Source: Mariniblastus fucicola (GTDB lineage: Bacteria > Planctomycetota > Planctomycetia > Pirellulales > Pirellulaceae). Taken from it: DNA of 64,000 nt. Of the stretch, positions 1 through 64,000 are shown piece after piece; within the stretch, counting starts at the first letter, position 1, and each line of letters opens with the position of its first letter. The stretch lies in the NCBI RefSeq assembly GCF_008087665.1, contig NZ_CP042912.1:4774001-4838000 (forward strand). The letters run 5' to 3'. A program made the position numbers and the translations under genes. The notes beneath the pieces were generated by a model, which saw only the letters and a program-made list of their open reading frames with translations, was not told the origin of the DNA and did no database searches.

Positions 1-426
1 CGACTGAAACTTTTTGTCGCGAAGAGACTTTCGAATCTCCCGCTCCGCCACAACCATCTCAAAGTTCTTTAAATAGGTTCTCAGGTGAGCGCCAATTTTC
101 TCATACCGGTTTCGGATCTCCGCGTCTGCATTCTTTGCAGTATCACTTCCAACTTTCGCCAACACTTCGTTGCAACATCGCTCAACTTCAGTTGAGAACG
201 ACTCGTGACCTGTTTCCACAAACTGATCCACACTTTGTCGAATTTGTTGCGTATCCAACTCCAATTGCAACACGTCCATGTTGATCAAACTCATTCGCCG
301 AGCCGTACTTTGTCGCGCCTGGATATGACTGTCGCCAAACCAGTCCACAAACTTTCCGACCGAGAAAAACACGGCGATCAGCATCAGGCTTCCGAATATT
401 CGGTGCTTTAAAGTGAAATTGCTCAT
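1..426 (-). CDS. membrane-bound sensor/chemoreceptor-like protein, N-terminal part (runs off left edge)
   Basis: The reading frame opens with ATG at 426 and stays open to the window edge, giving 142 codons of an incomplete protein. It starts with a short basic cytoplasmic stretch, then one hydrophobic segment at about residues 11-27, then a polar, helix-rich region with many charged residues (an RQSVDQF-type helix and repeated E/R/K heptads). This layout is typical of the extracytoplasmic helical domain of a histidine kinase or methyl-accepting protein, whose HAMP and signalling domains would lie beyond position 1. It starts 57 bases after the stop of a Tat-exported solute-binding protein on the same strand, so the two probably form one unit in which the binding protein feeds ligand to the sensor. 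The output type (kinase, cyclase or MCP) cannot be read here. Confidence 0.65.
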   Translation of the reverse strand, partial: MSNFTLKHRIFGSLMLIAVFFSVGKFVDWFGDSHIQARQSTARRMSLINMDVLQLELDTQQIRQSVDQFVETGHESFSTEVERCCNEVLAKVGSDTAKNADAEIRNRYEKIGAHLRTYLKNFEMVVAEREIRKSLRDKKFQS

Positions 427-482
427 AGGTTTGCGAAAGTTATCAAGGAGGGAATTCAGAGGTTGGGTTCAACTGGATTTGA

Positions 483-1736
483 TTACGTCGCGGCGAGAAA
501 ACTCTGCCACGCGCGAAGCGAATACTCATAAGTCGGCATGACGGTATTCCAAACCGCGATGTTGTCGAATCGTCGTTGATAGGAACCGCCGTCGCGTGTA
601 CGTCCCTTTTTGGCAACGACGGAATTATTGGTTCCAAGGAGATCTTCGGTCGCAGGTTTACCTTCGTACCAGTAGTCCCATTCTGACTGACTCAGATGCT
701 GTCTGGCTCTCCGTGGATTGGAAATGTAGTATCCCTGACGCGCGATGTAGGCTCCAGGCCAACCAGATAACCACCAGTTCATGAACTCATAGGCTGCATC
801 CTGTTTCGCGCCGTTGGTTCGCGATGAAAGGCACATGACACCGTGCCACGCGCGAAAGCCTTCCTTCGGCGAGGCGTAAACGCAATCCACACCTTCGCTT
901 CGAAGCGAATAAACTGCCGGCGAAAACATGCTTTCCAAGTGAACTTCACGGTCTCGCATCATGTCCACGGACTGCGGCACACTGCTCCAGGCACCTCGAA
1001 AGTGACCTTTCCGACGAAAACCGATCAGGATTTCAAACAGTCGGTCAATTTCAGCGTGAGTCAAACTGCCAATGTCTTCGAACTTCATTAGCCCTGCCGC
1101 TTCGACTGCGAGCGCGGCGTCGAAAATCCCAATCGAGGGAGCATTGACCAGAGCAACTTTGCCGTGAAACTGCTCGTCCAAAAGCCATCCCCAGCTTTCC
1201 GTCTGATAAGGTTGCCCCTGTTTGACGAACTCGGTGTCGTAGCCAAAGGAGTCGACATTGTGCACGTAGGGAAGAAACGAAATGTTGTTGCCTGGTCGAG
1301 CGCCCAGCGACTGATCGGGTTGGACGTAGACCATTTTGTGCGGAGCATCGCCAGCGCCCAGTTTCGAATTCTTTGTCAGTCGACCGACTTTCGAGATCCC
1401 GTTGATTTCGTCCCAGTAACGGATCCTCCTCGCATCAATCTGCTGGATGGACCTTGCTTGCCAGAGGACCTTTATGCTGTTGGACCACTGCTCGTAGAGG
1501 TCAAATGATTCCGGACGGGTCGATGCCTGATGCAGGACTTCTGCACTTCCTCCGGGCTGAAACTGAATTTCGATTCCAAGGTCTTTCTCAGCCTGGACTC
1601 GAATCTCCTCCTGCAGCGTTACATGAGTTCCAAGGACTCTGAGCTTAAACTTCTTCGGAATGTAAACGTACGGCGCCATCGAAGCTGCAAACGCAACGCC
1701 GGATGATTTGAGAAACTTTCGTCGGGATAAATTCAT
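483..1736 (-). CDS. Tat-exported ABC-type solute-binding protein (spermidine/putrescine-like, PotD/PotF class)
   Basis: The protein starts with a twin-arginine signal: the preferred ATG at 1736 gives MNLSRRKFLKSSG followed by an alanine-rich hydrophobic stretch. An upstream in-frame start at 1760 adds eight residues before the signal and is less likely. The mature part (about 390 aa) has the layout of family-1 extracellular binding proteins, including an early LRVLGTHVTLQEE strand, a central YGYDTEF/W-G-W region, and a late GAYIARQGYYISNPRRA segment typical of polyamine-type binders. No ABC permease or ATPase lies in the window; instead a membrane sensor follows 56 bases downstream. That context suggests a ligand-sensing rather than transport role, although the transporter could lie beyond the left edge. 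The ligand is not predictable. Confidence 0.75.
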   Translation of the reverse strand: MNLSRRKFLKSSGVAFAASMAPYVYIPKKFKLRVLGTHVTLQEEIRVQAEKDLGIEIQFQPGGSAEVLHQASTRPESFDLYEQWSNSIKVLWQARSIQQIDARRIRYWDEINGISKVGRLTKNSKLGAGDAPHKMVYVQPDQSLGARPGNNISFLPYVHNVDSFGYDTEFVKQGQPYQTESWGWLLDEQFHGKVALVNAPSIGIFDAALAVEAAGLMKFEDIGSLTHAEIDRLFEILIGFRRKGHFRGAWSSVPQSVDMMRDREVHLESMFSPAVYSLRSEGVDCVYASPKEGFRAWHGVMCLSSRTNGAKQDAAYEFMNWWLSGWPGAYIARQGYYISNPRRARQHLSQSEWDYWYEGKPATEDLLGTNNSVVAKKGRTRDGGSYQRRFDNIAVWNTVMPTYEYSLRAWQSFLAAT

Positions 1737-2113
1737 GTCAATTTCTGGCCAAACTGCCAATCTGGGAAACGGGAGAGCTCGCGTGTATCGGTTGGTGCCC
1801 GCTCTCGCATGGAAATAGGTTTTGCCCTATTGCTCCAACTCAGAGTTTTCATTTCACGCACAACGCCGTGTGAACCGTTTGGCAATCGCTTTCATTGCAA
1901 GCCAAACGAATCGAAGCCCGTGTAACGTAGGTCATCAGTTCCCTATGAGTTCCGAAACGTTCGTGATGTGGGAAAACCTCCTTTTGCGAATTGTTTCCAG
2001 AAACCCACCTCCCTCACCATGAGCGGAAACTAGCGTTGGAAACCCGATGAGTTCTCCAACGATCACATCGCGACGACACGAACCACGCCTCATGTCCTTC
2101 AGCGACAGCCAAC
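1737..2113. other. divergent intergenic region, no gene seen
   Basis: This stretch lies between the binding-protein gene (leftward) and the receiver-kinase gene (rightward) and should hold both promoters. Both strands contain only short, compositionally unconvincing frames. No clear hairpin, repeat or consensus promoter was found. Confidence 0.5.
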
Positions 2114-3718
2114 ATGTTTACAACCCCGAAATCAATTCTGCTTGTCGAAGACTGCCCGATCGATCGTGAAATGGTTGAGCGAGCTCTGAGCCACGACAGA
2201 TTGTTCAACGGTTCGATTTGTTGCGTCGATACGTTGGCCGAAGCGATTCGAGAACTCGACAGCAAGGACTACGATGCCGTTCTTAGCGACTTGAATTTGC
2301 CTGATTCGAGAAAATTGGACACCGTTTCGAAGTTGGTCGACGCAACCGATCTACCGATCGTCGTTCTGACATGCGACAGCATGGACATTGGAGTCAATGC
2401 GATCCGATTGGGAGCCAGTGATTTCATCCCAAAGTCTGACATCGACAAAGTGTTGCTGTCCAAGGCAATCGCTTTTTCGATCGAGCGTTACAACATCAAT
2501 CGCAGCCTTCATGATTCGAACAGCCAACTGGAAAAAGCAAACCAGCGGCTACAAAAACTCTGCCAGACCTCGTATGAGTTTGTGGACGACGTTTCGCATG
2601 AGTTCCGAACTCCACTTACCGTGATTCGTGAATTCGCCTCTCTGATCAAGGAAGGCATCGATGGCCCGATAAACAACAAACAGTCTTCCAGACTGGAAAC
2701 ATTGATCAGTCGGACTGATGATCTTGCCCGCATGGTGGACGATTTATTGGACAGCAGCCGACTGAGATCTGAACTAATCACGGTTTCTCGTCGCGACAAT
2801 GCGATCACTCCAGTTATTGAAAATGTACTTGAACTGGTGGAACAGGACGCCAGAAGAAAACAGATTCAGCTGAACATTGCCGACGTCCCCGACGAAATGT
2901 TTGCGTTCTGCGATAGCGAGAAATTGGGACGCGTCTTGACCAATCTGGTCACCAACGCAATCAAGTTCACGCAACCTGGCGGAAAGATTCTGATCAAAGC
3001 AGAATGCTCAGATTCGCCCTGGAATCATACGCTATCCGTCATCGACAACGGTCCGGGAATCTCGAAGGAACTGGCGTCGAAGATCTTCTCCCGATTTCAA
3101 CAGGGCGAAACACTGAACGAGTCCAGATCCAGCTGTCACGGCTTCGGGCTTGGGTTGAGCATCGCAAATGCACTCTCCAAACTGAACCTCGGCAAACTGA
3201 CTCTTGAAAGCAAAATTGGACATGGCAGCAAGTTCTCGATTCACCTTGCGGGCACCAGCTTGAGCTCGAAACTTAGTGCTTTTCATGAAACCGTTCTCGA
3301 CAGCTCCAATTGCAAACAGCTCGTTGCACTTAATGTCGAAACGCGCAAAACAGAAAGTCCAGACAGCCGTGACCCACAGCAGGGCTGTCTGGAGAAGTTT
3401 CTTAACGATCAGTTGGGAGCCGAAGCCCTGATTCTGGAAAGAACGCCGGGGCAGTTCCGAATCCTGTTTGGCATGACTGACTCCAATCCACGCGTCGTCG
3501 TCGACATGCTAGAAGCAGCTTGGTCAGTAGCTACAGTCGACACTCCAAAATCTGCTCAAAGCGTGAAGTTTGCAGTCTCGGACACCAGCTGCCTCGAAAG
3601 CAAAGACCAATTTCTGGGCTGGGCAACCTGCCAGATCACAGACGCATGCGATCACGACTCACGCACTCCGGCGTGGTGTCGCGTGAAACGCTCGTCGCAG
3701 TGCAAAACAACTTACTAA
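2114..3718 (+). CDS. hybrid signalling protein: N-terminal receiver plus histidine kinase
   Basis: The 534-residue protein starts with a receiver domain (about 5-120) that has the acidic pair E12/D13, phospho-acceptor D59 in the VLSDLNLPD strand, T86 and K107. After a coiled linker comes a HisKA domain with H162 in the SHEFRTPL H-box. It is followed by a HATPase domain with N281 in the N-box, a DNGPGI G1 box near 311-316 and a GFGLGLSI G2 box near 343-350. There is no membrane segment, so it is a soluble kinase that takes input through its receiver. The last 160 residues match nothing I recognise and may be a degenerate receiver-like or regulatory domain. A single-domain receiver follows 168 bases downstream on the same strand and is the obvious phosphotransfer partner. 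Confidence 0.88.
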   Translation: MFTTPKSILLVEDCPIDREMVERALSHDRLFNGSICCVDTLAEAIRELDSKDYDAVLSDLNLPDSRKLDTVSKLVDATDLPIVVLTCDSMDIGVNAIRLGASDFIPKSDIDKVLLSKAIAFSIERYNINRSLHDSNSQLEKANQRLQKLCQTSYEFVDDVSHEFRTPLTVIREFASLIKEGIDGPINNKQSSRLETLISRTDDLARMVDDLLDSSRLRSELITVSRRDNAITPVIENVLELVEQDARRKQIQLNIADVPDEMFAFCDSEKLGRVLTNLVTNAIKFTQPGGKILIKAECSDSPWNHTLSVIDNGPGISKELASKIFSRFQQGETLNESRSSCHGFGLGLSIANALSKLNLGKLTLESKIGHGSKFSIHLAGTSLSSKLSAFHETVLDSSNCKQLVALNVETRKTESPDSRDPQQGCLEKFLNDQLGAEALILERTPGQFRILFGMTDSNPRVVVDMLEAAWSVATVDTPKSAQSVKFAVSDTSCLESKDQFLGWATCQITDACDHDSRTPAWCRVKRSSQCKTTY

Positions 3719-3886
3719 TTCTCGACATCCTATTCTTGTAAAATCCTCATGACCAATCCATCGAATGACAGTCAAAATCCTTCTGAACGAAACCGAAAAT
3801 GCATCGGCAAGCTTGGTGAGAAAATCTACTTTCGGGATCCGGCTTCCGTAAACCTAAAACCACGTTGCCTCGAGCCACAACTGATC

Positions 3887-4282
3887 ATGGCCCCGGCGAT
3901 TCTGCATATCGACGACGACAAGGATCTGGTCGAAGGCTTGACGGCAAGACTTGGGCATCGAGGATTCGAAACCGAGGGAGCGTTCAACGGACTTTCAGGA
4001 TTCAAGAAAGCGGAACAGAGCGTGCCAGACCTGATCGTTCTGGACTACGACATGCCTGGATTGCGCGGGGATCAGGTTATCGAAGAACTGAAAGCCACGC
4101 CTGAAACGAAACACATTCCAATCATCGTCCTGACCGCTGTGTCCAATAGTTCGGTCAAAGAAAAACTGATGGATCGAGGCGCCGACGTCTTCATGAAGAA
4201 GCCTTTCAAATTCGAAGAAGTCCACGATAACATCGTGGAACTGCTGGGCGTCGATCCGCGAGAAACCGCGATGGTTGGCTAG
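3887..4282 (+). CDS. single-domain response regulator (CheY-like)
   Basis: The protein is one receiver domain of 131 residues with all conserved sites: the D9-D10-D11 acidic cluster, phospho-acceptor D53 in VLDYDMPG, T83 in the VLTA strand and K105 in the MKKPF motif. There is no DNA-binding or enzymatic output domain, so it acts through protein contacts or passes phosphate on. An ATG at 3749 would add 46 residues with no receiver character; the ATG at 3887 gives a receiver of standard length and is preferred. It follows the receiver-kinase on the same strand and probably shares its transcript. The converging gene on the other strand ends 12 bases further on. Confidence 0.85.
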   Translation: MAPAILHIDDDKDLVEGLTARLGHRGFETEGAFNGLSGFKKAEQSVPDLIVLDYDMPGLRGDQVIEELKATPETKHIPIIVLTAVSNSSVKEKLMDRGADVFMKKPFKFEEVHDNIVELLGVDPRETAMVG

Positions 4283-4294
4283 TGGTGGTGTCGA

Positions 4295-6052
4295 TCACCC
4301 GCCTGTGATTGAACCGGGATCCCGTTGCGCATCATCGCTACTGGGCACTGGTTCGCCTTCGATCCGTTCGAGTTTGTCAACATCGGGGTCCTGCGTTTCA
4401 GGTGCATCTTCGATGTCGAGGCTGAAATCTTCTGGAGTGCCATCAGGCTGCTCCAACACGGTTTCGGAACCGGCAGGCTCCTCCGTCTCTTCTCGCTTAG
4501 CCGCACGCGGAGTTTCCATTTCCGCATCTGACGTTGATTCATCATCGTTCCTGGATTCCGTCGCGGTGTCCTGCGCGTCGAAAGTTTTCTCATCGACGAC
4601 TTTGCCGTTCTCGTTCCAAATTCTCCAAACACCGACAGGTCGATCTTCTTCAAAACGGCCCTCGCTGCGCTTCATGCCAGACTCATGCCAGTAACGCCAC
4701 AGTCCAGTACGCTTGCCTTTTGCAAATTCCCCTTCGGCTTTCTTGTTGTGCGTTTCGTGCCACCAGGTGAACAAACCATCACGTACACCGTCGACGTATC
4801 GGCCAGTCATTTTGGGTTGTCGATTCGGATACCATTCAGCGACCGGTCCGTGCTGAACTTCTTCACCTTCCCGATCGAACGTCGCCGGTTTGGCCGTCCA
4901 CCAATTGTCAGCGACCTGTGGCGTAAGTTTCTGATCGCGAAAAACTCGCTCGGATGCCAAAGTCTGATTCGAGTAAGTTGACTTTTTGCGGATCACTTTG
5001 CGACCATCGACAAACTGTTCGCGTCGCTGCATTTTCCCTTGCTGATCCCACTGCAAAACGATTCCGTGTGGAACGCCTTGTTTAAAAGTCGCTTCTCGCA
5101 TCTTTTTTCCGCCCGGATAGAACCACGACGCCAAACCGTTGCGGACTCCGTTTTCAAAAGTGATTGAGCAGATCAGATTTTCTGACTTGTCTGTGATCGT
5201 CCACACGCCATCGATTTCATTGCGGACAAAATTGGCTCTTGAAAGGTACGGGCCTTCAAACAGATTGAACGGCATTTGAGAAAACAGGCCGCCACTTCCG
5301 GGCTCATGGACGCGTTCCCAGTCGCCTTCCATCGCACCGCGAACGAAAGTCCCCGAAGCGATCGGACGCTGCTGGCGATCGTACATCAACCATCCGCCAT
5401 CGTTGTAGTAGTTCCCATCGGCGTCCTGGGCAATCGTGCGGACAATCTTGATGCTGCCGTCAGGATAGCGCTCACGAATAATCTCGTGAGTTCGCGAATC
5501 GAAGTCGCGGTTGGCACTTTCGATCGCCTTCATGCCGTCGATCTGCAGCCGCGGTGCAGATAGCGTCGGCTTGACCATTCGCTGCGGCGGACTGCTTTGC
5601 GTCATCGGACGTCGACTGCTGCCGAGACCTTCGCTTGTGTCTTTCCCCAGCCAATCGGGTTGCATGAACTCGCCCTCGTACTGATTTGGCAACGCCTGAG
5701 TTTCCGACAAGACAGTCGTTCCCGGAGTCGCGTCGAGCGATGGAGACTGATCGGCTGCCGTTGGTCGTGTCGACAAATGGCCTTCGACAGGTCCAAACTG
5801 ACTGAAGTCGGGTTCCGTCAGTCCAGCGCTGGGCAAGACTTCGCCGTCGATGTCTTCCATTTTTGACGCCTGGTCTTCGCCTCCAAATCGCAGTCCGCCT
5901 AACGTCTTTGATGGTCTGATTTCGGGCGTGATGAATTTGTCAGAATCCTGAGCCGATACTGTTGTGACGTGGCACAACACTGCCAACAGAACGAAGATTG
6001 TTCCGAGCGTTCGCAATCCAAAATACTTGATTCGACTGTCGATCATTGCCAC
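4295..6052 (-). CDS. secreted MORN/YwqK-type repeat protein
   Basis: The 585-residue product begins with a signal peptide (hydrophobic stretch at about 13-33, ending near VSAQ). After a disordered, proline-rich section, residues of about 195-500 carry repeated units of the type G-x-W-x-x-W-x-x-x-G-K-x-x-x-E-x-x-F (for example WYPGGKKMREATF, WYPNRQPKMTGRY, WHESGMKRSEGRF and WRIWNENGKVVDEKTF). These are typical of the toxin-antitoxin-annotated YwqK and MORN variant repeats that form elongated beta sheets. The last 90 residues are strongly acidic and low in complexity. Such proteins are common in planctomycetes, and their role is usually structural or unknown. No neighbour explains it. The family assignment is good; the function is not known. 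Confidence 0.75.
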   Translation of the reverse strand: MAMIDSRIKYFGLRTLGTIFVLLAVLCHVTTVSAQDSDKFITPEIRPSKTLGGLRFGGEDQASKMEDIDGEVLPSAGLTEPDFSQFGPVEGHLSTRPTAADQSPSLDATPGTTVLSETQALPNQYEGEFMQPDWLGKDTSEGLGSSRRPMTQSSPPQRMVKPTLSAPRLQIDGMKAIESANRDFDSRTHEIIRERYPDGSIKIVRTIAQDADGNYYNDGGWLMYDRQQRPIASGTFVRGAMEGDWERVHEPGSGGLFSQMPFNLFEGPYLSRANFVRNEIDGVWTITDKSENLICSITFENGVRNGLASWFYPGGKKMREATFKQGVPHGIVLQWDQQGKMQRREQFVDGRKVIRKKSTYSNQTLASERVFRDQKLTPQVADNWWTAKPATFDREGEEVQHGPVAEWYPNRQPKMTGRYVDGVRDGLFTWWHETHNKKAEGEFAKGKRTGLWRYWHESGMKRSEGRFEEDRPVGVWRIWNENGKVVDEKTFDAQDTATESRNDDESTSDAEMETPRAAKREETEEPAGSETVLEQPDGTPEDFSLDIEDAPETQDPDVDKLERIEGEPVPSSDDAQRDPGSITGG

Positions 6053-6319
6053 TGCTGTTCTTGATCCGGAAGTGTCCGCTTGAGGCTTTCAATTTATCAG
6101 GGCAGAGCTGAGATGGCGTGCATTTTCCCCTGTCAATCGTATCGACTTCCCTCAATGGCTGGCTGATTTGTGAATCTGTTCCCAACACAGCCACTTTAAC
6201 CCGAGCCAACGATTGGGAAACTGAGCCGAGTTTTCGGTTGACAGCGGTATCCGGCGAAATGATGGCGATCCGGAATCGCGGCCCTTGCCGATCGTACCGG
6301 CTGCAACGACAATAGCCGT

Positions 6320-6592
6320 ATGGCATTCTTCTCAGACAAAAAGCTTCGCCGCATCCGAATCACCATCGATGACTCGGCGATCAAATCCGACTCGCCCGAG
6401 ATCCAGAACCGACTCGATCGGATTGCGGAAAACTACGGCAAGCTCGATGAAGTCCTCTCAGGTTTGGAGGACCGTTTCGAGAACGATGAGGCATTTCTGA
6501 GCCTGTTCCCGGAAGTCGCCGACGGTGAAGAACCGGTTTTCGATTTGCCCAAAAAGAAGAAACGAAAATGGCGCCCGCGGAAACCTCGCTAG
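6320..6592 (+). CDS. small conserved-looking hypothetical protein upstream of fhcA
   Basis: This 90-residue reading frame starts at ATG 6320 and ends 24 bases before the fhcA start. It has an N-terminal basic strand (KKLRRIRITIDD), a helical acidic middle (IQNRLDRIAENYGKLDEVL and following) and an abrupt C-terminal tail of lysine, arginine and tryptophan (KKKKRKWRPRKPR). The charge asymmetry and its tight spacing to fhcA argue for a real gene and a shared transcript. I recognise no domain. It may assist the C1-transfer enzyme or be unrelated to it. Confidence 0.55.
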   Translation: MAFFSDKKLRRIRITIDDSAIKSDSPEIQNRLDRIAENYGKLDEVLSGLEDRFENDEAFLSLFPEVADGEEPVFDLPKKKKRKWRPRKPR

Positions 6593-6616
6593 GTTCGCGG
6601 CCAGAACGGATTTCGA

Positions 6617-8272
6617 ATGAGCTATCTTTGCCTCTCCGGCGGACGTGTTGTAGATCCAACCAACGAGGTCGATCAAGTCATCGACGTCTGGATTCTGGAC
6701 GGAAAAATCGTCGCCGAGCCTGATGCGGACCAACAATCCTCCGCAGGCGTACGTCGCATCGATGTCAGTGGTCAGATCGTCATGGCAGGAGCCATTGACA
6801 TGCATTGCCACATCGCGGGCTCGAAAGTCAACGCCGCCCGAATGATGATGCCGCATCTGAATCGCCGATCGATCGAACAGTCTCGCGAGTTCGATCGGCA
6901 ATGGTTTCACTCCGGCCACATGGGAGCCGTGCCTTCGCTGTTCGCCACCGGCTACAAGTACACGGGCTTGGGGTATACGACTTGCTTTGACGCTGCAATC
7001 TCTCCGCTGGCGGCCAGGCATGCACATCACGATTTCAATGTAATCCCTGGCGTCGATACAGGCTTCTTCACACTTGTCGGCAACAACCAGTACGTGATGC
7101 AGTGTGCTGCGGATGGAAACCAACAGGGCATGCAGAACTTTCTGGCGTGGCTGCTGAGCAAAGTGGGCTCTTACGCGCCGAAAGTCGTCAACCCTGGCGG
7201 CGTGGAGCTTTGGAAACAGAAACGAACGGGCAATGCTCGCGATCTTGATCAGACGATAGACGGCTTTAAAACGACGCCACGAAAGATCCTCCAGTCGATT
7301 GCTCAAGCCGCCAATGCGATCGATCTGCCGCACCCTGTTCACATCCATACAAACAACCTTGGCATCCCTGGCAACTGGGAAACGACTCTGGGAACGATGC
7401 AGGCGCTTACGGGCTTACGAGCACACCTGACGCACATCCAATTCCACAGCTACGGCGGCGGTGACGAAAGTGAGTCATCGCTGTGCTCAAAAGTTGCTCC
7501 TCTGGCCGAAGTCATCAACGCGAATCCGAACCTTAGCGTCGATGTTGGACAAGTCATGTTCGGTCCAACGATGAGCATGACGGGCGACGGTCCGCTCGGC
7601 TACTACCTTCAGCAAATTGGGGCCGAAAAATGGTATTCGGCGGATACGGAAATCGAATCTGGCTGTGGCGTTTCGCCGATCGAGTACAAGAATCGAAACT
7701 TCGTTCACTCGTTGCAGTGGGCGATCGGACTGGAGTGGTATCTTTCTGTGAAGAATCCATGGCAAGTTGTGATGAGCACGGACCATCCCAACGGTGGTAG
7801 CTTCATGGCGTATCCGCAGATCATTCGACTTTTGATGGATCGCAGCTTCCGCGCCGACATGCTGAACAAGGTGAACTCGAAAGTACTCGAGTTTAGCGGC
7901 CTCAAGGATATGGATCGTGAATATTCACTTTCCGAGATCGCGATCATTACCCGCAGCGGACCTGCGAAATTGCTGGGGCTGAACCAGAAAGGCCATCTTG
8001 GTGTTGGTGCCGATGCGGACGTGGTGGTCTATCGCGAAGACGATGACAAAGAAAAAATGTTTAGCGTACCGCGATTCGTGCTGAAGGACGGGAAAGTTGT
8101 GGTGGAAGATTTTGAAATCCGCAACGTCGTTCACGGCCGAACGCTGTCGACGATCCGCGACTACGACATCGATGCTCAGGGCGAAATCGAAAAATGGTTC
8201 TCGCAGCAGTATTCGATCGCGACTGAAAGCTACGGTGTTGAATCGGGCGAGTTTGCGAGGCTTGTCCAATAG
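6617..8272 (+). CDS. fhcA: formylmethanofuran dehydrogenase / formyltransferase-hydrolase subunit A
   Basis: The 551-residue protein belongs to the amidohydrolase superfamily and matches FwdA/FmdA/FhcA in overall layout. It opens with a GGRVVDPTNEVDQVIDVWI strand, then the metal-binding DMHCHIAGSKVN motif near residue 60, a central HIHTNNLGIPGNWETT region with further histidines, and MSTDHPNGGSFMAYPQ carrying a late catalytic Asp-His. In methylotrophs FhcA is part of the formyltransferase/hydrolase complex that releases formate from formyl-tetrahydromethanopterin (or its analogue), and planctomycetes are known to carry H4MPT-linked C1 genes. The other subunits (fhcB, C, D) are not in the window, which agrees with dispersed C1 genes in this phylum. 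The ATG at 6617 is well placed after the small upstream gene. Confidence 0.88.
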   Translation: MSYLCLSGGRVVDPTNEVDQVIDVWILDGKIVAEPDADQQSSAGVRRIDVSGQIVMAGAIDMHCHIAGSKVNAARMMMPHLNRRSIEQSREFDRQWFHSGHMGAVPSLFATGYKYTGLGYTTCFDAAISPLAARHAHHDFNVIPGVDTGFFTLVGNNQYVMQCAADGNQQGMQNFLAWLLSKVGSYAPKVVNPGGVELWKQKRTGNARDLDQTIDGFKTTPRKILQSIAQAANAIDLPHPVHIHTNNLGIPGNWETTLGTMQALTGLRAHLTHIQFHSYGGGDESESSLCSKVAPLAEVINANPNLSVDVGQVMFGPTMSMTGDGPLGYYLQQIGAEKWYSADTEIESGCGVSPIEYKNRNFVHSLQWAIGLEWYLSVKNPWQVVMSTDHPNGGSFMAYPQIIRLLMDRSFRADMLNKVNSKVLEFSGLKDMDREYSLSEIAIITRSGPAKLLGLNQKGHLGVGADADVVVYREDDDKEKMFSVPRFVLKDGKVVVEDFEIRNVVHGRTLSTIRDYDIDAQGEIEKWFSQQYSIATESYGVESGEFARLVQ

Positions 8273-8302
8273 AGACGTGTTTGCGGCTTCATCCAGCCGC
8301 AA

Positions 8303-9253
8303 TTAAGCCTTTAGTTCATCATCCTCTGCCGTATTTCTGTCATCGTCGTTGCTGACCACGTCACCTTCATTGCTATTCTCCGTTGAACTCACTGAATGTC
8401 GATCTTCCGACATGCCAACTTTCTTGCTCCGCCAGGCCACGGTTTGTGTGATCAAGCCAGCGGTCACAGCAGCCAACGGCACCGACAGCAAAACGATAAG
8501 ACTCCCAATCTCAGGATAGAAAGCGAGGTTCGGAAACGTATTTGCGATCGTCGTGTTGGCAACGATGGGCAGGCCATAGCTTTTTGAAGACATGATTTGC
8601 ACGCAAACCAGAATTCCGCCAATCGCAACCGTTATCCAGAAAGGTCTCATTCTACCGCCGTAGAGTACCAGACAGGGCAGCATCGACGCAAAGCAAACGA
8701 CGACCATGCTCCAAACAATCACCGACCAACCAACGCCGACACCGAACCATTCCATCGCGAAAGACAGCGCCCAGAAGAAACTCCAAACGCCCAACAACCA
8801 GCCTGGCGATTGTTCACCAAGCTTCATCCAGATCAAGCCAGCAACGACTCCCCACAACAAAACAGTGTGAAGTTCGACGACCCAGTATAGCGCGACCCAA
8901 CTTCCGATTGTTCCTCTTGCGAAGTTTTCTCCATAGTCAGCAAACACATCAAGGTCACCGTGGCCCATCATTCGAAAAACAGCATTGGTCACATGCTCCG
9001 CCACGGGATTGGGTACGCCTCCCATCATCATGAACGCAATCAGTGACAACGTCGTGCTCGACCAACCAATCCAAAACTCTCGATGCTTCAGTTCCACCAC
9101 CAGCGGTAGCATCGCTCCGGCAAATACCAACACAACAGTTATGAACTTCACCGCGTAAAATGCGAGTAGATTCGGCGGAATTGAAAACGCCATCGCATAG
9201 CAAAGAGCGGCCCAGGCAGTCACGGCTAGCAGGAGCCGAGTATCGAATTTCAT
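8303..9253 (-). CDS. polytopic membrane protein of unknown function
   Basis: The 316-residue protein is dominated by hydrophobic segments; about eight membrane helices can be picked out, starting at residues 8-25 and ending near 280. A polar acidic tail of about 35 residues rich in Asp, Glu and Ser ends the protein and should be cytoplasmic. There is no signal peptide separate from the first helix and no motif I recognise. It converges with fhcA (31 bases apart) and diverges from comEC. It could be a transporter-like or prenyltransferase-like protein, but nothing specific supports either. Confidence 0.6.
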   Translation of the reverse strand: MKFDTRLLLAVTAWAALCYAMAFSIPPNLLAFYAVKFITVVLVFAGAMLPLVVELKHREFWIGWSSTTLSLIAFMMMGGVPNPVAEHVTNAVFRMMGHGDLDVFADYGENFARGTIGSWVALYWVVELHTVLLWGVVAGLIWMKLGEQSPGWLLGVWSFFWALSFAMEWFGVGVGWSVIVWSMVVVCFASMLPCLVLYGGRMRPFWITVAIGGILVCVQIMSSKSYGLPIVANTTIANTFPNLAFYPEIGSLIVLLSVPLAAVTAGLITQTVAWRSKKVGMSEDRHSVSSTENSNEGDVVSNDDDRNTAEDDELKA

Positions 9254-9411
9254 CAGTTACTCTTTGAAAATGTGAAAAGATCCTGTTTCAAGAACCGCAT
9301 TCTTGTATCGATTTCAGCCGCAATCCCTCGCAAGAGAAAACGTTAGCTCACACCTGAACACATACTATTTGATACAATGTCGATCCCTCCTTTCACGATA
9401 CGGATCTACCA

Positions 9412-12003
9412 GTGTCGAACCAGCCAAACCACTCCAACAGCAAAATTGATCGCCGGTTTCGCTACGAACCGATGATCCCTGTGACGGTCTGCTTTGCATT
9501 CGGAGTCTTTGCAGATCGAATGTTAGACTTTCGCGGGCTGCTTCCAATTCTTGGCGGAATTTTTGCATGGATTTCATGGATTGTGATTCGCAAAACTTGG
9601 CCGCGCCGTGAAACGCTGGCTTGCTGCTTTCTTTATATCACCATTTTTTCCAGCGGAGCCCTGTGGCACCACTCCCGATGGAATTGGTTTCCGGAAAACG
9701 AGATCGGAAATTTTGCTGCCGACGAGTTTGAAGCCAGTGCGATCCGCGGCGTGTTGATCACCGAACCTGTACGAGTCGCCGCGGCGGCGTGGAATCCGAC
9801 GCTTGATACGATGAAACCGAAAGAACGAATTCGGTTCCAAATAAATGTCATTTCGGTTCGCAGTGCGGGCGACTGGATTCTGGCTTCGGGAACGGTGCGT
9901 GTTTCCCTGTTTTTGTCCGAACAACAGTCAGAAAACCGGGCTCCGATCAAGCTGCCCCAATGCGGTGACGAGGTCGAAGTCATCGGTAGCTTGATTGGAA
10001 GAAGGCCAACATCGAATCCTGGCCAGTTTGATTTCGAGAATCACTTTCGCGCCAAAAGTCAGTTTGCAACCATCTTCGCCGACTCGACCGATGCCGTACG
10101 GCGGGTTCAATCATCTTCCAGTTCCACGGCAGGATTTCGCGCCAGAGTCCGAGCCTCGATTGATCGACAGTTGCATCTGCGATTGGCACCAGACCACGCG
10201 GCTTTCGCGTCGGCGGTTCTATTGGGAAACCGCGACCAGATGGACATCGCAGTTCGCAATCGATTCCTGAAAACCGGCGCCTCGCATTTGCTTGCGATCT
10301 CCGGGCTGCACGTCGGAATCCTGGCAAGCGGATTCTTGCTTCTACTGCGACTGGGGTTGATCAGCCGTCGAAACTGTTTGTTGTTGACGATTGCTTTCGT
10401 CGTTTCGTACGCATGGCTGGTTGAGTTTCGCCCGACGGTGCTGCGAGCCGCGATTTTAATTTGCGTGATGTGCGGAGCGAGACTGCTGGGGCGCACCGCG
10501 CTGTCGTGGGGCAGTTTGACGACGGCGTTGATGATTGTCTTGATCGTGAATCCGTCCGATCTGTTTTCGCTCGGCACCCAGCTTTCGTTTCTGGCGATTT
10601 CATCCATCATTATCGGCAAGCCATGGATTTTCAGTGCGGCATCACAGGATCCGGTTGACCAGCTGATCGCTCGAACGCGTTCCGATCCCGTTCGATGGCT
10701 ACGAAAAATTGGTAGAGAAATCCGATCGGCTTTTTGCGTCAGCTTTCTGATTTGGCTGATGGCGATCCCACTGGTCGCATACCATTTCCATTCGATCGCA
10801 ATCGTCGCGCCGCTGCTGAACCCGCTGCTGCTCATTCCGATGGCACTCGGATTGTATTTTGGAATGGCAACCATCGTTTGCGGCGCCACCATTCCCCCGA
10901 TCGCCTTCGTTCCTGCGGCGATTTGTGGATTCAGCCTGGGCAGCATCCAGTGGATGATCGATGTGGCTGCGATTCATCCTGCTGGCCACTTCTGGTCCAG
11001 TGGTCCGACTGGGCTTGCGGTCGCGGTGTTCTATCTGGGAGTTTTCCTTTTCGCCGTGATCCCATCCACCAAACTGCCGCCACGGTGGTGTTTGTTGCTG
11101 GGATTTGGGTGGTTGGTTTTTGGCTGGTTGGTTCCTGACCGGATCGCAGAAATGAATCGGACTCATGCGCAGCAGCTGGAAGTCACGGTGATCGATGTGC
11201 GACATGGTTCGGCAGCTTTGATCAAGCTGCCCGACGGTCAGAACATTCTCTGCGACTGTGGTTCGCTGTCGGGATCCCAGAACGCAGCCCGCACGATTTC
11301 GGAAGTCCTGTGGCACGAAAGGATCGACCGACTCGATGCAGTGATCGTTTCGCACGCCGATGTGGATCATTTCAATGCGTTGCCAGAACTGTTGGACCGA
11401 TTCACCATTGGATCGGTTTGGATCAGCCCGATGATGGCAAATGACGACGCCGCATCAGTACGGACTTTGCGGCAGGCGCTGGATCAGTACTCCGTTCCGA
11501 TTCGCACGGTCGAAGGCGGAAATCTGATTTCGCTTGCCACGCGATCTAGTTCGGAATCCAGTTTGACCGTAGAGTTTCTCGGCCCGTCCAATTTTGCGAT
11601 GTCAAACCTCGACGCAATCAGCGACAACGCGCTGAGTGTTATCCTTTGTCTGCGTTGGAACGGACGAAGCATTTTGCTTCCCGGCGACGTGGAAAAAATT
11701 GGGCTGGAGGCGCTGCTGGGAAATCCGATCGAGCAGGTTGACTTTCTCGTTGCGGCTCACCACGGCAGTAAAAACAGTGATCCGAAACGATTTGCCGCCT
11801 GGTGTAAGCCCGAGTTCGTCGTTGCGAGTTGCGGTGCTGGTCGGTTCGGCGACTTTGAAACACAACAGTTTCAACAAGGCCATCCATGTCAGGTGCTATC
11901 CACGAATCAGTTCGGCGCTATTCGTTGTGTTGTTGATCGTGAAGGTAGATTAACAGTCATGACGTGGACTCAAGGCGAGTGGCGACAGTTCAATCATCTT
12001 TGA
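9412..12003 (+). CDS. comEC: ComEC/Rec2 family DNA-uptake channel
   Basis: The 863-residue protein has the three-part ComEC layout. The N-terminal part (about 20-240) has two or three helices and a DUF4131-like beta domain (ASAIRGVLITEPVRV). The central competence domain (about 265-580) contains the hallmark GASHLLAISGLHVGIL motif near residue 290 and many membrane helices. The C-terminal metallo-beta-lactamase-like domain (about 590-860) has VIDVRHGSAALIKL, the metal motif SHADVDH near 645-651, and VAAHHGSKNSD. ComEC forms the inner-membrane pore for single-stranded DNA during natural transformation, and the lactamase-like domain is thought to degrade one strand. The start is GTG at 9412. 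It diverges from the membrane-protein gene on its left. Confidence 0.9.
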   Translation: MSNQPNHSNSKIDRRFRYEPMIPVTVCFAFGVFADRMLDFRGLLPILGGIFAWISWIVIRKTWPRRETLACCFLYITIFSSGALWHHSRWNWFPENEIGNFAADEFEASAIRGVLITEPVRVAAAAWNPTLDTMKPKERIRFQINVISVRSAGDWILASGTVRVSLFLSEQQSENRAPIKLPQCGDEVEVIGSLIGRRPTSNPGQFDFENHFRAKSQFATIFADSTDAVRRVQSSSSSTAGFRARVRASIDRQLHLRLAPDHAAFASAVLLGNRDQMDIAVRNRFLKTGASHLLAISGLHVGILASGFLLLLRLGLISRRNCLLLTIAFVVSYAWLVEFRPTVLRAAILICVMCGARLLGRTALSWGSLTTALMIVLIVNPSDLFSLGTQLSFLAISSIIIGKPWIFSAASQDPVDQLIARTRSDPVRWLRKIGREIRSAFCVSFLIWLMAIPLVAYHFHSIAIVAPLLNPLLLIPMALGLYFGMATIVCGATIPPIAFVPAAICGFSLGSIQWMIDVAAIHPAGHFWSSGPTGLAVAVFYLGVFLFAVIPSTKLPPRWCLLLGFGWLVFGWLVPDRIAEMNRTHAQQLEVTVIDVRHGSAALIKLPDGQNILCDCGSLSGSQNAARTISEVLWHERIDRLDAVIVSHADVDHFNALPELLDRFTIGSVWISPMMANDDAASVRTLRQALDQYSVPIRTVEGGNLISLATRSSSESSLTVEFLGPSNFAMSNLDAISDNALSVILCLRWNGRSILLPGDVEKIGLEALLGNPIEQVDFLVAAHHGSKNSDPKRFAAWCKPEFVVASCGAGRFGDFETQQFQQGHPCQVLSTNQFGAIRCVVDREGRLTVMTWTQGEWRQFNHL

Positions 12004-12027
12004 ATTTGGTTGCCGGTGTCATACAAT
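12000..12027 (+). promoter_or_regulatory. candidate sigma-70-type promoter for the antiporter gene
   Basis: TTGAAT and TACAAT are separated by 16 bases, 73 bases before the antiporter ATG. It overlaps the comEC stop codon. This is a motif match by eye only. Confidence 0.35.
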
Positions 12028-12100
12028 CTGGCCTGACCAGCTATGAAAATTGGGAAAACGGTCCCGTTTGCCCAACTCGATGCCTTAACGACAAAATTTA

Positions 12101-13957
12101 ATGGAACACGTTTTACTCATCGCCCAACAGGCGACAGAGGTTGTTAAAACCGGACCCGTTGCCGCGGCCCCGTTGCTGAAAGTTGCCACTATTCTGGTCG
12201 CAGGCATCGTCGGTGGCGAGATTTTTGCCAAGCTAAAACTGCCGAAAGTCACTGGCTGGATCGGCACAGGCATCTTCTTGAGGATGCTTTCTCTGCCCGC
12301 GATCGCGACGTTTATGCATTCAAGCCTGCCAGAGCCGGTCGCAAATTTTCTGTCGACGCTGATGGATGGGTTTGTAGCCAGACCTGAAACTCACAGTTAT
12401 TTCTCTCCGATCGCCAACCTGGTATTGAGCTACATCACGTTTACGGTTGGTGCAGCCTTGTATTTACCGAACATGCGAAACGCGTTCAAACGGATCGGTT
12501 TGTTGCTGTGCTTCGAAGCCATCATTACGCCGACGATCGTGGCGTTGACGATGTTCTTCATTGGTCGGATGTTTGTTGGTGATTCGATGAGCCTGACCAT
12601 CGCCTTGCTATTGGCGGCGATTGCGATTGCCGGTGCTCCCGGGACGACGGTGCTGGTTGTACAAGAGGCTCGCGCCGCCGGGCTGTTGTCGCGAACACTG
12701 ATCGGAGCCGTTTGTCTGATCGACATGGTTGCCGTCGGCGTGTTCGTGTTCATGAACTCGTTTGTGTCTTCAGATTCGGCCGATATCGGGTCGGCGGTTC
12801 TGATGGTCCTGAAAGAATTTGGGCTCTCGTTTCTGATCGGTACTCTATGTGCCGTGATTTCGAAGCTGCTAATTCGCACTATCGTCAGCCCCGCCTTCGT
12901 TGGCCCATTGATGGTCGCGGTCATTATGGCGGCGTGGGGCGGAGCAGCGTTTTGCGGCGTCAATGAAATCCTGTCTGCCGCGTTTGCCGGCATCATGGTT
13001 TCGAACTTGCAGCACGACAATGTGCGTTCGGCGGAAGCCTATCTGTCTGCGATCGGCGGCGTATTATTCGCGATTTTCTACACCTTCGCCGGCATGAAGC
13101 TGGACTTCACGAAAGTCCCGACGGCGGCGGCGTTGGTCGCTTTGTTCTTCCTGTCACGTCTACTCGGCAAAGTTATCAGTTCATATACAGCGATGAGCAT
13201 TGCCGGGGTCACTGATCGGGTGCGAAACTATCTTGGTCTGGCCTTGCTTCCTCACGGCGGCGTGGCGGTTGGCTTGATCATGCTGATCGGAGCTCAAAAT
13301 CGCTTCGATGCAGACACGATTGAAACCATCACGACGGTTGGACTTTCTGCTTTGGCGATCAATCAGTTGCTGGGGCCGAGTGCAACACGATTCTGCCTGG
13401 GGCGTGCCGATGAGGATCACAAGGACCGCCCGCGACTGCTTGACTTTCTAAAAGAGCAATCCATTACCGTTGATTTGACGGGTGAATCAAAGGAGGAAGT
13501 CGTCAACACTCTGGCAACGATGTTGTACTCGACGAACAAGTTGCCGATCACTCAGGAGGAATTCGTGACCCGGGTACTCCGCCGTGAAGTCGACGAAACA
13601 ACCTGCCTTGGCGAAGGCCTGATGATTCCTCACGCGATCATCGAGGAACCGGAACAGGAGACCGAGATTACGGGAGTGCTGGGCATCAGCTCCGAGGGCA
13701 TCGACCTGGGAGCGCCGGACGGCCCGGTTCATGCCGTGCTTTTATTGGCGACGCCAGAACATGACCGGAAGCGACATCTGGAAGTTCTGGCTGCGTTTGC
13801 GACGGCGATCACGCGTGACGTGAACATGCGAGAGCAGCTTTATCATGCTCGTAGTGCTGCACATGCCTACGAAGTCCTTCATCACGAGGAGGCCGAAGAC
13901 CTCAACTACTTTCTGGAAGATGCTATCGAGCGTGCCGGTATTCGCGATGACAATTAG
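12101..13957 (+). CDS. Kef/CPA2-type cation:proton antiporter fused to a PTS EIIA-like domain
   Basis: The first 420 residues form a CPA2 Na+/H+ or K+/H+ exchanger with about 12 membrane helices. The helices include the glycine-rich APGTTVLVVQEARAAGLLSRTL segment (around 185-205) and LLPHGGVAVGLIMLIGAQ near 382-399. Residues of about 445-610 form a PTS EIIA type-2 (fructose/nitrogen) domain with its phosphoryl-accepting histidine in the GEGLMIPHAI motif at about residue 510. In this family the EIIA-like module is thought to couple ion flux to phosphorylation state or ligand binding. The histidine is intact, so it could be phosphorylated by an HPr/NPr protein. Its last 11 bases overlap the next gene, so the two are translationally linked. 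Confidence 0.87.
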   Translation: MEHVLLIAQQATEVVKTGPVAAAPLLKVATILVAGIVGGEIFAKLKLPKVTGWIGTGIFLRMLSLPAIATFMHSSLPEPVANFLSTLMDGFVARPETHSYFSPIANLVLSYITFTVGAALYLPNMRNAFKRIGLLLCFEAIITPTIVALTMFFIGRMFVGDSMSLTIALLLAAIAIAGAPGTTVLVVQEARAAGLLSRTLIGAVCLIDMVAVGVFVFMNSFVSSDSADIGSAVLMVLKEFGLSFLIGTLCAVISKLLIRTIVSPAFVGPLMVAVIMAAWGGAAFCGVNEILSAAFAGIMVSNLQHDNVRSAEAYLSAIGGVLFAIFYTFAGMKLDFTKVPTAAALVALFFLSRLLGKVISSYTAMSIAGVTDRVRNYLGLALLPHGGVAVGLIMLIGAQNRFDADTIETITTVGLSALAINQLLGPSATRFCLGRADEDHKDRPRLLDFLKEQSITVDLTGESKEEVVNTLATMLYSTNKLPITQEEFVTRVLRREVDETTCLGEGLMIPHAIIEEPEQETEITGVLGISSEGIDLGAPDGPVHAVLLLATPEHDRKRHLEVLAAFATAITRDVNMREQLYHARSAAHAYEVLHHEEAEDLNYFLEDAIERAGIRDDN

Positions 13958-14357
13958 CCGAAAACTGATTTCGTCAGGCTCAAAGTTTGAGAAAGATTTC
14001 GCTTACTCGCGAGCAGTCGTGCAAGGCAACTGGTGCTTTGTTTCTGGCACCACCGGCTACGACTACACTTCCATGTGCATGCCAGAACACGCCGTCGACC
14101 AGGCAAGGAATGCTTTCTGGACGATCGAAAAGTCGCTGTCCGAAGGCGGATTTTCGCTTTCCGATATCGTTCGTGTTCAGTACACGGTCGTCAAAGCCGA
14201 ATATGCTGATGAAGTCCAACCTGTCCTGAGACGATTCCTTGGCGATGTCCGACCGGCCGCCACCATGGTTGTTGCTGGCCTGATCAAACCCGAAATGAAG
14301 ATCGAGATCGAGGTCACGGCTCTGCGTGGTTTTGCCGAACGAGAAGATGAAATCTGA
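13947..14357 (+). CDS. RidA family (YjgF/YER057c/UK114) protein
   Basis: This 136-residue protein has the RidA layout: an early SGSKFEKDFAYSRAVVQGNWCFVSGTTG strand pair, a central helix (AVDQARNAFWTIEKSLSEGG), DIVRVQYTVV, and a C-terminal MVVAGLIKPEMKIEIEVTA strand. The classical RidA arginine position appears in the DVRPAATMV segment. RidA enzymes hydrolyse reactive enamine/imine products of PLP enzymes; this variant is of the subgroup often annotated simply as 'RidA family'. The chosen ATG at 13947 overlaps the antiporter stop by 11 bases. A longer frame beginning at 13845 would only add residues in an overlapping frame and is rejected. Confidence 0.85.
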   Translation: MTISRKLISSGSKFEKDFAYSRAVVQGNWCFVSGTTGYDYTSMCMPEHAVDQARNAFWTIEKSLSEGGFSLSDIVRVQYTVVKAEYADEVQPVLRRFLGDVRPAATMVVAGLIKPEMKIEIEVTALRGFAEREDEI

Positions 14358-14485
14358 CTAATTTGGACGTCAATTCATTTGCCGCTTCTCCGGATTCCGA
14401 AGTGGATTAGGATAAAGCAGTGGCCTGTTAACCGCCGCTAAATCCCTCTCTCAATTCGGTTCCAGGATTTTTCCTCGCTTACAAA

Positions 14486-15706
14486 ATGATCTCGTTCCTG
14501 GCCATTTTGCTGACTCTCGTTGTACTTCTGCTGTCGCTGACCCAGACCTTGCTGGTAATCCAGTACTACTGGTTTCATCGAGACGCCCAAACAGAAATTG
14601 AATCACCTGTGGAGCCGGAGAACTTCCCCAAGGCAGCCATTATTCTCTGTTTGCGAGGCCACGAGGAATCGACACCCGAGTGCATCGCAGAGCTGATCGG
14701 TCAGGACTACCCGGACTATCAACTGCACATCGCCTTCGACAGCCCGGACGATCCTGCCGCGAAGCAAGTCGAAGATTTTTTTGAGAGCCACAACTCGAAT
14801 GTACATCTTCATTTCTTCGAGCCGCAAGCTGACTGTAGCTACAAGTGCTCCGGCATCGTTCACGTTCTCGATCAGTTGAGCGACGACGTCGAGATCGTTG
14901 CATTTTGTGATGGAGATGCCATCGTCGACGTGAACTGGCTGCGCGATCTTGCAATTCCGATGATGCAGGACGCCTCCATTGGCGCGACGACCGGCAACCG
15001 ATGGTTCGCCCCATACAACCACTCGATTGGTGCACTCATTCGCAAGCACTGGAATGCTGCGGCAGTCGTTCAGATGCAGGCCTACGACATCGCCTGGGGC
15101 GGTTCGATGGCAGTTCGAAAAAGCACGATCGAACGTTGCAATCTGAGAGAGCATTGGCAGACGACGTTCTGTGAAGACACGGTCATCACGAACTTGATGA
15201 AGCAGCAAGGCCTGCGCCTTCATCGCGTTCCGAATCTGGTTGTGGAAAACAGAGAGGCAACCACGCTGAGTGATTGTTTTGAATGGATTGCCCGGCAGCT
15301 GCTAACCGTACGCCTGCACCATCCCGGTTGGCCCCTCGTTTTAGGACACGGGGTTGCAACGGGTCTGGCAACGATTGTCGCACCGATTGCTGCCGTCCTG
15401 ATGTTCGCGACGGGCTATACTTTCGCGGGCCGATCAGTGTTTATCATTTGGATGGTGTATCAGATCCTGAACCTTGTTTTGCTGTGGGTCATCGAGCGAT
15501 GCAACCTCGCGGCGATCGCACAACGCAACGCTTCGGAAGTCGTACAATCTGCTCCGTCGTCCGACATGAGCTTGCTGGCTTTGCCGGGAGTTCAAATCCT
15601 GCACCCACTGGCCGTGCTGAAGGCATTCTTCATGAGCACCGTCAAATGGCGTGGCGTGACCTACGCGATCGATGCGAATCGAGTCCGGGTCAAAGAGAGC
15701 GAATAG
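14486..15706 (+). CDS. membrane glycosyltransferase, family 2/21-like
   Basis: The 406-residue protein has an N-terminal membrane anchor (about 3-25), a GT-A catalytic domain and two or three C-terminal helices (about 295-345). It shows the ordered motifs of processive or ceramide-type glucosyltransferases: FCDGDAIVD near 140 (D-x-D-like), the acceptor-site ED in FCEDTVITNLM near 230, and a Q-x-x-x-R-like segment (ARQLLTVRLHHPGW) near 267-280. The likely reaction is transfer of a sugar from a nucleotide donor to a membrane lipid, but acceptor and sugar cannot be read from sequence. It stands alone on its strand, converging with the reductase-like gene. Confidence 0.8.
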   Translation: MISFLAILLTLVVLLLSLTQTLLVIQYYWFHRDAQTEIESPVEPENFPKAAIILCLRGHEESTPECIAELIGQDYPDYQLHIAFDSPDDPAAKQVEDFFESHNSNVHLHFFEPQADCSYKCSGIVHVLDQLSDDVEIVAFCDGDAIVDVNWLRDLAIPMMQDASIGATTGNRWFAPYNHSIGALIRKHWNAAAVVQMQAYDIAWGGSMAVRKSTIERCNLREHWQTTFCEDTVITNLMKQQGLRLHRVPNLVVENREATTLSDCFEWIARQLLTVRLHHPGWPLVLGHGVATGLATIVAPIAAVLMFATGYTFAGRSVFIIWMVYQILNLVLLWVIERCNLAAIAQRNASEVVQSAPSSDMSLLALPGVQILHPLAVLKAFFMSTVKWRGVTYAIDANRVRVKESE

Positions 15707-15770
15707 CGTGGCCGCAGAATAGCCTGGCCGCAGTAAGCCGCCAACTACGCAAAACGCTGCGAAATCGCAG

Positions 15771-17264
15771 CTATCGCAACGCGAGTGAGATCGTGCTTTC
15801 GAACTGGTCTGCGAAAAGCCCAAAAGCTGACTCTGGATCCTGACTGGAAAACTTGTCCAGCAACTGAGCCACGTGTTTCCCATCGATCGTCAGAATCGGG
15901 CTGCCTTCGCCAGGCAATCCCCGGACGATCCGAATACCGGTTGCGATCTCGGCGAGAGTCCATTGTCCGCCGCCTTCGCCCTTGATGTCCAAGCCGACCG
16001 TAACCGGTGCATCGATGGTTGCAGTCAGACGACCGACGATCGATTCAGCCAATTTTCCGATCCGCTCCAGTTCGTCCTCAAACCAGTACTCGACTTGGGG
16101 AGTCCGAACGCGGCTCTTACCCCAACGGTTTGTCTCACCGAACGTGATGAAGCGATGAATCATGGCCTCGTCGATCGAAGGGCAGGGCAGATGGCCCGCC
16201 CATTTGGAAACATTGGTGCGATCAAACTCGGGATCGCTGGTGTCGTAAGATTCGTAGATACGAGTGTTCTCAAAAATCGCTCTTGAGAATTCGTCTTCGG
16301 GTGTTGGCTCTGCATCCGGACCTGCGTAAACGACGCCCGCCGAATTGAAATAGTTGCAGCAACTATCGATCACTTCACGCGCGGTGGTGCATTCTTCCGG
16401 AGTCAAATGATATGTGCGACCGTGTGCGTCTGGCGTGCAGACGACATGCGCGATCACGGCGGAAACCCAGTCGACAGGAACAAGGTTTCGCGGTTCGTCG
16501 CCCTGCATCGGCAAACGAATTGGAGTCATGTGCGTGCCGCTATCGTCGCACTGCTGATGCGGAACCAACATTGAAATCAATCGCAGATACAGGAACAGTC
16601 CGTGATAAGTGGATGTGTATCCTGTCTTTGAATCGCCGATGATGACGGCCGGACGGAATATCGTGACATTGCGAAAGCCTTTCGCCGACTGCACGAGCTT
16701 TTCCGCGTCGAATTTACTCTGTTCGTAATCGTTGCGCAGTTCCTGGCCAGCGTCGAGCCGATCTTCCATGACTCTCTCGGAAGTCTTGCCGCAAACGTAA
16801 GCCGTCGAAACGTAGTGAAAATCCGGAATGCCCTGTCCTCTGGCAAACTTAATCACATTGGCTGTACCGTCCAGATTCGTGCGGAACGGTTCGTCTGCTC
16901 GGGTCGCAGCCTTGAAACGCAAAATCGCTGCGTTGTGCACGGTCTCAACACAGTAACTGGCCACCCAACGCGCGTCTTCGCGAGACATGCCCAAATTCTC
17001 CTGGCAGATGTCTCCTTCGATCACGATCGGACGCGGCAAACTTCGTTGCAGCTGGTTTTCCCAGTATTGCATGATCGATTCGACACGATCGCGAGCACTC
17101 AGCTTGCCCGACGCTCGCGCAATCACGGCAACGCGCTCTTTTCGCAGAATCAGATCGCGCAACAGGTAGCGCCCAACCAGGCCCGTAGCTCCGGTCAGCA
17201 GAATGTAGGTTTTACCCTTCGAGTCGAAGGTGGAATTTGGCGGCAAATTGATAGCGTCAGTCAC
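15771..17264 (-). CDS. thioester reductase / fatty acyl-CoA reductase-like extended SDR
   Basis: The 497-residue protein starts with a nucleotide-binding TGATGLVG motif near residue 23 and has the SDR catalytic pair YEQSK near residue 180, preceded by HYVSTAYVCGK. The region up to about 290 matches the NAD_binding_4 'male sterility' class that reduces acyl-thioesters to aldehydes. The C-terminal 100 residues (TVGLDIKGEGGGQW onward) look like an SCP2-type lipid-binding domain, which would suit a fatty-acyl substrate. Residues of about 300-400 are an unusual linker. It diverges from the DUF1080 gene. A role in lipid or wax-like metabolism is inferred from family; the acyl donor is unknown. Confidence 0.72.
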   Translation of the reverse strand: MTDAINLPPNSTFDSKGKTYILLTGATGLVGRYLLRDLILRKERVAVIARASGKLSARDRVESIMQYWENQLQRSLPRPIVIEGDICQENLGMSREDARWVASYCVETVHNAAILRFKAATRADEPFRTNLDGTANVIKFARGQGIPDFHYVSTAYVCGKTSERVMEDRLDAGQELRNDYEQSKFDAEKLVQSAKGFRNVTIFRPAVIIGDSKTGYTSTYHGLFLYLRLISMLVPHQQCDDSGTHMTPIRLPMQGDEPRNLVPVDWVSAVIAHVVCTPDAHGRTYHLTPEECTTAREVIDSCCNYFNSAGVVYAGPDAEPTPEDEFSRAIFENTRIYESYDTSDPEFDRTNVSKWAGHLPCPSIDEAMIHRFITFGETNRWGKSRVRTPQVEYWFEDELERIGKLAESIVGRLTATIDAPVTVGLDIKGEGGGQWTLAEIATGIRIVRGLPGEGSPILTIDGKHVAQLLDKFSSQDPESAFGLFADQFESTISLALR

Positions 17265-17410
17265 GAGGTAAGCCTTGGTGCCTTCTTGGCGATCCGGAAA
17301 TGGTCGTCGATGCCCGGATGGACTATTATGTTCAGACTTGGCGTTTCTACAAACCAGAAAGTTGAAACGACCTCACCCGTATTAAATGGACTGGTTAAGG
17401 TAGCTTTTCG

Positions 17411-18688
17411 ATGATGCAAAACAGCGGTACAGGGAAAATCCACCCTTTTTGGACCCAATTTCAGCTGCTGATTGTTTGCATTACCACGATTTTTTCGGCA
17501 AGCACGGATGCTCTCGCCCAAGCTGAACCGGCAGGGCGTTCCGCGGCATCGATCAAGACCGCGGGGCTGTCACAGGACGAAATCGATTCAGGCTGGATCG
17601 CGCTCTTCGATGGAGAATCAACATTTGGCTGGCGTGCGGCGTCAGAAGCCAACTGGACAGTCGAACAGGGAGTCGTCTCGGTGAGCGAAGGCGACAAAGG
17701 ACTGCTCCGTACGACTTCACAGTTTGATAACTTTGAGTTGAAAGCCCGTTTCAAGATTCCGGCGGAAACCAACAGCGGCATCTTCATCCGCACCAGCCCG
17801 AAACCTCGTGATCCGGCAGGCGATTGCTACGAGATCAATCTGGCCAGCAAAAAAGTCAGTCCGTTTCCAACCGGCACGCTGGTTAGCCGCAGTAAGGGCG
17901 AAGACGTCAGCAACGGTAACGCGGCATGGTTTGAGCAATGGCACGACATTCACATTTCCGCAAACGGCCCAAAGATCATCGTTCATGTCGACGGTCAGGA
18001 AGTTACCAACTACACCGATCCAGCCGGAGACAAAGCGATCGGTCGTGGCTACATCGGCCTGCAACTGAACTCGGGACTGGCTCAATTCAAATCCGTCCGA
18101 CTCAAGCCGTTGAACGTCGAGCCAATTTTCAATGGGACGGATCTCACGGGCTGGAAAACGGATCAGAAACTGGACAGCAGTTTTGAGGTCACTGAGGACG
18201 GAGAGCTTCAGATTCTGTCCGGTCGAGGGCAGATTGAATCGGAAGCAACTTTCGGCGATTTTGTTTTCTCAATGAAGTGTAAGACGAACGCCGACGGTCT
18301 GAACTCAGGAGTCTTTTTTCGCTCGATTCCTGGCGAGATGATGAACGGCTACGAAAGCCAGATTCAGAATCAGTTCAAGGACTCGGACCGCTCCAAACCA
18401 GTCGACTGCGGCACGGGTGGCATTTTTCGTCGTTCGGTGGCCCGGCACGTGAACGCGAACGACAAGGAGTGGTTCTCGAAAACGATCATCGCCAACGGAC
18501 CTCGCGTCGCGGTCTGGATCAACGGTTATCAAGTCACGGACTGGTCAGACCAGCGCGAACCGGACAACAATCCGCGCCGCGGCCAACGTCTGGAAGCCGG
18601 CACGATCATCTTTCAGGGTCACGATCCGACGACCGACATTCTGATCAAAAACATCGGGGCACGTGAACTCAAGCCACGCAACCGATAA
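17411..18688 (+). CDS. secreted protein with two DUF1080 (3-keto-disaccharide hydrolase) domains
   Basis: The 425-residue protein begins with a signal peptide (hydrophobic core LLIVCITTIFSAS, cleavage near ALAQA). Two DUF1080 laminin-G-like domains follow. The first (about 55-235) opens with SGWIALFDGESTFGWRA and the second (about 237-422) with PIFNGTDLTGWKT, each holding the LFDG/FNG-x-x-x-x-GW signature and an NSGIF / NSGVFFR strand. DUF1080 proteins are expanded in planctomycetes. Some act on 3-keto-glycosides produced by periplasmic oxidoreductases, while many may only bind polysaccharide. A tandem pair in one chain suggests dual binding or a catalytic-plus-binding arrangement. Confidence 0.87.
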   Translation: MMQNSGTGKIHPFWTQFQLLIVCITTIFSASTDALAQAEPAGRSAASIKTAGLSQDEIDSGWIALFDGESTFGWRAASEANWTVEQGVVSVSEGDKGLLRTTSQFDNFELKARFKIPAETNSGIFIRTSPKPRDPAGDCYEINLASKKVSPFPTGTLVSRSKGEDVSNGNAAWFEQWHDIHISANGPKIIVHVDGQEVTNYTDPAGDKAIGRGYIGLQLNSGLAQFKSVRLKPLNVEPIFNGTDLTGWKTDQKLDSSFEVTEDGELQILSGRGQIESEATFGDFVFSMKCKTNADGLNSGVFFRSIPGEMMNGYESQIQNQFKDSDRSKPVDCGTGGIFRRSVARHVNANDKEWFSKTIIANGPRVAVWINGYQVTDWSDQREPDNNPRRGQRLEAGTIIFQGHDPTTDILIKNIGARELKPRNR

Positions 18689-18738
18689 TTGGCGAACGAT
18701 AGCGATTGTCGATCGAAAGCGATCGCTTTCTACAAGCT

Positions 18739-20379
18739 CTATCTGACTTTGTTGACGCTGCCGGGAGCATAACTTCCGGAACCGCTGAGAATTTTCGCAG
18801 GGATGTCAATCTCGCTGACGTGGCTGGTCATCGCGTTGCGGCCTGCATCAAAAGCAGCCGGAATATTGGATACCGAAGACGACGATCCGAGATCGCTATT
18901 CTGCACCGCAGCCGTTCGCAAGTTGTTGCCAGGCGTCGACGAAGGTGTACCAATTTCAATGGGTTTCAGTTGAGACTGTGTTGTGCCGTTGTGCCAGGAG
19001 TTCGTCAAACTGGAATCGATTCCACTACGCTGGCCGAACCCAGAGCCACTTTGACTCGGGGTCGCAACAGGCGTCACATTGGCGATGCGTGGCTGATTGA
19101 AGGTTCCACCAAACGATGCCGTCGGCTGAGCAGTTTGAGCGGGCTGACTTGGCGTTGCGGCCGCGAAGCCACCGGACGCACCAGAAGTGTTTGACGGACT
19201 GCCAAACTTTGGCTCCTGATTCTGAGCACCCGGGAAATCGAATCCTGTCCCCAAGCCTGCGACCCGATCTTTGGCTTTATTGAGTAGTTCCTGAGCTTCA
19301 GCAGCGACTGGATCGCTTGCACGCGTGAACTTTGGCTTGAACCCGTTGTCTTCGCCTCGCAATGGTGGCTTGAACTCGGAAGCAGCCGAAACGATCTTGT
19401 CTTTCAGTCCTCCACCGAAGTCCTTGGAAGTCTTCGCCGCTTCGATAGCGCGATCGCTGACGGTTCCCATCACGTTGCTAAACCTTTGCCGGGCAGCATC
19501 GACCGAGTTGCCAATCGCCTTCGATGCGTTCGTTCCGCCAGTTGTTAGCTGACCGTTCATGTCGTAAAGCGACTGATTGACTTTCGCCGCAGCCGAATCC
19601 AAGCCGGCACTCTTTCGCGCGTTGTCGATTCCGGTTTGCAGCTGACTGTTCGTTCTCGCGAGCGCGTTCTTGAACTCATTCGAGGGAGCAGTCGATAGAA
19701 CGTCAGCCGGTGCACGGAAATCGCCATTGCCAAACGGCTTTTTCGTATCCGCAACCGCGTCGTTGAATCTCTGCTGAGCATCCGACAGAGAGTTCGATCC
19801 GAACGTCGACGCTTTTTCCTTCGCCGAGGCGAATCCCTGGTCAATGCTGTTTCCAGCAGCTGCAAGATCTGCCTTGAAGTCTGACTTGAACGTTCCAGCA
19901 CTATTGCCGAATGAGTTGCTGCCGAATGAACTGTCCCCGAATGTGGATTCGCCACCGTATGGTTTCCGCAACGGCTTTTTACTGCCGCCTAACTCTTTTT
20001 CAGCCGAAGCGATTCCGTCTTTCATCGCATCGATTTTCCGACGGTAATCATCAATGTCGATATCGCTGCGATCCTGATCAGTGTTCTGACTGGCCAAACT
20101 GCTGCCCTCAGTCATCGCGGGATTCAGGTGGCGCGACGGAGGTGGCGGCGGAGCGGAATCTGATTCTTTTTTCCAAAACGCAAGATCGCTCGGACTCGGC
20201 ATCTTCATGTCGGAGAGTTTGGGCATCGACTGAAACGTCGATTTAAATGTTTGGCATCCGGGCAACGCCAGCAGACCCAGCGCGACGAGTAAGACCATCG
20301 CTCGCAACGAATTTTTGCTTGTGGATTTGGATCGTGGTTTCTGAAGCATTGGAATCCCAATCATTCGGGTACCGTTCAT
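18739..20379 (-). CDS. large low-complexity lipoprotein
   Basis: The product of up to 546 residues opens with a basic leader, a hydrophobic stretch (AMVLLVALGLLAL) and a lipobox-like LPGC, so it is probably a lipid-anchored outer- or inner-membrane protein. The rest is rich in Ser, Asn, Gly, Ala and Gln with short repeated helical stretches (SAKEKASTFGSNSL, DAQQRFNDAVADTKK, NARKSAGLDSAAAK), resembling an extended periplasmic spacer. No catalytic motif is visible. Later ATGs at 20364 and 20349 would trim 5 or 10 residues and still leave the leader. Function unknown; similar Ser/Asn-rich lipoproteins are frequent in planctomycetes. Confidence 0.6.
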   Translation of the reverse strand: MNGTRMIGIPMLQKPRSKSTSKNSLRAMVLLVALGLLALPGCQTFKSTFQSMPKLSDMKMPSPSDLAFWKKESDSAPPPPPSRHLNPAMTEGSSLASQNTDQDRSDIDIDDYRRKIDAMKDGIASAEKELGGSKKPLRKPYGGESTFGDSSFGSNSFGNSAGTFKSDFKADLAAAGNSIDQGFASAKEKASTFGSNSLSDAQQRFNDAVADTKKPFGNGDFRAPADVLSTAPSNEFKNALARTNSQLQTGIDNARKSAGLDSAAAKVNQSLYDMNGQLTTGGTNASKAIGNSVDAARQRFSNVMGTVSDRAIEAAKTSKDFGGGLKDKIVSAASEFKPPLRGEDNGFKPKFTRASDPVAAEAQELLNKAKDRVAGLGTGFDFPGAQNQEPKFGSPSNTSGASGGFAAATPSQPAQTAQPTASFGGTFNQPRIANVTPVATPSQSGSGFGQRSGIDSSLTNSWHNGTTQSQLKPIEIGTPSSTPGNNLRTAAVQNSDLGSSSSVSNIPAAFDAGRNAMTSHVSEIDIPAKILSGSGSYAPGSVNKVR

Positions 20380-20626
20380 CGAGGCGAGAAACTGTCCCTT
20401 GTCGTCAAGGTTTACTCAAAGCGCTTTATCGGAAAATTGGCTCAAGTTGCTGACCCAATTCGTAGGAATTTTTTGCGCCGGGATGTTAGAGACGCCTTTT
20501 TTCGCCGTCAAGCTTCAAAAGCGATAGCATTCCTGGCAAACCACGAAGCATCGGGGATTGAGAGAGTTTGGCGAGTGCGAGCCAGTTGGCGATCCTCTGA
20601 CCGAATCACGGCTATTCGAAGGCTGT

Positions 20627-21055
20627 TTAGCCTTTGTCGGACTTTGAGAAGCAATCCGAAATGATTTGCGAATGGTCAAAGGCCAGTTCTGGCAGATCAT
20701 CGACCGGGAACCACTTGGCGTCCGCAGCATCGTCGGCAGCGGCGATCGATTCGGAAGTCGAGGCTTCCGCCATGAAAGCCACGGTCACAACGCGTCCTCT
20801 GGGATCGCGATCGACAGCTGAATAGGCTCCGATCTGTTCAACCTGGGCCACCACCAGCCCAGTCTCCTCCTTGAGTTCACGGATCGCAGTGGCGTCAGCT
20901 GCTTCGTCCATTTCCATGAAGCCACCCGGCAACGCCCACGACCCGGCGAATGGATCCTTCTTCCGCTGGATCAGCAATATCGAATCTGTGCTCGAGTCAA
21001 ACACGACGACGTCGGCACTGACGGCTGGACGTGGATAATCGTAGGTGTAGCTCAT
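20627..21055 (-). CDS. NUDIX hydrolase
   Basis: This 142-residue protein contains a complete Nudix box at about residues 45-67: G, five residues, E, seven residues, then RELKEETGL, matching G-x5-E-x7-REUxEExGU. The YTYDYPRPAVSADVVVF N-terminus is typical of small ADP-ribose or nucleotide-sugar pyrophosphatases. It lies 107 bases downstream of the end of the decarboxylase operon on the same strand and could be a weakly linked last gene. The substrate is not predictable; a nucleotide diphosphate derivative is likely. Confidence 0.85.
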   Translation of the reverse strand: MSYTYDYPRPAVSADVVVFDSSTDSILLIQRKKDPFAGSWALPGGFMEMDEAADATAIRELKEETGLVVAQVEQIGAYSAVDRDPRGRVVTVAFMAEASTSESIAAADDAADAKWFPVDDLPELAFDHSQIISDCFSKSDKG

Positions 21056-21161
21056 GAAGTTCTTGCCGACTGAATGGCTGTATTAACAACGGAACGTTGC
21101 AAAGTAGACCTGTCAGAGAAAAAAAGCCTCTGCTTCATTTCCCTGCTGGCACCTTCACCGG

Positions 21162-22688
21162 TTACTTCTCCGCGTGCTCTGAGTCAATTTCGTCCAATCG
21201 CCACGTCAGCGGTGAGTTATTCTCCGCAAGAACATTTTTCGCCAGCGGAAACTGATGCGATCGGCTCTCGAGAAAGTGCATGAAATACCCGGCAGTGTTC
21301 GGAATCGCAATCACATCGCCAGCCGCAATTCCATTCGGAAACCGAAGTTTCCTCAACGAGATCAATTCCGATTCGGTGCAATAGGCTCCAACCAAATACC
21401 CTTCAATCTGCGTCTGGTCGTCATTCTCTTGACCGCGAATCACGACCGGATCGACCAGATAGTCATCGCTACCTGTCCGACATTGAGTCCGATTCATCGC
21501 GACGCCGACGAAATGGTCGCCGGAGTGATGCTGCTTGACGAACTCGACTCGGGCGAGGGTCATGCCGCAACCGTCAAGCAAACTGCGGCCCGGTTCACAG
21601 CGCAGTTGCAAAGAACGATCACGCAACGCGTCCGCAATCGTTGGGACGTTTGGCTCAAGATCCGCTTTCTGCTCGGCGCATGCACTGTCATCCAAAACAT
21701 GCTGCAGCCATTGGGCTCGAACTGGATTTTGCCAGTAGGGATAGGTGTTGCGTTTCCCATGTACTTCGCCGTCGACTGGTAAAAAGCCTAACCCGTGGTT
21801 GCGATACGTGAGCTCAGTCCGCTTGGATTGCAACGCGTCCCGATGCTCTCGCCAAAACCGATTCCACTGCTGTTCGCTTTCGAGGTAGCTCATCGGAAGT
21901 CCGCCGCCGATATCGACAAAACGAACATCGAGCCCCACCGATCGGAAATGGTCAACGAGCGGAAGGCACTGGCGAATTGCGGACACTCGCTGCTTGCTGC
22001 AGTAGCCGTCGAGATGAAAATGCAATCCGATCACGCGGACCTCTTTGCGATCGATGGATCGCAAGGTGCTGCTGGCGAGGTCTTGAACTTCATCCACATC
22101 AAACCCAAAACGTGAATGAAGTTTTTCGCCGTCATGAACAAATCCGCTGATACGAATAGCGATCTCTGCGGTCGCCTTCGACGCTGCAGCGATTTCTCGC
22201 ACTCGTTGCAATTCGTCACGATTGTCGATTGCGATGGTGACCTGATTGGCGACGCAAAGTTCAACCAGAGCTTTCGTTTTGATCGCCGCGGTGCAAATGA
22301 TGTCCGGACCAGGAACACCCCGATCAAGAGCCTGCCTACATTCCTGCTCGCTCGCCACATCGACTCCGCCACCCGCTTGATGGGCCGCATCAACGAATGC
22401 GAGGCATTTGTTGGACTTGCGGGCAAAGAAGACTTTGAAAGGCAAATCGCGCTCCGCAGCGACGGACTCAAGTTGCCGTAAATTTCTCACCAGAGGAGCC
22501 GTGGCGATGACATTCAATGGCGAGCCAAACTGTTCGATCGACTGTACAATCTCCGTTGGCGTATTCGACAACGCTTCCGTCATCCAGGACTCGAGTCGCG
22601 CACTTAGCGCAACAATTCCGCTGCAGTTCGCTCGCAATTTCGAAGTGCCTTCGCCAAGTTGATTCTCAGTTGCGGTCGCGAAACTCAT
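21162..22688 (-). CDS. Y4yA-like fold-III PLP-dependent decarboxylase
   Basis: The 508-residue protein has the alanine-racemase/ornithine-decarboxylase fold-III layout. The PLP lysine sits in the FARKSNK motif (the FAxKxN equivalent) near residue 86. ASEQECRQAL follows and DNRDELQRV lies in the barrel. Late are CEPGRSLLDGCG (phosphate-binding Arg/Gly region) and GAYCTESELISLRKL, which carries the active-site Cys-x-x-x/Glu loop of the partner subunit. It resembles diaminopimelate decarboxylase but belongs to the subgroup named after Rhizobium Y4yA, associated with siderophore-like or opine-like clusters. Its ATG overlaps the FAD-protein stop in an ATGA, so the genes are translationally coupled. 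It is probably the last gene of a four-gene operon. Confidence 0.8.
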   Translation of the reverse strand: MSFATATENQLGEGTSKLRANCSGIVALSARLESWMTEALSNTPTEIVQSIEQFGSPLNVIATAPLVRNLRQLESVAAERDLPFKVFFARKSNKCLAFVDAAHQAGGGVDVASEQECRQALDRGVPGPDIICTAAIKTKALVELCVANQVTIAIDNRDELQRVREIAAASKATAEIAIRISGFVHDGEKLHSRFGFDVDEVQDLASSTLRSIDRKEVRVIGLHFHLDGYCSKQRVSAIRQCLPLVDHFRSVGLDVRFVDIGGGLPMSYLESEQQWNRFWREHRDALQSKRTELTYRNHGLGFLPVDGEVHGKRNTYPYWQNPVRAQWLQHVLDDSACAEQKADLEPNVPTIADALRDRSLQLRCEPGRSLLDGCGMTLARVEFVKQHHSGDHFVGVAMNRTQCRTGSDDYLVDPVVIRGQENDDQTQIEGYLVGAYCTESELISLRKLRFPNGIAAGDVIAIPNTAGYFMHFLESRSHQFPLAKNVLAENNSPLTWRLDEIDSEHAEK

Positions 22689-24415
22689 TGCGTCATTTCT
22701 TTCTGTTTGATTTGCTCAACAATCGACTTTGCCCATCGATCGGGATGGCGGTGCAGTTTTCGGCTGAGCGTGTCATTGCCGAGCACACAGCCTTCGGTGA
22801 TTCGTCCGAAAATCGCCAGGCCTTCAACGACAGTCCCGTCGTGGATCGCGTTTCCGTTGCGGTCAACGTGGATCCCACCACCGCTCTCGATTCGCTGAAC
22901 GATTCTATCGGAAAGCAGCTTCGCGACAGGTCCGTTGGAACAGTTTTCCAACGGCGAAGGCAGAACCGCGTTGACGTGATGATCGATTTCGATGCGATTC
23001 TCGCCGGCGACCAACGCAGGTTTTGACTTTGCGGCACACTGCATCGACGCGGTGATGAAATTGAGGTCAAGGATACCTGCGCGGACTAACGCCAACATTT
23101 TCCCTTGATTTTCCGCGGGTGGTCCGAATGCGATTCGCTCCATCTCGATGCCGATCGTGTTGAAGACCGGCCAGGCTTCTGCGAGCAAACCTTCGTGGCT
23201 AACGCAACGGGCAATCGCGGGATAGAGGTTTCGCCAAGCCGCGCCGAGAGCCCACGCGATGTCCGGCATGATCTGCCCGGTGGAAACAGCGTACGACTGC
23301 TGCATCGCCGCGAGGGTTCCATAGGGCTGCATCGGCTGTCGGCACCAGTGGTCAAACCAGCCTTTAACTGATGAGGCTGAAATTGAGTTTCGTCCCGAGC
23401 AGAAATTGACCGCGGAAGAAGCGGCTTCAGTCACCGACTGCCAGACTTGATGGACCATTGCCGACGCCGTGACTGGTCTTGCCGTAACGTCGATTGCTGC
23501 GCGACCTCGCGCCCAGATTTCTTCCAGTTGCACTGGCTGAACAAAAATCGTTTCGTCCGGCTTGGACAGCATCGGACGACCGGATCGAGTATACGGCATG
23601 ATCACGGCTGGCTCGTCGCCGCTGCGTTCGTATTCCCATCCCGCCTCGCCACGTTTGAATTGGCCTCCGCGACCTTCGGTCATCGCCAATACGGCATCAA
23701 TCGAAGTCAATCCGAAACCTCGGATGGCGACCCTGGAGTTTGGCTGCACCGTCCTGGCATTCAAATTTTGGTTGACCGGAAAGACGGGAATGCTGTTCGT
23801 CGATTCGCCGCTTGATTCGGCAGATTCAGGCTCGCCTCCATGCCCGACGGTGATGACGACCTGATCCAACACGTACGTCTTGCCGCCGGCTCCGAGAATC
23901 CAATGACGATCTTCAGGCTCGATTGAATCGACACAGTCACGATGAAATTTGATCTCTGCAACACTACGGAGTTTGCTGATCACGCGTTGAAAGCAGTCGT
24001 GAAGATAGCGTCCAACATCTCGACGAGGCACAAAGTCATCGGGACCCGCCGGAGATTCGCCCTGCGTGTTGAGCCATTGCACCAGAGGCACGCGTTCCTG
24101 ATCGTGGCTCTCACCGCGTGACCACGCGTCGATATGCTTCGCGGCAAAGTTCATCTTCAGGTACGCGGGTTGATTGGGAGTATAGACGTTGCCGGCACCG
24201 GGAAAGTCAGCAGGTTCGAAAATGAGAACTTCAACGGGTTGCGAAACTTCCGAGTTCACCAGTTCGTCGGCCAGCGATTGGAGACAATACAACCCACGCG
24301 GACCGCAGCCAACAATTCCGATACGAAGCGTTTCATTTGTTCGGCTGTTTCGGTTCACCGCGAGACTTTCGCTTCTGTCGCTTGAGACCAGAGATCGTTT
24401 AAGGGTCTGAATCAT
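22685..24415 (-). CDS. FAD/NAD(P)-binding protein (PF13454-like), third gene of the PLP operon
   Basis: The 576-residue protein starts, after about 28 polar residues, with RIGIVGCGPRGLYCL, a GxGxxG dinucleotide-binding strand. A second nucleotide-binding motif, VAIRGFGLTSIDAVL, occurs near residue 235. The region matches the FAD-NAD(P)-binding class (PF13454) annotated in secondary-metabolite and siderophore clusters; the FEPADFPGAGNVYTP segment is typical of it. It overlaps both neighbours by four bases. Its likely job is an N- or C-oxidation or dehydrogenation step between a cysteine-synthase-like enzyme and the decarboxylase. The substrate is unknown. Confidence 0.76.
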   Translation of the reverse strand: MIQTLKRSLVSSDRSESLAVNRNSRTNETLRIGIVGCGPRGLYCLQSLADELVNSEVSQPVEVLIFEPADFPGAGNVYTPNQPAYLKMNFAAKHIDAWSRGESHDQERVPLVQWLNTQGESPAGPDDFVPRRDVGRYLHDCFQRVISKLRSVAEIKFHRDCVDSIEPEDRHWILGAGGKTYVLDQVVITVGHGGEPESAESSGESTNSIPVFPVNQNLNARTVQPNSRVAIRGFGLTSIDAVLAMTEGRGGQFKRGEAGWEYERSGDEPAVIMPYTRSGRPMLSKPDETIFVQPVQLEEIWARGRAAIDVTARPVTASAMVHQVWQSVTEAASSAVNFCSGRNSISASSVKGWFDHWCRQPMQPYGTLAAMQQSYAVSTGQIMPDIAWALGAAWRNLYPAIARCVSHEGLLAEAWPVFNTIGIEMERIAFGPPAENQGKMLALVRAGILDLNFITASMQCAAKSKPALVAGENRIEIDHHVNAVLPSPLENCSNGPVAKLLSDRIVQRIESGGGIHVDRNGNAIHDGTVVEGLAIFGRITEGCVLGNDTLSRKLHRHPDRWAKSIVEQIKQKEMTQ

Positions 24416-25506
24416 GGCTGAGCCTCTTGCTTTGCGGGTAATGCCGGGGAGTCTATTCGCTTCTCGAGCACGTCCGCACTGACGCCCAGAGATTCCTCAA
24501 CCCAACCGTTGTTGTAGACTGTGTCGAGATAGCGAGTTCCTGAGTCGTGAAGAATCGCAGCACACTTTTTGCCCTGAAGTTGCAACTGAAGCGATCGTAC
24601 GACTTCCAAAACTCCTCCTGCCGAACCTCCCACTAGCACCGCCTCCCGTTCCGCCGCTCGACGGCAACCGACAACGCAATCCAGATCCGAAACCCGGACG
24701 ACGTCGTCGAAACTTTGCTCGCGTGCGAGAGCAGGCTCATGTCCGGCGCCCAGTCCCGGGATCAGCCGCTTGCCTGGCGAACCGCCGAACAGCACGCTGC
24801 CGTTGGCGTCCACCGCGACGACTTTCGTTTCACGCCCCATTTGTCGCAAATAGTCGCGGCATCCTTGAGCCGTGCCTGTGCTACTGGTCGCGACAAACAG
24901 ATAGTCGATGTCTCCTTCAAGCGCCTGATCGATTTCCCGAATCGTGCCGGTTTGATGAGAGATCGGATTCTGGCGGTTCGCATACTGGTTAGGCCAATAG
25001 CTGCCTGAAATCTGCTCCAACAGTTCGTTGACTCGTTTGAGTCGAGCACCAAGAAAGCTGCCATCGACTGGTTCGGTGACTCGAACCACGTTCGCGCCGT
25101 AGGCCTTCATGATGGCGACGTTTTGCGATTGAGCGTTTGGATCGACGACGCAAATAAAGTTCAAACCGTGAAAGCGGCAGGCTTGCGATAGTCCGATCCC
25201 CATGTTCCCGGAAGACGACTCGATGACGGTGTCGCCCTTTCTCAGTCGGCCAGTCTTCATCGCATGAGTCAGCATTCGCAGGGCAGGGCGATCTTTGGCA
25301 CTGCCTCCGGGATTTGACGACTCCAGTTTTGCGTACAGCTCAACGGAGTCCTCGTCGAGATAGCGGCGGAATCGGACCAGCGGTGTGCCGCCAACGCAAT
25401 CAAGAATCCCATCGGCGGGTCGAAGCTGCCTGGCTTGTCCCGCGCGACTCGCATGGCGGTATCCCGTTGCCCGCGAGTCTATCCTGTTTGCTTCTGTCGT
25501 AATCAT
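24412..25506 (-). CDS. cysteine-synthase-like fold-II PLP enzyme (SbnA/CysK class)
   Basis: The 364-residue protein has the fold-II layout. The PLP lysine is in GGSAKDRPAL near residue 73. The substrate loop is SSSGNMGIGL near 98, the phosphate-binding loop is VATSSTGTAQG near 206, and GGSAGGVLEV lies near 292. Compared with CysK it has extra N-terminal sequence and a charged C-terminal tail. In context (flavoprotein and fold-III decarboxylase directly downstream) it more likely works like SbnA or Y4xP, condensing an activated serine with an amino-acid amine, than in sulfur assimilation. Its ATG overlaps the GH13 gene stop by four bases (ATGA), and its own stop overlaps the next ATG in the same way. 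Confidence 0.83.
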   Translation of the reverse strand: MITTEANRIDSRATGYRHASRAGQARQLRPADGILDCVGGTPLVRFRRYLDEDSVELYAKLESSNPGGSAKDRPALRMLTHAMKTGRLRKGDTVIESSSGNMGIGLSQACRFHGLNFICVVDPNAQSQNVAIMKAYGANVVRVTEPVDGSFLGARLKRVNELLEQISGSYWPNQYANRQNPISHQTGTIREIDQALEGDIDYLFVATSSTGTAQGCRDYLRQMGRETKVVAVDANGSVLFGGSPGKRLIPGLGAGHEPALAREQSFDDVVRVSDLDCVVGCRRAAEREAVLVGGSAGGVLEVVRSLQLQLQGKKCAAILHDSGTRYLDTVYNNGWVEESLGVSADVLEKRIDSPALPAKQEAQP

Positions 25507-27341
25507 TCCTGCTCTCCTGTTTGTGAATCGTTTGCATCCGAATCGCCTGGTTCTTTCGACAGAATCAGGATTGCATAGGGTCCGAACGACAGGGTTCCGT
25601 TGGCTGGATACCCGTCTCGTCCGACTGCTTCGACGACGACATCGGAAACCGGGTGGTCACAGAAGTCATCGCTGTACCCGGTCCAGTCCGAGTTGAGTCT
25701 CAACCGCCACGTTCCTTCGGAAGGAAACCCGATCTGGTAGTGATCCCAGGACCGGTCAGCAAAGTTGACCAGCACAACTACGTCATCACCTGCGCCGCCA
25801 TCACACCAACGATGAAAGGCCACGACTTTGTCGCCGTCGTTGACGTGGTGAACGTTGATGTGTTGGCCGACAAGTCCGCGAGAGATTCCGTTTTCGTTCA
25901 GCCGCAGAGAAATGAGATCTCGATACAATCGCGTGATGCCACGGAACTGTTCGGCGCGATCCCAGTCGAGCGGATCGGCGTCGTCGAAATGCAGGTCTTC
26001 GACGAACTCCTGGCCCTGCATCAACATCGGAATTCCCGGTGCGGTCAACGCCAGTGCCGCCGCGACGGTGGAGAGCTTTTGTGCGTGGTAGCTGTCGGCT
26101 TCGCCAGGAGTGATTTCTTCTGGCACTCGCGATTTACCGTTGGCGATTTCGTCGTGCGATTCGCTGTAGATCACTCGCTGGAAGGCGTCATCGTTATAGC
26201 GAAACTGCAGCGCGTCGCGGATTTTGTGCATATCGCGATAGTCATCTTCGACTTGTTGCACGACATCGCGAACGGGATGAACAAAGTGAGCATCCCACTG
26301 AGTCGAGAATCCGGCACCGCCACTCGAAAGCGTTTGCGTCAGGTAAGGGTCTCCCTGCAAGTCTTCTGCGACCAGCAGTTTGCCCGGAAACGCGTTGGCG
26401 ACTTCGCCATTGATCCACTGCATCAGGCTCCAGCCTTCGGGAATATCAGAAGCATCGATTCCGTTGACTTTTCGAATGTAGGCCGTCATATCGTAGCGTA
26501 ACCCGTCGACGCGGTACTCGTTGAGCCACATCATCGCGTTGTCGAAAATGAACTGACGAACTTCTCCGCGGCCATAGTCCGGACGCGTTTCGCCCCAGGG
26601 CGTCGTGCTACGCCAGTCGTTGTAAAAGTAGATTCCTCCGCCGCCGTTTTCGCTCCAACCGTCGAACTGCCAGAGGTCGAGATCGCTGGGCCCGAAGTGG
26701 TTGTAGACGACGTCCATGATCACGGCCAGGCCTTCTGCATGAGCCGCTTTGACGAATCGCTTCAAAGCATCCGGACCGCCATAGGCCTGTTCGATGGCAA
26801 AGATGTGCGCCGGGTTGTATCCCCACGACCAATCGCCTGCGAACTCGGCGACGGGCATGATTTCAATCGCATTGACGCCCAGTTTTTTTAAATGCCCAAG
26901 CCGCTTGATCGCGTCCGCAAAATCGCCAGGCTGATCCGGATCGGTTCGGTTGAAGGTGCCGATGTGCATCTCGTAGATGACCAGCTCGTTGTGGTTCGGC
27001 ATTTTGAAGTCGTCGTCTGCCCAGTCAAATTCCGGATCATGAACGACGGCATTGCCGACAGAGTTGGTGACTTCTCTCGCGTAAGGATCAATCCGTTCAA
27101 ACGTTTGATCTCCGTTGCAGATTTGAAACTTGTATTCGTCGCCGGCTTTCGCGTTCTTGACTTCGGTAAACCAGCAACCTTTTTCGTCGCGTTGCATTTC
27201 GCTGGCGTCAGCAGACCAGTCATTGAAACTGCCAACAACGCTGACTCGATCCGCATGCGGTGCCCAAACACGAAACGACACTGCGTCTTCCAACAGAACG
27301 GCCCCCATCCCGGTGGCCGCGACACGTTCCATAACTTCCAT
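25503..27341 (-). CDS. GH13 enzyme, 1,4-alpha-glucan branching enzyme type
   Basis: The 612-residue protein has an N-terminal E-set/CBM48 domain (about 17-110, SFRVWAPHADRVSVVGSFNDW). A GH13 barrel follows with catalytic D284 in DGLRYDMT, general acid E326 in LVAEDLQG and D397 in SESHDEIANG, then a C-terminal beta domain. The order and spacing match GlgB-like branching enzymes, although it is shorter than the usual full-length GlgB and lacks the N1 domain. It makes or modifies alpha-1,6 branches in glucan. It is the first gene of a four-gene run on the minus strand and overlaps the next start by four bases, an unexpected partner for PLP and FAD enzymes. Confidence 0.85.
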   Translation of the reverse strand: MEVMERVAATGMGAVLLEDAVSFRVWAPHADRVSVVGSFNDWSADASEMQRDEKGCWFTEVKNAKAGDEYKFQICNGDQTFERIDPYAREVTNSVGNAVVHDPEFDWADDDFKMPNHNELVIYEMHIGTFNRTDPDQPGDFADAIKRLGHLKKLGVNAIEIMPVAEFAGDWSWGYNPAHIFAIEQAYGGPDALKRFVKAAHAEGLAVIMDVVYNHFGPSDLDLWQFDGWSENGGGGIYFYNDWRSTTPWGETRPDYGRGEVRQFIFDNAMMWLNEYRVDGLRYDMTAYIRKVNGIDASDIPEGWSLMQWINGEVANAFPGKLLVAEDLQGDPYLTQTLSSGGAGFSTQWDAHFVHPVRDVVQQVEDDYRDMHKIRDALQFRYNDDAFQRVIYSESHDEIANGKSRVPEEITPGEADSYHAQKLSTVAAALALTAPGIPMLMQGQEFVEDLHFDDADPLDWDRAEQFRGITRLYRDLISLRLNENGISRGLVGQHINVHHVNDGDKVVAFHRWCDGGAGDDVVVLVNFADRSWDHYQIGFPSEGTWRLRLNSDWTGYSDDFCDHPVSDVVVEAVGRDGYPANGTLSFGPYAILILSKEPGDSDANDSQTGEQE

Positions 27342-27587
27342 TGTTCATTTCCAGCTGGCTTGGGTGATCTCCGTTCGAAGTGAACAGAGCTACGTGCGGA
27401 AATGCAAAGTCTGTGCCGGAGGAAAACAATTGCGACGGGGTTTGAAAAACCAGCGTCAAACCGCGATGGCCCAGCAAACCAGCGGATTTAATTTTTGGCC
27501 AAGCGGCTGGACTGGTGGCGACCAGCGCGGTCGCGGATATTCCAAAATTGCAGCTTCAAAGACTGATTTTGGATAAGCAAGGCGCAT

Positions 27588-27612
27588 AAAAAAGGGCCGA
27601 CAATGCCGACCC
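27588..27612 (-). terminator. intrinsic terminator downstream of sod
   Basis: On the minus strand, a seven-pair stem with two G-T pairs and a five-base loop (27594-27612) is followed directly by six T residues. It sits 86 bases after the sod stop codon and before the GH13 operon start. Confidence 0.6.
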
Positions 27613-27697
27613 AAATCGATTTAGTGTCCAACGTCCTTGCGATCGCCAAGCCATACAACAAAAGGCGATTCGACAAGCCATTCGACGGATAGCTGCT

Positions 27698-28306
27698 CTA
27701 CGCTTTTGCTGCGGCAAAACGCTCGGCAACTGCATCCCAATTGATCACGTTGAAGAACGCCTGAACATAGTCCGGACGGCGGTTCTGATAGTTCAGGTAG
27801 TAGGCATGTTCCCAAACATCACAGCCCAGAATCGGCGTGTGACCATTCATCAGAGGATTGTCCTGATTCGGAGTGCTTTCGACGTGAAGCTTGCTACCGT
27901 CATAGCACAACCACGCCCAGCCGCTGCCGAAACGGGTTCCGGCCGCGTTGGAAAATTCTTCTTTGAACTTGTCGAAACTGCCGAATGCTTCATCGATCGC
28001 AGCGGCAAGATCGCCAGTCGGAGCACCGCCACCGTTGGGACTCATCACGGACCAGAAAAGTGTGTGGTTCGCGTGGCCGCCACCGTTGTTTCGGACGGCG
28101 CCGCGTTTGTCTTCTGGAACCGCGTCAAGATTTGAGATCACTTCTTCGATCGGCTTGTCAGCCAAATCGGTGCCCTCAAGAGCCGCATTCACTTTGGTGA
28201 CGTAGCCGTTGTGGTGTTTGGTGTGGTGAATCTCCATCGTGCGAGCGTCAATGTGTGGCTCAAGCGCGTTGTAGTCGTATCCGAGTTCTGGAAGAGAGTA
28301 TCCCAT
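27698..28306 (-). CDS. sodA: superoxide dismutase, Mn-type (Fe/Mn family)
   Basis: The 202-residue protein is a full-length Fe/Mn superoxide dismutase with all metal ligands: H in the [10 protein letters not shown] helix, H in [11 protein letters not shown], and the D and H of [18 protein letters not shown]. Gly-Gly just before the ANH motif and a Gln in the [10 protein letters not shown] segment favour the manganese over the iron form, since Fe enzymes normally carry the Gln in the earlier helix. It converts superoxide to peroxide and oxygen. It has no signal peptide, so it is cytoplasmic. It is flanked by its own terminator and stands alone as a transcription unit. The gene symbol reflects the metal inference. 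Confidence 0.93.
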
Positions 28307-28520
28307 TGGATTTCCTGTGAGTAGTCAATCGATATTAATAGCCGAAAAGACAAGACCGCATTTCGGGCTTCTGTCTAACTCAAAAGGATATCGCATCAGG
28401 CGGGATGCTGGAAGTCAGTGGATGGCCGAATCAGAAAGGCTGGTGCTTTGCAGGACTTTCGCGAGCGTCGGCACTTATGGCAAACGTGGACGCTCCGCAA
28501 AATCAGGAATCGGCCCTGAA

Positions 28521-29948
28521 CTAGCGGCCTGGCGTAGCGGAACCGGCAGAATCAACGCGTATTTTGTTCGACTCGTCATTCAGCATTAGATAGTGGCGAA
28601 TCTCCGCCAACAGTGTCGGGGCCAGCTCTTTGCAATTGGTCGCAAACCAACTTCGTTTCGCTTCCCGAATCACGATCTTGATATAGCTCTTCATTCGAGT
28701 CCCACCGGTTTCAATCGCTGACTCCTTCTCGCAGAACTCGAACGAGACGCGAAATCGACCTCGTTGGCTATAGTCTTTTCGGTTCTCGATCTCGACTTCA
28801 ACAGACGCGAAATCTGATTGGACGTGGCGAATTTCCGCATCGAACTCCATGATGAAGCCGCGAAGTTTTTCCACCAGAACCGAAATCGGCGTCTGGGTTA
28901 CGAACTCTTCCGAAAGCAGCGTCCGCTTGCCTTCCGGTTTCCAGGTGACTCCAGAAAGCGATTTGCCTTTGACGGACTTCATCGCTTCGCCCTGCGGAGT
29001 TGCCACTGCGACGACGCGGTTTCGCCCCATCTCTTTGGCTTTCAACAACGCTGAATCAGCACGCACGAAAAAGTCAGTCGCCGAATCGCTACCACGAAGT
29101 TGGGTCACGCCAAAACTGGCGGTGATGCATTTCCCGTCCAGCATCGGTTGAGCGGTCTTCTCCAGTGACATGCGAATCTGTTCGGCCCGGTCGATCGCCG
29201 AGTCAACGTCGCATTGAGCACACAGGATGACAAATTCTTCACCGCCGTATCGGCACACAAGGTCCTGTGCGCGAACGTGTTCCTGCAACTGATTGGCGAA
29301 CGCAACCAGAGCAAGGTCACCGATGTGATGATTAAAGTTGTCGTTAATTGATTTGAAAAAGTCGATATCGCAGATGATGATGCTGGCGTTGAAGTCGTTG
29401 GCTTTTTTACAGCTAACGATCGTCTCCGACAGAACTCGCTCAAACTCGGCGCGGTTGGCGACCTGAGTCAGCGGATCAAGAACCGATGTTTCGTAGAGGT
29501 CTTTCAGTTGTCGCTGCAAATCCAGCTGGACGGATGAATCGTAGATCAGAATCACAGCACCAAGTACGATGTTGTCATCGATGACCGGTGTGACCGTCAG
29601 TTCAACTTTGACTTCGCGGCCACTAGGGCCGATGATGCGATAGTCGCCGGTGCGAATTTTTCCGCTTTGTAGCGATGCTGCGACAGGACAATCGTCGGCG
29701 GAGATTGGTTCACCTCGCGAGCTATGCAGGCTCAGCAGTGAAGGGCGAATTGTTTGCCCTACGGCCTGAGCCGAATCGCGTCCGGTGATACTTTCGACGG
29801 CCTGACTCCACGCGCCAACGTTGTATTCGCGGTCAACAAAAATGACACCCTCTCGAAGGTACCAAAACAGCGTACTCAGATAGGGGAACAGAACTTTGTT
29901 CGTGTCCTCTGGCATCACTGCGTTCTGATTGTCATGATTGTTTGTCAC
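28521..29948 (-). CDS. PAS-GGDEF diguanylate cyclase
   Basis: The 475-residue protein has an N-terminal PAS domain (about 20-140; SITGRDSAQAVGQTI and GDYRIIGPSGREVKVE segments). After a coiled linker comes a GGDEF domain (about 155-320) with an intact active-site GGEEF at 235-239, so it should make cyclic di-GMP from GTP. The inhibitory I-site RxxD is not clear. A further C-terminal segment of about 140 residues (SVLVEKLRGFIMEFDAEI onward) is of a kind I do not recognise and may be a ligand-binding or PilZ-like add-on. There is no membrane segment. It diverges from the FAH-family gene. Confidence 0.87.
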   Translation of the reverse strand: MTNNHDNQNAVMPEDTNKVLFPYLSTLFWYLREGVIFVDREYNVGAWSQAVESITGRDSAQAVGQTIRPSLLSLHSSRGEPISADDCPVAASLQSGKIRTGDYRIIGPSGREVKVELTVTPVIDDNIVLGAVILIYDSSVQLDLQRQLKDLYETSVLDPLTQVANRAEFERVLSETIVSCKKANDFNASIIICDIDFFKSINDNFNHHIGDLALVAFANQLQEHVRAQDLVCRYGGEEFVILCAQCDVDSAIDRAEQIRMSLEKTAQPMLDGKCITASFGVTQLRGSDSATDFFVRADSALLKAKEMGRNRVVAVATPQGEAMKSVKGKSLSGVTWKPEGKRTLLSEEFVTQTPISVLVEKLRGFIMEFDAEIRHVQSDFASVEVEIENRKDYSQRGRFRVSFEFCEKESAIETGGTRMKSYIKIVIREAKRSWFATNCKELAPTLLAEIRHYLMLNDESNKIRVDSAGSATPGR

Positions 29949-30103
29949 GATGATCTGATATGCGAATTGTCGTAGAAACTGTCTTCAATGAGCGTAAACC
30001 TAGGTTGCTGCTTGGTTACATCCTGAATTCAGTATCAAATTCCGCTTTAAAAGTGCTTAGATGTCCAATAACCCTGGCCATTTGCCGGCAGGTTGCAACA
30101 GTC

Positions 30104-30970
30104 ATGCGAATCGTATCAATCAAAACTCAAACCAACTCGCACATCGCGGTAGAACTGGACGCCGGTTTTGCCAAACTGGATTTTGAAAATATTCCGCCTG
30201 TCCATTCATTTCCGGATTCGACCATCGAGCTGATCCGAGACTGGGACTCGTTGAAACCCCGGGTTGCTTTGTCCGATACCGACAGCCTGATCGCAAAGTC
30301 GGAAGTGCAACTCAGGGCTCCGATCGCGAATCCGGGCAAGATCATCTGCATCGGCAAGAACTACGCAAAACATGCTCAGGAAATGGGTTCGGATCCCCCT
30401 TCGATTCCTGTCGTTTTCAGCAAGTTTAATTCTGCAATCGCGGCCCCGGGGGCGGAAATTGTGCTGCCGAAGATCAGCCAGAAAGTTGACTTCGAGGCGG
30501 AACTGGTCGTTGTCATCGGCAAAGCCGGCCGTTTCATTGACCGCGCCGACGCGATGAGTCACGTTTTCGGCTATTGCTGCGGCAACGATATCTCGGCACG
30601 GGACTGGCAAAAAGAAAAGCCCGGTGGCCAATGGTTGCTCGGCAAAACGTTCGACAGTTTTGCTCCGCTGGGACCTTGCATCGTCACCGCCGACTCGATT
30701 CCCGATCCGCATCAGCTGGAAATTTCGTTGCGGCTGAACGGAGAAACAATGCAGCACTCAAACACCAGCCATCTGATCTTTCCAATCGATTTCCTGATCG
30801 CACATCTCTCCCAGTTCGTCACACTCGAACCGGGCGACCTGATTTTCACTGGCACGCCGTCAGGAGTTGGGGCGGGGAGAAACCCGGCTATGTTTTTGAA
30901 ACCCGGCGATCGGCTGGAGGTAGAGATTGAAGGAATTGGGACGCTGTCCAATCAGGTCGTTGATTGCTAG
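30104..30970 (+). CDS. fumarylacetoacetate hydrolase family protein
   Basis: The preferred ATG at 30104 gives 288 residues, the usual length for this family; an upstream in-frame start would add 48 non-conserved residues. The catalytic region contains GKIICIGKNYAKHAQEMG, the metal-binding E-x-E in DFEAELVVVIGK, the FGYCCGNDISARDWQ loop and the C-terminal IFTGTPSGVGAG. These enzymes cleave or decarboxylate 2-keto acids with a C-C bond to a carbonyl (for example 2-hydroxyhepta-2,4-diene-1,7-dioate isomerase or acylpyruvase activities). The exact substrate is not predictable. It stands alone between a GGDEF gene and a membrane-protein gene. Confidence 0.85.
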   Translation: MRIVSIKTQTNSHIAVELDAGFAKLDFENIPPVHSFPDSTIELIRDWDSLKPRVALSDTDSLIAKSEVQLRAPIANPGKIICIGKNYAKHAQEMGSDPPSIPVVFSKFNSAIAAPGAEIVLPKISQKVDFEAELVVVIGKAGRFIDRADAMSHVFGYCCGNDISARDWQKEKPGGQWLLGKTFDSFAPLGPCIVTADSIPDPHQLEISLRLNGETMQHSNTSHLIFPIDFLIAHLSQFVTLEPGDLIFTGTPSGVGAGRNPAMFLKPGDRLEVEIEGIGTLSNQVVDC

Positions 30971-31162
30971 CGATCCCAATTGCCGTCAGAAAACGGGTAA
31001 CGAGTCTCTGTTGCAATCGCTCAATTCTGCCCCCTGCGAATGCCGAAAAACATTCTGGGACTACCTACCAAAGCGGGCGAGCAATCACCGCCCGATCCCT
31101 TCATCGCCACCGGCCGTTTCGGCCAATCCGCTCAATCGCCATTGTTTGGGAGACAGTTTTTT

Positions 31163-32746
31163 ATGGTCACTCGTCGCACGGATGCTCGACGAAGACGTGT
31201 GCTCAGTGAGGAGTTTGTTCCCACCGACGAGAGCGCTGTCGCGGACGACAACAGGCCAATGCAAGCTTATTCGTTCGGCGCCAACCGAAGGAACCAGCCC
31301 AAAACGACGGACTTAATCCCCAAGCGGTCTCTCGCGATCACCCTTTTCTTTTTACTGCTGGCTTCAATCGTCGGGCTGCTAAATTCGCTGGCGTGGTACG
31401 CGAAACCGTTGGAACAGGTAGTCGGCGAAGCAGGCTCAAAGGCGTTTGCGCTTTCAGGCGATGGCACGCTGGCAAATTGGGTCTGCAGCATCAGCCTGTT
31501 GCTTTGTTCCGGAATTTGCCTGCAGCTGTTCCTGCTGCGAAAGCACAAACGCGACGACTACGGCGGCATGTATCGAGTTTGGATTCTAATGGCCGCGATG
31601 TTCCTTTTCGCCAGCCTCGATTGTGCGATCGACCTGCGCAGCATCGTTGCCAAGCTATTCGAATTCCTGACGCACCGTTCGCTGGTTCAGACGCCGTGGC
31701 TGATGATGGCCATCGAGTTGATCGTGCTGGCGTTGATCGTGATTCGGATGCTGTTCGAAGTCCGCGCTTCCAAATTTTCGCTTGCCGCAGTTCTGACAGT
31801 TTGGATCGGTTTCGTCGGCTGCATCGCATTGAGAAACGTCGCTGTTCCCGAAAGCCTGACGTGGGTCGACCAAAAGACGGCTTACGGAAATTGTATTCTG
31901 CTGGGCTGCGTCGGATCATTTGCAGCCCTAACGGTTTACGCGCGATTCGTTTTCCTTCACGCACACGGACTTATACAGCTCAAGATCAAAGAGCAAGCAC
32001 CGGTTGTGGATGAGGAACAGGCCGCCGACCAGCCGCCTGCGAGGTTGGCAACGACCATTTCCAAAGTGGAAACCAAGATTGAATCGGAAACAGAAATTGA
32101 AACAGAAACTGAAATCGCACCTTTAAGCTGGTCACAAAAGAGAGCTGCCAGGACGGCTGCGAAGGCCGAAGCGAAGGCCGTTGCCAGAGCCGAGAAACAG
32201 GCTGCGGCGGAGGCAAGGGCTGCGGCCAAAGCTGAGGCTAAGGCGGCCAAGGCAGAAGCCAAAGCTGACGCTAAGGCGGCCGCGGATGCCAAAGCTGCTG
32301 AGGCGAAAGCCGCCAAGGCTGCTGAGGTGAAAGCAAAAGCTGAGGCCGCTGCCAAGGCTCGGGCTGAGCAGTCGGTTGCTGAGGCAAAATCAAAGTCAAA
32401 ATCAAATGCTCCGGCTCCACCGCCTTCGAAACAGAAACTGAAGAAGAAACCGAAGCCTGCGGCCGCGAAACCGTCGACGCAGCAAACTCATTCGGTGAAA
32501 ACGGCGCCAAAGACGGTCGTCCAACCGCATGTCGTCAGCCCGCAACCCAAACCAGCCGTTTCGAAGAAATCAAAGCTGAAGAAAGCGGCTGCGGCTGCTC
32601 CAGCTTCCACAACTTCTGTCGATACGGCATCGTCCGAGCTTGAAAGTCAGCTGGCAGAGATCGAATCGAGCTCGATGAGCAAATCTGAGCGTCGTCGGCA
32701 GCGAAAGTTGGCCAAGCGAGCGGCTCGGGCGAAAAAGGCGGCCTAA
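31163..32746 (+). CDS. membrane protein with a long Ala/Lys/Glu-rich C-terminal coiled tail
   Basis: The chosen ATG at 31163 has a GGAG ribosome site about ten bases upstream; another in-frame start at 31040 would add 41 residues. Four hydrophobic segments lie between about residues 55 and 265 (for example LAITLFFLLLASIVGLLNSL and WLMMAIELIVLALIVI). From about residue 310 on, the protein is almost entirely alanine, lysine, glutamate and arginine (AEAKAAKAEAKADAK-type repeats), which should form a long highly charged helix, ending with a basic KSERRRQRKLAKR tail. This resembles TolA- or histone-H1-like tails. The tail could bind nucleic acid or reach across the periplasm. No family is recognised. 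Confidence 0.6.
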   Translation: MVTRRTDARRRRVLSEEFVPTDESAVADDNRPMQAYSFGANRRNQPKTTDLIPKRSLAITLFFLLLASIVGLLNSLAWYAKPLEQVVGEAGSKAFALSGDGTLANWVCSISLLLCSGICLQLFLLRKHKRDDYGGMYRVWILMAAMFLFASLDCAIDLRSIVAKLFEFLTHRSLVQTPWLMMAIELIVLALIVIRMLFEVRASKFSLAAVLTVWIGFVGCIALRNVAVPESLTWVDQKTAYGNCILLGCVGSFAALTVYARFVFLHAHGLIQLKIKEQAPVVDEEQAADQPPARLATTISKVETKIESETEIETETEIAPLSWSQKRAARTAAKAEAKAVARAEKQAAAEARAAAKAEAKAAKAEAKADAKAAADAKAAEAKAAKAAEVKAKAEAAAKARAEQSVAEAKSKSKSNAPAPPPSKQKLKKKPKPAAAKPSTQQTHSVKTAPKTVVQPHVVSPQPKPAVSKKSKLKKAAAAAPASTTSVDTASSELESQLAEIESSSMSKSERRRQRKLAKRAARAKKAA

Positions 32747-32884
32747 GCGACTGGAAAAGTGTCATTTGGCCCAAGCTTTCGGTCTTCGATTGCCGAAAAC
32801 GCCGTTTACAACCACGGTTTGCCGACCTTAAGGCAGATTGTCACCGCAGTTGGGATACTTCGAGTTGACCCCGGTTTTTTGCGG

Positions 32885-32912
32885 TTGCGGGCGGTCTTTG
32901 AACGGCTATAAT
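32885..32912 (+). promoter_or_regulatory. candidate sigma-70-type promoter for rpmB
   Basis: TTGCGG and TATAAT are separated by 16 bases, and the second box lies 54 bases before the rpmB ATG. The perfect TATAAT makes this the clearest promoter-like match in the window. Confidence 0.55.
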
Positions 32913-32966
32913 TCCGCGTCTCGATTTTAACAACTACAAAGATTTTATTTCATATTTGGATTCATC

Positions 32967-33230
32967 ATGGCTCGCGTTTGTGAAGTTTGTGGCAAGGGCC
33001 CTCAAATGGGAAACCGAATTGAGACTCGCGGTAAAGCGAAGTATCTCGGTGGTGTCGGTACAAAGATTACTGGCAAAACTCGCCGTCAATTCCGTCCCAA
33101 CCTGCAACGCGTCCGCGTGGCTCAGGCAGACGGCACCAACAAGCGTGTGAAAGTTTGCACTGGCTGTATCCGCAGCGGTTTCATCAAGAAAGCCGTCCGC
33201 AACAAGCCGTTCTCGCTTCCCAAGGCTTAG
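32967..33230 (+). CDS. rpmB: 50S ribosomal protein L28 (bL28)
   Basis: The 87-residue protein shows the L28 signature: an N-terminal MARVCEVCGKGPQMGN zinc-ribbon half (C-x-x-C), GKTRRQFRPNLQRVRV in the middle and a second C-x-x-C (VCTGCIRSG) before a basic C-terminus. The two C-x-x-C pairs mark the zinc-binding (C+) form of L28. It has its own candidate promoter and a strong terminator, so it is monocistronic. Confidence 0.95.
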   Translation: MARVCEVCGKGPQMGNRIETRGKAKYLGGVGTKITGKTRRQFRPNLQRVRVAQADGTNKRVKVCTGCIRSGFIKKAVRNKPFSLPKA

Positions 33231-33271
33231 GTTGCCGGTCGTCGCTACGACAACCAACCAAATTGTATTAG

Positions 33272-33299
33272 AATCCGGGCCTTGTGTCCGGATTTTTTT
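33272..33299 (+). terminator. intrinsic terminator of rpmB
   Basis: A seven-pair stem (AATCCGG with CCGGATT) and nine-base loop run into seven T residues, 41 bases after the rpmB stop codon. Confidence 0.85.
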
Positions 33300-33348
33300 G
33301 TGGCTCAACTTTGCCACCTTTCACTCTGCTGCTTTCTCCAGGAACACG

Positions 33349-33636
33349 ATGCCTGATTCGAAGACCTCAGCGCAAAAGATCGCGTCGCTTGCCCGTATCG
33401 AATTGAATGACGAAGAGTCTGCCAAAGTGCAAACTGAATTCGATTCGATTTTGAACTATATCCATCAGCTCGATCAGGTCGAAATCCCTGACGGCACCGA
33501 GCCGTTCTTTGGAGCCACCGAATCGACCAATGCCGTTCGCCGGGATATCGTCGTGCCCAGCACCGATCGCGAGATCATTCTGCAAAATGCACCTGATTCT
33601 GATGGTGAGTTTTACCGCGTTCCACCCGTTTTCTAG
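33349..33636 (+). CDS. gatC: Asp-tRNA(Asn)/Glu-tRNA(Gln) amidotransferase subunit C
   Basis: The ATG at 33349 gives a 95-residue GatC with the family's usual features: KIASLARIELNDEE at the N-terminus, a central helix ending DQVEIPDGTEPFF, and the C-terminal R-D-I-V and DGEFYRVPPVF segments. GatC wraps around GatA and stabilises the GatCAB complex. It begins the gatC-gatA-gatB cluster. The presence of all three genes implies indirect synthesis of Gln-tRNA and/or Asn-tRNA. An upstream frame starting at 33232 runs through the rpmB terminator and is rejected. Confidence 0.92.
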   Translation: MPDSKTSAQKIASLARIELNDEESAKVQTEFDSILNYIHQLDQVEIPDGTEPFFGATESTNAVRRDIVVPSTDREIILQNAPDSDGEFYRVPPVF

Positions 33637-33647
33637 TTTGTCATTCC

Positions 33648-35126
33648 ATGTCAGTTCTCGACAACTCCATCGAACAACTCGTGCAGCAAGTCTCCGCCGG
33701 CGAAGTAACCGCTTCGCAGTGCGTCGACGAATCGATCAGCCAACTTAAAGCTCAAAACCCGACGCTCAACGCCTTCGTTAGCGATTGCGAAGAAGCCGCT
33801 CGGGCTGAAGCCGCCGCGATGGACGCGAAAATCGCTGCCGGTGAAAACGTCGGACCACTCGCCGGGGTTCCGATCGCAATCAAGGACGGCATCTGCACCA
33901 AAGGGCAGCGGACAACAGCCGGCTCGAAGATGCTGGAGAATTTTGTGCCGCCTTACGATGCCACGATCGTCCAACGGCTTCGCGCGGCCGGAGCAATCTG
34001 CATCGGAAAAGCCAACCTCGACGAGTTCGCAATGGGCAGCTCGACTGAGAATTCTTTCTTCGGCGTCACGAAAAATCCCTGGTCAGCCGACTGCGTCGCG
34101 GGCGGATCCAGCGGTGGATCAGCAGCAGCAGTCGCCGCCGGAATTTCGCCTGCTTCGATTGGATCCGACACCGGCGGTTCGATTCGACAACCGGCTTCGT
34201 TTTGCGGCATCACGGGCGTCAAACCGACTTACGGCCGCGTCAGTCGATATGGCTTGATCGCGTTCGCAAGTTCGCTGGACCAGATCGGCCCGATGGCTCG
34301 AAGTGCAAAGGACTGTGCGATTCTGATGAACGTGCTTTCCGGGCACGACGCAAAAGACTCCACATCGGCGCGAAACGATGTCCCTGACTTTGTCGCTGAT
34401 TGCGACCAGAACTTGAAAGGCCTGCGGATTGGAATCTGCAAACAGTATTTTGAGAACGAACCCGACGGAAGCGGGCTCAACGAGAACGTTCGCTCCGGTG
34501 TGATGGCTGCGATCGAGCAGCTCAAGGAACTGGGAGCCGAAACTGTTGAGATCGATTTGCCACACACCAGGTACGCGGTCCCGACTTACTATGTGGTCGC
34601 TCCCTGCGAAGCGTCCAGCAATCTGTCTCGATTCGACGGTGTGCGCTACACATCACGGGAACAAGCCAAAGACCTGATCGGGATGTATTCGAAGACTCGA
34701 AAAGTAAACTTTGGCGACGAAGTCATACGCCGAATTCTGCTGGGAACATATTCGCTTTCGTCGGGCTACGATCACGAGTTGTACAAGAAAGCTTCCCAGG
34801 TCCGTCGACTGATCAAAAACGATTACGATGCTGCGTTCGAAAAAGTTGACTTGATCGCGGGGCCGACCGTTCCGACGACGGCTTTCAAAATCGGCGAACA
34901 CGCCAAAGACCCGTTGGCGATGTATCTGGCCGACGTCTTTACCGCGTCGGCGAACCTTGCCGGAGTGCCTGGCATTTCGTTGCCCTGCGGTTTTTCAGCC
35001 GACGACGGTTTGCCGATCGGACTGCAACTCCAAGCCAACATGTTTGGCGAATCGACTCTGTTCCGCGCCGCTCACCAATATCAAACTCAAACCGATTGGC
35101 ACCTTAAAAGGCCGCAATCATCATGA
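33648..35126 (+). CDS. gatA: Asp-tRNA(Asn)/Glu-tRNA(Gln) amidotransferase subunit A
   Basis: This 492-residue amidase-signature protein carries the full catalytic triad at K79 (GVPIAIKDG), S154 (GGSSGGS) and S178 (GSDTGGSIRQP), the same numbers reported for the Staphylococcus aureus enzyme. It releases ammonia from glutamine or asparagine for transfer to mischarged tRNA. It starts 11 bases after gatC, and its stop overlaps the gatB ATG in an ATGA, so the three genes form a tightly coupled operon. Confidence 0.97.
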   Translation: MSVLDNSIEQLVQQVSAGEVTASQCVDESISQLKAQNPTLNAFVSDCEEAARAEAAAMDAKIAAGENVGPLAGVPIAIKDGICTKGQRTTAGSKMLENFVPPYDATIVQRLRAAGAICIGKANLDEFAMGSSTENSFFGVTKNPWSADCVAGGSSGGSAAAVAAGISPASIGSDTGGSIRQPASFCGITGVKPTYGRVSRYGLIAFASSLDQIGPMARSAKDCAILMNVLSGHDAKDSTSARNDVPDFVADCDQNLKGLRIGICKQYFENEPDGSGLNENVRSGVMAAIEQLKELGAETVEIDLPHTRYAVPTYYVVAPCEASSNLSRFDGVRYTSREQAKDLIGMYSKTRKVNFGDEVIRRILLGTYSLSSGYDHELYKKASQVRRLIKNDYDAAFEKVDLIAGPTVPTTAFKIGEHAKDPLAMYLADVFTASANLAGVPGISLPCGFSADDGLPIGLQLQANMFGESTLFRAAHQYQTQTDWHLKRPQSS

Positions 35127-36631
35127 CGACCATCGATCGTGAGGGACTCAAGTTCAGCGATGCAAAACTGATCATTGGCCTTGAAGTTCACGTGCAACTT
35201 AAAACGGAATCGAAGCTGTTCTGCGGATGCTCCACGCAATTCGGCTCGAATCCGAACACGCAAACCTGCCCGGTCTGCACCGGGATGCCGGGAACACTTC
35301 CGGTGCTTAACGAAAAAGCGCTCGCATTGTCGATCAAAACAGGCCTCGCGCTCAATTGTGAAATCGCTCGCTATACAAAATGGGATCGCAAGAACTACTT
35401 CTATCCTGATTTGCCCAAAGGCTATCAAATCAGCCAGTTCGACAAACCGGTATGCGGTGAAGGTTTCGTCGAAGTAAAAATTCCCAAAAGTGATGAACCG
35501 GCCAGAAAGATTCGACTCGAGCGAGCTCATCTTGAAGAGGACGCTGGCAAGAGCGTGCATGACGAATCGGGCAAAGGCGGAGTTTCGAAAATCGACCTCA
35601 ACCGAACCGGCACGCCGCTGTTGGAGATCGTGACCAAGCCCGACATTCGCAGTGCTGAAGAAGCAAAAGCGTTCCTGACGGAGTTGAAGCTTATCCTGGG
35701 CTATGTAGACGTTTCCGATTGCAACATGCAAGAAGGAAGTCTTCGCTGCGACGCGAATGTAAACTTGCATTTCACGGACGGCGAAGAAGCAGTTGCCACT
35801 CCGATCGTGGAGATCAAAAACCTGAACAGCTTTCGCGCTGCGGAACGGGCGATCACGCATGAAGCGCGACGACAGTTCAAAGAGTTTCGCGAAACGGGAG
35901 AAACGATCGACGACGCGCCGAAGCAGACTCGCGGCTGGGATGACAGTGCTCAGAAAACGACGCCGCAGCGGGAGAAAGAGCTTTCTGCTGACTATCGATA
36001 CTTTCCCGATCCCGACCTGATCGCGGTGGTGATTTCGGAACAGGAGATCGAAGACGCGAAGAGTTCGCTCGGCGATCTGCCGGCAGCTTTGAGGGAAACG
36101 CTTCAATCCGAATACGGCTTGAACGACTATGACTCGGACGTGATCGTCAGCGCGGGTCGCGAGATGGTGGATTACTTTCGCGCCGTTGCCGATGGCTCCG
36201 GCAAACCTGGCAAACCCAATGGAAAGATGGCCAGCAACTGGGTTGGCCAGGAAGTGATGCGCTATCTAAATGAGAACGCCGCGACGATCGAAGCGTATCC
36301 GGTTGCGGCCGATGCGATGGCTGAATTACTGGCCCGCGTTACCGCTGGTGAAGTCGATCAGACCCGTGGCAAAGAAGTGCTGGCAGAGATGCTTGCGTCC
36401 GGTTGTGATGTCCAGGAGGCCTTCGATAAATTGGGCATTGTGAAGGTGGATTCGAGCGATTTGGACGCGCTTTGCCAGCAGTTGATCGAGGAAAATCCGG
36501 CTGTGATTGAGGAAATCAAAGGCGGGAAGGTGAAAGCCGTCGGCTCGCTGATCGGGAAAGCCCGGAAAATCAATCCGAATGTGAATCCCGGCGTTTTGAG
36601 AGAATCCATTTTGAAAATAATTGGCCTTTGA
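35123..36631 (+). CDS. gatB: Asp-tRNA(Asn)/Glu-tRNA(Gln) amidotransferase subunit B
   Basis: The 502-residue protein has the GatB signatures: IGLEVHVQL, the cysteine-rich LFCGCSTQFG and CPVCTGMPGTLP pair that bind zinc, KNYFYPDLPKGYQISQFD, and the helical C-terminal tRNA-binding YqeY-like tail. GatB phosphorylates the mischarged Glu or Asp on tRNA and amidates it with the ammonia from GatA. It overlaps the gatA stop by four bases and ends the cluster. Confidence 0.97.
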   Translation: MTTIDREGLKFSDAKLIIGLEVHVQLKTESKLFCGCSTQFGSNPNTQTCPVCTGMPGTLPVLNEKALALSIKTGLALNCEIARYTKWDRKNYFYPDLPKGYQISQFDKPVCGEGFVEVKIPKSDEPARKIRLERAHLEEDAGKSVHDESGKGGVSKIDLNRTGTPLLEIVTKPDIRSAEEAKAFLTELKLILGYVDVSDCNMQEGSLRCDANVNLHFTDGEEAVATPIVEIKNLNSFRAAERAITHEARRQFKEFRETGETIDDAPKQTRGWDDSAQKTTPQREKELSADYRYFPDPDLIAVVISEQEIEDAKSSLGDLPAALRETLQSEYGLNDYDSDVIVSAGREMVDYFRAVADGSGKPGKPNGKMASNWVGQEVMRYLNENAATIEAYPVAADAMAELLARVTAGEVDQTRGKEVLAEMLASGCDVQEAFDKLGIVKVDSSDLDALCQQLIEENPAVIEEIKGGKVKAVGSLIGKARKINPNVNPGVLRESILKIIGL

Positions 36632-36704
36632 GATTCGCTGTCGATTTTGAATAATCCGCCAAATCGTCCAAGGATGGGCCCAAACGGAACTGGTGGAGGA
36701 AATC

Positions 36705-37028
36705 ATGGCCAAGCGAAAATCTGAGCAGGGATCGACTGCGCTTTCAAATCGCATCGACGGAACCGTTGCCTCGTGTGACTCTGCTGGCAATCTAATCACG
36801 GACATCGCCAACGATTCGGTTGCCGGTCTGGTTGGCGACGAAAACATCTCGGTAAAGTTTGGCGATCACGAAACGTTTGGCATCTTCCCAACCAACCACG
36901 GCGAACCAGACGCGACGCTGGTTGCAAGTCTCGGAGAGTCCGGGTTTGTTCAAATCGAAATCGTTGGGATCAGCTTGAGCGAGATGCTGGGCATCAAATC
37001 TGGTGTCAAAGTGGCCGTTGCCTGGTAG
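36705..37028 (+). CDS. stand-alone C-terminal domain of SAM hydroxide adenosyltransferase (DUF62-C)-like protein
   Basis: The ATG at 36705 follows a good GGAGGA ribosome site and gives 107 residues. The protein matches the C-terminal beta domain of S-adenosyl-L-methionine hydroxide adenosyltransferases/fluorinases: DGTVASCDSAGNLITDI, a variable middle, and ASLGESGFVQIEIVGISLSEMLGIKSG. The N-terminal catalytic domain is missing, so it cannot by itself carry out the SAM hydrolysis reaction unless a separate partner supplies it. It sits between gatB and a hairpin terminator. Stand-alone copies appear in this phylum in my memory of the family, but that is not verified. Confidence 0.6.
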   Translation: MAKRKSEQGSTALSNRIDGTVASCDSAGNLITDIANDSVAGLVGDENISVKFGDHETFGIFPTNHGEPDATLVASLGESGFVQIEIVGISLSEMLGIKSGVKVAVAW

Positions 37029-37499
37029 AACCTGGTTCTCTTTTTCATCCGGCTGGTTCTGTTTTCCGATTCTACGGATTGCAAGCAAAACTTGTCAGCC
37101 TGTACGCTTACGTCGTTATGCGCAAAGTGGTTCAGTTGAGCCAAAAATTCTGACAGAGAAATATTTCTCACAAAAAACTAACGTCAACCAATTTGACAAG
37201 TCGATGATGGTTGTGGATCGGGAACCCCGAACCAAGCGCCGCAAGGGCGGGACACGGACCGTCTCGCATCAGGATAAAGTCATGGCATGACGATGGAGCG
37301 ACATGCCATGACTTTTTTGTGCGCTCATTTCTTCTGCCTTGCTGGCAAGTCCAACAACACGCGGCCTGGACCTTGACGCGCTGATCGATTCGTGAAGCCC
37401 AAAAAAGACGCGTTGCGGAGTCTGCTTTTGGCTATATTGGCAACTCTCGAAACTTCCACTTCGACCGCCCGTCTCAGCCAACTGGAATATGGAACTGTA
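37029..37499 (+). other. intergenic region with a strong terminator, no gene seen
   Basis: About 470 bases between the DUF62-C-like gene and the next membrane-protein gene hold no convincing reading frame. A perfect 14-pair hairpin with a T-run at 37276-37318 ends some transcript here. The 240 bases before it could be an untranslated tail or an unrecognised small RNA. Confidence 0.5.
37276..37318 (+). terminator. strong intrinsic terminator
   Basis: A perfect 14-pair stem (37276-37289 with 37302-37315), 12-base loop and six T residues. It lies 248 bases after the preceding stop codon, which is far for a simple mRNA end. Confidence 0.85.
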
Positions 37500-37952
37500 A
37501 TGTCAGAAAGCAATCAAACTTCAAATCACACTACGCCCGTATCACTATGGTTCTGGGTCATTGGTGCGATCGCGTTGCTGTGGAATCTGATGGGATTGAT
37601 GGCCTTTGCAGTTCAAATGGCGATGACCGACGAGACGATTGCCAAGCTTCCAGAAGCTCAACAGGAGATCTACAGAAACATGCCCAGTTGGGTAATCGTC
37701 TGTTTCGCCTTCGCGGTATGTTTTGGCGTCCTGGGATGCGTGCTCCTGTTATTGCGCAACAAGCTGGCCATTCCTGCCTTGATACTCTCCCTGATCGGAG
37801 TTCTGGGGCAGTACGGATACATGTTCTTTATATCCAACACGGCAGAAGTCATGGGTGCCGGAGCGATGGTGCTTCCGGCGATTGTTGTTCTAATTTCGAT
37901 CGCTCTGGTGCCTTACGCGATCTCTTGCAAACAAAAGGGCAAACTAAAATAG
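37500..37952 (+). CDS. small four-helix membrane protein
   Basis: The ATG at 37500 gives 150 residues with four hydrophobic helices (starting near 14, 58, 85 and 118), a polar MSESNQTSNHTT N-terminus and a short basic C-terminus. An in-frame upstream start at 37392 would add 36 residues that do not resemble the rest. Nothing identifies a family beyond a generic DoxX-like or DUF-type membrane protein. It is preceded by the strong terminator and has no obvious operon partner. Confidence 0.6.
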   Translation: MSESNQTSNHTTPVSLWFWVIGAIALLWNLMGLMAFAVQMAMTDETIAKLPEAQQEIYRNMPSWVIVCFAFAVCFGVLGCVLLLLRNKLAIPALILSLIGVLGQYGYMFFISNTAEVMGAGAMVLPAIVVLISIALVPYAISCKQKGKLK

Positions 37953-38100
37953 TGCTGCTCAATCAAGGTGCGGACCCGGTTCTAACGTCTCCATGACTGA
38001 ACGGCGGGCGTGCCAAAACAGAGAAGCCTGGACCAGCGCTGAAACAGACGTATTTTTGATCGGGTATACTTCAGCGAACTCTGACTGTTGGAGAAGAACC

Positions 38101-38712
38101 ATGAAACGAACACTGAAACTTGCCGTTATCGCCATTGCATGTCTCGTCGCCGGATGTGCGAATGAACCTGTGGCTCCAGGAAACGGAGTCGCCGCAGTCG
38201 CGCAGGCTCAACAGGAACCAATCGCTGACCCGCAGCCGGAAAAATCCGAGGGCATCGGTGACAAATTTTCGGACCTCGTTGAGCAAGCCAAATCCAAAGC
38301 TCCATCGCTGGATGATATGAAGAAAATGATCGGTAGCGCCGGCGATGCGACCGGTCAAACAGCTGACGACACCATGAAGTGGGCGAACGAGATGTACAAG
38401 TCGCTTAGCGAAAGCGGCATGACGACAACAACCAATGTCAAGGACTGGGTAGCGGAAGACTGGAGCAACATTAATGCCTGGGAGTATCAGGTAGTCACAG
38501 TGGAAAGTGCGCAGCTGGTCGAGAACCCTGGGATCCTTCAAGAGAAAATGAACGAAGCCGGCAAACTTCGCTGGGAGTGCTTCCATGTTTCCGACGGGCC
38601 TGGTGCAACGATGTTCTACTTCAAACGTCGCAAGAGAAGCTACATGAAGAACCTGCCGTTAAAGGACATGTTAAAACTCGTCCCACTGCTCGATAGCGGT
38701 GGTGAGCAATAG
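38101..38712 (+). CDS. lipoprotein of unknown function
   Basis: The ATG at 38101 gives 203 residues with a lipoprotein signal (LAVIAIACLVAGCANE, lipobox cysteine near residue 17). The mature part starts acidic and disordered, has a coiled helical stretch (KFSDLVEQAKSKAPSLDDMKKMIG) and a C-terminal folded part (WAEDWSNINAWEYQVVTVES to FYFKRRKRSYMKNLPLKDML) that may bind a ligand or partner. Its last 14 bases overlap the GTG of the next gene, so the two are coupled. Confidence 0.65.
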   Translation: MKRTLKLAVIAIACLVAGCANEPVAPGNGVAAVAQAQQEPIADPQPEKSEGIGDKFSDLVEQAKSKAPSLDDMKKMIGSAGDATGQTADDTMKWANEMYKSLSESGMTTTTNVKDWVAEDWSNINAWEYQVVTVESAQLVENPGILQEKMNEAGKLRWECFHVSDGPGATMFYFKRRKRSYMKNLPLKDMLKLVPLLDSGGEQ

Positions 38713-39370
38713 CGTGATCGAAAACTACCGCGTTGATGAGTTCGGCGTGATCCACCAAATCGACTTTGAGCCGATTGCTTACGACGAAGAGTACATTTCT
38801 TATTACGAGAAGAAAAGCGACCGGACGATCAAACTTGGCTACCAACGAATGGGTTGGATTCTTGGGCTGACGGGTCGCATCCCCGATTCGGTGCTTGAGA
38901 TCGGTTACGGAACGGGGACTTTCGTCGAGGCCGCCCAAATCACGGGCGTTGGTCGCTGTGCAGGATTCGACATCGCCGAGTTTCCTTTACCGGACGGTGT
39001 AAACTTTGTTTCGTGGGACGAGTCACTCCATTCGTTCTGGGATCTTGTCGCCATGTTTGACGTCCTGGAACACATTCCTGACTTAAGCTTTCTGGGTCAG
39101 CTCCAGACAAATCATGTCGCAATCGCGGTTCCTTACTGCCGCTGGAATGAGCTTGGCGACGACTGGTTTCGTGCTTGGAGAATGCTGCTGCCCAACGAGC
39201 ACCTTCATCACTTTGACGACGAATCACTCATCGCAACGATGGAGCATTTCGGGTTTGAATGTCTGAACGTCAACACGTTTGAGGACGGCATTCGACTTCG
39301 CGACGGCGAAACCGGCCCCAACATTTTGAGTGCTTTCTTCAGGAAGACCCCTGAATCGCATCCACGTTGA
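38699..39370 (+). CDS. class I SAM-dependent methyltransferase-like protein
   Basis: The 223-residue protein has the Rossmann motif VLEIGYGTGTFVEAA near residue 62-76 and the acidic strand VAMFDVLEHIPD near 118, as in class I methyltransferases (Methyltransf_23-like). It starts with GTG at 38699, overlapping the lipoprotein gene by 14 bases; a second GTG at 38714 would remove five residues. A tyrosine- and glutamate-rich N-terminus (EYISYYEKKSDR) is a common feature of sugar- or polysaccharide-associated methyltransferases. The substrate is not predictable. Confidence 0.72.
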   Translation: MVSNSVIENYRVDEFGVIHQIDFEPIAYDEEYISYYEKKSDRTIKLGYQRMGWILGLTGRIPDSVLEIGYGTGTFVEAAQITGVGRCAGFDIAEFPLPDGVNFVSWDESLHSFWDLVAMFDVLEHIPDLSFLGQLQTNHVAIAVPYCRWNELGDDWFRAWRMLLPNEHLHHFDDESLIATMEHFGFECLNVNTFEDGIRLRDGETGPNILSAFFRKTPESHPR

Positions 39371-39574
39371 CTCGATTCCAAGCAGTTTTCTCTTGGCTTC
39401 TCTTGGCAAGCCATGTGAACATTCCATTAAGAAACCACGAGCAACATGTGCTGTTGGTGATGATTTGGTTAAGACTGCGAAATGGTCGCGAAATCGTCGT
39501 CGACGACAGTTAAACTGGGTGCCTTATCTGGCCATTCACCAAGATTCACACCCTTTTGCTTCGAGTAATTGACC

Positions 39575-40399
39575 ATGCTGAGACCGCTTACTTGCTTTGC
39601 TGCATCTTTGACGATCGCACTTATCAGTCTTTCTACTGCCAACGCTGACGATGTTGTCGCGTTTTGGGGCTGGACGAACGACTACGACTTCTCTGCCACG
39701 GCTCCTACGAAAATGGATTTCGCGGGAGACGTTGACAATACTGTCGCCGGTGACGCGAACCTCCAAATTTTTCTGGGCGATGCTGCAAACTTCGACCACA
39801 ACGGCGGCGGCGGATTCGTTTCTTACACTTCGGCAGCCAGCGGCATCACCTACGATCCGACACGCACAGCGAAATGGGATGACCTCAAGGGCGGCGGCGA
39901 TGATTTCGACATCGGCGGCAACTCAAGCTTCATGGTCGACAAGAACGATGGTGCCGGAGCGTTGGCAGATGATTTCGGAAACGACGCGTTGATGTATTTG
40001 ACGATTGACGGTTCGGGATACCAGGACTTTCAGTTCCGCTTTGATATTGAATCAACGCCTGGAGATTTGGCTGAGTCATTCGATGTTTTCTATCGTGTTG
40101 GTGGCAACGGCACCTGGTTCCGCGACACTGCCCAGAACAACATCCCGCTGTCGTACATGGACTACCCAACGGCTGACCCCGAGAATCAGTTTGCTGACTC
40201 TGGCTTCATTAGTCTCAACTCGATGCTCAACAACCAATCTCAAATCGAAATCATCGTTTCAGATTTTGCAGAATTCGGTAACAGCGAACTTGAGATCGAC
40301 AACTTCGAAATCACCGCGGTTGCCGTTCCTGAGCCAACGTCGGGCGTCTTGCTGATCGTTCTGGCAACAGCCGGTCTGGTACAGCGTCGACGCAAATAG
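39575..40399 (+). CDS. PEP-CTERM-sorted secreted protein
   Basis: ATG 39575 (an alternative TTG lies two codons upstream) gives 274 residues with an N-terminal signal peptide (LTCFAASLTIALISL). The middle region is rich in Asp, Asn and Gly. The C-terminus is a complete PEP-CTERM signal: VPEPTSG, a hydrophobic stretch (VLLIVLATAGLV) and a basic QRRRK end. Such proteins are processed by exosortase and anchored to the outer surface, often with exopolysaccharide production. The DPEN-like Asp/Asn-rich strands resemble extracellular carbohydrate-binding or adhesin folds. Exosortase itself is not in the window. Confidence 0.82.
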   Translation: MLRPLTCFAASLTIALISLSTANADDVVAFWGWTNDYDFSATAPTKMDFAGDVDNTVAGDANLQIFLGDAANFDHNGGGGFVSYTSAASGITYDPTRTAKWDDLKGGGDDFDIGGNSSFMVDKNDGAGALADDFGNDALMYLTIDGSGYQDFQFRFDIESTPGDLAESFDVFYRVGGNGTWFRDTAQNNIPLSYMDYPTADPENQFADSGFISLNSMLNNQSQIEIIVSDFAEFGNSELEIDNFEITAVAVPEPTSGVLLIVLATAGLVQRRRK

Positions 40400-40405
40400 C
40401 CAGCT

Positions 40406-40488
40406 TTGTGAAACGAGTTTCACAATAAAGCAGCGACAAAACTGCTCGCATCAATTCGTCAGGTTGACGTTTTCGTGCGAGCTTTTTT
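40406..40488 (+). terminator. palindrome and terminator after the PEP-CTERM gene
   Basis: A perfect nine-pair palindrome (40406-40414 with 40417-40425) lies seven bases after the stop. A second hairpin, seven pairs (40444-40450 with 40476-40482) and a six-T run, follows and is the likely terminator. Confidence 0.7.
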
Positions 40489-40560
40489 CGTGCACTTTTC
40501 GAAGAAGCCACGAAGCCTATCGATCCAGTCGAATTGCTCTGAGTGTTCCCGATCAAGTTC

Positions 40561-41430
40561 TTACTTTTTCGCCAGGCCCTCTTCAGCCAGCGGATCAAAC
40601 TCCAAGTACCCCTTGAGCCAGTGAACAGCCACGTAGAACGGAATTGTATCCATCAAAGCTGCGGCGATCTTAAACAGATAACCGGTCGCGATCAGCATGA
40701 ACAAATGCTGGGCTAACGTTGAGCCTTCGGCGGGAGGCGGAAGCGAACGAGCATAAAACTGGGAGATCAAAATTACGGCGACGGTATCAACCAGTTGGCT
40801 GATAATCGTCGAGCCGTTGTTTCTCAACCACAGGTGTTTCCCATTGGTCAGTCGCTTCCAAAAGTGGAACAGCCAAACGTCGCAAAACTGCGCCATCAAA
40901 TACGCGATCATCGAAGCAACGACCGCGCCGTAAGCCATTTGCTTAATTCGATAGAAAGCATAGTCGTCGGGAATTTTGGCTTCGTACTGAACACCGGATT
41001 CGGTTTCCACGGCGACGACCTCGACTTTGGGCACGCCGTTTTCGTCGAACTCTGGTTGCTGTGGTAGCGCGGCCCCAAGCCACAGGACAAACACGACCCA
41101 AATGTTCAACAGCAACCCGACGATCACCAACCAGTTGGCTCGCTTTCGTCCGTAGAACTCGCTGATCAAATCCGTACAAAGAAACGTAATCGGGTAGGGC
41201 AGTACACCCACCGCGAGGGCGAAACTGATCTGCCCCCAACGTCCCCACGTCAACTCTGGCCCGCCTCCGCCGTCAGGCCACGAAAGGCTGGCCAGCACGA
41301 TAAATCGGCTGATGCCAAGCACGTTCAGCAACGCCAGCGAACCAAGAAAAATCCCCGCCAGCACCAGGAAAACGCGTTCGCGACGGGCGTGGAGTGCCGA
41401 AGCTTCGATGGGATGAAGTTCTGATGACAT
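40561..41430 (-). CDS. queuosine precursor transporter (YhhQ/DUF165 family)
   Basis: The 289-residue protein has the family hallmark FLCTDLISEFYGRKRANW near residue 83-101 and a second signature, QLVDTVAVILISQFYA near 210, within six membrane helices. An 80-residue hydrophilic loop insert (ALPQQPEFDENGVPKVEVV) between helices three and four is longer than in Escherichia coli YhhQ. The protein imports queuosine precursors (preQ0/preQ1-like bases) used for tRNA modification. It is transcribed leftward, divergent from purU. Confidence 0.85.
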   Translation of the reverse strand: MSSELHPIEASALHARRERVFLVLAGIFLGSLALLNVLGISRFIVLASLSWPDGGGGPELTWGRWGQISFALAVGVLPYPITFLCTDLISEFYGRKRANWLVIVGLLLNIWVVFVLWLGAALPQQPEFDENGVPKVEVVAVETESGVQYEAKIPDDYAFYRIKQMAYGAVVASMIAYLMAQFCDVWLFHFWKRLTNGKHLWLRNNGSTIISQLVDTVAVILISQFYARSLPPPAEGSTLAQHLFMLIATGYLFKIAAALMDTIPFYVAVHWLKGYLEFDPLAEEGLAKK

Positions 41431-41558
41431 AAGATCAGTTTAGCCGATATTTACTGGGCTGTGTTTGCAACTTCATCGCCCCGATCAGCTCGATGGCCTC
41501 CTGTCGTTGGCGATATCGTGTTAAAAAACTGCACCCATAACTCTGACAGAAATCGACC

Positions 41559-42410
41559 ATGTTACGCTCAGCCTGCCTACTTTTTCAATGCAACGATCGG
41601 GTCGGAATCATCGCCGAACTGGTAACCTTCTTTCGAGACAGCAACGTCTCCATTTCCCGTTTCGAAGAGTACACGGACAACCAGTATTTTTTCGCAAGGC
41701 TTGAATGGAAAGGCGACCATCCATGGGACGACGCGAGCGATTTCGAAGCAGCATTTTCAGGTGTCGCAGACAGCTTTGAGTCAGCAAGTTTCCGCGTTCA
41801 CTTTTTCGACAAACCGCAAAAGCTTGGTCTGTTTTCTTCGAAAGAACCGCACACGCTGATCGAAGCCATCAATCGCTGCGAGGCGGGCGAATACCCCAAC
41901 ACGGAAATCTGTTTTCTGATTTCCAATTCGGCTGAAATTCAACGCTACGCGCAGCGGCACGATATTCCATTTCACTTCGTGAAGACCTGGAAAGATCCAA
42001 AGCGCCACGAACCGGCTCAGATGGAACTGATCCAGCAGCACAAGCCTGATCTGATCGGATTGGCCCGCTACATGAAAATTCTGTCTGCCGAGTTTATTGA
42101 AAACGCTGGCTGTCCGATCGTCAACATTCACCATTCATTCTTGCCCAGCTTCATCGGAGCAAAGCCCTACGAGTTGGCTTACGAGCGGGGCGTCAAACTG
42201 ATCGGAGCGACCTCGCACTACGTGATCCCTGAACTTGATCAGGGCCCGATCATTGAACAGGATGTGATTCGCGTCGAACCCGGCGATTCGGTAGATCACA
42301 TGAAGAAAATTGGACGCGACGTGGAGAAACGTGTCTTTGCGACGGCGTTGGAAAAAGCACTTTGGCACAAAACCATCACCTACGACAACAAAACGATTGT
42401 GTTCAACTAA
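41559..42410 (+). CDS. purU: formyltetrahydrofolate deformylase
   Basis: The 283-residue protein has an N-terminal ACT domain (about 1-80) and a C-terminal hydrolase domain with the catalytic triad N189, H191 and D227 (NIHHSFLPSF and ELDQGPIIEQD). It hydrolyses 10-formyl-THF to formate and THF, supplying formate to purine synthesis and adjusting the one-carbon pool. Its length and motifs are standard. In an organism that also carries fhcA it would meet the methanopterin-linked C1 pathway at formate. It diverges from the transporter gene. Confidence 0.95.
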   Translation: MLRSACLLFQCNDRVGIIAELVTFFRDSNVSISRFEEYTDNQYFFARLEWKGDHPWDDASDFEAAFSGVADSFESASFRVHFFDKPQKLGLFSSKEPHTLIEAINRCEAGEYPNTEICFLISNSAEIQRYAQRHDIPFHFVKTWKDPKRHEPAQMELIQQHKPDLIGLARYMKILSAEFIENAGCPIVNIHHSFLPSFIGAKPYELAYERGVKLIGATSHYVIPELDQGPIIEQDVIRVEPGDSVDHMKKIGRDVEKRVFATALEKALWHKTITYDNKTIVFN

Positions 42411-42472
42411 ACGTCGTCCGCGAAACACGCTGATTGAAACAGCCTTCTTTCGGTCGCTCGACCTGTCGATTC

Positions 42473-43633
42473 CTAAACAAAGTCGATGGCTCCCTGAGCA
42501 ATTTTCTCACGTGCTTTTTTGAGCACCGCTTCGGCTGCTTTCAAATGCTTACCCGCGATTTGTTCACCATCGATCGTTCGCATTATCCGGATACACTCGC
42601 GTGGTCGGTCGAGACTGGACAAAGTATGTCGGGCCAAATTTATCGTGATCGGAACGCGGAAATTCGAATAGTGTTTCAGGTAAAACCGCATTACATCGAT
42701 CGCTTTTGGCCGTGTCGATGCGTCCGAGTTCAACCCGTTGATGATGGCGACCAGCTGGGCTTCTGACATCACCAGCGAAGCATTCTTTCGTCGCAACATC
42801 TCAAATCGTTTCCACGCGAATTCATGGTGCCCTTCGGCGACGTAAGCAGCGGCTCGCTCCAGACCATGCTGCTCCTGGGATCGTGCTTCGGCGCGAGCAC
42901 GCTTTCGCGCCTGAATTACTTCACGCTCCTGCGCAATGGTCAGCACCCGCTTGCCACTATTTCCGGACTGGACGGACATCAGGTCATATCCTTCGCAATC
43001 CACCAGACGCTGCTTCACCATGAAATATCCGATAAGGGCTCCCGGCACAACGCCCATCAGGTGCAGCAACGCCGATGACATTTCGAAGAACGAGAACCAC
43101 GCAATCAGAAATTCAACTCCGATCATGTAGAAGCAAAACCCCATCACTGTCACGGAGAAGGATCCGGCCACCGGATAGAAGAGCAGCAAACCTCCGTAAC
43201 TGAATGTGATTTCGTTCTCCGGGGCCCAGATCATGATGATCGCCAGCATCCCGAAGATGACTCCACTGGCTCCCAATGATCCGCCGTTTGAAACCCAGAA
43301 CATCATGGCGTGTTCGAAGGCGTTGGCGGAGACCCCGATTGCAAAGTAGATCAATATGAATTTCCACCATCCGACTTTGCCCTCGATAATCCATCCGCAA
43401 ATCGCAAGGCCAACCATGTTGCCCAGCAGATGGCAAAAGTCGGCGTGCATGCAGCATGATGAAAACCATGTGATTGGATTGAGGATTGCATGCCGCAAGA
43501 TGAAGAACTCAGCCGCTTCGGGAAACGCGAGCTGAAGCACAAGGACGATCGTGTTGAGCGCGATCATTCCGATGGTTGCAAACGGAAAATGATAACTTGG
43601 AGCATCCGTTGCGGTCGGAATGACGAAAAGCAT
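42473..43633 (-). CDS. rhomboid-family intramembrane serine protease
   Basis: Counting from the preferred ATG at 43633 (an upstream TTG at 43669 adds 12 residues), the protein is 386 residues long. It shows the rhomboid H-x4-H-x3-N motif (HADFCHLLGN) near 63-72, the catalytic serine in GASGVIFG at about residue 123 and the catalytic histidine in LLHLMG near residue 191, within six membrane helices. A soluble, helical C-terminal extension of about 180 residues contains basic, Arg/Glu-rich repeats (TIAQEREVIQARKRARAEARSQEQ) and may hold TPR-like regions. The substrate is unknown. Confidence 0.83.
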   Translation of the reverse strand: MLFVIPTATDAPSYHFPFATIGMIALNTIVLVLQLAFPEAAEFFILRHAILNPITWFSSCCMHADFCHLLGNMVGLAICGWIIEGKVGWWKFILIYFAIGVSANAFEHAMMFWVSNGGSLGASGVIFGMLAIIMIWAPENEITFSYGGLLLFYPVAGSFSVTVMGFCFYMIGVEFLIAWFSFFEMSSALLHLMGVVPGALIGYFMVKQRLVDCEGYDLMSVQSGNSGKRVLTIAQEREVIQARKRARAEARSQEQHGLERAAAYVAEGHHEFAWKRFEMLRRKNASLVMSEAQLVAIINGLNSDASTRPKAIDVMRFYLKHYSNFRVPITINLARHTLSSLDRPRECIRIMRTIDGEQIAGKHLKAAEAVLKKAREKIAQGAIDFV

Positions 43634-43843
43634 GCTTGCGGCCTGTGGAAAGGAATTTGGTTCACCCAAAAAGTGATTCGGCAGAATCGTTCTGGCTTCC
43701 TCTCTTCGCTGACCAGGCGAGAATATTGTAAGTAATCCCGTAAAGCGCTACTTGCTTCATGCCACGCTCCGAGGCCGCAGCCCTGACACTGAACGCGCGG
43801 CGCGATTGACCATTTCACTCTCACATCCCGTTTTTGGGAGCAT

Positions 43844-44605
43844 TCAGTTTTTTTGCGATTCCAAGCCCATTCGAGGAAAAAGTGGCGAGTTCTTGGGCCA
43901 TGTTCGCGGCCCACTGGCCTGAATTTTGGACTCGTTCGCAGGTGGCTTTAACAGCGTCCAGTCTTGCAGTGTTTTCACGTACTCTTCCATGGCAACTCCG
44001 ACTTCCCTGAGCTGCGACTGAGACATATCAGAAGAATTTTTTATCATCTCCACAAAGTGAGAAATCTCGTGCGACTCAAATGGACAGCCAATATTCTTTC
44101 CGTCGCGACCATGGGAAGAGGCAATCTCATTACCGTCGCCGTCGAGGATCACGATACAAGGCAATCCACATTCTCGACCGTTCAGAAACTCTTCAAAAAG
44201 TTTCGCTCCCCCGGCCATTCTCTCGGTGTCAATTTTTACAAAATGAAAATCGTTTTCAAACAACGGGCGATTCTGTTCAAGAAAACTCTCAAGTTTTTCG
44301 CACCAGGTGCACCACGAAGCATCAAACTGAATAAACAGTTTCTTGTCGGCTGACTTCGCCACCTCAATCGCCTCGTCCAAAACTTTCTTCGCAGGAACAC
44401 TTTTGGCACTGCCAGTTTTACCATTTCGGTGAATTGACTTTTCCACAACAACAGTGGACTGGGAGAATTCTGGTGGGCGACGTAAAACAGTCCGATGCAT
44501 TTTTTTCTTCGCGACTTGAGGCTCGGATTTCTGAGAACAGCCGACCGACAGAATGGAGGCTGCTGAAACCAGCATCAAGGCAACAATGCAGATAATTCGT
44601 TTCAT
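43844..44605 (-). CDS. thioredoxin-fold lipoprotein
   Basis: The 253-residue protein has a lipoprotein signal with cysteine at residue 23 (SILSVGCSQ) and a DUF255/thioredoxin-like domain with the active-site CTWC at residues 99-102 inside FIQFDASWCTWCEKL. The second half includes the conserved LPCIVILDGDGNEI strand. This is typical of periplasmic thioredoxin-like proteins that reduce or form disulfides. It converges with no gene and diverges from the kelch protein gene. A role in envelope disulfide chemistry is likely. Confidence 0.78.
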   Translation of the reverse strand: MKRIICIVALMLVSAASILSVGCSQKSEPQVAKKKMHRTVLRRPPEFSQSTVVVEKSIHRNGKTGSAKSVPAKKVLDEAIEVAKSADKKLFIQFDASWCTWCEKLESFLEQNRPLFENDFHFVKIDTERMAGGAKLFEEFLNGRECGLPCIVILDGDGNEIASSHGRDGKNIGCPFESHEISHFVEMIKNSSDMSQSQLREVGVAMEEYVKTLQDWTLLKPPANESKIQASGPRTWPKNSPLFPRMGLESQKN

Positions 44606-44814
44606 AAATCACTACCTCACGAAAATTATGCGGTCCGCGTTACACTTGGGTTTGCAGTCGATTCGCTATTGGCAGAACAGCCGTTGGACGAATCAGCAGC
44701 GACGACCGGAACGAGCAAGCCGCTCACTTGTTGCGATCTTTAACCCCAACTAACACCTCAAAGTTTCACATCCGAGCTGACAACATTTCAACTTTCTCAC
44801 CTGCCAGAATAGCC

Positions 44815-47595
44815 ATGCAACACTTACAGACGTTCATAACCTACGTCGCAGTTACCGTCCTGCTGACAGCAACGCAAACTTACGCACAAGAAATTTCAAG
44901 TTGGCAAATTCTTGAAACCGTTGGTCAACCAACCGCGCGACATGAAGCCGCCATGGTTTCATATAAAGGCAAACTTTTTCTGATTGGTGGTCGTCGTATC
45001 AATCCGGTCGACGTCTATGATCCGGCAACCAATACGTGGACTGAAAAATCGAAGACTCCTATTGAGTTACATCACTTCCAGGCCGTAGTCCATGGCGATG
45101 CGATCTATCTGATCGGTGCCATGACTGGAGGCTGGCCGCGAGAAACGCCGCTGGAGAAAGTCGTCGTCTATTATCCGGAGTTGGACCAGTTCAAGTTCGT
45201 GCACAGCATTCCGGAATCGAGGCGACGTGGAGGTGCCGGAGCAGTCGTCTACAAGGACAAGATTTACATCGTTGGCGGAATCACCAATGGGCACTGGGAC
45301 GGCTCAAGACCGTGGCTTGATGTGTACGATCCTGTGACCGGAGCGTGGACCCCGAAAGCGGACGCGCCGCATGCACGTGATCACTTTTCTGCTGTCGTTA
45401 TCGGCGACAAACTTTACGCCGCTGCAGGTCGCACGACTTCGCAAAAGACCGGCCAAGGTTTCGACCTGACGGTTGCTCACTGCGATGTGTATGACCTTAA
45501 GAAGCAAGAATGGCTTTCCAACGACAGCCCGGAAATCCCGACGCAACGAGCTGGAAACATGGCGATCGCAATCGATGGCGATCTCGTAGTCGGTGGCGGT
45601 GAGAGCGTGGCACACGTCAAAGCTCATGACGAAGTCGAAGTTTACTCGCCAGAGACAAAGACCTGGTCTCGACTTCCGAATCTCAATCGTGGTCGGCACG
45701 GTTCGGCATTCGCGATCATCGACAACTATCTTTACACGGCGTCGGGATGCGGCAACCGCGGGGGCAAGCCAGAGCTTACTTCTCTGGAGCGACTTAAACT
45801 TCCAGCGGGACACAATAATGGTTCGCCAACGAAAAAGCTGCACACCAAAACACTTTCCTTCATCGGCCCGCAGACCGCGGAGGATGACGACGATAATCCC
45901 TTCACGAATTTTCGATTGAATGTCATCTTCAAGCACGCGGCCTCTGACCGCACATTCGAAGTTCGTGGTTTCTATGCTGCTGATGGCGATGCAGCAAACA
46001 CTTCCGCGACTACGGGGAATGTCTGGCAAGCCCGATTCACGCCCGACCGTTCAGGTGACTGGACGTATCAGGCAACACTTCGACACGGAACCGACGTGGC
46101 GATCGATGACGAACCGAATTCAGGCACAGAAATTGAACTGGATAATGCTGCGGGCCGGTTCACTGTGACAAACACAACTTCCGACGACGTTGATTTTCGA
46201 AACCAGCCTGGCCGCATCGTCGCGAAGGATGGCTACTTCGTTTTCGAGGGCAGCGACAAGCGTTGGCTCAAAGGTGGAACCGACAGTCCGGAAAATCTGC
46301 TGGCCTTTGTTGATTTCGACGGGACGTTTCGAATGCAAGCCAGTGATCGGGACGGAGAAGCGAGCACCGATGAGAAGATCCATCGATACGAGTCTCATTT
46401 GGTGGACTGGAAACAGGGAGATCCGACTTGGGGACAGTCCGGAGCCAAAGGCAAGGCGATCATCGGCGCATTTAACTACCTCGCCTCCGAAGGCGTCAAC
46501 TCGGCTTACTTTCTGACGCTCAACATCAATGGCGACGGCAAAGACGTTTGGCCTTATCTGAAGCCCGACGACTTTGAACGCTTTGATTGCAGCAAGTTGG
46601 ACCAGTGGGAGATCGTCTTTGAACATATGCAGAGCAGAGGCATCATGTTGCATGTGCAGACGCAGGAAACCGAGAATGAAACGATGCTCGACAACGGCGA
46701 TACGGGGCGTTTGCGAAAGCTGTACTATCGCGAACTGATTGCGAGATTCGCTCATCACCCGGCGCTGGTTTGGAACCTTGGTGAAGAGAATGGTCCCGCC
46801 GAATGGACGCCCGTTGGGCAAACTCCTGAGCAGCGAATCGCGATGGCAGACTACATCAAGGCTTCCGATCCGTACAAGCATCCAATTCTGATGCATACTC
46901 ATGCGGACTCGCACAGCAAAGACGAACTGTTGACTCCGTTGCTAAGCGCGAAATCGATTGACGGGCTTTCATTTCAAGTCGACCAACCTGAATCGGTGCA
47001 CAGTGAGTTGCAGAAGTGGATTGCTCGTTCGACAAAAGTCGGACATCGCTGGATGATCACGATGGATGAAACAGGACCGTGGATGCACGGCGCGGTTCCG
47101 GATTCTGAAGGCGGAGAGCACGACGGTCTGCGCCGCAATGTGCTGTGGGGAAGTCTGATGGGTGGAGCCGCGGGAGTCGAATGGTATTTCGGCGCCAAGC
47201 ATCCGCACAATGATCTGACCAGCGAAGATTGGCGCCAGCGCAAACGGATCTGGGAACTGACCAGGATCGCCAGAACGTTTTTCGAAACCCATCTTCGGTG
47301 GTGGGAAATGAAACCATCGGATGATTTGCTGTCGTCGAAGGATGGCTACTGTCTGTCAAAGCCTGGCGAGGTCTACGTGGTCTACTTGCCAGTTGCCGGC
47401 GAAAACAGATCGCTGGACCTGGGAAAAGAAACGGGGCAGTGGAGCGTTGCCTGGTTCAATCCTCGAAAGGGAGGCAACCTGACGCCTGGTACGATTGCAA
47501 TCCAGGAAGCGTCGAGCTCCTTCGAATTGGGACTGCCACCGGATTCAGGTTTCGAGCCTGGTGATGACTGCGTGGCGCTGGTCCGAAAAAAGTGA
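44815..47595 (+). CDS. secreted kelch-repeat plus DUF5060/glycoside-hydrolase-like protein
   Basis: The ATG at 44815 (29 residues after an upstream in-frame start) gives 926 residues beginning with a signal peptide (VAVTVLLTATQTYAQE). The first 325 residues contain five or six kelch repeats forming a beta-propeller (GKLFLIGGRRINPVDVYDP, DKIYIVGGITNG, DKLYAAAGRTT). Next is a DUF5060-like beta domain (FRLNVIFKHAASDRTFEVRGFYAADGD to TFEYQATLRHG). The last 450 residues look like a GH5/DUF4038-type alpha/beta barrel (WKQGDPTWGQSG, LVWNLGEENGPAEWT, MHTHADS, MITMDETGPW). Catalytic Glu residues are plausible in NLGEENG and MDETG. It is likely to act on a polysaccharide outside the cell. Confidence 0.78.
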   Translation: MQHLQTFITYVAVTVLLTATQTYAQEISSWQILETVGQPTARHEAAMVSYKGKLFLIGGRRINPVDVYDPATNTWTEKSKTPIELHHFQAVVHGDAIYLIGAMTGGWPRETPLEKVVVYYPELDQFKFVHSIPESRRRGGAGAVVYKDKIYIVGGITNGHWDGSRPWLDVYDPVTGAWTPKADAPHARDHFSAVVIGDKLYAAAGRTTSQKTGQGFDLTVAHCDVYDLKKQEWLSNDSPEIPTQRAGNMAIAIDGDLVVGGGESVAHVKAHDEVEVYSPETKTWSRLPNLNRGRHGSAFAIIDNYLYTASGCGNRGGKPELTSLERLKLPAGHNNGSPTKKLHTKTLSFIGPQTAEDDDDNPFTNFRLNVIFKHAASDRTFEVRGFYAADGDAANTSATTGNVWQARFTPDRSGDWTYQATLRHGTDVAIDDEPNSGTEIELDNAAGRFTVTNTTSDDVDFRNQPGRIVAKDGYFVFEGSDKRWLKGGTDSPENLLAFVDFDGTFRMQASDRDGEASTDEKIHRYESHLVDWKQGDPTWGQSGAKGKAIIGAFNYLASEGVNSAYFLTLNINGDGKDVWPYLKPDDFERFDCSKLDQWEIVFEHMQSRGIMLHVQTQETENETMLDNGDTGRLRKLYYRELIARFAHHPALVWNLGEENGPAEWTPVGQTPEQRIAMADYIKASDPYKHPILMHTHADSHSKDELLTPLLSAKSIDGLSFQVDQPESVHSELQKWIARSTKVGHRWMITMDETGPWMHGAVPDSEGGEHDGLRRNVLWGSLMGGAAGVEWYFGAKHPHNDLTSEDWRQRKRIWELTRIARTFFETHLRWWEMKPSDDLLSSKDGYCLSKPGEVYVVYLPVAGENRSLDLGKETGQWSVAWFNPRKGGNLTPGTIAIQEASSSFELGLPPDSGFEPGDDCVALVRKK

Positions 47596-47690
47596 CACAG
47601 CAGCAATTGAGAAAGCGAAAACTTTTTTAGTTCCATGACGGTTCCTTTCGCGTATTGCTTTGCGGGCGAAACATTCAAAGGGAACAGAAC

Positions 47691-48140
47691 ATGAAAACAT
47701 TTCGAATTGCGGCAGTACTGATTCTTTGCGGTTTAGGCTGTTTTATCAGTCAGTCGCAGGCGCAGGAAAATGGACAGTGCGAGCGTGGCTCTCGCGGCCA
47801 ACGGGGCAACTCGACAGCGAATTCTCGTGGTGGATTTGCAACGCAAAGCGGTGAGACCACGGGGACGACTGCCTCCGAAGGTCTGGGGCCGGAAGAAGTG
47901 GCCCAACGGATGATCGCCAACTTCGACACCGACGGAGATGGAGCGCTAAACCTGCAAGAGCTTTCGACTGGAATGGCCGCCTTGCAACAATCGATGCTGC
48001 AGCGAAGAAGCGAACAGAACCAGGCTTCGCGACGACAAAACCGAGGTGACTCATTGCAGGACACACAGACAACGGCGGCACGAACTGCCGGAGGAAGCGC
48101 TGCCTACCGGCGAGGGACCAGTGCACGTAGAGGCCGCTGA
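47691..48140 (+). CDS. small secreted EF-hand protein
   Basis: The ATG at 47691 gives 149 residues with a signal peptide (IAAVLILCGLGCFISQSQAQ), a Gly/Arg/Ser-rich low-complexity section, and one EF-hand loop of exactly 12 residues (D79-T-D-G-D-G-A-L-N-L-Q-E90), which should bind calcium. Similar short EF-hand proteins are widespread in planctomycetes and may act in surface or envelope calcium binding. It lies between the kelch protein gene and the DUF3592 operon. No partner is evident. Confidence 0.7.
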   Translation: MKTFRIAAVLILCGLGCFISQSQAQENGQCERGSRGQRGNSTANSRGGFATQSGETTGTTASEGLGPEEVAQRMIANFDTDGDGALNLQELSTGMAALQQSMLQRRSEQNQASRRQNRGDSLQDTQTTAARTAGGSAAYRRGTSARRGR

Positions 48141-48281
48141 AAAGACGCATGCTGCTGATGCGCGTTTGATGTGCCAATGCGAGAGGCGTGACAGCCTGCT
48201 TGAATTCGATTGAGGCTGCGATTGCATCGCGAACTCTGTCTGCACTAGAATCAGAACTGCGATTCTGATTTTGGAAAGACA

Positions 48282-49520
48282 ATGAGTGTTAAACCAGTTT
48301 CAACTCAGGACTCGAAAGCCAACGGCAGAGGGTGCCTTGTACTGTTCGGTTCCGTTTTCGTTATTCTCGGGCTGGTTCTGGCCTGGTTCATCGCAATCAG
48401 CCCGATTGTCAAAGCAGCAAGCTCAAGCGATTGGGTTGAAACTCCTTGCACGATCAACGTCAGCAAGGTCGACGTTGATCGCGGCGACGACAGCACAACC
48501 TATCGGCCTCGAGTTGAATTCAGCTATGTCTTTGATGGTCAAGAATTTAGCTCTGAGACCTACGATTTCACGTCATTGAATCGAGCCAAATCTCGTTGTC
48601 AAGAAATTGTTGACGCGAACCCGGTTGGAATGCAAACATCCTGTTTCGTCGATCCGAATGATCCAGAAAGCTCCGTGATCGCGCGGGACTACGATTTTTC
48701 ATGGTTTGGGCTGCTGTTTCCCCTGTTCTTTTCGGGCGTCGGATTGGCGTTCGTGTTGTCCGCCCTGTTCTACATGAAGGGCAATTCGAATTCGGTCTCC
48801 GGTTCCGCCAAACGTCCTTCCAGCAACGCGGTTCATTCCTTGGCCCTCACCGCGGGCTCGAGCGATCCGTCGTCCGCGTCGTCACAGCTTCACCCTGGCG
48901 ACGCCGAAGACCAAATGTGGGACCAGCCACAACAGCTTGAACCGACGCAAACACGACTGTCAAAGTTCTTGCTTACCTTGTTTCTGGCGTTGTTCTGGAA
49001 TGGCATAATCAGTGTATTTGTTTTTGCCATCCTCAATGACGGGTTCCAGGGGCTCTCGATTTTCCCGATCCTGTTCCTGATTCCTTTCGTGATTGTCGGG
49101 CTCGTTTTGTTGGGTGCCGTTTTTTACATGTTTGCTGCATTGTTTAATCCGGGCGTAGAGCTCGCGTTGACGACGGGCGCTGTCCGTCGCGGGAATTCTG
49201 TCGACGTTGCGTGGCAGCTTTCAGGCCGAACGTCGGCTATCCGAACGCTGGAGGTTAAAGTCGAGGGCCAGGAATCGGCTACGTACCAAAGAGGCACCGA
49301 TACGATCACCGACACAAACGTATTTTGCGCGATCCCGATTATTGAAACAGCAGATCCGGGTGACATTCAGTTCGGAAGCCGTTCCGTCACCATTCCGGCC
49401 GATACGATGCACACGTTCACAGCAGATCGCAACAAAATTTCCTGGCGAATCGTTGTGAGCGGTGAGATTCCATATTGGCCTGACATCGAGGAAACTTTTG
49501 AGTTTCGGGTGAAACCATGA
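48282..49520 (+). CDS. DUF3592 membrane protein with an arrestin-like C-terminal domain
   Basis: The 412-residue protein has one hydrophobic segment near 27-45, a DUF3592 beta domain (about 45-140; WVETPCTINVSKVDV, YRPRVEFSYVFDGQEF, CFVDPNDPESSVI), two further segments near 145-165 and 225-290, and a final beta-sandwich (about 295-412) resembling arrestin/Spo0M folds (FNPGVELALTTGAVRRGNSVDVAWQL). It starts a three-gene operon: its stop overlaps the next ATG by four bases. The set (membrane sensor, arrestin-like protein, ATPase) may form an envelope-stress or trafficking module, but that is inference. Confidence 0.72.
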   Translation: MSVKPVSTQDSKANGRGCLVLFGSVFVILGLVLAWFIAISPIVKAASSSDWVETPCTINVSKVDVDRGDDSTTYRPRVEFSYVFDGQEFSSETYDFTSLNRAKSRCQEIVDANPVGMQTSCFVDPNDPESSVIARDYDFSWFGLLFPLFFSGVGLAFVLSALFYMKGNSNSVSGSAKRPSSNAVHSLALTAGSSDPSSASSQLHPGDAEDQMWDQPQQLEPTQTRLSKFLLTLFLALFWNGIISVFVFAILNDGFQGLSIFPILFLIPFVIVGLVLLGAVFYMFAALFNPGVELALTTGAVRRGNSVDVAWQLSGRTSAIRTLEVKVEGQESATYQRGTDTITDTNVFCAIPIIETADPGDIQFGSRSVTIPADTMHTFTADRNKISWRIVVSGEIPYWPDIEETFEFRVKP

Positions 49521-49882
49521 TCCAGATCAAAATTGAGAATGAAGCATCCGTTTTCACTCCCGGAGACCAAATTAATGGGGTTGTCCACTGGTCCGACCTG
49601 ACAGGCGATTCGCTGGAGGTTCGATTGATCTGGTTTACTATCGGCAAGGGTGATCGAGATTTTGAATTGGTGGCCACGCATCGCGTCGTATCATATGGCC
49701 CTTCCGGAAGCGAGCGATTTCAGTTCGAAGCGCCTCGCCGACCGCAAAGTTTTTCCGGGAAACTGATATCGCTTCAGTGGGCAATCGAGGCCATCGTTTT
49801 CCCGGATCAGGATGCCGCACGAGTCGACCTGGTCATTTCCAACTCAGGCCAGGAAATCAACATCGCGGAGTCCTCCGAATGA
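49517..49882 (+). CDS. arrestin/Spo0M-like small protein
   Basis: The 121-residue protein is a single beta-sandwich: IKIENEASVFTPGDQINGVVHW, then strands ending RFQFEAPRRPQSFSGKLISLQWAIEAIV. The 'P-G-D-x-I-x-G-x-V-x-W' opening and the 'F-E-A-P-x-x-P-x-S-F-x-G' middle are typical of arrestin-like and Spo0M-like domains. It resembles the last domain of the preceding protein and could be a product of its duplication. Overlaps at both ends (ATGA) place it as the middle gene of the operon. Confidence 0.65.
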   Translation: MIQIKIENEASVFTPGDQINGVVHWSDLTGDSLEVRLIWFTIGKGDRDFELVATHRVVSYGPSGSERFQFEAPRRPQSFSGKLISLQWAIEAIVFPDQDAARVDLVISNSGQEINIAESSE

Positions 49883-50481
49883 CTCTCGCCCAACCGGTTT
49901 CTGCGAAAGACAATCCGTTTGCGGTAGTGCAGACGGATTCGATCCCATTTGACTTTCAGGAAACCTGTTTTTCAACGCTGGATGAGTTTGGCGAGTATGT
50001 TCAGGATCGAAATTATCGCGGCGCGATTCTGGGAAGACATGGTCATGGAAAGACAACGCTGCTTTGCAGCCTGCAGCAGTGGCTACATCGCCAGGGAACG
50101 GAATGCGAAACGGTCTTTCTTCCACGCAGGAACGAAGACCAACGTTCTGCACTTGAAAACCTGAGCCACCGAGGACGGTGTGGAGCCGTTGTTCTTGTCG
50201 ACGGTCTCGAAAGGCTCTCTTTTTTTACACGACAGCTACTGGTGAGCCAGTCGCGCTCGTTTGGCGGATTCATCGCGACGACACACCGACCGAATCGACT
50301 TCCGACGCTTGTTCGATGCCGGACGTCCCACCAAACGCTGCTTGCGGCTCTTAACTCACTGAATATTGACTCGCCGGAGATCCACAGTACCGCGGTTGGC
50401 CTGTTTTCGAAGCATCGTGGCAATCTGCGGTTGGTTCTGAGAGAACTCTATGACAACGTTGCCGACGGAAAGCTAAGCTGA
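49879..50481 (+). CDS. small P-loop ATPase, last gene of the DUF3592 operon
   Basis: The ATG at 49879 overlaps the previous gene by four bases and gives 200 residues. The Walker A motif is GRHGHGKTT near residue 52 and Walker B is VVLVDGLERL near 103, so it should bind and probably hydrolyse ATP or GTP. It has no AAA+ lid or helicase motif I recognise; it looks like a compact KAP/STAND-like or MoxR-adjacent NTPase. Its position beside two arrestin-like proteins suggests a complex. It ends the chromosomal segment just before the tRNA fragment. Confidence 0.7.
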   Translation: MTLAQPVSAKDNPFAVVQTDSIPFDFQETCFSTLDEFGEYVQDRNYRGAILGRHGHGKTTLLCSLQQWLHRQGTECETVFLPRRNEDQRSALENLSHRGRCGAVVLVDGLERLSFFTRQLLVSQSRSFGGFIATTHRPNRLPTLVRCRTSHQTLLAALNSLNIDSPEIHSTAVGLFSKHRGNLRLVLRELYDNVADGKLS

Positions 50482-50560
50482 AAGTCTCGGCAACTGCGGA
50501 TAGCTCGCCTGCAGATTCAACATCCGTTTGCGGAATCGTTTCGCAAATATTGCGGAAACA

Positions 50561-50606
50561 CAAAGAAAAAAGCTCGTGAAAACCTTGAGGTCGTCACGAG
50601 CTTTCT
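50561..50606 (-). terminator. intrinsic terminator of the tRNA-Leu transcript
   Basis: On the minus strand, an 11-pair perfect stem (50594-50604 with 50569-50579) with a 14-base loop is followed by a T-rich run (TTTTTTCTTT). It lies four bases past the tRNA 3' end, as expected for the original tRNA unit. Confidence 0.85.
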
Positions 50607-50609
50607 AAG

Positions 50610-50665
50610 TACCGGCTAGAGGACTTGAACCTCCACTCCCAAAGGGAACTTGATTTTGAATCAAA
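50610..50665 (-). pseudogene. 3' fragment of tRNA-Leu(CAA), probable attachment site of the island
   Basis: Read on the minus strand, 50665 to 50610 forms the 3' half of a class II tRNA: a five-pair anticodon stem with loop TTCAAAA (anticodon CAA), a short GC-rich variable arm (TCCCTTTGGGA), a T-arm with loop TTCAAGT, and the 3' acceptor strand AGCCGGT plus discriminator A. No D-arm or matching 5' acceptor strand lies upstream (higher coordinates), where unrelated sequence begins at 50666. CCA is not encoded. A terminator follows. This is the usual scar of site-specific integration at a tRNA gene: the intact tRNA lies at the other end of the element. Confidence 0.82.
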
Positions 50666-50875
50666 CCGAAAAGCAATTCTGAATCAGCGTTTCAACCCGT
50701 TTTTTATCGAACGTAACAGATTATAGCATCGACAATTGAGCAGTGCAAACTGTTGCAAAAGGAAGCGGAAAAACGCGGTATTTGAAAACCAGTAAGAGTG
50801 CAAAAACAGTAGGGTACCGGAATTGCTTTTTCAATTTGTCACGCTGGACTTGGAATTGATATCTGACCAAACTCA

Positions 50876-51574
50876 TCAAGCAACCTTAGGGTCACCCTGT
50901 GATGCACCAACGATGCAACAAACGTGAATCAACATTGCCAGCGGCGTCAAGAACACAGTCATGATGCAAATCAAATAGCATACCGGCATGAAAAAAAACC
51001 AACAGATTCCATTGAAAACCTGGCCTTTGTACATTTGCCCCGCACCTGGGATCAGCAGGCTTAACAACGCCGCAATACCCGGACTCCAACGGTTGGGAGC
51101 GTTGGCGTATGCATAATGAGATCGATCTGCCCTATCAAGAATTTCATGGCAATGCTGACACTTTCTCGACGTTGGACGCACGTCGTTCTGGCAAAAACAG
51201 CACGTCCATGTATTGTTTTCGAAGTCAATAATCGCGTGAGTCGAGTTTAGCCAAGAATCACGTATTCTCTGTTCGGCAGCGAGACGTTCAAGCATAGCTT
51301 CATGCTCTCGGTAGGCATTCTCCTCCTTTTCCCTAGCGGCCTGCTTCTCAATTCGCTTCTTTGCTTTGGCCTGATCGATCAACTGGCAAAGCTTTGGATG
51401 TTTTGCCACATAAACCCATTGAGATCGCGTTCCTTGCGGACTCATCACCAAATCTTTTCTTTTCAGCGTCCCTTCGGTGAGCAAAGCTCTAAGCTGGCCT
51501 GTATCGATTGGCCCAACGGTTTTCGGATCGCCGATTGCCACTGCAAGTTGATAGTACCACTGCTGTTCGCTCAT
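50876..51574 (-). CDS. GYF-like domain/zinc-ribbon/membrane protein
   Basis: The preferred ATG at 51574 (GTG at 51580 is two codons further out) gives 232 residues. It starts with a GYF_2/DUF4339-like domain (QQWYYQLAVAIG, GPIDTGQLRALLTEG, WVYVAKHP), a basic charged helix (AKKRIEKQAAREKEEN), a zinc-ribbon (C-C-x-C-Q near 130; CQHCHEIL) and two C-terminal membrane helices of the TM2/DUF5362 type (IAALLSLLIPGAGQMYKG and FFFMPVCYLICIMTVFL). Such proteins are common in planctomycetes. It is the first gene inside the island boundary, though it might be chromosomal debris carried along. Confidence 0.72.
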   Translation of the reverse strand: MSEQQWYYQLAVAIGDPKTVGPIDTGQLRALLTEGTLKRKDLVMSPQGTRSQWVYVAKHPKLCQLIDQAKAKKRIEKQAAREKEENAYREHEAMLERLAAEQRIRDSWLNSTHAIIDFENNTWTCCFCQNDVRPTSRKCQHCHEILDRADRSHYAYANAPNRWSPGIAALLSLLIPGAGQMYKGQVFNGICWFFFMPVCYLICIMTVFLTPLAMLIHVCCIVGASQGDPKVA

Positions 51575-51725
51575 TGTCACTTTTCGGAATCCCCATCCCG
51601 AATGCGAATGTTACACAGGAAAAGCTTCGGCTTTATCTGCGGGCAAGTTTTCAGGAAAGCACGACTCTTTCCGGAATCTTATTTCTTTAGCTACCATTGC
51701 TATCAAACTCCGGCCAGCTAGAAAA

Positions 51726-51741
51726 GTGAACATGCGTTCAC
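51726..51741. promoter_or_regulatory. palindrome resembling a LexA (SOS) box
   Basis: GTGAAC-ATGC-GTTCAC is a 16-base palindrome whose core GAAC-N4-GTTC fits the Gram-positive-type LexA consensus. It lies 152 bases upstream of the GYF/zinc-ribbon gene start. LexA specificity in this organism is unknown, so this is only a motif match. Confidence 0.3.
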
Positions 51742-51862
51742 TCACGAAGCAAGCTTGAGGATAAGAAATATGTGAAACGGGTTTCAAAGCTGGATGTCGG
51801 ACTTAAACCATCTACGCCTATCGTTTTCGCCAGTCCCCCTCTTTGCCTCTCTGGCTTCCGTT

Positions 51863-52027
51863 TCAAGCTTGGCCAACGGTGTCATCGTCAGAGTAGGTTT
51901 TGAAGTGCCACGCGTGCCCTGGCGGATCAGTGCGGCGTTTACACTGCAGTTTTCCGTTTTGAGTAAGGTTGCGAACCTCAATCTTGGACCCCGCTGGTAT
52001 TAAATATTTGGCATTCCATTCTTGCAC
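51863..52027 (-). CDS. possible small protein, 54 residues
   Basis: A GTG at 52027 opens a 54-codon frame with natural-looking sequence (a W-N-A-K-Y start, YLIPAGSKIEVRNL, CKRRTDPPGHAWHF, ending DDDTVGQA). There is no good ribosome site, and no family is recognised. It may be a remnant of a longer gene. Low confidence. Confidence 0.25.
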   Translation of the reverse strand: MQEWNAKYLIPAGSKIEVRNLTQNGKLQCKRRTDPPGHAWHFKTYSDDDTVGQA

Positions 52028-52160
52028 TTACGCGGGACGTTTTGGCGGGCGTGCTCTTTACTCCAAGAATTCAATAGTGAAATTTTTACGTTGACTCATT
52101 AAAATACCGACAACATAACCCAGCCAGTAAGCATCTCTCAAACGTACACTCGGTGATAAA

Positions 52161-53075
52161 TTGGTATATTTCGCCCCTGAAAAGTCTATATTTAGCTGCG
52201 TCGCGAATGTCACGATTCGACTTGCGGTTTTGGTCATTGCTGTTGCATTCGCGTGTGAAGGACGAGTGTCGGGACAAGATCCAAAAATCATGGAACGTCT
52301 GAACGGTTCCCAAGCTTTTAACGCCGTATACGGTGAACGTTCAGGCTCCAGTGGTAGCGAAACACTATACGGCATGCGGGTGATGCAAATTCTCGGTGAA
52401 GACACGGCGCTGCTGACCGAGGGCGGGATGACATTCTATTACGAAGGAAGTACCGCTGGTTGGGTCGACGACATTACAATCCGAGAATTTCGACCAGTGA
52501 AATCTGCCGGGCGCACGACATACAACACGGTTATTGGTGGCACGAAGACAGTTCAAGTGCTTCGTGACTACAGCGACGCGGAGCGTGAAGCCAAGATTAA
52601 AGAATTGCAGACTGCGCACGTGCTGGCAAAAACGAAATTCAATGCTGTAATCGAGAAGCACGACAAAATCGACTTGAAGCTTTTCAATAGCATAACTGTT
52701 CTGCGAAAAGCTGACTTGATCGGAGTTAAGCAACCGAGATTGCTAGTGTTTGAAACTGAGGAAGCAGTTGTGTGGGTCGAGATGCGCAACCTACACGCAA
52801 AAACATTGCTCGGAATTGACAAAGTGCTTGGGTCGATTGCGACAACGTATCAACGGACTGGCGTTAGGTTCGAAGACGCGATGGACCTGCCGACAGAAGG
52901 TGACCGGAAGATGATTGGGCCTATTCGAAACCAGCTTCCTGTTTTATTTGAAGCAAAAGAAGACCAAGAGAAGGACGCATCCGACAAGAAAGACGACAAG
53001 AAAGACGACAAGAAAGACGACAAGAAAGACGACAAGAAAGACGACAAGAAAGACGACCCGCGGTTTCGCGCTTAG
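52161..53075 (+). CDS. secreted protein with C-terminal Lys-Asp repeats
   Basis: This 304-residue protein starts with TTG at 52161 and has a signal-like hydrophobic stretch (IRLAVLVIAVAFACEG, cleavage near SGQ). The middle (about 45-260) contains beta-rich segments (MTFYYEGSTAGWVDDITI, TVIGGTKTVQVLRDYSD) and a helical, SHD1/SLA1-like-sized part. The end is a perfect tandem repeat of Asp-Lys-Lys-Asp encoded by six identical 12-base units. The tail may be a surface-binding or calcium-binding linker; repeat number may vary between strains. No family is recognised for the body. Confidence 0.6.
   Translation: MVYFAPEKSIFSCVANVTIRLAVLVIAVAFACEGRVSGQDPKIMERLNGSQAFNAVYGERSGSSGSETLYGMRVMQILGEDTALLTEGGMTFYYEGSTAGWVDDITIREFRPVKSAGRTTYNTVIGGTKTVQVLRDYSDAEREAKIKELQTAHVLAKTKFNAVIEKHDKIDLKLFNSITVLRKADLIGVKQPRLLVFETEEAVVWVEMRNLHAKTLLGIDKVLGSIATTYQRTGVRFEDAMDLPTEGDRKMIGPIRNQLPVLFEAKEDQEKDASDKKDDKKDDKKDDKKDDKKDDKKDDPRFRA
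52983..53054 (+). repeat. six tandem copies of a 12-base unit
   Basis: The unit GACAAGAAAGAC repeats six times without a mismatch and encodes DKKD units. Identical units suggest recent slippage. Confidence 0.95.
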
Positions 53076-53363
53076 CCTTGGGGCTCAAGCTAAAACACTA
53101 CCGCGCATGGTCCCCAAACCCCCAACGTTTCTAGGGACGGACTGTATTTGAGTATTGCTGCGGCTTTCTGGGCCCGCTGTAGTGGTGAAACGCTCCGGAA
53201 GAATCCCGAAAACCTGACAGAATTAGCCATCACTGGCGAATGGCACTTAAAGCTTGCAAACTCCGTTGCATCGGTTAGTTATGTCATCTTGACGCACAGG
53301 GGCCTCACCTGCGATTGAGTGATTGGAATTTCGACGTTTCAATCGCCCAAGCAAGGAGGCCCC

Positions 53364-53837
53364 ATGTTCCGTCAATTCGATACGCTCCGTCATCGCGTTG
53401 CCGAGGCACGCAACAACGACAGCCTGTTTTTCGCATCGTTGCTCTCTGAGAAAACTATAGACAGTGTCTTTGGAGATGCAAAGGCGATACTTGACTCAGC
53501 ACAGATCTACACCACTGCTGTCACTCTCTGGGTGTTTCTTGCACAAGTCATGAGCATCAATCATGGCTGCGTTTCGGCGGTCGCCAAACTCGTCGCCTGG
53601 CGTGTGGTGAAAGGGCTCTCGCCATGCTCGGCCGCCACCGGCGCTTACTGCATCGCTCGTGACAAACTGGATGAGGAAGCCATGCAGCGGCTCGTGACCC
53701 AAAGCGGTGCAGCAATCCAATCACATACTCCCGATCATTGGCGATGGAAAAACCACCAAGTCATTGTTGCTGACGGAGCCACTGTCACGATGGCCGACAC
53801 CCCTGTGCCGCCGCCATCCCGGCTTCCCGTTCGTTAA
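53364..53837 (+). pseudogene. truncated IS4-family transposase (N-terminal part)
   Basis: The ATG at 53364 follows an AGGAGG-type ribosome site. The first 145 residues match the N-terminus of planctomycete IS4-family transposases (MFRQFDTLRHRVAEARN, LWVFLAQVMSINHGCVSAVA, ending VADGATVTMADTP). The sequence then breaks into a proline-rich tail (VPPPSRLPVR) that is not transposase, and the catalytic DDE core is gone. The break coincides with the end of a converging ClpP-like gene. It is a dead remnant, cut by insertion or deletion. Confidence 0.75.
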
Positions 53838-54430
53838 CGTGTGATGCGATCGATTAGCCCTAGCTGCTTGGCTTCGTCTGCGGTCATCCAACTATCAGTG
53901 GACAACAGTTGCTCAGCCTTGGCCGTGCCGCCGCGTACTCTGCGGGCGTAAGCTGTGAGCAACGTCTGCCGCATGCGTGACAATACCTCACGCTCGCTGT
54001 CACTGGCCGCGCCTCCGTCAATGTTTGGCTCGTGCACCATCAGTAAAGCATGGGGCGTGGCTTGGCGTACGTCGCATGCCATGAGGATATAAGAGCCAGC
54101 GCTATACGCGTTGCTCTCTACGATGCCGATCGTTTTGCTAGGCCATGCTGCAATCGCGTCGTGGATGCTTGTCGCTGTTGCAACGACGCCACCATGAGAA
54201 TCAATTCTGATCGTCAACGGTTGCGACTTGTCACACCAGGCCAAACCTTGAAGCCGTAAGCCGATGCTGAATCGATCTCGCCGAACAATGTGATTTCGTT
54301 TTGCTCAGTTGCGACTTCTGCAAACAGTGCTTTCGGTTCTCGGTTCGCGTTGCCGTCAGCTTGAGCCACAAACGACGCGCGTAGCTCAGGACGTGCCTTG
54401 TTGGCTGCAATGACTGCTGAGCCCCTGTCA
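53834..54430 (-). pseudogene. frameshifted phage ClpP-like head-maturation protease
   Basis: From 54244 to 53834 the frame encodes an S14/ClpP-like protease: DSHGGVVATATSIHDAI, ESNAYSAGSYILMACD with the catalytic Ser, ALLMVHEP with the catalytic His, and a C-terminal ADEAKQLGLIDRITR. Upstream on the same strand, the expected N-terminus continues in another frame (AVIAANKARPELRASF, ANREPKALFAEVATEQNEITLFGEID...GFK) up to about 54430, with the frame change near 54240. Still further upstream, a degenerate stretch repeats an ELR...AKANK motif. Phage proteases of this class process the capsid scaffold. The broken frame shows this part of the element is decaying. Confidence 0.7.
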
Positions 54431-54589
54431 TGCCTTTGGCCACGTTGGACGCGACAAGAGCCCTGAAAGCGTTAGCTATTGGTTGCTTGCCCTGTTGCCT
54501 GTGGCTTGTTGGCCTTGGCGATAAGATTCAACCTCAGCTCCGGATGGGTCCGGTTAGCCTGGGCGCGACGTCAAGACAGCCGGATTGAA

Positions 54590-55240
54590 TTAGCCGACGG
54601 TGGGGCGTTTTACGATCAAATATCTTAGAATTTGCATCTGCAATGGAAGAAAGTTGCCCTTCATGCAAGCAGCCATTAGATCGCCGTAAGCAGTCTTGGG
54701 GGCATCTCTGTTGGGACTTGGGTGAATGCGACATTGCGGACTCACGCCAAACCTCGCTAACGCGACTGCCCAGAGCATTCTTGACATTCGTCCATTGCCA
54801 TCACGAAACGGGTGGATCTGAATAAATCTCCCGACTAGCTCTCCAATGACTACTGCTAAATGATAGGCCCTTTGCTTCGGTTCTAAGGTGGGCCACTTAA
54901 TTTCAACGCTCAACGCGTTTGCCCTTGTATTTGAGAAAAGGGCTTCAGTATCACCTAAGACTTCTCGCGGGAGCGAACCTTGTATCCCGGCAACTCCGAC
55001 TGGATAATCAAGGCATGGACGATTCAAGTCAATCTGTCGAAAATTTCCAGCGTAGTACTCATATCCCGCGGGAGGGAGACCATCAAAAACTTCACCGTGC
55101 CATTCCTTGACATCGCCGAGTTCGATCATTTTCGACTTGGCAGTATCGATAGCAGATCGATAAACCACAACAAGTTTCGGCACGCACTTATCGAAGCCAT
55201 CGCTCGCGTTCCAAGCAGGGCAATTTTCAGTCGGTGACAA
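54590..55240 (-). CDS. Fic-domain protein (AMP-transferase-like), third gene of a module
   Basis: The 216-residue protein has the Fic active-site motif HPFRDGNGRMSR (H-x-F-x-D/E-G-N-G-R-x-x-R intact) at about residues 142-153, and the flap region (AGNFRQ) precedes it. Fic enzymes attach AMP (or other nucleotides) to hydroxyl groups of target proteins. I see no class II or III inhibitory motif [ST]-x3-E-[GN] in it. The start is TTG, overlapping the previous stop by 14 bases; an internal ATG in the MIELGDVKEW region is possible. Two smaller genes precede it in the same unit and may supply inhibition. Confidence 0.85.
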   Translation of the reverse strand: MSPTENCPAWNASDGFDKCVPKLVVVYRSAIDTAKSKMIELGDVKEWHGEVFDGLPPAGYEYYAGNFRQIDLNRPCLDYPVGVAGIQGSLPREVLGDTEALFSNTRANALSVEIKWPTLEPKQRAYHLAVVIGELVGRFIQIHPFRDGNGRMSRMLWAVALARFGVSPQCRIHPSPNRDAPKTAYGDLMAACMKGNFLPLQMQILRYLIVKRPTVG

Positions 55241-55541
55241 TGTCTTCCTCTACAAGTTGCTCAATCAGTTCGTCTGAAACTTCGCCATCAAAAGGACCAA
55301 TCTTTTCAAAATCTAAAACTGACAAGTCCGCGTCAGTAAAATCGAATTTCTGTTCAGATGCGTAAGCCTCCAATGCAGCAACCTTAGCTTGAAGATCTTC
55401 TTGACCCTCGAGCAACACTGCCGGTTCCGGAGAAGAATTCAACCCATTCGGCTGGATCAACTCAGGTGCATTGCCAAAATATACTCGTGGGCGACAAGCA
55501 TTGTAAGAATTCGGTCGCCGTCCAGTTGCGCGCCTATTCAT
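55227..55541 (-). CDS. small acidic protein, second gene of the Fic module
   Basis: This 104-residue protein has a basic N-terminus (MNRRATGRRPNSYN), a proline-containing linker and an acidic helical C-terminus (KVAALEAYASEQKFDF, SDELIEQLVEEDIVTD). It overlaps the upstream gene by 8 bases and the Fic gene by 14. The [ST]-x3-E-[GN] inhibitory motif of known Fic antitoxins is not present in the sequence. It is the most likely regulator or antitoxin by position, but the family is not recognised. Confidence 0.55.
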   Translation of the reverse strand: MNRRATGRRPNSYNACRPRVYFGNAPELIQPNGLNSSPEPAVLLEGQEDLQAKVAALEAYASEQKFDFTDADLSVLDFEKIGPFDGEVSDELIEQLVEEDIVTD

Positions 55542-55893
55542 TGAGGTCCTCGTTTCTTTCGATTAAGCCGTCTTTTGCTGCTGCTTCAAGCCGTTCCTGT
55601 AGCCATTTGGAAAGTTCGACCGCGGTATCCAAGCCTAAAACCAAGTTAGCCTCGACATCTCTAATCACGCCCGTCTTTCCTTCACGTCGCAATTCTTTAG
55701 TTAACACGCCGTCCTGTGTCTCCATCACTAATAATTTTGGGATTGCGGAACGCTCGGAGTAGACCGTTAGATGAAGATTTCCATCTCCTCCAACTCCGCC
55801 AAAAATCCCGTCGCAATGAATTGAACGAAACTGATTGCTCTTGAGAAAGTGAAACTCAATCTCGGATTTTTTTGATTCGTCAGGTTCGTTCAT
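55534..55893 (-). CDS. small protein of unfamiliar family, first gene of the Fic module
   Basis: The ATG at 55893 (an upstream in-frame start at 56019 adds 42 residues) gives 119 residues. The core strand EFHFLKSNQFRSIHCDG with GGVGGDGNLHLTVYSERSAIPKL, then VEANLVLGLDTAVELSKWLQERLEA, reads like a compact alpha/beta domain; its strand-helix layout is reminiscent of DUF3467-type proteins, which I cannot verify. Similar sequences turn up on mobile elements in my memory. It leads the Fic module and overlaps the next gene. Confidence 0.6.
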   Translation of the reverse strand: MNEPDESKKSEIEFHFLKSNQFRSIHCDGIFGGVGGDGNLHLTVYSERSAIPKLLVMETQDGVLTKELRREGKTGVIRDVEANLVLGLDTAVELSKWLQERLEAAAKDGLIERNEDLNE

Positions 55894-56354
55894 AATTTGG
55901 TATTTACCTTGCTGTCTAAACAAGGAGGGAGTCAAACTATTGGCACTATTAAAAAATAGCACGCAGGGGAAATCAGGGCGCGAATGGTCAACAAGATTGA
56001 GACAAAACGCAGACAGCACGGTTCAGTTACATTAGTCAGTTGATTATTGACAGACAGATACGAAGCAACAAGTTGCCTAAATGCCTCCTCGAACGCGTGT
56101 CTGTCTTTACACAGTACCGCCGGTAAAATTTGGCACAGAGAGCCCGGAAATGGCCCAGAACGCTCTATCGGCGGCAAACCCGGATATCTAAAGCGGTACC
56201 TTAAAAAGCCCTTAAACCTGCCCTGCGAAGCGCAGGAAAGGCTGTTTGAGATAAGGGGCAAGGCAAAGAATCTTCCAAAAAGTAAGACAGGAAACCAGAA
56301 AGTTGGCTACGCAGCACTTAACGATTGTGATGTCTCAGCCGTTTTGGCTTTGTC
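55894..56354. other. intergenic region, no confident gene
   Basis: About 460 bases between the Fic module and the next minus-strand gene. A minus-strand frame (55932-56261) and a plus-strand frame (56047-56475) exist but have unconvincing composition. It probably contains the Fic module promoter. A small hairpin (CCTGCG-CTT-CGCAGG on the minus strand) lies at 56222-56236. Confidence 0.4.
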
Positions 56355-56678
56355 TCAAATCAGCACAAACCGTGTCCGCACGAACCACGGTAGGTTGCGC
56401 GATTGCCACGTTCCCGCCGCAGCCTTCTCATTGCGCCCCCCCAAAAACAACGCGTTGAGATCATCGCAGCGGTAGAGCCTCTTACCGACCAGAGTGACAT
56501 ATTCAATATCAGATTTGGCAAGAGCGTCTTGCAGTGCGCGAGGGTGCTTCAATCTAAGTTCCGCCGCGAGTCGGTCACCGGTAATGAAACCAGTCGCCGG
56601 AATAAAGCCAAGAGATGCGTCTGGCTGTTTGGCTGAAGCGATGCGGGAATCGTTTGCAGAATTCGCGTCGGCAATCAT
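56355..56678 (-). CDS. small DNA-binding-like protein of the satellite operon
   Basis: This 107-residue protein has a helical core (GDRLAAELRLKHPRALQDAL) followed by a strand pair (YVTLVGKRLYRCDDLNALF) that resembles winged-helix or excisionase-type folds. Its ATG overlaps the stop of the 58-residue gene upstream in an ATGA, so both are co-translated. It is the last gene of the long leftward operon. Function unknown; a regulatory role is possible. Confidence 0.5.
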   Translation of the reverse strand: MIADANSANDSRIASAKQPDASLGFIPATGFITGDRLAAELRLKHPRALQDALAKSDIEYVTLVGKRLYRCDDLNALFLGGRNEKAAAGTWQSRNLPWFVRTRFVLI

Positions 56679-56851
56679 GCGAGTGCCTTTCTGCCGAATT
56701 GGATCGGCAAATCAGAAGCGTCTCGCATCGGCCACTCTAACGCGTATGACAGCGCGGAGCCGTTACCGGTAATCCATACCCGATGCGAGACGCTTCCTGA
56801 TTTGGCAGCGTCAAAACTTTTAGATGTCAAACTTTTAGAGATTGCAATCAT
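56675..56851 (-). CDS. small protein, 58 residues, upstream of the last satellite gene
   Basis: A clean ATG at 56851 opens a 58-residue frame, too short for many gene finders, ending in an ATGA overlap with the next gene. The sequence looks protein-like (MIAISKSLTSKSFDAAKSGS, VWITGNGSALSYALEWPMRDASDLP, ending GRKALA), and codon usage matches its neighbours by eye. A 26-base inverted repeat lies inside it. No family is recognised. Confidence 0.55.
   Translation of the reverse strand: MIAISKSLTSKSFDAAKSGSVSHRVWITGNGSALSYALEWPMRDASDLPIQFGRKALA
56706..56806. repeat. long interrupted inverted repeat inside the 58-residue gene
   Basis: 56706-56731 and 56780-56806 are near-perfect inverted copies (one extra base and one two-base mismatch). 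The 48-base loop between them holds the palindrome TTACCGGTAA (56763-56772). The mRNA or DNA could form a large hairpin. Chance origin inside coding sequence cannot be excluded. Confidence 0.75.
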
Positions 56852-56902
56852 CGGTTATTTAGCCCTCGCTTGTCAAATGCCCACAAACCAAACGTCATAC
56901 TT

Positions 56903-57142
56903 TCAATTGTCGCTAGGCTCTTTGCTTTGCATTCCTCGCAGAACAATGCGGGCCATGTGAGCGGCGACAGCTTCCGAGTCAATAGTGCTATCAGCCTTAC
57001 CACCGAGGAACAAATCCGTTTGATGCTTTAACCATGCGGGCGATTTTGAAACGCCAGAAGCGTCGATCGCCAGTTCGCAAAGCGTTAGCTTCTCAATCTC
57101 GGAAAGCTCATTCCGCCAATGGTGCGGCATCACGTCAGTCAT
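56903..57142 (-). CDS. small hypothetical protein of the satellite operon
   Basis: The ATG at 57142 (a start at 57157 would add five residues) gives 79 residues: MTDVMPHHWRNELSEIEK, a helical LTLCELAIDASG stretch, and a C-terminal helix (SEAVAAHMARIVLRGMQSK). There is no recognisable domain. It starts 39 bases downstream of the coiled-coil gene's stop, on the same strand. Confidence 0.5.
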   Translation of the reverse strand: MTDVMPHHWRNELSEIEKLTLCELAIDASGVSKSPAWLKHQTDLFLGGKADSTIDSEAVAAHMARIVLRGMQSKEPSDN

Positions 57143-57181
57143 ATTACCACTAATCATTTCGTTCCAATCTTTGTTGCTGCT

Positions 57182-59086
57182 TCACTCAATCGCTTCCGTA
57201 ACAGGTCGGCGGGCGAGGCTTTCAAGGGCGCGAGTCGTCGCCGCTGTGCTTTTGCTTTGTTGCTGAATCGCGCCGGTTTGCTTTTTCACTTCGGCAACCA
57301 TCGTTGCGGTTTGCTGCCCGGTTTGTCGTTGCTCATTGGTCAGGATTTGGAACGCCGACCCAACGCCACCACCCGCGAACGTGTTCGCCGCGGCGGCCCC
57401 CAACCCGGAAACGTCGAAGTCTTTCGCGACTTCGACAGCGCCAACCAATCGATTCACCGCGAACCGCCCCAACGGTCCGGCACCACCCTTGGTCGCTTCC
57501 GCTTCGACTCGGTCGCGTGCAGACGCGCGACGCGATTCGCCAGTGCTGTAAGCATTCTCGGCGGCAATCTCGCGTGCGATTCGATCCGACGTCGCTTTGA
57601 AGTCGGCCGCACTTCGATCAACGGAAAAGTACGCGTTCAGTCGCCGCGAAATCAAACTGTCATCGGTGCCCGCTTTTCGCGTTTCGCTTACGATTGTGCG
57701 GTTCACTTTGTTAATGTTGCCTAGCCGCTGCGTCGCCACGGTGAACGCTGTGAGGACTTCTTTGTTCCCTCCGGTAATCTTTTCGCGAAGTTCCTTGTTA
57801 TCGGCTGTTGACAGCGACTGGACGATTTGAGGCAACGATTGCGACAACGTATCGATGTTCTTCTGAACTGCCGCCCGGTCTTGTGGCGTCTTTGCTTCGC
57901 CCAACGCGTTTCGCTGGTTGATCAGTTCCGCGCCCAAGTTCGCTTGCAAGGTCCGAACGTACGTTCCGGTACGGTCGCCAAATTGCGCACCCAGAACAGA
58001 AACGAACGACGCGACGTCGGCGGCTTTGACGCCGGGAAGTAACGCCGAACCCTGCGCGGCGGTTCGAATTTGCGGCTGGATTTCCTGAACGTTAAACTTC
58101 GACGTTCCCGACGCAGCAAGTCCCAAGTTCAACGCCTGATTCGCGGTTAGGTTTTCCTTCGCGAACACCTTGCGGAATTCGCCAACGAGTTTGGAACCAA
58201 TGTTTGCGGGAATGACGCGGTCGGCGCGTAGGATCGTTTCGAAGTCTTTTTCGACTTCGTTGGAAATCGCGTCGAACAAAACTTGCCCGACTTTGCTTCG
58301 CTCCGTCGCGTACTTTACGGCGGCTTCGTCAACGCGTTGCGAACGGCTTTGGAAGTTCGTTTCGTCAGAAACTTGAAGTAGCGACGTTCGCGATTCTCGC
58401 AAGCTAACCGTTTGGTCGCGTCCCTTTTTCTGTTCTTCGCGAAACTCTTGATAAGCCCTGCGAACCGCCGACACTGCCGACGTAACCGACAACACGCCCG
58501 CCGCGTAGGACGCAACCGACGCCAAGGCTTTCGAGCCGAACGGGTTCCCGTCGCGAACGTTCTTTTGTTCTGCGTCGAGCGCGTGCAACGATTGTTTGTA
58601 GTCTTTCGCGCCGATCTTCCCGCTATCAAATGCAGCTTTCAGTGCGGCCCGAAGTTCGCGATGTTTATCCGCGAGCGACTGCGTTGCAGCAACCAGTCGT
58701 TTCGATTCGGCGACGCCCTTTTTGATTTCCGCTTGTTCGGCTTTGTAAGCGTCGGTCGAAGTCCGTTTCACTTCCGCAAGATTGGCGAGCCGTTCACGTT
58801 CCGTCGCCACCAGTTTGCGAATACCGTCGCGTGCCATCTTCGCCGATTCGGCGTCGGTTTGCCCCAACGTTCGCAGCGCCTTGATGCGTTCGCGTAGAAT
58901 CTGCTTTTGTGAACGCTGGTTGCGAAGTACGTTTTTGGCTTGGCGTAGCTGCGTCTTTTCGAGCTTCAACGTTGCGTCGACGACGCCTTTGATTGACTTC
59001 TCGTTCGCTTCAACAAGCTTACGTTCTTCGGCCAGTTTTCTTTGAACTTCGTCGTCGTCCAAAGTGAATTTGATTTTCGCTGTCAT
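57182..59086 (-). CDS. large coiled-coil protein, tape-measure-like candidate
   Basis: The 634-residue protein starts with a long charged helix (DDDEVQRKLAEERKLVEANEKSIKGV, repeated LEKTQLRQAKNVL and so on). It contains a hydrophobic alanine-rich stretch near 190-215 (LASVASYAAGVLSVTSAVSAVRRA) typical of membrane-active or tail-tape proteins, and ends with a glycine-rich linker and a helical tail. Length and composition fit a phage tail tape-measure or lysis/adaptor protein in an element otherwise lacking capsid genes. It follows the two terminase-like genes with a five-base gap. The family call is tentative. Confidence 0.5.
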   Translation of the reverse strand: MTAKIKFTLDDDEVQRKLAEERKLVEANEKSIKGVVDATLKLEKTQLRQAKNVLRNQRSQKQILRERIKALRTLGQTDAESAKMARDGIRKLVATERERLANLAEVKRTSTDAYKAEQAEIKKGVAESKRLVAATQSLADKHRELRAALKAAFDSGKIGAKDYKQSLHALDAEQKNVRDGNPFGSKALASVASYAAGVLSVTSAVSAVRRAYQEFREEQKKGRDQTVSLRESRTSLLQVSDETNFQSRSQRVDEAAVKYATERSKVGQVLFDAISNEVEKDFETILRADRVIPANIGSKLVGEFRKVFAKENLTANQALNLGLAASGTSKFNVQEIQPQIRTAAQGSALLPGVKAADVASFVSVLGAQFGDRTGTYVRTLQANLGAELINQRNALGEAKTPQDRAAVQKNIDTLSQSLPQIVQSLSTADNKELREKITGGNKEVLTAFTVATQRLGNINKVNRTIVSETRKAGTDDSLISRRLNAYFSVDRSAADFKATSDRIAREIAAENAYSTGESRRASARDRVEAEATKGGAGPLGRFAVNRLVGAVEVAKDFDVSGLGAAAANTFAGGGVGSAFQILTNEQRQTGQQTATMVAEVKKQTGAIQQQSKSTAATTRALESLARRPVTEAIE

Positions 59087-59090
59087 TGCT

Positions 59091-59525
59091 TCACTTCACT
59101 TCTCTTTGAAAGAAATTTTCTTGAATCTGTTCAAACTTGGTTAATGCATCGTTCAATAAAGCCGCAGCGTCTCTGCCGCGGAGCGAGCTTGCCAAGCCAA
59201 GCGTTGTCCCCATTTCTCGCATCGGTGCTGCCGATGCCATCATTGCTGCTTTTAGCTCAGCGATCGGCACCGAGGCGCCGGCCTGCTGATCGTTCTTCGC
59301 GTCATTAAGCTGGCGCCTCGCTACGATGTATTCCAGCTTTAACTGCTTCAGTTGCTCCGCAGTCGAATCCTCGTCGATCTCGCGTAAGCAGTGCTTCACC
59401 AGTTCACGCAAGTCACATTTTCTTGTCTTGTCAGACGCGGCGAGCCCCATCTGCTTGAACCACGTTTTTGGTTTCCCAATCAACTGGGCTGCTTTTGCAA
59501 TTGAAACGTTGAAGCGAGTACTCAT
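59091..59525 (-). CDS. terminase-small-subunit-like (Nu1-type) HTH protein, copy 2
   Basis: This 144-residue protein has an N-terminal winged-helix-like start (VSIAKAAQLIGKPKTWFKQMG) as in phage Nu1/terminase small subunits and DUF1441-like proteins, then a long helix (EDSTAEQLKQLKLEYIVARRQLND) and a C-terminal helical part. It resembles the neighbouring upstream protein in order and length, so the two are likely duplicates. Its ATG overlaps the upstream stop by four bases. Nu1-like proteins bind packaging sites in phage DNA, which would suit a satellite that packages into a helper phage. Confidence 0.55.
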   Translation of the reverse strand: MSTRFNVSIAKAAQLIGKPKTWFKQMGLAASDKTRKCDLRELVKHCLREIDEDSTAEQLKQLKLEYIVARRQLNDAKNDQQAGASVPIAELKAAMMASAAPMREMGTTLGLASSLRGRDAAALLNDALTKFEQIQENFFQREVK

Positions 59526-59947
59526 TGACCGGTTCCCTCAGCTGACAATTCCGCGTCGATCTCTCTGAGTTCGTTATTCACCATCTTTTGGAACTCAATG
59601 CCGGGCAACGATTCAATTTTTTTGAAACGCTCCAGAACGCCTGTCAAGCGATCGATGATGTAACGCCGTAATTCGACGACTTGAACCACCGAAACCGCTG
59701 AGCGTTGAATCGAGTCGTTCGCCAATTCAACTTTTCGGATTCGAGATTTGAGCAAAGCGATTTCTTCGGCCCGTTGTTGCGCGCTGTTGTCAGGGTCAAG
59801 CTTCGCCAAGAACCACGGGATCACGATTGCTGCGTCGTAGGCTCCACAATCCATGCGGGGTGCTGGATTATCACGAAGCCAAATTGATGGCTTCCCCAGA
59901 ATCTGAGCCATGTCGGATTGATTGAATTTGAATTGGGTCGATTTCAT
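59522..59947 (-). CDS. terminase-small-subunit-like (Nu1-type) HTH protein, copy 1
   Basis: The ATG at 59947 gives 141 residues with the same opening as its neighbour (FNQSDMAQILGKPSIWLRDN), an early proline-containing turn, a long helix (DNSAQQRAEEIALLKSRIRKVELAND) and a C-terminal helical domain. It follows the iteron-like repeats and directly precedes its paralogue. Either the pair form a hetero-oligomer or one regulates the other. The Nu1-like assignment is by motif and layout only. Confidence 0.55.
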   Translation of the reverse strand: MKSTQFKFNQSDMAQILGKPSIWLRDNPAPRMDCGAYDAAIVIPWFLAKLDPDNSAQQRAEEIALLKSRIRKVELANDSIQRSAVSVVQVVELRRYIIDRLTGVLERFKKIESLPGIEFQKMVNNELREIDAELSAEGTGQ

Positions 59948-60070
59948 TTTGGTAACCAAAGGGGGAGAGCTAAAAAACGCAATTTTTGGAAAAATGTTAG
60001 TCGGTGGGAGCTTCGCTCCGTGATGCGTCCCGCCCCCATTCAGGGAACCTAAACGCTTCGTCGATTAAAC

Positions 60071-60223
60071 TGGACCATCTGGACCTAAACGTCCCATCGT
60101 TTCGTCGGACCATCTGGACCTAAACCGGCGATGGTCCACCGGGTCTGGACCATTTGGGTTAAACGCCATATACGCTCTCGTGTAAGCACTTAACTGCAAT
60201 GGTCCAGACCATCCGGACCAAAC
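60071..60223. repeat. four iteron-like direct repeats
   Basis: Copies of TGGACCATCTGGACCTAAAC start at 60071, 60106 (one mismatch), 60145 (degraded) and 60205 (degraded, AGACCATCCGGACC). ATGGTCCA inverted cores occur at 60131 and 60200. They fill the non-coding gap between the primase gene and the Nu1-like genes and could be a replication origin or operator set. Confidence 0.7.
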
Positions 60224-60234
60224 ACTTTTGAGCC

Positions 60235-62661
60235 CTAAAAAACCGATGTTTTGTCGCACTCGTGGAGCTTCAAGCCGACAAACACGGACCGGTTGCGATA
60301 CGGCAATGCACGGCATTTGGTACGTTTGTAGGTCAGTTCCATCGAATTTCGGAATTCAGACTGGACCATTTTGCCGTTCCACTGTTTGTACAAAGCGTAC
60401 GCATCACTAACAGGAATCATGCCTTCCGGGTCAGTGCTGTCGAGCTTGTCAGACACGAAATTGGCGATCTCGTCTTCGTTGTTTCGATACTCACTCGTGG
60501 CTTGTTTCACGCGTTCCGGCTCATAGGTATCGAGTCCATTCTTTTGGTACATCTGCCACCCTTCGATCGCCCAATTGAGAATGCCCGAATACTCCGCTTT
60601 GAGCTTCTCTTTGAACTGCTTGTCCACGTTGCCGCCAAGCTTCTCGCGAAGATCGACTTCGAATGGGATGAGCTTCACGCGTCGCCAAATCCCTTCGTCG
60701 TCTCCGCTAATCTTCGGCTTGTGATTTGTCGACAACCAAAACGTGTGCGTCTGCCTGAACTCCCAAAAGTCTTCACGCATCCGTCGCGCCTTCCCGACCG
60801 CATCGCCGGTCCATTCTTTGACCCGACTTTCCATCAGCTGGCAGCCTTTGCCCGGTTCCGAGATTGGAACGAACCGCTTCGCGAACAAGTCAGCAAGCCC
60901 AGTCGGATGTTGGTTTCGGCTCACCATCAGCAAATCGGCGTTACCAATTTCGGCGTAATCCCCCATGATGTCGTGAATAGTGTTCCAGACAGTCGATTTG
61001 CCGTTGCTTCCCCCGCCATAGCAAATTGGCAAAATGTGTTCGTCACGCGTCCCTGAGAGCGTGTAACCGAACAGCACTTGAACGTACCGAATCAATTCTT
61101 CATCGCCGTCGAAAATTAGCTTCAACGACTCTCGCCACAACGGGCATTGAGCCGACGCGTCAAAGGAGACGCCGGAAATTTGCGTAATCAAATCTTCGCG
61201 TTGCGAGTCACGAAGCTCGCAGTTCTGCAAATCGAACGTTCCATTGAGGCAGTTGAAAAGCAAGTCTTCCGAGTCGAGGCTTTTGTGATCAATCGTGACG
61301 CGTTTGTCACTCTGCGACAGCGTCCGAATGGCGATTATCGACGATGCTGAGTTTGAGCTTTTAACAAATCGTAACGTCCCCGCAGGGTCGTCACTCTTTC
61401 GCATCTCCTTTGTTCGTTCCCATAATTGTTCGGCGTAACGTCGCACCAACGCGTTGGTTCCGGCGTTTGAGGCGTCAATTTTCCATCGCTTGCCGCTCCA
61501 ATAAATCCATTTTCCCCAACTTACAACGAAGCGAAGATCGTCACCGAATTCGTCAACGAATCGCCTTGCGTTTGCGTTGTCAGTTCTGCCAGCCTGCTTG
61601 TTGATTCCGACAGCAGTTCTGACGCGTTTCTTGGTGGTCGTATCGATTTCTTTAGTGGCTACATTGGAATTGTCTTTGGTCATGCAGTTCTTAATTTCTT
61701 CGTCTTCGCAATCGAATAGTTCGTCAGGGTCGACCGGCTCTGGCAAGTCCACAACGCCCCGGTTCATGCGTTCGCGGTGGATCGTCGCCACGGTCAACCC
61801 CGTGTCGTCGTTGGCGTCGAACGACTTCCAACGTTCCGCGATGGCGTCGCCGTGCCTGGCATACGCCGGGTCGGACGTCGACCACTGGATGAACGCTTCG
61901 AGCCCTTCGCCACTTCCGCCCGTCGCGTGATGCGATCCGGCGAACAACTTGAACCATTCTTCATGCGTGTTGAATTCGCACGCCGATAGCGGCTTGAGCA
62001 AGTCGGCCAATTCGACGCCCGTCAGCTTGTCCGCTGTCGACTTGGTGGCGGTCTTGCGTTCTTCCTTGCGAATTAGGTTTAAGAGCGCCGCCGGGGCTTG
62101 GGGGCGTTCGTAGCCGAACATTTGCGTAAAGTCGCTGAACCGATACTTCCCGCCTTGCCAATGAGCCGAACCAGCAATCACGACCAACCCGCCGTGCGAT
62201 TTGATGTCGATGTCGGGAAAGCCTTCGATAACGTTTTTGAACTTCAACCCTTCCGGCACTGTCAGGTAGTATTGCCGCCCGCCGGTCGGCGATTCAACGC
62301 ACGGCGCGATGTCCTCCAACGGCTGGGGCAACAACGCGTTAAGCTTCGCGAGTGATTCCATGCCCTGTTTGTTGGGACGTTCCTTCGTCGGCACGTCCAC
62401 GTCGATGACAAGGTCGCACGGCCCAAGCGCCCACCCGATGCCGTGTTGCTGTTCGCGGTATAGCCTCAACGTGTCGACGTCGTGGTCGGTCGTTTGCCAG
62501 CCTTTAAGCAATGGGGTTTTTGCCTTCTTATCGCCGATGTGTTGGCGACGTTTCAGCGGGAACAAACGGGCGGCGTATTGCTCAATGTAAATGCTAATTG
62601 AATCGCTCACTTCATCGGAAGGGCGCCGATCGCCGCTAATTTGATCGGTGAACCAATTCAT
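60235..62661 (-). CDS. bifunctional primase-polymerase and SF3 helicase
   Basis: The 808-residue protein has an N-terminal primase-polymerase (PrimPol, PF09250-type) domain (about 45-230; KTPLLKGW, metal-binding D87/D89 in LVIDVDVP, HGGLVVIAGSAH with a catalytic His). A PriCT-like linker follows, then a C-terminal D5/P4-type SF3 helicase with Walker A GGGSNGKST and K555, and WLSTNHKPKISGDDEGIWRR as sensor region. This combination runs DNA priming and unwinding in phage satellites and integrative elements. It is downstream of a zinc-ribbon protein gene with a four-base overlap. Confidence 0.85.
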   Translation of the reverse strand: MNWFTDQISGDRRPSDEVSDSISIYIEQYAARLFPLKRRQHIGDKKAKTPLLKGWQTTDHDVDTLRLYREQQHGIGWALGPCDLVIDVDVPTKERPNKQGMESLAKLNALLPQPLEDIAPCVESPTGGRQYYLTVPEGLKFKNVIEGFPDIDIKSHGGLVVIAGSAHWQGGKYRFSDFTQMFGYERPQAPAALLNLIRKEERKTATKSTADKLTGVELADLLKPLSACEFNTHEEWFKLFAGSHHATGGSGEGLEAFIQWSTSDPAYARHGDAIAERWKSFDANDDTGLTVATIHRERMNRGVVDLPEPVDPDELFDCEDEEIKNCMTKDNSNVATKEIDTTTKKRVRTAVGINKQAGRTDNANARRFVDEFGDDLRFVVSWGKWIYWSGKRWKIDASNAGTNALVRRYAEQLWERTKEMRKSDDPAGTLRFVKSSNSASSIIAIRTLSQSDKRVTIDHKSLDSEDLLFNCLNGTFDLQNCELRDSQREDLITQISGVSFDASAQCPLWRESLKLIFDGDEELIRYVQVLFGYTLSGTRDEHILPICYGGGSNGKSTVWNTIHDIMGDYAEIGNADLLMVSRNQHPTGLADLFAKRFVPISEPGKGCQLMESRVKEWTGDAVGKARRMREDFWEFRQTHTFWLSTNHKPKISGDDEGIWRRVKLIPFEVDLREKLGGNVDKQFKEKLKAEYSGILNWAIEGWQMYQKNGLDTYEPERVKQATSEYRNNEDEIANFVSDKLDSTDPEGMIPVSDAYALYKQWNGKMVQSEFRNSMELTYKRTKCRALPYRNRSVFVGLKLHECDKTSVF

Positions 62662-63146
62662 TGATTCACCCCGATTTCCGTCTGGTTTATCGGTTGCGTA
62701 GGCCTAACAACCATCCGCCCCGGTTTGACGCAGTGGCGCTTTTTTGGGTCGACGCTAATCCAGTAGTTTCTACTGCCGCGACCGCAATCACTAACGCGAG
62801 ATTCAACGTGCGTGTGATCGTGTCTTGAATCCCAAGAATGACGATGCTTTCGATCACAGATCGGGCATCGCACCACAAGTTGGCAACGAGTCGATTCGTA
62901 TTCCGGGTGCCCTTGGATCGGCCGAAAATTTGTGTCGCTTGGGTAATAAATTTTCAGGACGCCGCGCGCGACCTTTCGGTTCCTCGCTGGCTCGATCGGA
63001 AGCCGAAGAAATTCTGGCGTCTCGATCGATTTGGCAGGTCGAGAGGCTCTACCGGGCGGTTGATCCTTGAAGCGTCGACCCTTTTTATACGCCGCTTCAA
63101 GTTCAACTTTTCTTGCTTCGTGTTCGTTGTTTGGTATACTTTTCAT
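62658..63146 (-). CDS. zinc-ribbon protein upstream of the primase
   Basis: The 162-residue protein is basic, with an N-terminal charged helix, an EFLRLPIEPARNRKVARGVL segment, and a zinc-ribbon-like CPICDRKHRHSW with a second cysteine pair expected in SDCGRGS...KKRHC. It overlaps the primase ATG by four bases (ATGA). Such proteins may be replication accessory factors. The family is not recognised. Confidence 0.55.
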   Translation of the reverse strand: MKSIPNNEHEARKVELEAAYKKGRRFKDQPPGRASRPAKSIETPEFLRLPIEPARNRKVARGVLKIYYPSDTNFRPIQGHPEYESTRCQLVVRCPICDRKHRHSWDSRHDHTHVESRVSDCGRGSRNYWISVDPKKRHCVKPGRMVVRPTQPINQTEIGVNQ

Positions 63147-63159
63147 GTCAAATTCCTAA

Positions 63160-63197
63160 GCCGTCCCGACGCTTCGCCAGATGTCGGGCGGCTTTTT
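63160..63197 (+). terminator. hairpin upstream of the primase operon
   Basis: A stem of 10 pairs with one bulge (63160-63170 with 63183-63192), an 11-12-base loop and five T residues on the plus strand. It sits 13 bases upstream of the zinc-ribbon protein start (on the minus strand), so it may block transcription coming from the left or regulate the leader. Confidence 0.5.
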
Positions 63198-63254
63198 GTG
63201 TTGCGGTTTCGGATTATTTGAAGTCGCCACCCAAAATCGCGTCTATCGGCTCGA

Positions 63255-63419
63255 TCAACCATTCGCCAAAATGAAGTCGATGATTGTCTTTCCAAGGACA
63301 TAGCCTTGCCGTCCGAAGTACTTCACTTCCAGACCGTTTCGGCGGGCATGCCGCGATGCGTTTAGATCCCTTCGGATTCCAGATACGCTTCGGTATCGCT
63401 TGCTGATTGGCTCACGCAC
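63255..63419 (-). CDS. small DNA-binding-like protein, 54 residues
   Basis: A GTG at 63419 opens a 54-residue frame ending at TGA 63255. The core (DLNASRHARRNGLEVKYFG, then RQGYVLGKTIIDFILANG) is typical of small planctomycete DNA-binding domains with a helix followed by a Y-x-x-G-R-x-x-Y-V strand. Its start overlaps the DUF1580-type gene's end by 58 bases in another frame, which is unusual and leaves the exact start open. Too short for many gene finders. Confidence 0.5.
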   Translation of the reverse strand: MREPISKRYRSVSGIRRDLNASRHARRNGLEVKYFGRQGYVLGKTIIDFILANG

Positions 63420-63691
63420 TGAGCTGCTGGGCCGTCCGACTCAAAGAACGCCAGCAAAGCTTCGACGGTTGTTACGCGCCGCCCGCCAACTTTTATCGTG
63501 GATAGAATGCGCCCGCCGGAGCCTCGCGTTGTCCACCGAAACACGGTGCTTCGATTCGGCTGGAATCCGCAGTGTTCGGAAACCCATGCAGGGACTTTGG
63601 AAATTGGGACGGGTGTCTCTGCTAACAAATTGATCACGGCAACAATCCTTAAAAAGTTCTGTCTTGTTGCTGTAGTATTCGTTTGAGTCAC
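63362..63691 (-). CDS. DUF1580-type excisionase-like DNA-binding protein
   Basis: The 109-residue protein has the planctomycete DUF1580 pattern: ISKVPAWVSEHCGFQPNRSTVFRWTTRGSGGRILSTIKVGGRRVTTVEALLAFFE, a helix-turn-helix followed by a GGRR-T-x-x-x-L wing. Family members are common on mobile elements and resemble recombination directionality factors or regulators. It lies before the short DNA-binding gene and primase operon on the same strand. Confidence 0.72.
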   Translation of the reverse strand: MTQTNTTATRQNFLRIVAVINLLAETPVPISKVPAWVSEHCGFQPNRSTVFRWTTRGSGGRILSTIKVGGRRVTTVEALLAFFESDGPAAQCVSQSASDTEAYLESEGI

Positions 63692-63751
63692 CGGCTTTGA
63701 ATAGCCTTATTGACGCCTCAAATGAGCAATGTCACTTAATGTCAGTTGCGG

Positions 63752-64000
63752 TCACTTCTTTTTTAATCCCCGCAGCTCGGGCGCGGCCAAGTCAACCCAA
63801 TAGAAGTTTCCTTTGGATCTATAAATGAACGGTTTGTCATCCCGTTTTGACCAATCCCGAATCTGTTTCGGCGAAAGATGGAATTTGTCTTGGATATCTT
63901 GAGACTTATATTCGGCGATTGATTCAAGTGGCTTTCTCGCCGCATCGGGCATCTCTACCGCGCCCCCAATCAAACCAGTATCGCGGTTGAAGTCCCACTC
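63752..64000 (-). CDS. partial small protein at the right window edge
   Basis: The frame is open to position 64000, so the protein is incomplete. Visible residues read EWDFNRDTGLIGGAVEMPD, then a helix-turn-helix-like stretch (DIQDKFHLSPKQIRDWSKRD) and a strand (KPFIYRSKGNFYWVDLAAPELRGLKKK). A TTG start at 63973 within it is possible. The stretch from DKFHLSPKQIRDW to YWVDLAAP suggests a DNA-binding regulator of the element. Confidence 0.5.
   Translation of the reverse strand, partial: EWDFNRDTGLIGGAVEMPDAARKPLESIAEYKSQDIQDKFHLSPKQIRDWSKRDDKPFIYRSKGNFYWVDLAAPELRGLKKK

Follow-up and report, generated by a model that had tools for sequence, protein, structure and literature searches.

Organization of the locus

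The window, i.e. the whole 64,000-nt stretch of DNA analysed here, carries on its minus strand, at 50609-50664, positions 29-84 of a tRNA-Leu(CAA). This fragment comprises the anticodon arm, the long variable arm, the T-arm and the 3' acceptor strand. The initial annotation had placed it at 50610-50665 and had rightly noted that the D-arm is missing and that a strong terminator lies behind it. The exact block common to the fragment and the intact gene described below is 50607-50664 (58/58 bases) and contains the last 56 nt of tRNA-Leu(CAA) and 2 trailing nucleotides. The features of the region are as follows; positions above 64000 lie outside the window and continue its numbering.

about 50559-50606, minus strand: host terminator of tRNA-Leu(CAA), displaced from its gene; hairpin and T-run, found by alignment immediately after the tRNA of two relatives, G006 (86%) and G012 (84%)
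50607-50664, minus strand: 3' fragment of tRNA-Leu(CAA), which is the attachment-core copy on the chromosomal side (scar); 58/58 identical to the end of the intact tRNA at 65697-65754
50665-64000, no strand assigned: part of the element inside the window; integrase, leader and intact tRNA follow beyond the window end
50692-50713, minus strand: block conserved with the scar-side arm of the related element in genome G001; 22/22 identical in the arm alignment
50720-50748, minus strand: promoter-like site TTGCAC-17-TATAAT, facing outward from the element towards the scar; 1% of shuffles score as high
50800-50826, minus strand: degenerate form of the leader palindrome on the scar side; aligned with the intact palindrome of G001, palindrome scan negative here
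50876-51580, minus strand: ORF of 234 aa; weak GYF_2 and TM2-like matches, below the curated cut-offs
53319-53837, plus strand: N-terminal fragment of an IS4-family transposase; NCBIfam NF033592, E 8e-14, profile 1-123 of 332, below cut-off
53834-54244, minus strand: remnant of a ClpP-like phage head-maturation protease; phrog_94 E 5.9e-31, PF00574 E 2.2e-22, NF045542 profile 33-165 but under its cut-off
54590-55240, minus strand: Fic/DOC-family protein; PF02661, 41.3 bits (cut-off 24)
57182-59086, minus strand: 634-aa protein shared with the G001 element only (2/60 genomes, own and G001); 27% identity by tblastn
59522-59959, minus strand: small protein with a weak terminase-small-subunit match; phrog_57 E 0.0092, counterpart in G001 E 0.0013
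60235-62661, minus strand: P4-family primase-helicase (Prim-Pol, PriCT_2, D5_N); TIGR01613, 246.8 bits (cut-off 108.7)
63362-63691, minus strand: DUF1580 protein; PF07618, 40.2 bits (cut-off 24.4), counterpart in G001
64417-65562, minus strand, outside the window: tyrosine integrase of 381 aa; PF00589, 49.9 bits (cut-off 27.1), phrog_1 E 3.1e-26
65563-65698, minus strand, outside the window: structured leader between the integrase gene and the intact tRNA

ARAGORN called zero tRNAs across the 64,000 nt, and an Rfam scan of the window gave zero matches at the gathering score. Hence the intact tRNA gene is absent from the window. When the own genome (G000, a single 6.57-Mb contig) was searched with 161 bp, two matches were obtained, namely the query site itself and one other of 61 bp (98%, E 1.3e-23) on the same strand at G000:C1:4839694-4839754. 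At this position ARAGORN identified an intact tRNA-Leu(CAA) on the minus strand (65699-65782 in the window frame, G000:C1:4839699-4839782), which sits 15,090 bp to the right of the scar on the same strand. The initial annotation had read the fragment as an integration scar at the left end of an element and had suggested a search beyond 64000 for an intact gene with an identical 3' part and an integrase beside it. Both are present on the expected strand, with 58/58 identity and an adjoining tyrosine integrase gene that starts 136 nt behind the tRNA 3' end. The two contrary findings named there, a lack of an intact tRNA-Leu(CAA) beyond 64000 and a tRNA interrupted by an assembly error at 50666, did not appear.

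Unoccupied and occupied sites in relatives

The tRNA-Leu(CAA) and the integrase were each sought in the same 60 genomes. In G006 and G012 the matched part of the tRNA is 100% identical, and the integrase search gave no match. Directly behind the tRNA, G006 has sequence 86% identical to window positions 50559-50664 and G012 has sequence 84% identical to 50553-50664, in both cases covering scar and terminator. Judged by these alignments, the two loci are the unoccupied site of the element, as the comparison with relatives proposed in the initial annotation had anticipated. The tRNA is also found in G016 (99%), with no integrase match and a different sequence behind it, and in G027 (89%), with no terminator match. 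A permease gene beyond the intact tRNA was found in G001 (54%), G006 (52%) and G016 (70%), while the contig of G012 ends just past the tRNA. To the left, the chromosome beyond the terminator shows no conservation: none of six host proteins encoded there was matched in the eight relative loci compared. Consequently, only the terminator ties the left side of the site to these relatives.

G001, which belongs to the same genus as the window genome, carries a related element in the same tRNA, with an integrase 73% identical and the 56-nt scar at 98%. Counterparts of the DUF1580 protein (46%), the 634-aa protein (27%) and a 145-aa protein (22%) are present. The cargo of this element further includes a second integrase and a DNA methyltransferase, and its primase-helicase is a different one.

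Bacteria can carry tandem or degenerate tRNA copies, and on this general ground the fragment could be a tRNA-like stretch that arose by chance, or a second tRNA-Leu(CAA) gene in decay, and have nothing to do with an element. This is very hard to reconcile with the 58/58 bases shared with an intact gene that lies 15 kb off next to an integrase, with a single tRNA followed by the same terminator in both G006 and G012, and with the sister element in G001, and we consider it extremely improbable. The locus shows an intact tRNA at one end, a 3' fragment in the same orientation at the other, a tyrosine integrase inside and relatives with an unoccupied site, which together characterize a tRNA-integrated genomic island. 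That a 15.1-kb mobile element is inserted in the tRNA-Leu(CAA) gene, with the scar as its far end, is thus nearly certain. As an event, such a scar is ordinary textbook integration.

G053, from another family of the order, has a tRNA-Leu(CAA) at 85% (G053:C154:11667-11750) and a 3' fragment (query positions 31-84) at 84% (G053:C241:7070-7124), possibly a further element at this tRNA.

Gene content of the element

Altogether 21 ORFs were scanned, 20 against Pfam, 20 against PHROGs and 9 against NCBIfam. The initial annotation expected phage-like genes to the right of the scar. This holds for the P4-family primase-helicase and the ClpP-like head-protease remnant, but no convincing match to a capsid, portal, large terminase or tail gene was found among the 21 ORFs. 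The protease remnant is without the start of the profile and appears broken; a possible N-terminal part lies in another frame. The position of the DUF1580 protein suggests an excisionase or a regulator. An impression of the 634-aa protein as tape-measure-like was supported by no library. At 52161-53075 on the plus strand, a 304-aa ORF ends in a DKKD-type repeat and has no family match; it is possibly a cargo gene.

A relaxase, type IV secretion or conjugation gene was not matched among the ORFs scanned against Pfam and PHROGs, and on this ground a reading of the element as an integrative and conjugative element (ICE) was dropped. A full prophage would account for the head-protease remnant, the P4-family primase and the weak terminase-small match. 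Beyond this broken remnant and the weak match, no structural gene was convincingly matched among the 21 ORFs, 15 kb is short for a prophage, and the 11 ORFs scanned from the G001 element likewise gave no structural match beyond the weak terminase-small (E 0.0013). The complete prophage was therefore discarded as an improbable reading. Because its phage content is thin (the P4-family primase and the broken protease remnant), the element looks satellite-like or decayed, which fits the predicted gene content better. It contains broken genes and may have lost its mobility. Packaging-interference or capsid-size genes gave no match in the 21 ORFs, in a scan that remote homologues could escape.

Integrase family and its tRNA targets

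A profile of 13 integrases detected 267 relatives in named genomes, the best 80 being retained for analysis, and 75 in IMG/VR. Cultured carriers among the named genomes include Bythopirellula polymerisocia Pla144 and Adhaeretor mobilis HG15A2. A co-oriented tRNA lies 104-176 nt ahead of the integrase match at 59 of these best 80 relatives (58/73 with at least 350 nt upstream), and an opposed tRNA at 0/80. By a simple pattern, a tRNA T-arm box was found just before the leader in 7 of the 15 remaining loci with enough upstream sequence, which fits tandem or hybrid attachment sites; L093 shows nothing of this kind. In L084 and L094, and also in L073, L116, L121, L128 and L139, what looks like a tRNA 3' fragment and not an intact tRNA precedes the leader, an arrangement expected of tandem insertions or hybrid attachment sites. 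From IMG/VR, 72 of the 75 loci were examined (L193, L217 and L219 were left out), and 9 have a co-oriented tRNA (5/52 with at least 350 nt upstream). The integrase is a member of a planctomycete family that sits beside 24 tRNA anticodons (14 amino acids).

For an integrase tree, 55 of 60 integrases were used, open frames of less than 300 aa being dropped. The target labels need 41 changes on this tree, a rough count because about half of the inner branches are weakly supported (23/52 open). Since the minimum possible is 23 and shuffled labels need 44.5 on average (as low in 2/200 shuffles), the tRNA targets are only slightly clustered on the tree. L134 and L137, both from Candidatus Laterigemmans baculatus JC640, are near-identical integrases at tRNA-Arg(TCG) and tRNA-Arg(CCG), suggesting a very recent change of target. 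At about 869000-899000 of G041:C1, three family integrases lie within about 30 kb, two of them equal-scoring and facing each other.

Within the sequence available for each locus, downstream tRNA 3' fragments delimit the elements of L086, L087, L100 and L198 (4/54 loci). A further scar search succeeded for 5 of 10 tRNA-region pairs, i.e. L045, L046, L047, L053 and again L087; for L038, L043, L048, L049 and L052 there was no scar within 5-20 kb. With the window element and that of G001, ten elements are mapped. In the five regions of the further search, the stretch of identity opens with base 1 of the anticodon loop, which has seven bases, judging from the tRNA ends.

Predicted structure of the integrase leader

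The stretch from the tRNA to the integrase is alike across the family regardless of the tRNA. It contains P0, a small stem; PA, a stem that typically reads CTGCCGA-CGG-TCGGCAG; PB, a palindrome with the typical form CAAAACGGTA-nn-TACCGTTTTG; and PC, a long-range stem in which bases after PA pair with bases before the integrase start codon. From 118 leaders, 104 remained at 90% identity; 67 were taken into an arm-pairing test and 64 used. L093, L121 and L127 were dropped for the G-U test (61 left), and L104 and L136 in addition for an alignment termed A4 (59 left). No recognisable leader is present in L093 and L127. L127 and L130 are integrase relatives whose leaders are clearly different from those of the family and similar to each other. 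In L048, tRNA-Met is immediately followed by a hairpin and T-run that precede the leader, which looks like a terminator kept or regained.

In the 64 leaders, each arm pairs better with its own partner than with the arms of other loci, with z values, inflated since the leaders are related, of -10.2 (P0), -16.9 (PA), -16.3 (PB) and -7.2 (PC) and 0/2000 permutations for each stem. Three wrong-arm controls gave z values of -1.0, 0.2 and -1.9, the last being borderline (reached by 59/2000). In A4, a sequence-only alignment of 59 leaders, PA and PB are paired in 94.5% of the cells, and 15 of 17 pairs have changed on both sides; 0/500 shuffles came near this covariation, nor did any slid version. PC and P0, whose offsets vary, were left out of this count. 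RNAalifold, unaided, proposes the same two stems PA and PB. An interpretation of the leader as a conserved RNA structure is thus supported by covariation.

An RNA of the integrase strand should contain G-U pairs in excess of A-C mismatches, and such an excess is observed on the sense strand in 61 leaders for PA (23:3) and PC (39:14). This evidence is moderate, because the one background computed, from swapped PA arms, also favours G-U (877:514). P0 (9:7) and PB (8:14) are without excess. In 52 of 59 leaders, the last 12 bases and the AUG are predicted to be less accessible than with shuffled upstream sequence (mean unpaired probability 0.37 vs 0.51). For the leader of the window element, the predicted fold pairs the ribosome site and the AUG (-68 kcal/mol, z -8.9 vs 200 shuffles); five other leaders gave folding z values of -1.9 to -4.0.

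The leader alone served to build a covariance model (R1), with which 119 genomes of the phylum were scanned; 12 of them, the own genome included, gave matches at 14 places, 2 of which are in the training set. At ten of the 12 non-training places the leader is immediately preceded by an intact co-oriented tRNA, at one (L239) by a tRNA fragment and at one (L243) by no tRNA; a family integrase lies directly behind at 11, with no match at one (L251). On 16 integrase loci, Rfam gave only tRNA matches at the gathering score, which places the leader outside the known Rfam families.

Palindrome and promoter-like site on the scar side

The leader palindrome is also found in scar-side arms, partly identified by eye. 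It is intact in G001, L086, L100 and L046, interrupted in L087 and represented by half-sites in L198 and L053. In the arms of L045 and L047 it was not evident in a scan that was likewise partly by eye. Common words of right-arm and left-arm palindromes are slightly longer within than between elements (9.5 vs 8.0), a weak difference. Since the palindrome recurs in scar-side arms and has no G-U bias, a DNA site is suggested. The integrase or its helper probably binds there, and an arm-type integrase site is the simplest reading.

The same recurrence (G001, L086, L100, L046 and, spaced, L087) and the missing G-U excess of PB (8:14) would also agree with leader features that are DNA sites only, i.e. 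arm-type integrase sites and an operator. Their symmetry would then come from binding of a dimeric protein, and the integrase would be controlled by transcription alone. For a dimer site, however, there is no need for PC to span the palindrome and the ribosome site. Moreover, on the integrase strand G-U is favoured over A-C in PA and PC, and the predicted accessibility is lower in 52 of 59 leaders. We therefore regard an explanation by DNA sites only as doubtful and prefer a palindromic DNA site embedded in a leader that presumably acts as RNA.

In the scar-side arm, a sigma-70-like site faces the scar, composed of a TTGCAA-like hexamer, 16-18 nt and a TAnnnT-like hexamer. G001, whose cargo differs from that of the window element, has TTGCAT-17-TATATT at the same distance, inside a stretch around the site that the two elements have in common. 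In 9 of the 10 mapped elements the best-scoring promoter-like site is 75-85 nt from the scar; in the tenth, L198, it is elsewhere. Both position and score were matched by 1 of 105 random windows, while the score alone is not unusual in 4 of the 10 elements, G001 included (shuffle fractions 0.25-0.32). In a second set of seven scar-side arms, 2/7 have a site at that distance with a score of at least 9. As long as the element is integrated, this promoter-like site is directed at the displaced terminator. We propose that it would drive the integrase gene when the ends are joined in a circle.

Proposed mechanism of integration and integrase control

According to the explanation that we favour, the anticodon loop of tRNA-Leu(CAA) is where the tyrosine integrase recombined the 15.1-kb element into the gene. 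A 3' half brought in by the element restored the tRNA at the right end, whereas the original 3' half and its terminator were pushed to the left end, as the positions of the two copies show. The integrase gene consequently lies 136 nt behind the tRNA on the same strand, without the tRNA terminator; the comparison with G006 and G012 demonstrates this displacement, which is one feature of the ICEKp1-type switch. From its position, the scar-side promoter-like site could reach the integrase only in the circle, across the attachment site. Since the predicted leader fold pairs the ribosome site and start codon of the integrase, read-through from the tRNA promoter would give little integrase. Thus, integrase would be made from the circle and be restrained by the leader after insertion. 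We assign this explanation as a whole, with its conditional steps worded as such, a probability of roughly 0.85. For its control part, circle promoter and leader restraint, the chances appear about even.

Alternatively, the leader stem-loops might mainly stop transcription coming from the tRNA instead of acting on translation. Attenuation of transcription is described for the integrase 5' leader of ICEKp1 in the accessible part of that report (PMC13023037). The planctomycete leaders inspected have no clear T-run behind their hairpins, and the leader structure ends at the start codon, which argues against attenuation and makes it the less likely main function.

If the restraint on translation is correct, the family would share a portable control module, in which a tRNA core is combined with a far-end promoter active only in the circle and an RNA leader that hides the integrase start under the captured tRNA promoter. 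Because the tRNA core would travel in the module, the tRNA target could be changed almost freely (24 anticodons, at least 41 label changes, 55 integrases), even between near-identical integrases. For such a family-wide module we see as much reason to accept it as to doubt it. As sequence and structure, the exposed control module is well supported; its mechanism is putative.

These results bear on two questions, how elements in tRNA genes avoid constant integrase production from a captured tRNA promoter and by what route a single integrase family comes to use another tRNA. Dozens of natural replicates of both are available in this family, and alignment A4 and covariance model R1 are ready for tests. 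In the open-licence literature, outside which most subscription papers lie, we found no report of planctomycete integrase islands or of structured integrase leaders at tRNA genes.

Comparison with known systems

P4-like phage satellites have a P4-family primase, a tyrosine integrase at a tRNA and a size near 15 kb. The window element resembles them in all three respects (primase TIGR01613). Unlike them, it has no recognised packaging-interference or capsid-size gene, and it is not assigned to this group.

In tRNA-integrated islands as defined by Islander (PMC4383910), an intact tRNA and a displaced 3' fragment in the same orientation likewise bound an interval with a tyrosine integrase. The available part of that paper also describes an anticodon class of crossover sites, to which the crossover in the anticodon loop corresponds. 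As far as this part goes, nothing essential separates the window element from these islands, and it is one more of them. For mycobacteriophage Ms6, the attP core decides which tRNA genes are used, according to the title of the report (PMC1762012). Ms6 is a single, engineered phage in that work, whereas here one integrase family is found at many tRNAs.

In ISPpu9, the 5' leader of the transposase can fold over the ribosome site, as stated in the accessible text (PMC8450116). In both cases the gene of a mobile-element enzyme has a 5' leader that can be folded in this way; ISPpu9, in contrast, is described there as an insertion sequence with a transposase and two small RNAs, and no tRNA is involved.

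Parallels in integrase control are found in ICEKp1, ICEclc and ICEEc1. For ICEKp1 a state-dependent switch of the integrase promoter was shown experimentally and examined in other ICEs, according to the part of the report at hand (PMC13023037). Like these elements, the window element has its integrase behind the tRNA on the same strand (136 nt here vs 161 bp in ICEKp1), a displaced tRNA terminator, stem-loops in the integrase 5' leader and, from sequence, a putative far-end promoter facing the attachment site. It differs in that it is not an ICE, no conjugation gene being recognised. Whereas the effect described for the ICEKp1 leader in that part of the report is attenuation of transcription, the planctomycete leader is conserved across the phylum with covariation and is predicted to cover the ribosome site and the AUG.
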